A stretch of DNA of 24,786 nucleotides, taken from the IMG/VR virus record IMGVR_UViG_3300034122_000073, positions 1 through 24,786 of that record. One strand, written 5' to 3'. The notes below the pieces were generated by a model. That model was not told where the DNA came from. It searched no databases and saw nothing but the letters and a program-made list of their open reading frames with translations. This DNA comes from a virus. Positions within the stretch are counted from its first letter, which is position 1. Each line of letters opens with the position of its first letter. Shown here piece after piece: positions 1 to 24,786 of this stretch. Both the position numbers and the translations under genes were made by a program.

Positions 1-607
1 CGTATACCAGACGCGCCTTGAGCCGATTTACCGCCTGCTTTCGTTGCCATCTAGCTGCCTGAATCTTTCTGGTTTCTATTGCCAGCGCATCTGCCTGCTC
101 GTTTTGTATGTCATGCCATGCCTTCTCAAACCTTGACCACACAGACCCCAGCTCTGGTGGCGTGTTGTAGACCATCTGCTCTCGCACCTGCGCCAGCATC
201 TCGTCCAGCTTAGACTCCAGACGGATACGCTCCAGAGCCCTGCGACCTAGCGACAGATCACCCTTGTAAACCTCTTTCGCTGCTGCCTCGCTCTGTACAT
301 AAATCTTTGCCAGCGCCTCATACTGGTCAATGAAGTTGCCAAGGTTTGACCAGATGTCATTCAGCACATCATCTGGCGCGGCCTTCGCCACCTCCTGCAC
401 CTTCTTTACCTCTTCGTTGTACTGCTTCGTCTGCTCCTTACTCGGGCTGGCTATTCTGTTGTACTGCTCTCGCAGGTCTTTCAGTACATCGCTGACATCC
501 CCGCTCGTGGATTTAATCTGCTTGTATAACTCAACGCCTTTCTTGGCAAGATCGATTGCTGTGGTACAGGCCTTGTAGGCCGCAGCAATTGTGATCGGGT
601 CAAGCAC
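1..607 (-). CDS. Conserved phage protein of unknown function, 3' end cut by window edge
   Basis: An uninterrupted reading frame runs from a GTG at 607 through at least 202 codons to the left edge, so the C-terminus is missing. It begins V-L-D-P-I-T-I-A-A-A-Y-K and continues as a charged, mostly helical protein. A central part carries an R-A-L-E-R-I-R-L-E-S-K-L segment followed by REQMVYNTPPELGSVWSRFE. From memory, proteins with a DPITI-type N-terminus and a REQMVY-PPELG motif are common uncharacterised proteins downstream of tail and lysis genes in environmental phages. The upstream gene stops at 609-611, just before this GTG, so translation is probably coupled; there is no strong SD. The ATG at 610 is in another frame that closes after about 40 codons. 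No enzymatic motif is visible, and the function is unknown. Confidence 0.85.
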   Translation of the reverse strand, partial: MLDPITIAAAYKACTTAIDLAKKGVELYKQIKSTSGDVSDVLKDLREQYNRIASPSKEQTKQYNEEVKKVQEVAKAAPDDVLNDIWSNLGNFIDQYEALAKIYVQSEAAAKEVYKGDLSLGRRALERIRLESKLDEMLAQVREQMVYNTPPELGSVWSRFEKAWHDIQNEQADALAIETRKIQAARWQRKQAVNRLKARLVY

Positions 608-608
608 A

Positions 609-887
609 TCAGAACAGGTGGAGCTGCTTCTTCATGCTGATGATCTCTTCGCGCAGGCTATCGTTCATCTCCTCGCACCGACGGTTCTGTTCCTCGACCG
701 CAGCCAGCCGATCAGACAGGCGTGACACTTCCTCCCGCAGCATCTGGATGACCTGCTGGGTAGCAGCGTCTGTCGTGCTGTTGATGCGGCCTTCGCGGTT
801 GTCAGCCAGCACCTTGCGGTACATGGCATAGGCACCGGCAACAGCAGCACCAGCACCAACGCCAAGGTTAGTCAGCCAATCATTCAC
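609..887 (-). CDS. Small membrane-anchored coiled-coil protein, probable lysis protein (holin or inner spanin type)
   Basis: A 92-aa protein read from the GTG at 887, which has GAGG six bases upstream. The longer frame to 929 would overlap the preceding gene and adds a non-family-like N-terminus. Residues about 8-24 ([15 protein letters not shown]) form one small-residue-rich membrane helix followed by positive charges. Residues about 45-90 are a charged, heptad-like coiled coil ([19 protein letters not shown]). One N-terminal membrane helix followed by a coiled coil suits an inner-membrane spanin (Rz-like) or an anchored holin-like protein. The location after the tail fibre genes is where podophages keep lysis genes. 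No partner outer-membrane lipoprotein and no endolysin are seen in the window, so which lysis role it has is open. Confidence 0.7.
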
Positions 888-1059
888 CTGACACCTCGTC
901 TGCTGGCAATGGTTCGTTGCCCTCGGCAAGCCACTTTAGATAGGCTTGGTAATCCGTGTTGGCTGGGTCGAATGGAATGCAAGCGCCATCTGTTAAGCGG
1001 CTTACACATTCCGCTGGTTGCTTTGTTATTGGATGGTTTAACTTTTTATACATTGTCAT
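880..1059 (-). CDS. Small phage protein with a YLKWLAEGN motif (tail-assembly-associated type)
   Basis: A 59-aa ORF from the ATG at 1059, overlapping the stop of the fibre gene as ATGA and ending inside the start of the next gene (8-nt overlap). It begins [20 protein letters not shown]. Its second half contains [20 protein letters not shown] followed by N-E-P-L-P-A-D. The pattern N-x-D(Y/W)-x-x-Y-x-x-W-(L)-A-E-G-N-x-P-x-P-A-D is frequent in short proteins next to phage tail fibres and at the C-terminus of some tail-assembly proteins. The perfect coupling on both sides supports it being a real gene. Biochemical function is unknown. Confidence 0.75.
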
Positions 1060-2054
1060 AGCTCCGCAGACGCAGGTACAGAAAAGTTCATAGAGGTAGT
1101 GTTAGTAACAAAAGCGACAGACCTAGTGCCGATAAAATCTGTTCCAGTCGGGGCTGCAAGCGCCCCCTGCGGACTATTAACGTATGTACCCAAAGTAGGG
1201 GCAGCTCTTTTGTCTGTTTTGAAATATGCAGTTGCTACTGTAAATCCACCAGCAGTACCCATCAGTGATTTCAAATCCAACACTTCGTAATACCGCTGGC
1301 ACATCGCCAACTCACGCCCATAATCTCTGCGCTCAAATGGTGTTGCTACTGAGCCAGCTTCTAGTTGTACGCCAGTGATGTAGAAGGTGGCTCCGTTGGT
1401 TGCCATTAGGTTGACTGCGCCCGTGGCTGACAACAAAAAACTACCAGCCCATGCTCCGGCTGTGCCGCTATAAGTAGAGCCGACACCCAACCCAAAAGTG
1501 ACCAAGATGCCTTTTGCGTTATTTGTTGCCCACGTTCCAGTTGTGTCACCAACAACAGTGACAGATTTTTGTTCCCATGTGTCTGCGGATGAAATCGTGT
1601 ACGTAAAAGGATAAGACCTGTCGGAGTCGTTTGTGAAGGAACCGCCAAAAGTCCCAGTCAAACTTGAGCGAACCCAAAACGACAGAGTTACCGGCTTTGC
1701 AGATGCAGTTCCCCACCCGAGGTCAGCAATGTTGAATCCTTCGATGCGTGTTTGAACATCTATAAATTGCGTGGCTCCCAGACTTGTGTCTGTGCTAGTC
1801 ACGGTAACTTTTAACGAGTTGTTGAAACCAGAAGGGGCATCCGTTACTTGTTGAATAGTTGCAGCGCCGTCCGTAGTCTCCACAGAGTTCCATCTATCGA
1901 GATAATAAGTACGAGTCCCTGCAATAGTGCTACTCGCCCCGTTATTCCGCTGGTCGATCCTACAGTCACCGTTAATGATGCGGTTACGGAAACCAAGTGA
2001 GCCACCGCTGTCATAGCTGGTGGCAAGTTCTGCTAGTTCTCTGGATCGTGGCAT
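1056..2054 (-). CDS. Second tail fibre / receptor-binding-type protein
   Basis: A 332-aa protein starting with ATG at 2054, overlapping the previous stop as TAATG. After a short N-terminus it has the signature [19 protein letters not shown] and then YYLDRWN. This opening (N-R-I-I-N-G-x-x-x-I-D-Q-R-N-x-G, then DRW) is common in phage tail fibre or tip proteins. The following roughly 180 residues are Ser/Thr/Gly-rich beta strands like a carbohydrate-binding jelly roll, with the typical end [20 protein letters not shown] and then a C-Q-R-Y-Y-E motif. The last about 80 residues vary between phages and probably form the tip. It is likely an accessory fibre or appendage attached to the main fibre. 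I see no catalytic motif. Confidence 0.8.
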
Positions 2055-2305
2055 TATTTGGCCTCCAATGCGGCTTGCTGTGCTTGATACGCAGCGATCA
2101 CTTCAGGAGTCCATGCCACTTGCGCGATGGCGACCACATTTGCTGGCTGACCAGCAAGGTCTTGCCCCGGTGTCAGGCTTGTGCGGTGGTAAGTCTGTGT
2201 CAGCACCTTGCCGTCTTCAATGATCCTAGTGGCTTCGCGATACAGCACAATACCGTTCTCTGTTACGGTGATTTGGTCTACAACCGTTTCTTTGGTAATT
2301 GCCAT
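2054..2305 (-). CDS. Small tail-fibre-associated phage protein of unknown function
   Basis: An 83-aa protein from ATG at 2305, with AAAGGAAACAGAA just upstream as ribosome binding site. It begins MAITKETVVDQITVTENGIV and has VLYREATRIIEDG in the first half, which reads as two or three beta strands. The C-terminal third is helical and Ala/Gln-rich (WTPEVIAAYQAQQAALEAK). Short proteins of this plan (MA-x-x-K-x-x-x-x-D-x-I-x-V-x-E-N-G-x-x-x-Y-R) occur beside tail fibre genes in many phages. It is coupled to the downstream fibre gene by a 1-nt overlap. The role is unknown; a fibre linker or assembly protein is an inference from position. Confidence 0.75.
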   Translation of the reverse strand: MAITKETVVDQITVTENGIVLYREATRIIEDGKVLTQTYHRTSLTPGQDLAGQPANVVAIAQVAWTPEVIAAYQAQQAALEAK

Positions 2306-2326
2306 TTCTGTTTCCTTTCAGAGTCC

Positions 2327-2349
2327 ATCTACACTAGTCCGGTGTAGAT
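2327..2349 (-). promoter_or_regulatory. Perfect 8-bp hairpin between tail fibre and downstream gene
   Basis: ATCTACAC (2327-2334) and GTGTAGAT (2342-2349) are a perfect inverted repeat with a 7-base loop. It starts three bases after the tail fibre stop codon and ends before the next ribosome binding site. No T-tract follows on the minus strand, so it is more likely an RNA processing or stabilising hairpin, or a partial attenuator, than a full terminator. Confidence 0.55.
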
Positions 2350-2351
2350 AA

Positions 2352-4514
2352 TTAGGTTGTTGTTATGTACATAAGATTTCCATACGTCAGCAATTGCGAC
2401 CGCATATTTGACCCAACAATGGTGACGCCCCAGTCAAGTTGTCTAAGAACAAAGTAAGTCTGTCCACTTGGCTGCCAAGCGTAAATTGGAACGCTATTTC
2501 CTAATGTAGTCCACAACATGAACGCCCCAGCACAACCTTCATGTTGAGTAGTAAAAGGCAACCCTCGAATATAAATTGCGTTTCCCGCTGTCCAAGTTGG
2601 GGTTGAATCATAATAAGCAGAAAAGTTTATATACACCCACTTCCCGATTTTTACGTATCGGCAATTTACTCCATAGGCGTTTCCGCCAGAAGTGTTGTCT
2701 GCAAAAAAGATGGTTGTGCTTCCTTCCTCATAATCATCTAGCGTGTTTTCGTTAGATGATGCAGATTGCGTAGCAGGGAAGGTGATGCCTGTGCCGTTTG
2801 CAGTTGTGTCACCACCAGACAAAATCAAAGTCTTTGCCGTGGCACTAAAACGCGCTGTCTCGCTGCCATTCGTCCAGAAGGTCATGGGGAGGTAGGTGCC
2901 GGTTCCTGTGATGCCGGAACGAACGGAAACCTCGCCGCCGCCGCCAGAAAGCGCTTCAAGAATTGATGCGTTAGTTGGGTCTGAGTTGTTGTATAAGCGA
3001 ATGTTTCCTTGTTGCGCTGTTCCGTTTGGGATAACACCCAGAGAGGAATTAGAGTTAGCCGTACTCGTCTGGAACAACACACGGTTAGCAATCGTCGCAT
3101 TGCTGAAGTCGCCAGTGATGCGCCGTGCGTTGCCGTCGAATACCAAGTTCGCTTGCAGATTCAGCGCACCCGTCATTGTGTCGCCGGTCTTGGCGACAGC
3201 GTTTGCCACGTTGAACACAGCGAAGGCGATTACCATCAGCTCGTCGTTCAGCGCGGCAGCAGAAGTCAGCACAACGCTGGTGCCGTTGGTCGCGGTGTAG
3301 TCATCACCCGGACGCAGCGTCACGCCGTTCAACGATACGCTGATGCTGTTGGCGACATAGGAGAGAGTCGCGCCATTGGCATCTGTGCCGGAGAAAGTAG
3401 TCTGGCCTGAGGTGGCGACATACTCATAGGTCACCATCAGCGACTGCTGGGCAGCAGAAGCCTCCAGCCACTGAGCGCCGTCGTAGACTTTCATGCCCAC
3501 AGGCGTGGTCGTGCGGTAGTACAACGCACCTGTCAGCAGTGCGTTGCCGTCATTGTCCACCGTCGGGTTACTAGACTTCGCACCAAGGTAGCGATCATCA
3601 AAGTTATCCAACGCAGCCGCAGCAGCCGCAGCAGATGTCGCTGCATTTGTTTCACTTGTGGCCGCAGCAGTGGCGCTGTTCGATGCGTTTGTTGCACTTG
3701 TGCTGGCATTGCTGGCAGACGTGCTGGCAGCTGTTGCTGAGTTCGATGCGTTGGTCGCCGACGTACTAGCTGCACTCGCGCTGTTGGATGCGTTCGTCGC
3801 CGAGGTTGCTGCGTTGCTGGCGCTGGTCGATGCCGAGCTGGCCGAGTTGGATGCGTTCGTCGCACTGGTCGAAGCATTCGACGCAGAGGTCGAAGCATTG
3901 CTGGCTTGAGTCGTAGCTGTGCTGGCAGAGCTACTGGCGCTTGAGGCCGAGGTGGATGCCGAAGAAGCTGAGGATGCAGCCGCTGTAGCACTGTTAGCAG
4001 CGTTAGTAGCATACGTCTGCGCGTTCATTACTTCAGTTGCAGTAATCGATGCAACAGGATCACCTGTCGTCGCATCGAATGAAAGCACTTTGCCAACACG
4101 CGATGACTTTGCAGGCAGTGTCATGTTGATGTCTGTCGGGTCATAGACCGGAGCCTTTAGACCACGCAGCGCCAACTCATATGTCTGCTGATTGAAGATC
4201 GTCTGAGCATCTAACTCTTCGTTCAGCGAGTTAGCCAGCAAGTCGCCACCAGTCACGAAGTCAGTAGACCGGGCAATACCACGGTCCCCAACGATGGTGA
4301 TGTTACTTGTGCCTGCGGTAGTTACCAGCGTAACCGAGCCAGTGCCATCGACATTAAGACTGACGGTATAGTCAGTCGTTAGTGTCAGCAACGTGGAGCC
4401 ACGATAGACAGCAATGTCTGTCTGCGCGAGAACCTCGAAGGTAAACTGATACGGTCCTGTACCATTAGGCGCATAGACAACTCTACGCAGTACATCAGAA
4501 ATATCGATTGCCAT
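2352..4514 (-). CDS. Tail fibre protein, T7 gp17-like N-terminus with heptad-repeat shaft
   Basis: A 720-aa fibre protein starting at ATG 4514 with AGAGGT as SD. Residues 1-155 match the T7-type fibre attachment domain: an early RRVVYAPNGTGPYQF, an IAVYRGSTLLT strand, then TGGDLLANSLNEELDAQTIF and TYELALRGLKAP. Residues about 164-303 are some 20 tandem 7-residue repeats of the type N-A-S-(T/N)-S-A-(T/S), a trimeric helical shaft. Then come a DGAQWLEA strand region and a VAKTGDTMTGALNLQ motif (about residue 435), typical of phage fibres. The last about 135 residues begin N-T-L-D-D-Y-E-E-G, a widely shared exchangeable tip module, and include RYVKIGKWVYINF. The DNA of this tip is only about 42% GC against 57-60% in adjacent parts of the gene. 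The protein should form a trimer attached to the tail tube and bind the host surface; no depolymerase motif was recognised. Confidence 0.9.
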   Translation of the reverse strand: MAIDISDVLRRVVYAPNGTGPYQFTFEVLAQTDIAVYRGSTLLTLTTDYTVSLNVDGTGSVTLVTTAGTSNITIVGDRGIARSTDFVTGGDLLANSLNEELDAQTIFNQQTYELALRGLKAPVYDPTDINMTLPAKSSRVGKVLSFDATTGDPVASITATEVMNAQTYATNAANSATAAASSASSASTSASSASSSASTATTQASNASTSASNASTSATNASNSASSASTSASNAATSATNASNSASAASTSATNASNSATAASTSASNASTSATNASNSATAAATSETNAATSAAAAAAALDNFDDRYLGAKSSNPTVDNDGNALLTGALYYRTTTPVGMKVYDGAQWLEASAAQQSLMVTYEYVATSGQTTFSGTDANGATLSYVANSISVSLNGVTLRPGDDYTATNGTSVVLTSAAALNDELMVIAFAVFNVANAVAKTGDTMTGALNLQANLVFDGNARRITGDFSNATIANRVLFQTSTANSNSSLGVIPNGTAQQGNIRLYNNSDPTNASILEALSGGGGEVSVRSGITGTGTYLPMTFWTNGSETARFSATAKTLILSGGDTTANGTGITFPATQSASSNENTLDDYEEGSTTIFFADNTSGGNAYGVNCRYVKIGKWVYINFSAYYDSTPTWTAGNAIYIRGLPFTTQHEGCAGAFMLWTTLGNSVPIYAWQPSGQTYFVLRQLDWGVTIVGSNMRSQLLTYGNLMYITTT
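3606..4025 (-). repeat. In-frame tandem 21-bp repeats encoding about 20 Ala/Ser/Thr/Asn heptads
   Basis: Degenerate 21-bp units encode heptads such as NASTSAT, NASNSAS and AASTSAT in uninterrupted register across fibre residues about 164-303. The DNA copies have diverged at synonymous and Ser/Thr/Asn positions. The repeat also keeps other frames open, producing long artefactual ORFs on both strands. Confidence 0.85.
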
Positions 4515-4525
4515 ATTGTTACCTC

Positions 4526-7489
4526 TTAGTCCTCAAGCCTTAAACGGGTTGCGAGATCGGGGTCCTTCATCTTCAGCTTCTCCAGTGCCATCCTGTCAAA
4601 GACAGAAGCGATTGCCTGCAAAGAATCAGCCTTTTGCTCTTTGTCCATCAGAGCGTACTCTGGTGAACGAATCTTATTGACCATCATCGAATACATTGTG
4701 GCACCGGGATCGTACCCATCCCCAGTTGCGCTCTTCTCTCCCGGACCCCGGCCAGAAGCATCAATCTCCATCGCCGTTTTCAGAAGAAAATTATATTGCT
4801 CGGCGTTAAAAATAACACCACCTTTTTTCTTTTCTGGCATTTTTATGCCAGCCTCCAGCCGCTGCAATTCCTTGCCAACTTGGCTATATTGCTGGCTGTA
4901 GGTTTTCCACGGGGTGAATAGCTCATATGCCGAGCCATTGCCCTGTGGGACAGTCTCAGCCCAGCGGTTAAGCTTTGGTGGCATATCCTTAGAGAAGAAC
5001 GGATTACGCGCCTTGGCCTTCTGTAGCGCCTCGTAGAAGCCTCTGAGCGGTGCTGGCAGACGGGTAGGGTCTTCGTTGAACATACCCTTGGCTGGCAGCA
5101 TAGTGCTGGAGCCATCAGGCATGATCCACCGCTCTGTGGCCGCAAAGCCAGACGAGACAGTTGGGAAGACATTCAGGCCAGCAGACACAGCTTTCTCTGA
5201 TGCAACTTCGACAACCCTAGCCAGCTTATCTTTCATCTCACGCTGCTGCGGTCCAAAGGCCTTAGAGATGTCAGCAATGCCTTCCACCATCGGCAGGCTA
5301 GTCATGAACTCAGCCACGCTCAAAGTCATAGCTAAAGCCAAGCCTTCCAACACCGAGTTGTCTTCTTCGTGCTGGGCGTAGTAGGCAAAGTCAGCCGCCA
5401 TCGCAATGACACCAGCCTCCGGTCCTAGCTGGTTGTAGCTGTAGCCAGTCCAGTTGCCATCAGCATCCTTGAAGTTGATGGTGTACGGCATGATGCCCAT
5501 TGCTTGCAAATTCTGTTGAGCTGCAAGATCACTAGGGCCAGCACCAGTAATGACCATGTTGTCGCCAAAGCCGCCCATAGCGCCCCAAGCAATCATGCCC
5601 ATTGTGGACGAGCCAAGCGCAACCTTGGACAAAGCCAGATCAGCTTCAGGACCACCAGCTTTCAACGTCTGGTAAAACTTAGGATTGACGAACTGTGCCG
5701 GGCTACGCTCTAGTGTTTGCAGGATGACATTGCTGGGTGTCTTGTAGAACGGGACGATCAGCTTGACAGCCGGATGGTTGAAAAACGGCTCCATCTTTGC
5801 AAGGAAGTCAGGCAGATCGCCTTGGAATACCATCTCCTTTGCGCCTTCACGAACATCCGCAATGATGTTCTCTGGCGGGTTCTGCATTATTTCTGCATAC
5901 CGCTTTGAGGCAGCAGCACGAGCAAACTCTTTAGTCTGTTTCTGCTCAAGTAGGTCATCGTACAGCTTCATGCTGTCGCGCTTTGCCACCTTACGCAGCA
6001 AGTGCTGGGAAGCCACCGACTTAAATACCTCGTCCTCTGTCACCAAGAATCTGCCCGGCAACCGATAGTAGTTACCCAATACATCGACAGCACGGCCACC
6101 AAGACTGTTCTCGGGAATACTGAAGTTCTTTGCGGTAATTGCTTTGCGGGTATTCAACTCCAATTTATTGACGGTACTGACAGGCTCACCACGGGCAAAT
6201 ACCTTGCCGCCAATCAAGAACGAGTCACGCATGATTTCAGGCAGATCAGACAACGAAGCAAATGCCTCGCTGGAATACACCCGATCCTTTGATCCTGTAA
6301 TTGCAGTCCTTGCCTTCCCAATGACACCAGCCAATGCTGTTTCAGGAACGTCAGCGACCAATCGAATAAAATTCGATGTGACGTTGACCATGTGGGTAAC
6401 TGGGCTACTCAGGATGGAGTTGATATAAATCTCCATCAAGGCATCGACAGTTTTGGCACCAATGCTCTTCTTAATAAACCGTGCCTGCTGGGCAGGATTG
6501 TCCAGACTCTCATACAGCCGGATGGCAACATCAATGTTCTTGCCGCCACCAAAGTCTCTGGCGATCTGCTGAATCTTCTGTGAGCGACCAGCAATCGATG
6601 CCATGTCAATGCCAGTGGTCTGTGCCAATTGACTGACCGTATACATGGTTCTGGCGCTCTCACTTGCCACACCAGATACTGAGGCCAGCATATCGGCTTC
6701 AGCGTTGACAACCTTCAGCCATGCAGCCTTGTCGGCATCTGTGCCAGTCTGGATAGCCTTCTTGCCCAAAGCACGGGCTTCGTTGTTCAGCGCAACCGAT
6801 GAGATGAAGCCAGCTAAAAAGTCTTCCGCATTGAAGACCTCGCCCTCTTTGCGGTTCAGAAACATCTTAACGATGTCGTCCATGCCACGGGCTTCAGCCG
6901 CAGCCATCAACGCATCCATGTTCAGTGTGCCACGACGGGCAGACTCAATCAGATCAGGGTTAGCGTTCTTGATCGCATTCAGATACTCAAGGCTATCCCT
7001 TGCATCGCCAGTGGCATCGTCGATCAGACGGACAATGTTGATGCCCTTGCCCTTCTGAGCGCCAAGGCCATCCAGAAACGACTGCATACCGGCTTCAGTC
7101 TCCGGCATAATTGTGATGGTATTACCACGGACTTTTGGCTCAACCGGCTCATCAATCATCACGCTGCGCTGTTCAGCAGCTTTGGTGGCATTCTTGACGC
7201 GCTTAATAACCTTGGGGACAGCCTGAACAGCTTCCTCTACTGTGGTAGCCGCCTTCTTTGGCAGCATCTTCTTAGCGCCTTTGATAACAAGCCCACCGAC
7301 TTTCTCACCAATACCAGCAAGCGGCTCGTACTCAGGGAACTCTTCTGGCGCAACACCTGTCTGGACAGCAACTTCCTGCTCAACTTCCTGAACATCAATT
7401 GGGGACGCATCCGGTACTGGGATAGTCTCAGCAGCAACAGATGTCGTCATCTGATCCAGCTTGTTCTCAATGCCTTGTTGGATAGCCAT
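4526..7489 (-). CDS. Large internal virion / ejection protein (gp16-like position, LPD38-like polyvalent protein)
   Basis: A 987-aa protein, the largest in the window, from ATG at 7489 directly after the upstream stop. Residues 1-110 are a low-complexity acidic linker with a short amphipathic lysine-rich stretch. Residues about 120-350 are mainly helical. Around 353-400 it has INSILSSPVTHMVNVTSNF, and later FNHPAVKLIVPFYKTPSNVI and Gly/Ala-rich hydrophobic segments (TMGMIAWGAMGGFG). I recognise this as the LPD38 type of large polyvalent protein domain, found in phage proteins thought to be injected with DNA. By position it replaces T7 gp16, but it is shorter (gp16 is about 1300 aa) and I see no N-terminal lytic transglycosylase. 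It is probably stored in the capsid and helps form the trans-envelope DNA conduit; this is inferred from synteny and family, not from a catalytic motif. Confidence 0.8.
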   Translation of the reverse strand: MAIQQGIENKLDQMTTSVAAETIPVPDASPIDVQEVEQEVAVQTGVAPEEFPEYEPLAGIGEKVGGLVIKGAKKMLPKKAATTVEEAVQAVPKVIKRVKNATKAAEQRSVMIDEPVEPKVRGNTITIMPETEAGMQSFLDGLGAQKGKGINIVRLIDDATGDARDSLEYLNAIKNANPDLIESARRGTLNMDALMAAAEARGMDDIVKMFLNRKEGEVFNAEDFLAGFISSVALNNEARALGKKAIQTGTDADKAAWLKVVNAEADMLASVSGVASESARTMYTVSQLAQTTGIDMASIAGRSQKIQQIARDFGGGKNIDVAIRLYESLDNPAQQARFIKKSIGAKTVDALMEIYINSILSSPVTHMVNVTSNFIRLVADVPETALAGVIGKARTAITGSKDRVYSSEAFASLSDLPEIMRDSFLIGGKVFARGEPVSTVNKLELNTRKAITAKNFSIPENSLGGRAVDVLGNYYRLPGRFLVTEDEVFKSVASQHLLRKVAKRDSMKLYDDLLEQKQTKEFARAAASKRYAEIMQNPPENIIADVREGAKEMVFQGDLPDFLAKMEPFFNHPAVKLIVPFYKTPSNVILQTLERSPAQFVNPKFYQTLKAGGPEADLALSKVALGSSTMGMIAWGAMGGFGDNMVITGAGPSDLAAQQNLQAMGIMPYTINFKDADGNWTGYSYNQLGPEAGVIAMAADFAYYAQHEEDNSVLEGLALAMTLSVAEFMTSLPMVEGIADISKAFGPQQREMKDKLARVVEVASEKAVSAGLNVFPTVSSGFAATERWIMPDGSSTMLPAKGMFNEDPTRLPAPLRGFYEALQKAKARNPFFSKDMPPKLNRWAETVPQGNGSAYELFTPWKTYSQQYSQVGKELQRLEAGIKMPEKKKGGVIFNAEQYNFLLKTAMEIDASGRGPGEKSATGDGYDPGATMYSMMVNKIRSPEYALMDKEQKADSLQAIASVFDRMALEKLKMKDPDLATRLRLED

Positions 7490-8581
7490 TTACTTTCTAC
7501 CTTCAGTGCTGGTTGCTTTACGGACAAACGTAATGCCTTTGCCGCCATCACTTACGCGCTCAAATTCTGTTTGAAGAACTCGTGCCGCCAAACTCTTTAC
7601 CTTCTTTAGATCAGCTTCTTTTGCAAAGGTAATTGACTCAATTGATCTCGGAGCCACAACGTCTGCCTTATATTCTCGACCAGCCAAGTTTCCTGTCATT
7701 GGCTTTTTGCTTTCTTCACCACTGACAGAGTTTGGCCTAAACTTGACAGTAACACCTTTATTTACGCCTTGACCAAGCGCAATGTCAGCATTGTCTGTGA
7801 CAAATACATTGGCATAAGAAAACTGGCCGTCTTGTCTCAACAAGTCAGTCAACCCATCAACATTAGTTTCACGATACAAAGGTTTGTTTTCAGCAATTAC
7901 TTTGGGTTTAATATTTGCTGGCCCAACTGGAAATCGCTCAATTGAATCAACCCGTGGCAATGCAAATTGTGTAATGCCAGTTTTTTCTGCATACTTCGCA
8001 AGCATTTCGCCAGCAGCCGGAGCTAGTGATTTGGCTACTTTCTTGCCGCCTTTATAAGCCAAGCCTGCTGCCGGAGCCAAGTTAATTAGTTCAGCCGACT
8101 CCATTGTTGGGCTTAACGTCTGGCCGCTGCCAGTCACCGGCGGGAAGCCTTCAGCAATGTTGACCAGCACTTTACCCAAGTCACCAACGGTCAAGTCCTT
8201 CAGCGTCAGTGTGCCAATGCCGGGCAAGCCCAGCACATCAAAGTCAATCTTCTCAGCACCAGACTGGATCAGCTGACCCACGCTCTTTAGTGCGCTCATG
8301 GCCCCAGTAGGCTGGATTGCCTTGGCCTCACCCAGATCAAGCTGACCTTGCTTTGGCGACACTGGTGGCTTCACAGCCTTCTTCGCAGGCTTTGGCAAGC
8401 TGCCAGTAACCACGACTTCAGGCAATGACGGTGCAGCAGCAGGCGCAGGCGTTTCTTCCATCGCCACTTCTGCTTCAGGCAGGTAGTAACGCATCACGCC
8501 ATCAGCATCCAACCGCATATCAAGCGGCTGGTCGCCAGACTTCATGATCTTGGCTTTTAGATATTCTTGATCGAAATCCAT
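7490..8581 (-). CDS. Virion-associated protein with C-terminal ADP-ribosyltransferase-like domain (tentative)
   Basis: A 363-aa protein from ATG at 8581, overlapping the previous stop as TAATG. Residues 1-100 are a Pro/Ala-rich linker containing LPEVVVTG, then a helical middle with GLPGIGTLTLKDLTVGDLGK (118-137). Residues about 230-320 look like a compact alpha/beta domain: KPLYRETNVDGLTDLL, then VFVTDNADIALGQGVNKGV, then GREYKADVVAP and SIESITFA. A basic residue in strand one (R237), a Ser/Thr strand (FVTDN, 260-264) and an E before a late strand (E303-Y304) resemble the R-S-E layout of ADP-ribosyltransferase folds. The DNA of this half is about 42% GC against about 56% for the first half, so the domain looks acquired. 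Lying between the internal virion genes, it could be an ejected effector, as T4 Alt is. The fold assignment is inference. Confidence 0.6.
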   Translation of the reverse strand: MDFDQEYLKAKIMKSGDQPLDMRLDADGVMRYYLPEAEVAMEETPAPAAAPSLPEVVVTGSLPKPAKKAVKPPVSPKQGQLDLGEAKAIQPTGAMSALKSVGQLIQSGAEKIDFDVLGLPGIGTLTLKDLTVGDLGKVLVNIAEGFPPVTGSGQTLSPTMESAELINLAPAAGLAYKGGKKVAKSLAPAAGEMLAKYAEKTGITQFALPRVDSIERFPVGPANIKPKVIAENKPLYRETNVDGLTDLLRQDGQFSYANVFVTDNADIALGQGVNKGVTVKFRPNSVSGEESKKPMTGNLAGREYKADVVAPRSIESITFAKEADLKKVKSLAARVLQTEFERVSDGGKGITFVRKATSTEGRK

Positions 8582-10761
8582 TATTTGCCCTTCAGCGAAT
8601 CAAGATCATTGATATACAAGCGCAAGTCTTGCGGGGCAAGCTTCGTCGTCAGGTCACTCTTCTGCCCAGAAATACTCAATTGAATTTGAGCGCGAATAGC
8701 ATCATCAGTATATGTCTTACCTTTAGGCAAGTAAGTATTGCGGAACGAATCAACCCTTGATCGAGCGCCATTAACAACCTTTGCCTCTTTGTCTTTGACC
8801 GCATCTTTGAGAAGGGTATCCATTTCCTGCATTGCATTCCACGGCTTCTGGTCTTTTGAGCCGACAGTAGAGCGCCACTTGTTGTAACGATCACTGTATT
8901 CAGTAGAGACGGCAATGTAGGCGTTTTGTGCCTCAATGTCAGAAGCAGTCTTGTTGACAGCATCGGCAATTGCTTTTGTATATTTAAGCTTGTTCCTAGC
9001 CTTTTCATCAGCAAGTTGGTTTTCTTTGTCCATCGCTGTCAAAGCGTAACCAAAGTATTGCTCTTGAGAATTAAGCGTCAGGTTGCTGCCTAATCGCAAC
9101 ACCATGTCTGTATTCAGTGTGCCATTCGCTCTGGCAATCTGTAGCTGACGAATTGTGCCGCCATCATCTTGGGTACGACCAGCAGCAAATGCTTTAGTAA
9201 TGTCAGTCCACTTGAGGGAATCAAGCGTTTTTAGTTCAGCAAGCGCAACCTTAACTTCTGGGGAATTTCTAGGCTTCCCAAAGATTATTTGTATTTTTTC
9301 TCTTACCGCATCTTTACGAGCGTCTTCTACACGACGGTCTTCGCTGGCAAGGAATGAGTTACGCGCAGTGATTTCCTCACGCAGATGTTTCTGAAGTTCA
9401 ACCTTGGTAGCCAGATCAGCAGACTGGAAGATGTAGTTGATCGACTTAGAGTTGTCGCCAGTAGCAGCCTGACCAAGCACCAGACTCTTCTGCTGGTCCG
9501 GTGTCATCTTTGTTTGTACAAAGTCAGAGATAAACTGCTTATAAACGACCATCAGGCCATCTGATGCAGCTTTGGTAATCTCAGGGGAATTGACAGCCGC
9601 AGCCGTACTCTTAAACTCTTTAGCTTTCCCAGCCAAGAACTCAGAGATGCCTGCTGCACTTACACCCGGATCACCAGCATCATAGGCCAGAAATTTTTCA
9701 CGCAAGCCTTCAGCAACTTCAATGACCGCCCGAGATGAAGTCAACTTATCAATCTCACGGCTTTTGGTAATTAAGTTATAACGCGCATTGAATCCAGCAT
9801 TGAACTCTTCGCGGACCGACTTCTTCTCTTCGTCGTTCAGGTAGTTCCACTCGGCCTGCAAGTCAATCGGCACCTCATTGCCAGCAACATTGACCTTGAT
9901 ATTGAATTGTCCACTTTCCAGTGCTTTCTGAACAATCTGTGGATTATCCAAAGCAGCAGGCGAGTTGACAGCATTCTTGATTCTTGCGGTAACAGCAGCC
10001 CGGAATGCTTTATTTGCAGGCGTAAAAAATGTATTTTCATCACCATGCTTTGCGGCAAACATGGCAGGGTCTCTTAATACAACAGACTCAATCTGCTTCA
10101 TGTCAACAGACGCACCGCTTCCAATTAGCTTGCTGATTTGAAAATCAATCTGGTCTGGGAACGTATCAATATATTGCTTCAATACAATTTCATCAGTCGT
10201 CTTAGTGCGTCTTGCCGTCATCTGCACGGCTTTCTCGTACACAGACGATCCGCGCATAGCCACATTGGCTTTGAACTTTAAGCCGACTTCTGGACTCATA
10301 GACGCAACGACAGGCATAGCACCATCAATTGCATCACGCACCGTAGCCACAGCCTGTTGCTCGGTAATCTCGCCTAGCTCAAGCTTTTTCTTTAACAGGT
10401 CAAACTGGTTCTCAAGCCGGACCGTCAACTCGGAACTTAGCTGAGATGCCTGCGCTGCCATGTAGGTTTCTTTGAAAACCTTACCCTGACCTTTGAAGTA
10501 CTTGTCTAGCTCTTTAGGATCGCGGCGAATGTCACGCCATTGTTCTGGGGTCAGCGGCCTTTCAATCGCATACTCTGCTGCCTTACGGCGAACATCTTCC
10601 TCTTGCGCTTTAAGCAAGGACTGCGACATCCGATCAAGTGCATCACCAATGTTGCCGCCAGCTCTGGCAGTGACTGCTAAGTCTTCAAAACGCAAAGAAG
10701 GAACGTCAGCAAGTGCTGCACGTTGTACATTGGCGGCTTGTACTTTAGGTAATTCGGCCAT
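8581..10761 (-). CDS. Internal virion protein C-like (T7 gp15 position)
   Basis: A 726-aa, highly charged, almost entirely helical protein. I prefer ATG at 10761 (MAELPKVQAANV): it lies one base after the upstream stop and has GGAA about 8 bases before it. The longer GTG frame to 10821 would overlap the upstream gene by 59 nt. The N-terminus contains GNIGDALDRMSQSLLKAQEE, typical of podophage ejection proteins. The centre has long heptad-like helices. Length (gp15 of T7 is 747 aa) and order between gp14-like and gp16-like genes support an internal virion protein C role: part of the inner core ejected with the DNA to build the periplasmic tunnel. No enzymatic motif is seen. Confidence 0.8.
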   Translation of the reverse strand: MAELPKVQAANVQRAALADVPSLRFEDLAVTARAGGNIGDALDRMSQSLLKAQEEDVRRKAAEYAIERPLTPEQWRDIRRDPKELDKYFKGQGKVFKETYMAAQASQLSSELTVRLENQFDLLKKKLELGEITEQQAVATVRDAIDGAMPVVASMSPEVGLKFKANVAMRGSSVYEKAVQMTARRTKTTDEIVLKQYIDTFPDQIDFQISKLIGSGASVDMKQIESVVLRDPAMFAAKHGDENTFFTPANKAFRAAVTARIKNAVNSPAALDNPQIVQKALESGQFNIKVNVAGNEVPIDLQAEWNYLNDEEKKSVREEFNAGFNARYNLITKSREIDKLTSSRAVIEVAEGLREKFLAYDAGDPGVSAAGISEFLAGKAKEFKSTAAAVNSPEITKAASDGLMVVYKQFISDFVQTKMTPDQQKSLVLGQAATGDNSKSINYIFQSADLATKVELQKHLREEITARNSFLASEDRRVEDARKDAVREKIQIIFGKPRNSPEVKVALAELKTLDSLKWTDITKAFAAGRTQDDGGTIRQLQIARANGTLNTDMVLRLGSNLTLNSQEQYFGYALTAMDKENQLADEKARNKLKYTKAIADAVNKTASDIEAQNAYIAVSTEYSDRYNKWRSTVGSKDQKPWNAMQEMDTLLKDAVKDKEAKVVNGARSRVDSFRNTYLPKGKTYTDDAIRAQIQLSISGQKSDLTTKLAPQDLRLYINDLDSLKGK

Positions 10762-10762
10762 G

Positions 10763-11314
10763 TCAAGATTCCATTCCGTAGCCAATGCTGCGCTCTTCAA
10801 TCGGCGCAAACGGACTGCCACCGCCAGAGGAAGGTGTCATTAAATCTTTACCTGCCTTGAACGCAAAGACGGAACCAATCGCAGCATCGAACAATGCCGA
10901 GGTCATCGCTGCCTTACCAGCCGAGCGGTAGATGTCTGCCTGTACGCCAGAAGCCAGTTGTGCCTCTAGGCCAGCATTCAGTGATTGGATCGCGTTCTCG
11001 CGTGAAATATCAAAGTCACGGCTAGACTGCACACCTTGCTGGAATGCAACTTCTGCCGCAGAACCTTCTTGGCTTAGTACGCCACCAGCCGCTGCACGAG
11101 CGTTGACCGCAGCGTAGAAACGGCGCTGGTTCTTCAGAATGTCCAATGCCTGATTGTTGTAGTTCAGCGCAGTAATGCGGCCTTTCAAAGCCTCTCGTTC
11201 ACCTTGCAGGCGAGTCTGCTCGGCCTGAAAGTTGTACATTTTCTGCTGCTGGATGCCACCATAAATCTTGGAGCCAGCGGCAACTGCGGCAAAAATATAA
11301 GGAATAGCCTGCAT
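10763..11314 (-). CDS. Internal virion protein B-like (T7 gp14 position)
   Basis: A 183-aa protein from ATG at 11314, overlapping the previous stop. It begins MQAIPYIFAAVAAGSKIYGG, a short hydrophobic segment followed by a long helix (QQQKMYNFQAEQTRLQGERE). It contains ALDILKNQRRFYAAVNARAA, then GGVLSQEGSAAEVAF and RDFDISRENA. The hydrophobic start, the N-(Q)-A-L-x-x-L-x-N-Q-R-R segment, the A-A-G-G-V-x-x-x-E-G-S turn and the length (gp14 of T7 is 196 aa) are typical of gp14-like internal virion proteins. These are ejected first and form a pore in the host outer membrane. Its position directly after tail tubular B agrees. Confidence 0.85.
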   Translation of the reverse strand: MQAIPYIFAAVAAGSKIYGGIQQQKMYNFQAEQTRLQGEREALKGRITALNYNNQALDILKNQRRFYAAVNARAAAGGVLSQEGSAAEVAFQQGVQSSRDFDISRENAIQSLNAGLEAQLASGVQADIYRSAGKAAMTSALFDAAIGSVFAFKAGKDLMTPSSGGGSPFAPIEERSIGYGMES

Positions 11315-13290
11315 TATGTCCCCGCGTAAGTAGACACTTTATATTCAAGACCAAGCAATGTCATCTTCAGCGGCAAAGTCTGCGTGACATCGACGTATGC
11401 TTCTCTGGTGTAGCCAAGGATGCCCTCAAGTTCCTTGATGCCAGTATATGACGGTTCAGGTTGGTCAAGAATGTCTTCACCAAACTTCTTAAACGTCACC
11501 AGCTTGTCGTTGATAACAAAGTGCTGTGTCTCGTAAACAATCGCATTGACTTCAACAATGCGTTTCTTGAATGATGTTCTAACGCCAGCCGTTGTCTTCA
11601 CCTCGACAGGCATGGTCTTGACGCGAGTGGTAAACGGCAAGCCAACCTCGTAGCTAGTTGCAGCTGGGCGTTCAAATGTCACCGCACCACTTGCCACCAC
11701 CTCGTTCTCCAGCACAACGCCATCGGCTATGACATTAACAGTCTTGCCATTAAGCGGCAGGCCTGAAGCACCAGAACCAGCACCACCAGTCTTGTTACAA
11801 TCGGTGAAAGTACCATCGGTAAACAGCTCAACAAAGTAACGATTCGTTCCACCAATAACTCGTTTCACAAGTACATAAATATCAGTTACATCTACGCCGA
11901 CTTCTTCAAACGTCCCGTCGGTTGTAAACTCTGTGGCAGCAACAATCTGTTGGCTTCTTAGCACCGTGTAAGCCGCCATTGTGCCATCACTTACATTCGG
12001 TATCAGCAGCAAGTCACCTTCATCGGTAGACGTTGCTTTCCGCAAAGCAAGACGCTTTGGGTTCTTCATCAAGTGCGAAGATAACAGCGATACGCGCTGC
12101 GTTACATAAGTCGCTTCGGTATCCGTGTAGAGGAATTCGTTAAGCGATTTGCCTTGGCGCTGTAGGTAGATGGTACTGCCGTCAAGCTGCTGAACTCGGA
12201 CACCTTCTTTTGCTCCGTTCTTACTTGCGCCTTTGACAAAGAAGTTGGTCGGCGTGATAGGGTCCAGACCAGACTGCGGCACATAGAACTCAGCACCAGT
12301 AGTAAACACTTGAAGATCACGAGCTGAAATAAGATCAACGATGGTATTAAGCTGGTTCGTGTCCAGAGTTGCCTCAAGCGCATCGTCTTCATATCCACTG
12401 TCCGGTCTAAAGTCGAAGAACAAACCTACCTTGCTGCCCCAGATCGTTGACACTCTGGACTTACTGCCGCCAAAGTACAACCGTCCTTCGTGGAAGGTGA
12501 CGGTTCTCGGCCAGCCTTTAGTGCTAGACCAAACAGCTTCGTAGCCGCCTTCGACTTCCCATGAACCACTGGCAATGGCGTTTGTATCAAAGAAGGGAAT
12601 CTCAGTAATTCCGCGTACCACCGTGCCAGAATCATAGGACGTTATCCTTAACCGTCCCTGCGGCGTAGCATTGATGTATTGCCCGACGCTGCCAGACGTA
12701 AACACCGAAGCGGATGCCGTAACCTTAACCGTCCCAGAAGTCTTATCAGGGGTAAGCGTCGCAGCAGGATTCGTAAAGGTCTGAGTAAATGCGTAAAACG
12801 GGATCGAATCAAAAGTGATCGTAGATATTGTCCAAGACGCATCATTGGCACCACGCACTAATTTAACTGGAGCAACGTCCGGGTGGACAATAATCATTGT
12901 ATCTGCTGACTGCGTGTAGCAGATGGTGTTTAAACGAGAACCTGTCAAACCAACGCCACTGGTGCTTAGATAATCGTTGCCAGACGCATTGATGTTCGTA
13001 ATCAGTACGCCATCCTTAAAGACAGCCATCTGGTTATTGGTAAAGCACAGCATATAGCTGTCTGTTACCGAAAACTCAAACGGAACTAGCCGTGCGCCAG
13101 ACGAGGCATTAGCAATCTCTGCAATGTACTTTAAGCCTGAACGACGCTTTACACCGCCCTGTGGCTGCACAATAACATTCGTCAACTTCTCGCAGGCATT
13201 CTCGTATTGCTTTAAGTCAATACGCGCACGGAGCAACGGGTCAATCTCACCCGAAGTAAAGTTGGTCTGAATGTTGATGAAGCGTGTCAT
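11314..13290 (-). CDS. Tail tubular protein B / stabilisation protein (gp12-like)
   Basis: A 658-aa protein. Start chosen at ATG 13290, which overlaps the upstream TGA as TGATG and has GAGGT four bases before it; the TTG at 13293 is too close to that SD. The N-terminus INIQTNFTSGEIDPLLRARI followed by DLKQYENACEKLTN and QPQGGVKRRSG is the hallmark of phage stabilisation/tail tubular B proteins. It continues as beta-propeller-like strands, including FHEGRLYFGGSKSRVSTIWG. T7 gp12 is longer (794 aa). The protein forms the tail nozzle below the portal and gp11 ring, and helps hold the fibres. Confidence 0.92.
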   Translation of the reverse strand: MTRFINIQTNFTSGEIDPLLRARIDLKQYENACEKLTNVIVQPQGGVKRRSGLKYIAEIANASSGARLVPFEFSVTDSYMLCFTNNQMAVFKDGVLITNINASGNDYLSTSGVGLTGSRLNTICYTQSADTMIIVHPDVAPVKLVRGANDASWTISTITFDSIPFYAFTQTFTNPAATLTPDKTSGTVKVTASASVFTSGSVGQYINATPQGRLRITSYDSGTVVRGITEIPFFDTNAIASGSWEVEGGYEAVWSSTKGWPRTVTFHEGRLYFGGSKSRVSTIWGSKVGLFFDFRPDSGYEDDALEATLDTNQLNTIVDLISARDLQVFTTGAEFYVPQSGLDPITPTNFFVKGASKNGAKEGVRVQQLDGSTIYLQRQGKSLNEFLYTDTEATYVTQRVSLLSSHLMKNPKRLALRKATSTDEGDLLLIPNVSDGTMAAYTVLRSQQIVAATEFTTDGTFEEVGVDVTDIYVLVKRVIGGTNRYFVELFTDGTFTDCNKTGGAGSGASGLPLNGKTVNVIADGVVLENEVVASGAVTFERPAATSYEVGLPFTTRVKTMPVEVKTTAGVRTSFKKRIVEVNAIVYETQHFVINDKLVTFKKFGEDILDQPEPSYTGIKELEGILGYTREAYVDVTQTLPLKMTLLGLEYKVSTYAGT

Positions 13291-13904
13291 CAATACCTCA
13301 CAGCAATTAGGCTGTAATCTTCAATCGACTGCGGTGGCTGGCCTTGGCCTTCAATGTTGGCAGCAATCCGGAAGTAGCCACCACGGCCATTCTCAGACGG
13401 AGCGCCAACCGCAACACCTTGCCAATACTGTGCCTTGCTGGCCTGATCGGTCAGCGGCTCTGCCAAGTGCCATGCCATCATGTACTTCAGCAACTGAACG
13501 AAGTACACCGGCATTTTGTTTTCAGGTACCGAGAACTGATAGTCAACAACTATTGTTGTCGAGTTAGTTAATAGCTTGTCTTCATAAAGCTCCCATTGCT
13601 GGAACGGGCGCTCACCGACAGCGGTGCTGGTAAATGCAGCACGGGGTGGGCCAATACGATCCGCAGGAAGCTGATAAGCGTACCGCCATTCATTGATTGG
13701 GGTAGTAAGAATCTGGGATAGTGAGACTTTTTTAAATGAAAAGGCCCACGGATACTGCTGTAGCAGTGAATCGCGGACGTTGGGATAGATACGGTCGCAA
13801 ATGTTGGCTGCGTCTGTACCTTCACTGAACGACGAAATAGGTTTTGCTCCGATCAGCAGTAACGCATCAGAACAGATTCGAATTGATGTATCGCCTGCTG
13901 CCAT
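13290..13904 (-). CDS. Tail tubular protein A (gp11-like)
   Basis: A 204-aa protein from ATG at 13904, with AAGAGG as SD seven bases upstream. It begins MAAGDTSIRICSDALLLIGA and then DAANICDRIYPNVRDSLLQQ, followed by YPWAFSFKKVSLSQI and EWRYAYQLPADRI. These are the characteristic motifs of tail tubular protein A: an N-terminal helical part, the (A)-x-x-C-x-x-x-Y-x-x-x-R-D-x-x-L signature, the (H/Y)PW-x-F pair and the Y-x-L-P-x-D strand. The length is close to T7 gp11 (196 aa). It forms the ring that joins the portal to the gp12-like nozzle, and its stop overlaps the start of that gene. Confidence 0.93.
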   Translation of the reverse strand: MAAGDTSIRICSDALLLIGAKPISSFSEGTDAANICDRIYPNVRDSLLQQYPWAFSFKKVSLSQILTTPINEWRYAYQLPADRIGPPRAAFTSTAVGERPFQQWELYEDKLLTNSTTIVVDYQFSVPENKMPVYFVQLLKYMMAWHLAEPLTDQASKAQYWQGVAVGAPSENGRGGYFRIAANIEGQGQPPQSIEDYSLIAVRY

Positions 13905-13925
13905 GTAAACCTCTTAATGTGAGAA

Positions 13926-13955
13926 GGGGCCGATCCCTTAAAAGAGACCAGCCCC
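13926..13955 (-). terminator. 10-bp hairpin between decoration gene and tail tubular A, possible attenuator
   Basis: GGGGCCGATC (13926-13935) can pair with GACCAGCCCC (13946-13955) in the transcript, with two G-U pairs and a 10-base loop. It lies in the only gap between the head and tail genes. The minus-strand downstream sequence is TTCTC rather than a T-run, so I expect partial termination or RNA stabilisation rather than a complete stop. Confidence 0.45.
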
Positions 13956-13976
13956 CGACACTTCAATGATGACGAC

Positions 13977-14255
13977 TTAATCGCCGTCGGTAGCCGACAG
14001 CGTGGTGCCGTCGGTTACGTCAACAACGCCGCTTGCGTTGGAAACGACATACACCAGAGTGACGACGGCGGTCGTGCCGGTCGAAGTCACGCAGTGAATG
14101 ATGTCGCCCACTTCAAGGGTGCTTGATAGTGAGTTGAAATACCCAGATGTATTGACATCCGCAATTGCATCGGTTGTCTTGTAAGCATACATCGAAGGCG
14201 CATTGCCACGCTTTGACGTGGAGTAGGCAGTAAAGCCAGTTGCTGAAAATGCCAT
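13977..14255 (-). CDS. Small capsid-associated / decoration-type protein
   Basis: A 92-aa protein from ATG at 14255, with a strong AAAGGAGA SD. It begins MAFSATGFTAYSTSKRGNAP, then MYAYKTTDAIADVNTSGYFN and LEVGDIIHCV, followed by beta strands. The Y-x-Y-x-T-x-D-x-I-x-x-x-x-x-S-G-Y-F-N pattern and the later V-G-D-I-I occur in many small phage proteins found right after the major capsid gene, and in head-fibre or decoration domains. Position 12 bases downstream of the capsid gene supports a head-surface role. Binding to the capsid is inferred. Confidence 0.7.
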   Translation of the reverse strand: MAFSATGFTAYSTSKRGNAPSMYAYKTTDAIADVNTSGYFNSLSSTLEVGDIIHCVTSTGTTAVVTLVYVVSNASGVVDVTDGTTLSATDGD

Positions 14256-14267
14256 GATTACTCTCCT

Positions 14268-15113
14268 TTACGCGCCGTTTTCATCGCAAGTGATTTCCAC
14301 GATGCCTTCAGCGTCGATAGCCACAGCACCAGCCGAGAACATCGAAGCAACCAGATACGAAGTCTTCTCTGGGATGTAATCGATGCGAGTGGTCAGGCCC
14401 ATGCCTTCAGCCATACCAACTGCTTGCTTGTGGAACGCATAGACCTTGCGATCACCCGACGAAATTGCAAGACCACCTTCGTCGCGGTCGCCAATGGTGA
14501 TGAACTTGAAGCCTAGATAGGTATCAAGCTGACCAGCCACCAGTGCTTTGACGGTGTTGAAGTCAGACGATTTCACTTCTGTCTCGTCCAGCAACGACGC
14601 GAGGTTGTTGGCATGGATAACGATAAAGCGATCAGTCGGTGGGACGTTCTTGGCATCCAACTGCTTCTTAGCCGACAGCAGCTTGTCCAGATTCAGGTTG
14701 GTGTTTGCACCACCCACGCTGGAAGCAACGGTCAAGCCAGTGCTGGAGTTTGTCAGAGCATCGATGATAAGCTGGTCTTGACGACGAGCAATTGACTTCG
14801 ACACAACTTGAACGAGTTCTTGACGCTCGTCAAAGTTGATCTTAGCTTGGTTGAAAATGTCCGAATACTCAGCAGCGATGTAGTCGCTGAGAGTAACTGT
14901 TACCTGCGAGTAAGTAACATTCAGCGGAGTAACATCAGTTTGCGGAACGCGAACTGTTGCAACGCCCTTGCCGATTTTCGGGAACTTGTGGGTTGCAGCC
15001 TCTACACCTGTACGAAGACGAACCGTGTTACGCAGGACCGACTCAGCTTGATAAGCCTGCTTAACTTCGGCATCGAACAGGGTAACAAAGGCATTAGATA
15101 CTGAGATTGCCAT
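14268..15113 (-). CDS. Major capsid protein
   Basis: A 281-aa protein from ATG at 15113 with GAGGT as SD. It starts MAISVSNAFVTLFDAEVKQA, then YQAESVLRNTVRLRTG, VATVRVPQTDVTPLN and later ARRQDQLIIDAL, DRFIVIHANNLASLLDETEV and YAFHKQAVGMAEGM. This layout (N-arm, a VP-x-x-D strand, the R-R-x-D-x-x-I-x-D-A-L helix, and the A-F-H-x-x-A-(V/I)-G strand before the C-terminus) is typical of HK97-fold capsid proteins of T7-type podophages. Order after the scaffold gene agrees. It has its own promoter just downstream of a strong terminator, as expected for the most abundant virion protein. Confidence 0.92.
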   Translation of the reverse strand: MAISVSNAFVTLFDAEVKQAYQAESVLRNTVRLRTGVEAATHKFPKIGKGVATVRVPQTDVTPLNVTYSQVTVTLSDYIAAEYSDIFNQAKINFDERQELVQVVSKSIARRQDQLIIDALTNSSTGLTVASSVGGANTNLNLDKLLSAKKQLDAKNVPPTDRFIVIHANNLASLLDETEVKSSDFNTVKALVAGQLDTYLGFKFITIGDRDEGGLAISSGDRKVYAFHKQAVGMAEGMGLTTRIDYIPEKTSYLVASMFSAGAVAIDAEGIVEITCDENGA

Positions 15114-15157
15114 ATTATTACCTCGTCAAAAAGTTAAAAAAACACTCTTTGCCTTGG

Positions 15158-15223
15158 TTATCCAGATTTACTGGGCCGCGACTTGCGTTTACGCCACGCC
15201 GATGCGGGAAGGTTCACCTCCAT
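15158..15223 (-). CDS. Possible 21-aa basic leader peptide upstream of the capsid gene
   Basis: ATG at 15223 opens a 22-codon frame within the capsid gene leader: MEVNLPASAWRKRKSRPSKS plus G. It is strongly basic (seven Arg/Lys) and ends 45 nt before the capsid ATG. A GGAGGTGA sequence overlaps its first codons rather than preceding them, and no good SD precedes its ATG, so translation is uncertain. It may be a leader peptide, or the GGAGGTGA may serve as a ribosome standby site. Confidence 0.25.
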   Translation of the reverse strand: MEVNLPASAWRKRKSRPSKSG

Positions 15224-15254
15224 AAAGGGCCACGAGGGTTGTCCTTGTGACAAG

Positions 15255-15283
15255 CTTATACACTACATTTTTGGAAATTGCAA
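15255..15283 (-). promoter_or_regulatory. Sigma70-like promoter for the major capsid gene
   Basis: On the minus strand TTGCAA (15278-15283) and TATAAG (15255-15260) are separated by exactly 17 bases. The -10 matches consensus at 5 of 6 positions and the -35 at 4 of 6. It starts immediately after the T-run of the upstream terminator. Transcription would begin near 15248, leaving a leader of about 135 nt before the capsid ATG. Confidence 0.7.
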
Positions 15284-15307
15284 ATAAAAAACCCCGCCGA
15301 AGCGGGG
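15282..15307 (-). terminator. Strong intrinsic terminator with UUCG tetraloop, after the scaffold gene
   Basis: On the minus strand CCCCGC-TTCG-GCGGGG (15292-15307) is a perfect 6-bp GC stem closed by the extra-stable C(UUCG)G tetraloop, followed by TTTTTTATTT. It starts 22 bases after the scaffold stop codon. It should end most transcripts from the packaging and portal operon, so the capsid gene needs its own promoter. Confidence 0.92.
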
Positions 15308-15328
15308 AAATCTCCACGAAGGAAGAGG

Positions 15329-16111
15329 TTAGCTGCCAAACGCCTGCTGAAAAAGCTTTTCGACTTTGCGCCGATATTGTGGATCGGTCTTGTACTCTGG
15401 GCGACCTACCATCTCGTAGAGTTCGTCCTTGCTAGGCGCACCCTCAAGAGGAACGGATTCTACAGGAACCCGGCCTTCATAAGCCTCACGAAGTTTTGTC
15501 AAAGCGTTAAGACCTTTGGCTGTGCCGCCCCAGACCTTAAACTCTTCGAAGTCGTCCGCAGACCAAATACCCTTTTGCACCAGCCCTCTTGCCCACTGGG
15601 CATGGCCTTGGATGATGGCATCGGCTTTAGGACCCAGTAATGCCCGTTCCCGCTCGGCACTTTGCTGGGTCATCTCGGACTGAGCGCCCATGATCTCGCC
15701 AAACTGACTTGCCATTTCGTCAAATGCTTCTTGGCTTAGACCGTATTTTGAAGCCCAGCCCACATAAGCACTTGCCAAAGGATCATCGGAGATGTCTTCG
15801 CCCAGCACGGAAGTATCGTATTTACCGCCTTCAGGAGCCTTGTGCTTTCCTGCACGAAACTTTTTCTCCAGTTCCGAGTAGGATTTTGCCAGCCCTTCGA
15901 GGTCGGGTTCGTTCTTGTCTTTGACCCAGAACTTCTCGGGCCAATAGTCTGGCCGCTCTAGCGGATCGTCATCGATCTCAGCGGACAGGTTTTGGGATGT
16001 TGGTTGGTCAATATGTGGAACACTTACACCAGCCTCCGGGGTTGTCGCCTCGTCAGCGGAATCAATCGATTCACCAGCGAGAAGGCCACCAGTATCTGCT
16101 GTGTCTGTCAT
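15329..16111 (-). CDS. Capsid assembly scaffolding protein
   Basis: A 260-aa acidic protein from ATG at 16111, overlapping the previous stop as ATGA. The first about 50 residues are disordered and acidic. Then come RPDYWPEKFWVKDKNEPDLE, LAKSYSELEKKFRAGKHKAP and EGGKYDTSVLGED. The pattern (R)P-(D/E)-x-(L/W)P-x-K-F-W followed by L-A-x-S-Y-x-E-L-E-K-(K/R) is typical of podophage scaffolding proteins (T7 gp9-like). A helical centre and a short basic C-terminal helix (QYRRKVEKLFQQAFGS), expected to bind capsid protein, complete it. Order between portal and capsid agrees. It guides capsid assembly and leaves before packaging. Confidence 0.92.
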   Translation of the reverse strand: MTDTADTGGLLAGESIDSADEATTPEAGVSVPHIDQPTSQNLSAEIDDDPLERPDYWPEKFWVKDKNEPDLEGLAKSYSELEKKFRAGKHKAPEGGKYDTSVLGEDISDDPLASAYVGWASKYGLSQEAFDEMASQFGEIMGAQSEMTQQSAERERALLGPKADAIIQGHAQWARGLVQKGIWSADDFEEFKVWGGTAKGLNALTKLREAYEGRVPVESVPLEGAPSKDELYEMVGRPEYKTDPQYRRKVEKLFQQAFGS

Positions 16112-16368
16112 TGCAGGGCTCTCCTTATTCGAGCTTCAAGATCGCGGATAACGGCGTTCTGGCCTTCGCGCCAGTAGCCATAACTGTTATCCGCACCGGG
16201 TTGCCACGATGGATTCTCAAGGTAAGCCCCTCGCATCCATTGCAGCAATTTTTTACCGTCCTCAGTGCCAAACACGCGCTGCACTAAGCGGTCTAGTTCT
16301 TCTCTTTTTGATATAACTTCAGCCGCATCGACTGTAGGAATTGCTTCTAAATCATCCCACCCAGCCAT
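16108..16368 (-). CDS. Bbp19-like small phage protein
   Basis: An 86-aa protein from ATG at 16368 with GGGAGAG as SD, nine bases after the preceding stop. Residues about 25-85 (LDRLVQRVFGTEDGKKLLQW, then YGYWREGQNAVIRDLEARIR) match the plan of Bbp19-type proteins of BPP-1-like phages: V-F-x-T-x-x-G-x-x-x-L, an aromatic middle, then an E-G-x-x-x-V-x-x-I/L helix. Such genes sit between portal and scaffold genes. The function is unknown; a minor head or assembly role is inferred from position. Confidence 0.75.
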   Translation of the reverse strand: MAGWDDLEAIPTVDAAEVISKREELDRLVQRVFGTEDGKKLLQWMRGAYLENPSWQPGADNSYGYWREGQNAVIRDLEARIRRALQ

Positions 16369-16376
16369 AACTCTCC

Positions 16377-16703
16377 CTATTTTGTTGGCAAACTAAACTT
16401 CTCCGTGGAATCAGCAAAGGGAGATTTGTTCTGTTTGACTCTCCCTGCCGCATAATCAACCGCCTTGTCGATGATCGATGGCGGTATGTTCTTCATAAAG
16501 TCAGGTGAATCAACATTGCTTTTACGCAAGTAATCCAACTCTTGTTTGGTTAGTGTTGGGACGATCAACGGGATCAGCGTTTCCTTGCCGTTTAAGCCTA
16601 CGCCAATGCTAACCTCGGTCATCACATTGCCGTCTGGGCGTGGGATTTCACCAAAGAATCCTTTGCCCTTTGGGCTACCGTCTGGTCGCTTGCCGTAGTC
16701 CAT
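16377..16703 (-). CDS. Conserved small phage protein (RPDG motif), unknown function
   Basis: A 108-aa protein from ATG at 16703, overlapping the portal stop as TAATG. It opens with MDYGKRPDGSPKGKGFFGEI and then PRPDGNVMTEVSIGVGLNGK, followed by ETLIPLIVPTLTKQELDYL. The duplicated RPDG and the I-P-x-I/L-V-P-T-L-T strand are conserved in a family I know from many podophages and siphophages, free-standing or fused to larger virion proteins. The rest is a helical tail with many Lys residues. Its function has not been established as far as I know. Confidence 0.75.
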   Translation of the reverse strand: MDYGKRPDGSPKGKGFFGEIPRPDGNVMTEVSIGVGLNGKETLIPLIVPTLTKQELDYLRKSNVDSPDFMKNIPPSIIDKAVDYAAGRVKQNKSPFADSTEKFSLPTK

Positions 16704-18292
16704 TACATCACCCCCTCTTCCATTTCACCTGACGCTTGCTCTACTACTTGCGTTGCACCGGCTGGCACCATACCTTGCTGTTCAGCCATTGCTGCGGCGA
16801 TCTGTGCCTGCTGCGCCATTGCCTGCTGACGTTCAATCGAACTCATCCGCAGTGTGGCAGGTACACCTAGCTTGTCACCGATGTAATCGACTGTCTCACC
16901 GTTGTTCAATGCCATCTGGCCTTCAGGACCAAACGCTTCGGCAAGCTGCTTGAACTGCATAATGTTGCTGATCTCTTCCATGTTCTGTGCCATTGCCAGC
17001 GGAGCTACTGGCGACACCTTGACCTGCATACCGTTGACCTTTAACGGCATTACGATCAAACCTTTTTCATCCATCACCTCAAGGATTTTGGATACCAAAG
17101 GAATCATGGTTTCGTTAATCAAGCGTCCGAAGGCAGAGCCAAGGTTTTGCGACAGCTCTTTCATGCGCTCAACGACTTCGGTGGCCGACCGTGCCGACAT
17201 ATTGTCTGGTGGCAACGACTCATCTAGCAGGGTACGCTTGATGCTTTGACGCAGATCATTGATAACGATCTGGCTAACATTGAAATCCCCAGCACGGGGC
17301 AATGCTTTGAGAGACTCGCCTTGCGGACCACCGTTTCTCGCCACAGGTATAACCGCACCGGGGATAATTTTCACTGTCTGCGGATTCAACACGCCATCAT
17401 CTGCTGCTGTGTACACACCACTGATTGCTAGCGATGCGTTCTTTAGCAGGAGTTCCAGTGTTTTGTTCAGTGTCTTGATGTCAGGCAGCGCGGTAATCGC
17501 AGGACCACGACCATAGATTTCACCAGCTACCTTCATGTAACGGCTAACGACCCACGGGCTACGCTTTAGCAGACGCTCATAAATCTTCTGCTTTGATTGC
17601 TCATGGATCACGCAGTAGTGGTATTCGCCACGGCGATAGTCGTAGATGGTAGCTTCAACAAAGTCGAAATCATCAGTCGGCTTGTCTTGAATCATCCGGG
17701 CAAGGTCACCTGTAACTTTAGCGCCCTTCCATTGCTGGAAGACTGCCTCGCCTTTGATACGCATCATGCGGTAAACATTGTCTACCTGACCGTTCGCACC
17801 TTCCTCGTAGCTCACCAAGAACTGTGGCACAGGGGTAAAGTTGATCGGATTGTCATCATCGCCCGGCTGCACCATCATGACAGCGGTACCGATGGACAGG
17901 TCCAGCAAGAACTCGCCAATGACCATATCGAAGTTCGACTGCTTTAGGGCAGCGAACATCTTCTCTGTGTACTGGTCGAGTGCAACCTGCGCTTCGTAGC
18001 GACGATCATCTGGAATATCAGGACCCGGCTCTAGGCGGCACCACTTGCGCTGTGGCGGGAAGACACCAGACTGCATCCGGTTCGCAAACCGTTGGATGGA
18101 GTTGATTGCGGTCGAGTCAAACACCCGTGCCATCTTTTTTTGGCCGGGGCTTTTGCCCTCGTATTCCCCACCGTAGAGGTTACGCTGGGGTAAGCAGAAT
18201 TCGTAAGCGTCTTCGTACAAATCGCGGAACAATTCTTTCTTTGCCCGTGCGGTCTTGTGACGCTTGATGATCTCTTCAACTGAGTAAGCCAT
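16703..18292 (-). CDS. Portal protein (head-to-tail connector, T7 gp8-like)
   Basis: A 529-aa protein from ATG at 18292 (TAATG overlap with the upstream gene). The N-terminus IIKRHKTARAKKELFRDLYE followed by DAYEFCLPQRNLY and ARVFDSTAINSIQRFANRMQ is diagnostic for the podophage head-to-tail connector family (Head_tail_con type). Further family marks include FPPQRKWCRLEPGP, YGRGPAITALPDIKTLNKT and SATEVVERMKELSQNLG in the long-helix part. The C-terminus is Gln/Ala-rich. T7 gp8 has 536 aa, so length is normal. Twelve copies form the ring at the capsid vertex through which DNA enters and leaves and to which gp11-like protein attaches. Confidence 0.95.
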   Translation of the reverse strand: MAYSVEEIIKRHKTARAKKELFRDLYEDAYEFCLPQRNLYGGEYEGKSPGQKKMARVFDSTAINSIQRFANRMQSGVFPPQRKWCRLEPGPDIPDDRRYEAQVALDQYTEKMFAALKQSNFDMVIGEFLLDLSIGTAVMMVQPGDDDNPINFTPVPQFLVSYEEGANGQVDNVYRMMRIKGEAVFQQWKGAKVTGDLARMIQDKPTDDFDFVEATIYDYRRGEYHYCVIHEQSKQKIYERLLKRSPWVVSRYMKVAGEIYGRGPAITALPDIKTLNKTLELLLKNASLAISGVYTAADDGVLNPQTVKIIPGAVIPVARNGGPQGESLKALPRAGDFNVSQIVINDLRQSIKRTLLDESLPPDNMSARSATEVVERMKELSQNLGSAFGRLINETMIPLVSKILEVMDEKGLIVMPLKVNGMQVKVSPVAPLAMAQNMEEISNIMQFKQLAEAFGPEGQMALNNGETVDYIGDKLGVPATLRMSSIERQQAMAQQAQIAAAMAEQQGMVPAGATQVVEQASGEMEEGVM

Positions 18293-18612
18293 TATTTTTT
18301 ACTCGCTTCGTATCGTTTCAATAAAGCCCTGCCTTTTGCTGCCAGTTTTGCTGCGGCAGAACGGTCGCTTGGCACTGGTTCGCCCCATGCTTTTGCTGAC
18401 AACGCCAATCTAGTTGGCTCTCCGCTGGGCTTCTTCATCGGGCCAGACGGATTGGTAAAGAATCTCGTCAAGAACGACCCCTTACGCCGCATCTTTTCTG
18501 GCGTATCGGCTGCGCCTTTGACACCCGGCTTTAGGTTTGCGCCTTCTTTACGCTTGAAGTGCGCTCGGCCTGCGGCTGTCAAACCACCTTCAGGGTCCTT
18601 CAGCTTACTCAT
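18292..18612 (-). CDS. DUF6321-type phage protein
   Basis: A 106-aa basic protein from ATG at 18612 (ATGA overlap). The sequence GGLTAAGRAHFKRKEGANLK followed by PGVKGAADTPEKMRRKGSFL, TRFFTNPSGPM, PTRLALSAKAWGEPVP and AKGRALLKRYEASKK matches, from memory, the DUF6321 family: small phage proteins usually encoded just before the portal gene. The repeated K/R and the conserved A-W-G-E-P-V-P suggest binding to DNA or to an acidic partner. The role is unknown. Confidence 0.85.
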   Translation of the reverse strand: MSKLKDPEGGLTAAGRAHFKRKEGANLKPGVKGAADTPEKMRRKGSFLTRFFTNPSGPMKKPSGEPTRLALSAKAWGEPVPSDRSAAAKLAAKGRALLKRYEASKK

Positions 18613-18965
18613 GTCGTCCCGTCAGTCCTTAAGATCACCCAGCAATCAATATCCGTGCTTCCATTACCAGAAGTAATCGATGGCTTAATAAACCGTGGCT
18701 CTGTTAGCAAAGTTTCTATCGAGTCAGCCGTCAGGATCATTGATCCAACGTCATGTTTCTTAGTAACAGCAAAGTTTGTACCGCTGTTCGAGCCGAGGAT
18801 ATTGAGGTTTGCGCTACCAGAAAAGCTACCGAAGCCATGAATTGTGATGTGGTGGAATTCATCGACCTGAAGCGCGGCACCATCGTCGTTTTGCAGAAGA
18901 CCTTCCCACTTGTAAATCCTTGCGTGTCTATCGCCAGACACGAACTGCAATGCTCTAGTCGCCAT
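18609..18965 (-). CDS. Beta-rich small structural-type protein
   Basis: A 118-aa protein from ATG at 18965; the ATG lies inside the end of the upstream 58-aa gene (11-nt overlap). It begins MATRALQFVSGDRHARIYKW and continues with alternating strands: FHHITIHGFGSFSGSANLNI, then GSMILTADSIETLLTEPRFI and KPSITSGNGSTDIDCWVILR. The plan (G-S-F-(S/G)-G-x-x-x-x-x, a T-x-D-x-x-x-x-x-L-x-x-P-R-F-I-(K/R)-P strand, then G-x-G-S-T-x-I-x-x-W) resembles beta-sandwich decoration or tip domains in phage structural proteins. No specific function can be assigned. Confidence 0.7.
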   Translation of the reverse strand: MATRALQFVSGDRHARIYKWEGLLQNDDGAALQVDEFHHITIHGFGSFSGSANLNILGSNSGTNFAVTKKHDVGSMILTADSIETLLTEPRFIKPSITSGNGSTDIDCWVILRTDGTT

Positions 18966-19131
18966 TTTCTTCTTCCTCGTCTACTTTCGCAGCCCGCATC
19001 ATGTCTTCTTTGTTGGGCTTCTTCCTGCCGTTTTCTTTGGCAATAATCTGCGCCACTTTCTTTTGCAGGGCTGACGGTTTCTTCATCTCTTCTTCGTCGT
19101 CATCGCCCATTTCAAGTTCAATCTTTAGCAT
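18955..19131 (-). CDS. 58-aa acidic/basic small protein, paralogue of the neighbouring 51-aa gene
   Basis: ATG at 19131, one base after the upstream stop, with GGGAAATAAG as possible SD; stop at 18955. The protein starts MLKIELEMGDDDEEEMKKPS. Its core ALQKKVAQIIAKENGRKKPN then KEDMMRAAK aligns with the neighbour core PMQKKAAQMMAKKAGRPYPN then LVDNMRAAK. It adds acidic stretches at both ends (DDDEEE and DEEEENGD). The overlap into the next gene and the clear paralogy support it as real. Function unknown. Confidence 0.8.
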   Translation of the reverse strand: MLKIELEMGDDDEEEMKKPSALQKKVAQIIAKENGRKKPNKEDMMRAAKVDEEEENGD

Positions 19132-19132
19132 C

Positions 19133-19288
19133 TTATTTCCCTTTAGCGGCTCTCATGTTGTCCACGAGATTTGGGTACGGACGGCCAGCTTTCTTTGCCA
19201 TCATCTGTGCTGCCTTCTTCTGCATAGGAGAAAGCTTCTTTGGTTCGCCCAAGTCTTTAGGGCGTGGTTTATCCCAGACTTCTTTCAT
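19133..19288 (-). CDS. 51-aa small phage protein with a GRPYPNLVDNMRAAK motif
   Basis: ATG at 19288 overlaps the upstream TGA as TGATG; the stop is at 19133. It is MKEVWDKPRPKDLGEPKKLS followed by PMQKKAAQMMAKKAGRPYPN and LVDNMRAAKGK. The G-R-P-Y-P-N-L-V-D-N-x-x-A-A motif occurs in many tiny, Lys-rich phage and bacterial proteins of unknown function. With the 58-aa neighbour it forms a tandem duplicated pair (about 16 identical residues over a 31-residue core by eye). Confidence 0.8.
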   Translation of the reverse strand: MKEVWDKPRPKDLGEPKKLSPMQKKAAQMMAKKAGRPYPNLVDNMRAAKGK

Positions 19289-19446
19289 CACTTGCCTTTC
19301 TGCTTGTATCCAGCTTCGGACATAGCAATCGCCACAGCCTGATCGCGTGACTTAACCTTTTGTCCGCTCGATGATTTCAGCTTGCCAGCTTTGTACTCGC
19401 GCATCACCTTCGTGACTTTGTTCTTCATCTTGTCGGACTTTTCCAT
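19288..19446 (-). CDS. DUF6496-type small basic protein
   Basis: ATG at 19446 overlaps the upstream stop as TAATG and the stop codon overlaps the next start as TGATG. The 52-aa product is MEKSDKMKNKVTKVMREYKA, then GKLKSSSGQKVKSRDQAVAI and AMSEAGYKQKGK. The V-M-x-E-(F/Y)-K-x-G-x-L-K-S-x-S-G-x-K-V-x-(S/N)-R-x-Q-A-(I/V)-A-I-A-(L/M)-S-E-A pattern is the DUF6496 family, small basic proteins frequent in phages and bacteria. Strong basicity suggests nucleic-acid or virion binding, but no function is proven. Confidence 0.9.
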   Translation of the reverse strand: MEKSDKMKNKVTKVMREYKAGKLKSSSGQKVKSRDQAVAIAMSEAGYKQKGK

Positions 19447-19733
19447 TACATTCCTCCGAGCGTTGTCATTTCACCGCCAAGGCCAGATTCCGCATTGACA
19501 CGCTCTTGTGATAGTAATGCGCGAGAACCGCGACGACGACGCAAAGCAATCGCACGTTCTTCTGGTGGCGCTACTCTAGCAGCAGCAGAACCAGCAGCTT
19601 GAGCGCCTGCTGGCTGTGGCGCTGCGGCCTGTGCTGACATAGCTGCTTCAGCAGGTGCAGCCTTTTTCTTACCGCTTAAAGCCTGACCTGCTTTTACAAA
19701 TACATTTCCAACGCCTTTTGCTACACCGCTCAT
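19446..19733 (-). CDS. 95-aa Ala-rich small protein with C-terminal RALLS-ER motif
   Basis: ATG at 19733 with AAGGAG as SD six bases upstream. The first 20 residues (MSGVAKGVGNVFVKAGQALS) are weakly amphipathic, followed by an Ala/Pro linker (AAAPQPAGAQAAGSAAARVA). The C-terminus ALRRRRGSRALLSQERVNAE ends SGLGGEMTTLGGM and matches the C-terminus of the next gene upstream (19744-19995). Short phage proteins with a basic run followed by a (S/T)-x-L-L-S-x-(E/G) tail are common near portal genes. The repeated tail suggests both bind the same virion partner. Function unknown. Confidence 0.8.
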   Translation of the reverse strand: MSGVAKGVGNVFVKAGQALSGKKKAAPAEAAMSAQAAAPQPAGAQAAGSAAARVAPPEERAIALRRRRGSRALLSQERVNAESGLGGEMTTLGGM

Positions 19734-19743
19734 GATTAGCTCC

Positions 19744-19995
19744 TTATTCCATTACAACCAATTGTGGTATACCCGCCTCTGCGTCCATGCGCTCGGCAGA
19801 CAGCAATGCGCGTTGACCGCCACGCCGTCTAGCTCTGGCTTGCGCTTGCATCCGCATCGCTTCTTCTGTTTTCAGTTCAGCAATATCGTCTTCTTGTTTT
19901 TTAATCCGTGCCGACTCGCGCTCATTAGCTTGGCGCTGTAGTTCCATTTGTGCGCGGACAGCCCGATCTGAGCCACCGCCAAATAATCCGCTCAT
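19744..19995 (-). CDS. 83-aa coiled-coil small protein with C-terminal RALLS-ER motif
   Basis: ATG at 19995 overlaps the upstream stop as ATGA. It begins MSGLFGGGSDRAVRAQMELQ, has a charged helix (RQANERESARIKKQEDDIAE) likely to form a coiled coil, then RARRRGGQRALLSAERMDAE and AGIPQLVVME. The MSG-x-F/(V)-G start followed by a Q/E/R-rich helix and a basic C-terminus is seen in small proteins between terminase and portal genes of podophages. It shares the R-R-R-G-x-R-A-L-L-S-x-E-R-x-x-A-E-x-G tail with its downstream neighbour. Function unknown; a head-associated role is inferred from place. Confidence 0.8.
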   Translation of the reverse strand: MSGLFGGGSDRAVRAQMELQRQANERESARIKKQEDDIAELKTEEAMRMQAQARARRRGGQRALLSAERMDAEAGIPQLVVME

Positions 19996-20483
19996 GTTTG
20001 CCTCACAATGCTCATCATGTAGAAATCAGCCTTATCGGTTCCATAGGCTTTTAAGATACCTTCTTGCTTAAATCCAATAGCATTCGCCCATTTAACCGCT
20101 GCTTCGTGGTCGCACCTTACTGTAATCTGTTGCCGGTGTAAACCGTAGGATATCGCGCATATATCCATAAATGCTCTGCCGCCACGGGTCATGAATATAG
20201 GATAGGCGCGTAGACGTTCATCTGGGATGAACCACATCTCGGCAACACCCGGCCAAAGTGGCACCATGCCGAACACGCCGACGGGTTGACCGTGGATCAT
20301 GACGGTTGTGGCCTCGCCCATGTTGGCTTGAGCCGTTACCAGTTGCTCACGAGAAACGCTATCCCCAATACAGAGGATGTCTTTGTTGTTAGTATTTATG
20401 TAACTAACATGGTCTGGGGCGTAGGGCATAAAAATCGCCCCATTGGGGCGACGGACTTGCTCGTTTAAGTCGAAGGCAATCAT
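19992..20483 (-). CDS. GNAT-fold acetyltransferase-like phage protein
   Basis: A 163-aa protein from ATG at 20483 (ATGA overlap with TerL). The middle GQPVGVFGMVPLWPGVAEMW (65-84) is a beta4-like GNAT strand pair followed by FIPDERL. The C-terminal part AAVKWANAIGFKQEGILKAY, then GTDKADFYMMSIVR, is the usual GNAT ending: an (A)-x-x-(W)-x-x-x-x-G-F-x-x-E-G-x-L strand pair. A clean Q/RxxGxG/A acetyl-CoA loop is not obvious, so it may be inactive. In podophages such genes next to terminase are often annotated as GNAT or as internal virion protein A (gp13-like), which shares this fold; a virion role is possible. Confidence 0.8.
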   Translation of the reverse strand: MIAFDLNEQVRRPNGAIFMPYAPDHVSYINTNNKDILCIGDSVSREQLVTAQANMGEATTVMIHGQPVGVFGMVPLWPGVAEMWFIPDERLRAYPIFMTRGGRAFMDICAISYGLHRQQITVRCDHEAAVKWANAIGFKQEGILKAYGTDKADFYMMSIVRQT

Positions 20484-22036
20484 GCGAAGACATCGAAGTC
20501 GCTGTTAGCGATGGTTTGTGCGGTGAAAGTTCCTGTAGGCAGGTGGGAATTCTTGGTCATTCTGCGGTGTTCGCCGCCACCTAGTAGCAAATACCCGAAT
20601 GCGTCGCCAACGTGGGAGTGTTCATTCTTGTTGGGTGCATCTCGGAAGCGTTCTTGCCCTGCGCCGACTGAGATTCGCTTGAAATGGTAGCCACCGGCTA
20701 GGGATTTCCTAAGAAGTTTGCAGGATTTGTCCACACGCAGGCCGGGTTTACCGCCGATTAGGCGTTGCATGGGTGCGGCTGCGGCTTCCCGACGTACTTT
20801 GAAGTCGTTACTGGGGGTAGGTTGGGCTCGTAAACCCAGTGTTCGCAGGTGATCGAAGGCAGTGACTTCGTAGATAGCGTCACGTTGCATACCGGCGGGG
20901 TCGCCCCACACTAATACTTGGGCTTTTGGGTATCTAGCGTTCAGTTCACCCAGTAATTGCTGGCCGAAACGCTCAAGGCCCATGTCGAAGGTAACGATTT
21001 CGTGCAGGATATTCCATGTACCTGCGCCTGTTTTCTGTCCGATGACGGCGGCTGGGGTCAAACCGAAGTCGAGGCCAACGTGGATGGGCAGGCTGGAGTC
21101 GTAATCCAAGTCGGATGACATCATGTTGTCGTCGTACTCAGGCCAGACGGGTCTGCCTTCCTGCACATAAGTGTATTTACCTTCGGCGTAGCAGCGAATC
21201 CAGTCTAGGTTTTTTCCAAGGAGCATTTGCTGGTAGTAGCCTGCTGGTAGATTGCCGATGTTTTCAGCTTTGCTATTCTTTTTCCACCACCTTCCTGCAC
21301 TATAGATGCAATCGTTAGCTTCAGGATTTTCTGGAAGTTCTGCAACATCTGCTTCTTCGACTCCACCGGGTTGTCTGAAGAACTCCCATTTAAACGCCCC
21401 ACTCATTTTCTCCTTTTCTGCCAGTCTGAACCACCAATGGTCGTCATCCATTGGGTTGGTATCCATGATGATGCCGTGCCAAGTTGCCCCACCATCACGC
21501 TTAGTCGGATATCGTCCGACTCGGTGTGTTAGTCCATCGATGACGGCTTTGGGTAGTTCCCGTGCCTCGTTGACCCATGCACCTGTCAACTCCAACGACA
21601 GCAGCTTTCTGACATCCTTTGGCTGATCCAGTGCAAGGAAGATGACTTCGCAGTCGATTCCAGCGGCACCTTCTCTCGCAGGCAGTCGGATGTGGTGGGT
21701 AATCGGTGGTGTCCATAGCAGTGGCCCGAAGGTATTTTCTGGGAACAGGTCGAGCCATGTCTTGATGGTCGTTGTTTTCAGCATCGGGTAGCTGTTTCGG
21801 ACAATCGCAAAGCGGCTGTACTTAATGCCGTCAATCGGAGAAGGCTTTTGCTGCACGGCCTTCATCATGATCTCAGCGCAGCAGGCGTATGACTTGCCGG
21901 AACCTACTGGCCCCATGACTCCACGAACGAATGCTTTGGATTGCAGGAACTTCCACACCATTGGGCTGGTGGAAAAGTCTAAGTTCAGCCCAGTTACGGG
22001 CATCTCTTTGGTACCTGCTTCTTTAGTTTTGCTCAC
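20480..22036 (-). CDS. terL: Terminase large subunit
   Basis: A 518-aa protein from ATG at 22036, overlapping the end of the small subunit by 14 nt. The ATPase domain has a Walker A at 42-49 (GPVGSGKS), a Walker B-type strand ending in an acidic residue (LTGAWVNEARE, 150-160) and a coupling-type segment (GIIMDTNPMDDDHWW, 188-202). The nuclease domain shows the three acidic positions expected for an RNase H-like fold: GLDFG (D323), WGDP (D379) and HVGDAFGY (D478). All key residues are present, so it should be active. It cuts concatemeric DNA and drives it into the procapsid through the portal. Confidence 0.96.
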   Translation of the reverse strand: MSKTKEAGTKEMPVTGLNLDFSTSPMVWKFLQSKAFVRGVMGPVGSGKSYACCAEIMMKAVQQKPSPIDGIKYSRFAIVRNSYPMLKTTTIKTWLDLFPENTFGPLLWTPPITHHIRLPAREGAAGIDCEVIFLALDQPKDVRKLLSLELTGAWVNEARELPKAVIDGLTHRVGRYPTKRDGGATWHGIIMDTNPMDDDHWWFRLAEKEKMSGAFKWEFFRQPGGVEEADVAELPENPEANDCIYSAGRWWKKNSKAENIGNLPAGYYQQMLLGKNLDWIRCYAEGKYTYVQEGRPVWPEYDDNMMSSDLDYDSSLPIHVGLDFGLTPAAVIGQKTGAGTWNILHEIVTFDMGLERFGQQLLGELNARYPKAQVLVWGDPAGMQRDAIYEVTAFDHLRTLGLRAQPTPSNDFKVRREAAAAPMQRLIGGKPGLRVDKSCKLLRKSLAGGYHFKRISVGAGQERFRDAPNKNEHSHVGDAFGYLLLGGGEHRRMTKNSHLPTGTFTAQTIANSDFDVFA

Positions 22037-22466
22037 GGACTTCCTCTGCGTCGATAATCTCAGGGGCTTTGACGTTAATGCCGATCACGCTCGGTTTATC
22101 GGAATCCTCGACCGTATCCAATAGGCCAGAGGCTTTGGCTAAGATGCGTAGCACACCCACTTTGTCGTACAGTTCGATGTCTAGTGTTCTGACGCACCCG
22201 CCTTCTTTGTCGTAGCGTTCGTTGACCTTGATGGACTTGATAGCTTGCAGGGCGTGTTCAGGGATGTCTTTGCTGGCTTTGACCTTAATGTTGCCGGTTT
22301 CATCCCACTCCATGATGTCGGTCAACTTGGTATTAGCGATGGTCAGCAGCGCATAGGCCACTGCTTCTCTGTTTTTAGCGATGGTGGTGGAGCCGCCTAA
22401 TCGTTCTTGGATTCTGCGAACGCCGCCCCAGTTCTTAATCGATGGTATTTGTTTGCTTACGCTCAT
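22023..22466 (-). CDS. terS: Terminase small subunit
   Basis: A 147-aa protein from ATG at 22466. Residues 8-30 (PSIKNWGGVRRIQERLGGST) are a short N-terminal helical part. Then come AYALLTIANTKLTDIMEWDE, ASKDIPEHALQAIKSIKVNE and ELYDKVGVLRILAKASGLLD, a pattern typical of phage small terminase proteins: a DNA-binding N-terminus, a central L-T-D-I-(M/L)-x-W/Y-D segment, and the K-x-x-A-L-x-x-L-x-K-x-x-G-L helix. Gene order before TerL confirms it. The start lacks a clear SD and lies inside the end of an 81-codon upstream frame, so translation may be coupled to that frame. Confidence 0.9.
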   Translation of the reverse strand: MSVSKQIPSIKNWGGVRRIQERLGGSTTIAKNREAVAYALLTIANTKLTDIMEWDETGNIKVKASKDIPEHALQAIKSIKVNERYDKEGGCVRTLDIELYDKVGVLRILAKASGLLDTVEDSDKPSVIGINVKAPEIIDAEEVREQN

Positions 22467-22680
22467 AGTCTTTTAGGGTGATCCTCGTCTTTCCGAGGTG
22501 TCCGTGTAGTCTCACCAGTATAGGGGCCGGTTCCACACTGCCGCTGTTAGCAGGGAAAAACAAACAAAAAAAACCTGCGCCACCTGCGGCTGGGCTAAAC
22601 CCCGCTAGTCGCAGGGCATACTCCAAAATATCGGGTGGGGTACTCACTGTAACCCTTGACGACCTACTAATGATCGACAC
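22435..22680 (-). CDS. Doubtful 81-aa ORF overlapping the terS start
   Basis: A frame from GTG at 22680, preceded by GGGGGAAAGCT (good SD spacing), to a stop at 22435, 32 nt inside terS. The product begins MSIISRSSRVTVSTPPDILE, contains AGGAGFFCLFFPANS encoded by the T-rich part of a terminator-like element, and ends ITLKDYERKQTNTID. I recognise no family. In its favour are the SD and the fact that terS lacks one and could be coupled to it. Against it are the terminator-like hairpin plus T8 inside the frame and the unusual composition. Confidence 0.3.
   Translation of the reverse strand: MSIISRSSRVTVSTPPDILEYALRLAGFSPAAGGAGFFCLFFPANSGSVEPAPILVRLHGHLGKTRITLKDYERKQTNTID
22566..22615 (-). terminator. 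Hairpin plus T8, candidate terminator of the early operon
   Basis: On the minus strand CCTGCG (22610-22615) and CGCAGG (22574-22579) bracket a GC-rich inner hairpin (GCGG...CCGC) and are followed at once by eight Ts, then GTTTGTTTTT. A second CGCAGG inside offers an alternative pairing. It would separate the replication-region genes from the terminase operon. The stem is interrupted, so efficiency is uncertain, and it overlaps the doubtful 81-codon frame. Confidence 0.55.
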
Positions 22681-22696
22681 AGCTTTCCCCCGTATT

Positions 22697-22843
22697 TCAG
22701 AAACAGCTTTTCATACAGGATGACTCATAACAGCAGATTGAGCAACTGACGCACTTCTCTAGCGTACAGTAGTGTCGCCAGAAGCACTTCTCTAAAGTAT
22801 CTGGCGGTGGCAGGCTTAGTGATATTGCTAACAGGTAGGTCAT
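22697..22843 (-). CDS. 48-aa cysteine-rich microprotein
   Basis: ATG at 22843 has an excellent SD (AAGGGGAG, four bases before it); stop TGA at 22697. The product is MTYLLAISLSLPPPDTLEKC, then FWRHYCTLEKCVSCSICCYE and SSCMKSCF. It holds 9 cysteines in 48 residues (C20, C26, C31, C34, C37, C38, C43, C47 and neighbours as listed here; recount advised), two in-frame TLEKC repeats, and CxxC spacing, suggesting metal binding or disulfides. The N-terminus is hydrophobic but lacks a positive charge, so it is not a convincing signal peptide. It lies 75 nt downstream of a consensus -35 promoter. I recognise no family. Confidence 0.55.
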   Translation of the reverse strand: MTYLLAISLSLPPPDTLEKCFWRHYCTLEKCVSCSICCYESSCMKSCF

Positions 22844-22917
22844 GTGGCTCCCCTTGGGGTTATAGGATGGGTACTCGCTCCATTACTGAACTTCTGCCGC
22901 GTGGGGGCATATGCCGA

Positions 22918-22945
22918 ACAGTAAAATCCGCTTTCCCCCTGTCAA
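22918..22945 (-). promoter_or_regulatory. Sigma70-like promoter with perfect -35
   Basis: On the minus strand TTGACA (22940-22945, 6 of 6) is followed after 16 bases by TACTGT (22918-22923), a weaker -10 with the key T1, A2 and T6. It lies right after the stop of the DUF736-like gene and would transcribe the cysteine-rich ORF and what follows. Confidence 0.5.
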
Positions 22946-22949
22946 TATA

Positions 22950-23237
22950 TCAGAATGGGATTTCCTCATCCAGCGTGTCTTTCCTATCGCCGGGGGCATA
23001 CCCATTGCCCTTATCTATACTATGCTGACTAGGTTCTGCTGGTACCATCTTCCCAAGCCTTACCGAAAAGAACACATCGCCAGTTTTCGTCTTCTTCTCC
23101 CACGCAGACAAATAAAACAACTGGCTGTTCAACTTTATCTTCCCAGACCAGTCCGGGCTATTCTCACCCTTCTTCTTATTCTTAAACAAATTCCCATTGT
23201 CATCCTGCAATTCATATGGCTTGTTACCGTAGTTCAT
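22950..23237 (-). CDS. DUF736-like / ssDNA-binding-type small protein with SSB-like acidic tip
   Basis: A 95-aa protein. I choose ATG at 23237 with TTTGGAGAG as SD; the TTG at 23249 lies within that SD. Residues 9-50 (LQDDNGNLFKNKKKGENSPD, then WSGKIKLNSQLFYLSAWEKK and GDVFFSVRLGKM) match small phage proteins of the N-G-N-L-F-K-N-(K)-K-K...P-D-(W/Y)-x-G-x-(I/C)-x-(I/L)-N-x-x-x-(Y/W)-x-L-S-A-W type, which look like a reduced OB-like or DUF736-like beta fold. A flexible linker leads to the end DTLDEEIPF, nearly the DDDIPF tip by which bacterial SSB recruits replication and repair enzymes. A role on single-stranded DNA in phage replication is likely but inferred. Confidence 0.75.
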   Translation of the reverse strand: MNYGNKPYELQDDNGNLFKNKKKGENSPDWSGKIKLNSQLFYLSAWEKKTKTGDVFFSVRLGKMVPAEPSQHSIDKGNGYAPGDRKDTLDEEIPF

Positions 23238-23491
23238 ATGGCTCTCCAAAGAGATTACTAAAAGTTATTTGCAGTATTCTGCTCATCCACTATACTTCAT
23301 TTCGGGGCTATGACCCAGCCCTCCCGTAGGTAGCTTGCGACCAAGGGAATAAACGTGGCGAATAGGACGGTACTCCTTATTCATACCCCCGGATGGGATC
23401 AGGTAGAGAATATCGGGACACATAGTTCTTGCAGAGACTGACACCTCTGTTAGCCTAGATAAACAAGAGCAAGCATCCAGCAATGGATTCT

Positions 23492-23511
23492 ACCCATAAA
23501 AAAATATGGGT
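23492..23511. repeat. 7-bp inverted repeat with A6 centre
   Basis: ACCCATA (23492-23498) and TATGGGT (23505-23511) are perfect inverted repeats around six As. There is no T-run after it on either strand, so it is more like a protein-binding palindrome or a bent site than a terminator. Confidence 0.5.
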
Positions 23512-23585
23512 TAGGTGTTCTATCGTCCACCCCGTGAGGTACCTAGCCTCAACCTCACCACTGCCGGGCCAGCACCCAGCCCAGA

Positions 23586-23640
23586 GGAACCGAGACTCCC
23601 CATTTTATATAATTAAAAGTTCTAAACCTCCCTCGGTTCC
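23586..23640. repeat. 9-bp inverted repeat flanking an AT-rich core, candidate origin element
   Basis: GGAACCGAG (23586-23594) and CTCGGTTCC (23632-23640) are a perfect inverted repeat. Between them lies a 37-bp segment whose centre, CATTTTATATAATTAAAAG, is almost all A/T, in otherwise GC-moderate DNA. This could be a melting element with flanking initiator sites, or a regulated promoter (TATAAT at 23608-23613 on the plus strand has no good -35). Confidence 0.55.
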
Positions 23641-23708
23641 GGGCCGTCACGTTATAAACAAGGCAGTGGAACAAGGCCATCGCAGCAGTTTCTCGGCTGC
23701 CGCTCGGC

Positions 23709-23740
23709 AAAAACCAGCCTGCAAACGGCTAAAAAGCTGG
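23709..23740 (-). terminator. Weak intrinsic terminator downstream of the replication gene
   Basis: On the minus strand CCAGC (23736-23740) pairs with GCTGG (23714-23718), with a nested AGCC/GGCT, followed by TTTTT (23709-23713). It lies about 35 bases after the stop of the 251-aa gene. The stem is short, so termination is probably partial. Confidence 0.5.
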
Positions 23741-23773
23741 GAAAAATTGAGCGGAGTACCCACGCCCACATAC

Positions 23774-24529
23774 CTACGGTAAGGGGGGAGCATGGTCCTC
23801 TTTCGATACGGCATCGATAGCCTGCCGCCTAAATGCACTGATTCTATGTGGCGGCTCACGGCTAGTCCCTGCTACAGCAGCAAGGACAGCCCTCACGATG
23901 TCATCAAGTACAGGCACTGTCACCCCTGCCGCTGCTAACTCAGCAATGACTACCTCATCCTCAGGCGTTGCTAACCTGCTAAAGCCTGCCTGACGATTGA
24001 GAGATATCCATCTTGCTATATATGCTTTTGTTACTAGCTCCCCCTCATCCTTCCTGCTTGCCGTTATAGCAACCTCTTGGTGTGTCCCCATTTGTTCGGG
24101 ATTGTTAAATTCTTCCTCCGCATCTTTTAACACTTTCCACTGATGCCCCGGCGGTTTCTCTTCGAAGGGTATGCGCTCAAGCAATTGCCTATCAGACAAT
24201 GTTTCATCATAGATAACTCTGAGTATTTGCGCTGTCCTGCCCCATGAATGATTCTTAACCTTTTGCAAATAGCCGTAAGCGATAAGCTTCTTGATCTGCC
24301 TGCCTACTGCCTGCCGAGTTACTCCGTGGGTTGCGGCTAGGTTTTCATATCCCGGCCAGCAGAGGCCTGCCCTGTTCGCATAGCTGCATACGCTAACCAA
24401 TACTCGCCATGCTGTAGCTCTCAGCCGCTTGTCACTCGCTGCCCTGATCGGCACTACTGAATACATTCTCCGATCAATCGGCTTCGCTTCCCTTATCCTC
24501 GGGGCTTCTGGTAACTCAAAGCTTTGCAT
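23774..24529 (-). CDS. Winged-helix replication-initiator-like protein
   Basis: A 251-aa protein from ATG at 24529, overlapping the previous gene by 14 nt, with AGGA upstream. Residues 22-107 are a winged helix: RMYSVVPIRAASDKRLRATA, then WRVLVSVCSYANRAGLCWPG, YENLAATHGVTRQAVGRQIK and KLIAYGYLQKV. The T-x-x-x-x-R-V-L-x-x-x-C-S-Y-A-N-R-x-G-x-x-W-x/P-(S/G) stretch followed by the V-T-R-Q-A-V recognition helix is typical of helix-turn-helix proteins annotated as phage or plasmid replication initiators (RepA-like or phage O-like). The middle is a charged linker and the C-terminal about 85 residues form a helical domain (YIARWISLNRQAGFS). It may bind the AT-rich region just downstream. A plain transcription regulator is the alternative. 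Confidence 0.7.
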   Translation of the reverse strand: MQSFELPEAPRIREAKPIDRRMYSVVPIRAASDKRLRATAWRVLVSVCSYANRAGLCWPGYENLAATHGVTRQAVGRQIKKLIAYGYLQKVKNHSWGRTAQILRVIYDETLSDRQLLERIPFEEKPPGHQWKVLKDAEEEFNNPEQMGTHQEVAITASRKDEGELVTKAYIARWISLNRQAGFSRLATPEDEVVIAELAAAGVTVPVLDDIVRAVLAAVAGTSREPPHRISAFRRQAIDAVSKEDHAPPLP

Positions 24530-24698
24530 TAGTTATCATCCTGCTAAGTTTATCTTCTGTACTCTCTCTGCTGCGGTAATATTCCCGTACTGCCGCCTCA
24601 ACGATGCTTACTCTGCTTCGACGCTGATCTGCCGCAAGCTTGTCGAGCATCTCGCGTATCTCAGGACGCAACCTAAGTAATGTAGCCTTATGTGCCAT
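24516..24698 (-). CDS. Ribbon-helix-helix (Arc/CopG-type) repressor
   Basis: A 60-aa protein from ATG at 24698. MAHKATLLRLRPEIREMLDK then LAADQRRSRVSIVEAAVREY is a canonical ribbon-helix-helix domain: a short beta strand (ATLLRL), helix A (PEIREMLDKLAADQ), the R-S-R-V-S turn and helix B (IVEAAVREYYRS). Such dimers usually bind operators over their own promoter. A sigma70-like promoter and repeated CAATG elements lie directly upstream. No SD is visible before the ATG. Its gene overlaps the replication gene, so it probably controls replication and copy, like plasmid CopG. Confidence 0.85.
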   Translation of the reverse strand: MAHKATLLRLRPEIREMLDKLAADQRRSRVSIVEAAVREYYRSRESTEDKLSRMITNAKL

Positions 24699-24713
24699 TT
24701 GCGGAATCTATCA

Positions 24714-24762
24714 CAATGCAGGCAATGATTAAAATATATTACTTGTCATTTGCCAAGCAATG
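24714..24762. promoter_or_regulatory. CAATG repeats around the promoter, candidate operator
   Basis: CAATG occurs at 24714-24718, 24723-24727 and 24758-24762, two copies at the likely start site and one just upstream of the -35. A GCGGAA/TTCCGC inverted repeat (24701-24706 and 24774-24779) flanks the whole. Short direct half-sites suit a ribbon-helix-helix regulator. Confidence 0.4.
24728..24756 (-). promoter_or_regulatory. Sigma70-like promoter of the repressor-replication operon
   Basis: On the minus strand TTGGCA (24751-24756, 5 of 6) and TTTAAT (24728-24733, 5 of 6) are 17 bases apart. The transcript would start near 24721 and reach the repressor ATG after about 23 nt. Confidence 0.7.
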
Positions 24763-24786
24763 CCTATACTTAGTTCCGCATCACTT

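What the first reader, a model, noticed from the sequence alone, without database searches (positions are those of the whole stretch)
7490..8581. Ejection-module protein with a possible ADP-ribosyltransferase domain
Seen: residues 230-320 contain LYRETN, VFVTDNADIALGQGVNKGV and GREYKADVVAP in an order like the R / S-T / E strands of ADP-ribosyltransferase folds. The gene lies between the gp15-like and gp16-like genes. Known: phages such as T4 inject ADP-ribosyltransferases (Alt) from the capsid, and polyvalent virion proteins often carry effector domains. Inference: this is a virion-packaged toxin or host-takeover enzyme in a T7-type ejection apparatus, which T7 itself lacks.
Basis: partly seen in the sequence, partly recalled or inferred. 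Interest (0 to 1): 0.78.

Follow-up and report, generated by a model that had tools for sequence, protein, structure and literature searches.

The report
Phage-carried enzyme in swappable effector slot
A short-tailed phage carries, between two genes of its DNA-injection machine, a gene whose product looks like an enzyme that tags host molecules with ADP-ribose, and in related phages the same spot holds other possible host-attacking enzymes, so the injection machine seems to have an exchangeable payload position.

Summary
The ORF is on the minus strand (8581 to 7490, 363 aa). Residues 212-363 form a domain with relatives in other phage-type sequences (27-row alignment). R237 and E303 are invariant in 27 of 27; T262 is T or S in 17, A in 10. 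An AlphaFold2 model (pLDDT 79.6, pTM 0.79) puts R237 in core strand 1, T262 at the end of strand 2 and E303 at the start of strand 5; its best PDB matches are ADP-ribosyltransferase (ART) superfamily. No Pfam or NCBIfam model matches it, and it is not the usual polyvalent-protein ART (PF18760).

The larger result is the place. In 79 of 79 loci holding both neighbours, an ORF of 174-1048 aa fills the gap between the gp15-like and gp16-like genes. Its leader and cargo recombine: this ART, a putative HExxH metallopeptidase, PF18760 ART, Zeta-toxin kinase, PBECR5 nuclease, DUF7178, or none. Pfam (1e-3) found nothing in 60 gp15-like and gp16-like proteins from 30 such loci.

Best reading: a virion-packaged, injected ART effector in an exchangeable payload position of a T7-type ejection module. 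Predicted fold and position are shown; catalysis, packaging, injection and target are inferred.

The parts
7490..8581 (-). slot protein gene, 363 aa, ATG start, TAA stop
7493..7948 (-). C-terminal ART-like domain, residues 212-363
   Evidence: alignment A5, AF2 model, fold matches
8027..8314 (-). leader type A, residues 90-185, conserved in relatives with other cargo or none
7871..7873 (-). codon of R237, core strand 1, invariant 27 of 27
7796..7798 (-). codon of T262, end of core strand 2, T/S 17 and A 10 of 27
7673..7675 (-). codon of E303, first residue of core strand 5, invariant 27 of 27
8581..10821 (-). gp15-like (tunnel position) 746 aa; no PHROG match at 0.01 and only a chance-level Pfam match (PA-IIL, 0.046); named by position, size and own HMM
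4526..7489 (-). gp16-like internal virion protein, 987 aa
   Evidence: phrog_6651 1.6e-25; Syn5 internal virion protein; P-SSP7 gp16 via the L035 homologue
10763..11314 (-). gp14-like internal virion protein, 183 aa
   Evidence: phrog_418 7.9e-9

Best explanation
The gene encodes an extra internal virion protein of a T7-type ejection module: a flexible N-terminus and a leader (residues about 90-185), then a C-terminal mono-ADP-ribosyltransferase of an R-[T/A/S]-E type that no Pfam or NCBIfam model matched. It is made with the gp15-like and gp16-like proteins, packaged with them, and enters the cell with the DNA. There it uses NAD+ to ADP-ribosylate a host macromolecule early in infection. The leader serves packaging or translocation and the C-terminal domain is an exchangeable effector. 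Shown: gene, coupling, synteny, conservation, predicted fold, cargo exchange between relatives. Inferred: catalysis, packaging, injection, target, role of the leader.
For: Fold: AF2 pLDDT 79.6, pTM 0.79; Foldseek PDB ranks 1-12 are all tRNA 2'-phosphotransferases (ART superfamily; best E 0.012, prob 1.00); of the 50 entries listed by VIA-align, 49 are ones I know as ART superfamily (Tpt1 Z 6.7, Scabin 6.4, TreX 6.0, pertussis S1 5.4, DarT 4.8). Residues: R237 and E303 27 of 27, in core strands 1 and 5. Constraint: dN/dS 0.109 (window-L003) and 0.045 (L033-L035) in the domain; the other five pairs had saturated dS. Place: an ORF between gp15-like and gp16-like in 79 of 79 loci. Exchange: L006 keeps gp14-, gp15- and gp16-like neighbours 99.5, 89.5 and 94.5% identical to the window's but carries an HExxH domain instead; L027, whose gp15- and gp16-like proteins are 99% and 92% identical to those of L009, carries PF18760 ART-PolyVal (9.3e-23) where L009 has another domain; leaders and cargo reassort. 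Fusion: the domain is also inside giant proteins, 5 of 11 long relatives scanned having the polyvalent domain LPD38, e.g. phage BA3. Control: 0 of 60 gp15/gp16-like proteins from 30 loci have a Pfam match at 1e-3, against 24 member matches to four families (DUF7178 16, ART-PolyVal 6, PBECR5 1, Zeta_toxin 1) among 60 slot proteins.
Against: No Foldseek PDB match below 1e-3 and no VIA Z of 8 or more. The T/S of motif II is A in 10 of 27. No sequence-profile match to ART families: the window protein has no Pfam match and hhalign against slot ART-PolyVal gives 5.8%, aligning only the FVTD..IA stretch. No proteomics. Five cultured relatives with a larger gp16 have no annotated gene in the slot, so it is not needed for ejection in general. 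Several slot Pfam matches are below Pfam's curated cut-off.
Confidence: 0.68

Rival explanations
1. The domain is an ART-fold enzyme acting on nucleic acid (like KptA/Tpt1, DarT or Scabin), for example repairing or modifying RNA or DNA against a host defence, rather than a protein-modifying ART.
For: Closest folds are KptA/Tpt1, and Scabin and DarT are also listed.
Against: E303 is invariant at the strand-5 start, unlike the Arg-His-Arg-Arg set of KptA (recalled); no KptA model among the Pfam matches of 27 members. Substrate cannot be read from fold.
Confidence: 0.17
2. The protein acts in the producing cell or as a structural part of the ejection module, and the ART-like domain is not delivered.
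For: No direct evidence of packaging; relatives with a leader only (L008, L026, L128) show that the gene persists without cargo.
Against: Variable enzyme cargo on shared leaders suits delivery better than structure; purifying selection on the domain.
Confidence: 0.12
3. A degenerate ART that binds NAD or a partner without catalysis.
For: Motif II S/T is Ala in 10 of 27.
Against: R237 and E303 invariant over rows down to 17% identity to the window.
Confidence: 0.08
4. The ART fold is a modelling artefact.
For: Alignment of only 27 rows; Z below 8 can mean a common arrangement (note).
Against: The best matches fall in one superfamily; in the 50 Foldseek rows shown, unrelated chains have prob 0.10 or less except two HAD-type hydrolases at 0.44 and 0.47; the named residues sit at the expected catalytic strands.
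Confidence: 0.04

Closest known systems
ART-PolyVal (PF18760), ART of phage polyvalent proteins
   Same: ART superfamily; used as cargo in the same slot by L027
   Different: H in strand 1 and D in strand 5 by PMC5512222 (passages); here R and E; no Pfam match; hhalign 5.8%
T4 Alt, ModA, ModB (Alt/VIP2, R-S-E ARTs)
   Same: R-[S/T]-E type layout; Alt is packaged and injected (PMC5512222 passages)
   Different: no Pfam model of this group matched; no direct comparison made; here a podovirus ejection-module gene
KptA/Tpt1 tRNA 2'-phosphotransferase
   Same: closest solved fold
   Different: no invariant strand-5 Glu in KptA (recalled); no Pfam match here
T7 ejection proteins gp14, gp15, gp16
   Same: same gene order; gp16-like protein homologous to internal virion proteins of T7-like phages
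   Different: in T7 and its relatives gp15 is followed by gp16 (PMC8954989 passages); here an extra cargo gene lies between
Phage BA3 2631-aa polyvalent protein (BA3_0002)
   Same: contains the same ART-like domain, 40% identity over residues 220-355
   Different: one giant protein with methyltransferase and LPD38 domains instead of a small slot gene

Membership tests
ART superfamily | ART fold (split beta core) | tested here: met
   best matches all ART superfamily, Z up to 6.7, Foldseek prob 1.00; predicted model, no Z of 8 or more
ART superfamily | R or H in strand 1 | tested here: met
   R237 27 of 27, strand 24-28 of the model
ART superfamily | S/T or aromatic motif in strand 2 | tested here: inconclusive
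   T262: T 15, S 2, A 10 of 27
ART superfamily | E/D/Q at strand 5 | tested here: met
   E303 27 of 27, first residue of strand 92-98
ART superfamily | NAD+-dependent transfer | not testable with these tools
   needs assay
ART-PolyVal PF18760 | profile match | tested here: not met
   no match by the window domain or the 26 other members at E up to 10; hhalign 5.8%
ART-PolyVal PF18760 | H in strand 1 | tested here: not met
   R in 27 of 27
KptA/Tpt1 | sequence-family match | tested here: not met
   seven Pfam families listed for 27 members, none KptA
T7-type ejection module | gp14-, gp15-, gp16-like neighbours | tested here: met
   phrog_418, phrog_6651; synteny 79 of 79; gp15-like named by position only
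Polyvalent/injected effector | virion packaging and delivery | not testable with these tools
   inferred from synteny and fusions

The most novel reading that the evidence does not exclude
A lineage of T7-type podoviruses has a dedicated payload gene between gp15 and gp16: a small set of leaders acts as a packaging and translocation signal onto which unrelated enzymes (two ART families, putative metallopeptidase, Zeta kinase, nuclease, DUF7178) are swapped by recombination, making the phage ejectosome a polymorphic effector-delivery system like the polymorphic toxins of bacteria.
Probability: 0.55. Interest if true: 0.85.

Novelty: new variant of a known kind. Interest (0 to 1): 0.72.

Why it matters
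Injected ARTs are prototyped by T4 Alt; PMC9503650 (passages) reports ARTs in only 3% of siphoviruses and podoviruses against 30% of myoviruses. If this reading is right, T7-type ejectosomes deliver enzymes as well as DNA, and this slot is a ready catalogue of early host-takeover or counter-defence enzymes, including DUF7178 and the ART family described here. A leader that moves cargo would also show how folded enzymes pass a short tail.

Tried and rejected
Sequence-only routes to a fold gave nothing: Pfam, NCBIfam and hmmsearch against PDB sequences; PDB sequence matches were at chance (E 0.74 and up: a designed protein, triosephosphate isomerase). The PADLOC library was not searched. The 'DNA methyltransferase' label of phrog_15406 belongs to a 2789-position family of giant proteins and was rejected as a function for this domain. 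A megablast of the window in phages found nothing; tblastn in plasmids found nothing at E 0.01. AF2 of the HExxH cargo was poor (pLDDT 61.3, pTM 0.43) and its fold search gave only E of 1.6 and up, so 'metallopeptidase' rests on HEILHH and PSE[YF]WA being conserved in 6 of 6 rows (meaning of the motifs recalled). A loose PG[DITVE] motif in the first 260 residues of slot proteins (16 of 53 representatives, 14 of them reading PGD, against 0 of 80 gp15-like and 4 of 92 gp16-like ORFs, the latter two sets not dereplicated) does not cover leader A. Promoter and terminator scans of 4400-11400 were at chance. Of the six slot ART-PolyVal matches counted, I scanned five singly: L027 passes Pfam's cut-off (82 bits against 31.2); L084, L097, L100 and L112 score 26.8-30.3; the sixth is L098 by motif only. 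L141 and L150 match DUF7178 only at 0.003.

Rows dropped before counts: of 80 loci, 62 upstream ORFs entered; the other 18 had no upstream ORF (L078, L096, L118) or looked like copies by length. These 62 were cut to 52 at 90% identity, and 8 slot proteins from other calls were added to make the 60; some of the 60 start at a contig end.

Full report
Observation. The ORF is real and lies on the minus strand, 8581 to 7490, 363 aa. The gene is tightly coupled to its neighbours: TAATG with the gp15-like gene and TAA-ATG with the gp16-like gene.

Neighbourhood. Upstream are a 183-aa gp14-like protein (phrog_418, 7.9e-9) and a 746-aa protein with no PHROG match at 0.01; downstream a 987-aa protein matching phrog_6651 'internal virion protein' at 1.6e-25. 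By tblastn the latter matches 33 phage records, among them Syn5 and P60 internal virion proteins; the homologue from L035 matches 53 records including P-SSP7 gp16. I call the 746-aa protein gp15-like by position and size only. The window is a 24786-base virus record; L001 is an IMG/VR contig whose 11 matched ORFs or ORF pieces are 100% identical to the window's. No host or habitat of the window is known from these calls.

The domain. Residues 212-363 have relatives in viral contigs, one contig of a Rhodoferax metagenome-assembled genome and one Marinobacter contig. Alignment A5 has 27 rows, the window included, and 24 after removing those over 90% identical. Ten of 152 columns are invariant: R237, E238, A268, G270, Q271, G272, N274, G276, P294, E303. 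The GQG.N block was part of the search patterns and so is invariant partly by construction; a motif with R237 and E238 was used to cut out 24 of the 27 rows; E303 was used in neither way. T262 is T 15, A 10, S 2. The one clear family match is phrog_15406 (18 of 27 members at 0.1 or better), a family of giant proteins; Pfam gave seven scattered chance-level families (best 0.009) over 27 members and none for the window.

Structure. AF2 with A5 gave pLDDT 79.6 and pTM 0.79: R237 lies in strand 24-28, T262 ends strand 44-51, E303 starts strand 92-98 (model numbering = residue minus 211; I count core strands from 24-28, leaving out two short N-terminal ones). Foldseek against PDB: ranks 1-12 are tRNA 2'-phosphotransferases, E 0.012 to 0.18, prob 0.92 to 1.00; rank 13 is unrelated with prob 0.05; further down two HAD-type hydrolases reach prob 0.44 and 0.47. 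VIA-align, which re-aligns Foldseek's own candidates: 50 entries listed, 49 of which I know as ART superfamily (recalled classification), best Z 6.7 over 95 residues at 3.0 A; none reaches Z 8. BFVD: BA3 at 3.1e-12, one more below 1e-3, then small phage proteins including phage G gp336 at 0.016 (the BA3 identity of the first entry is inferred from its 36% identity and accession, as the listing gives no name). The fold is therefore well supported but not proven. It is not PF18760: no match, R instead of H, hhalign 5.8%.

Constraint and movement. dN/dS (NG86) in the domain is 0.109 for window-L003 and 0.045 for L033-L035; the other five pairs had saturated dS. L033 and L035 share 90% of the domain but 36% of the aligned residues before it, so the domain moves between leaders.

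The slot. HMMs of the gp15-like and gp16-like proteins, seeded with ORFs chosen by position, were run on 91 loci; 79 hold both, and in 79 of 79 an ORF of 174-1048 aa (stop to stop) fills all or most of the gap. Three contigs occur twice among these loci (L001/L073, L004/L077, L006/L075), so 76 contigs; a 5-mer clustering leaves 53 representatives. In L095 and L111 an 89-aa ORF also lies there. Five cultured relatives with a longer gp16 (CRP-114, HTVC011P, Syn5, HTVC041P, Eyrgjafa) have no annotated gene there; MEP301 has a 161-aa one, gp25.

Cargo. Pfam at 1e-3 on 60 slot proteins: DUF7178 16, ART-PolyVal 6, PBECR5 1, Zeta_toxin 1, and two AAA models once each, which in L104 overlap the Zeta domain. 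Not all pass Pfam's curated cut-offs. By own searches the ART of this report is in 6 of the 60 (L073 and L076 by HMM; L003, L033, L035, L036 by BLAST) and HExxH in one, L075. Six more HExxH loci (L160-L165) have gp15-like upstream in 6 of 6 and gp16-like downstream in 5 of 6. Control: 60 gp15-like and gp16-like proteins of 30 loci give no Pfam match at 1e-3.

Reassortment. Leader A: this ART (window, L003, L004), HExxH (L006), PF18760 (L027), another domain (L009), none (L008, L026). Leader B: ART (L033), HExxH (L161-L165), none (L128), other (L141). Leader C: ART (L035), HExxH (L160), none (L080-L082, weak leader match), others. Leader D: ART (L036), other (L150). Leaders B and D are related to each other. 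Of the 80 slot proteins in that table 50 match none of the four leaders at 1e-4, so the reassortment is shown only for the window's closer relatives. In L006 against L001 the DNA is mostly above 80% identical per 60-base block up to about residue 180 and again from the gp16-like start, with the cargo replaced. L003 (ART) and L008 (none) have gp15-like 85% and gp16-like 78% identical, whereas L003 and the window share the slot protein at 87% (311 aligned residues) but the gp16-like protein at only 24%: the slot gene crosses between backgrounds.

Giant relatives. LPD38 is in 5 of 11 long relatives scanned (BA3, L043, L044, L045, L051; about 2200-2700 aa), InPase in L043 and L051, a methyltransferase in BA3; L037, L039, L040, L046, L049 and L050 gave no Pfam match at 0.01, and L041 was not scanned. 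These look like the polyvalent proteins of PMC5512222.

Literature (passages or listings only). PMC5512222 (passages): polyvalent ARTs are of H-Y-D type and Alt/VIP2 are R-S-E. PMC9503650 (passages): viral ARTs surveyed; 3% of podoviruses. PMC8954989 (passages): gp14-gp15-gp16 order, domain swapping among ejection proteins. PMC10386132 (passages): internal virion genes mosaic and hard to place. The listings of searches showed no paper on an exchangeable effector gene between gp15 and gp16; those of 98 and 100 showed only 12 of 201 and 12 of 3,965 papers, the library is open-access only, and supplements were not read.

Mechanism. Most likely the protein is packaged with the core proteins, leaves with them, and ADP-ribosylates a host target early. 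My estimates: ART fold about 0.93, active transferase about 0.8, packaged and injected about 0.75.

Noticed in passing
window 2352-4514 (minus), tail fibre residues 288-458: A Ser/Ala-rich stretch and what follows is 92-94% identical in the best BLAST piece to fibres of L003, L006 and L035 (other pieces not listed): a likely recombination site for fibre exchange.
   Followed up: no
slot proteins of L073-L152: DUF7178 is the commonest recognised cargo (16 of 60); its function is unknown and this position suggests an injected effector.
   Followed up: no
L104 3319-4998: Slot protein with a Zeta-toxin kinase domain, PF06414 at 1.2e-14.
   Followed up: partly
L054 1325-2881: 519-aa protein with what reads like a second ART-type domain before the one studied; no Pfam match at 0.01, so an impression only.
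   Followed up: no
L110 4953-7916: gp16-like protein split into two ORFs in one frame by a single stop; MEP301 also has it as two CDS.
   Followed up: no
L051 6264-14438: 2725-aa protein in a Marinobacter contig with InPase, LPD38 and weak ART-PolyVal and phosphoribosyltransferase matches besides this domain.
   Followed up: partly
window 19992-20483 (minus): 163-aa ORF near the packaging genes that reads like a GNAT acetyltransferase (impression, no call).
   Followed up: no
slot leaders, e.g. L033 near residue 103 of its ORF: A PGD motif in 14 of 53 slot representatives (16 by the looser pattern used), against 0 of 80 gp15-like and 4 of 92 gp16-like ORFs by the looser pattern: possible packaging or membrane signal.
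   Followed up: partly
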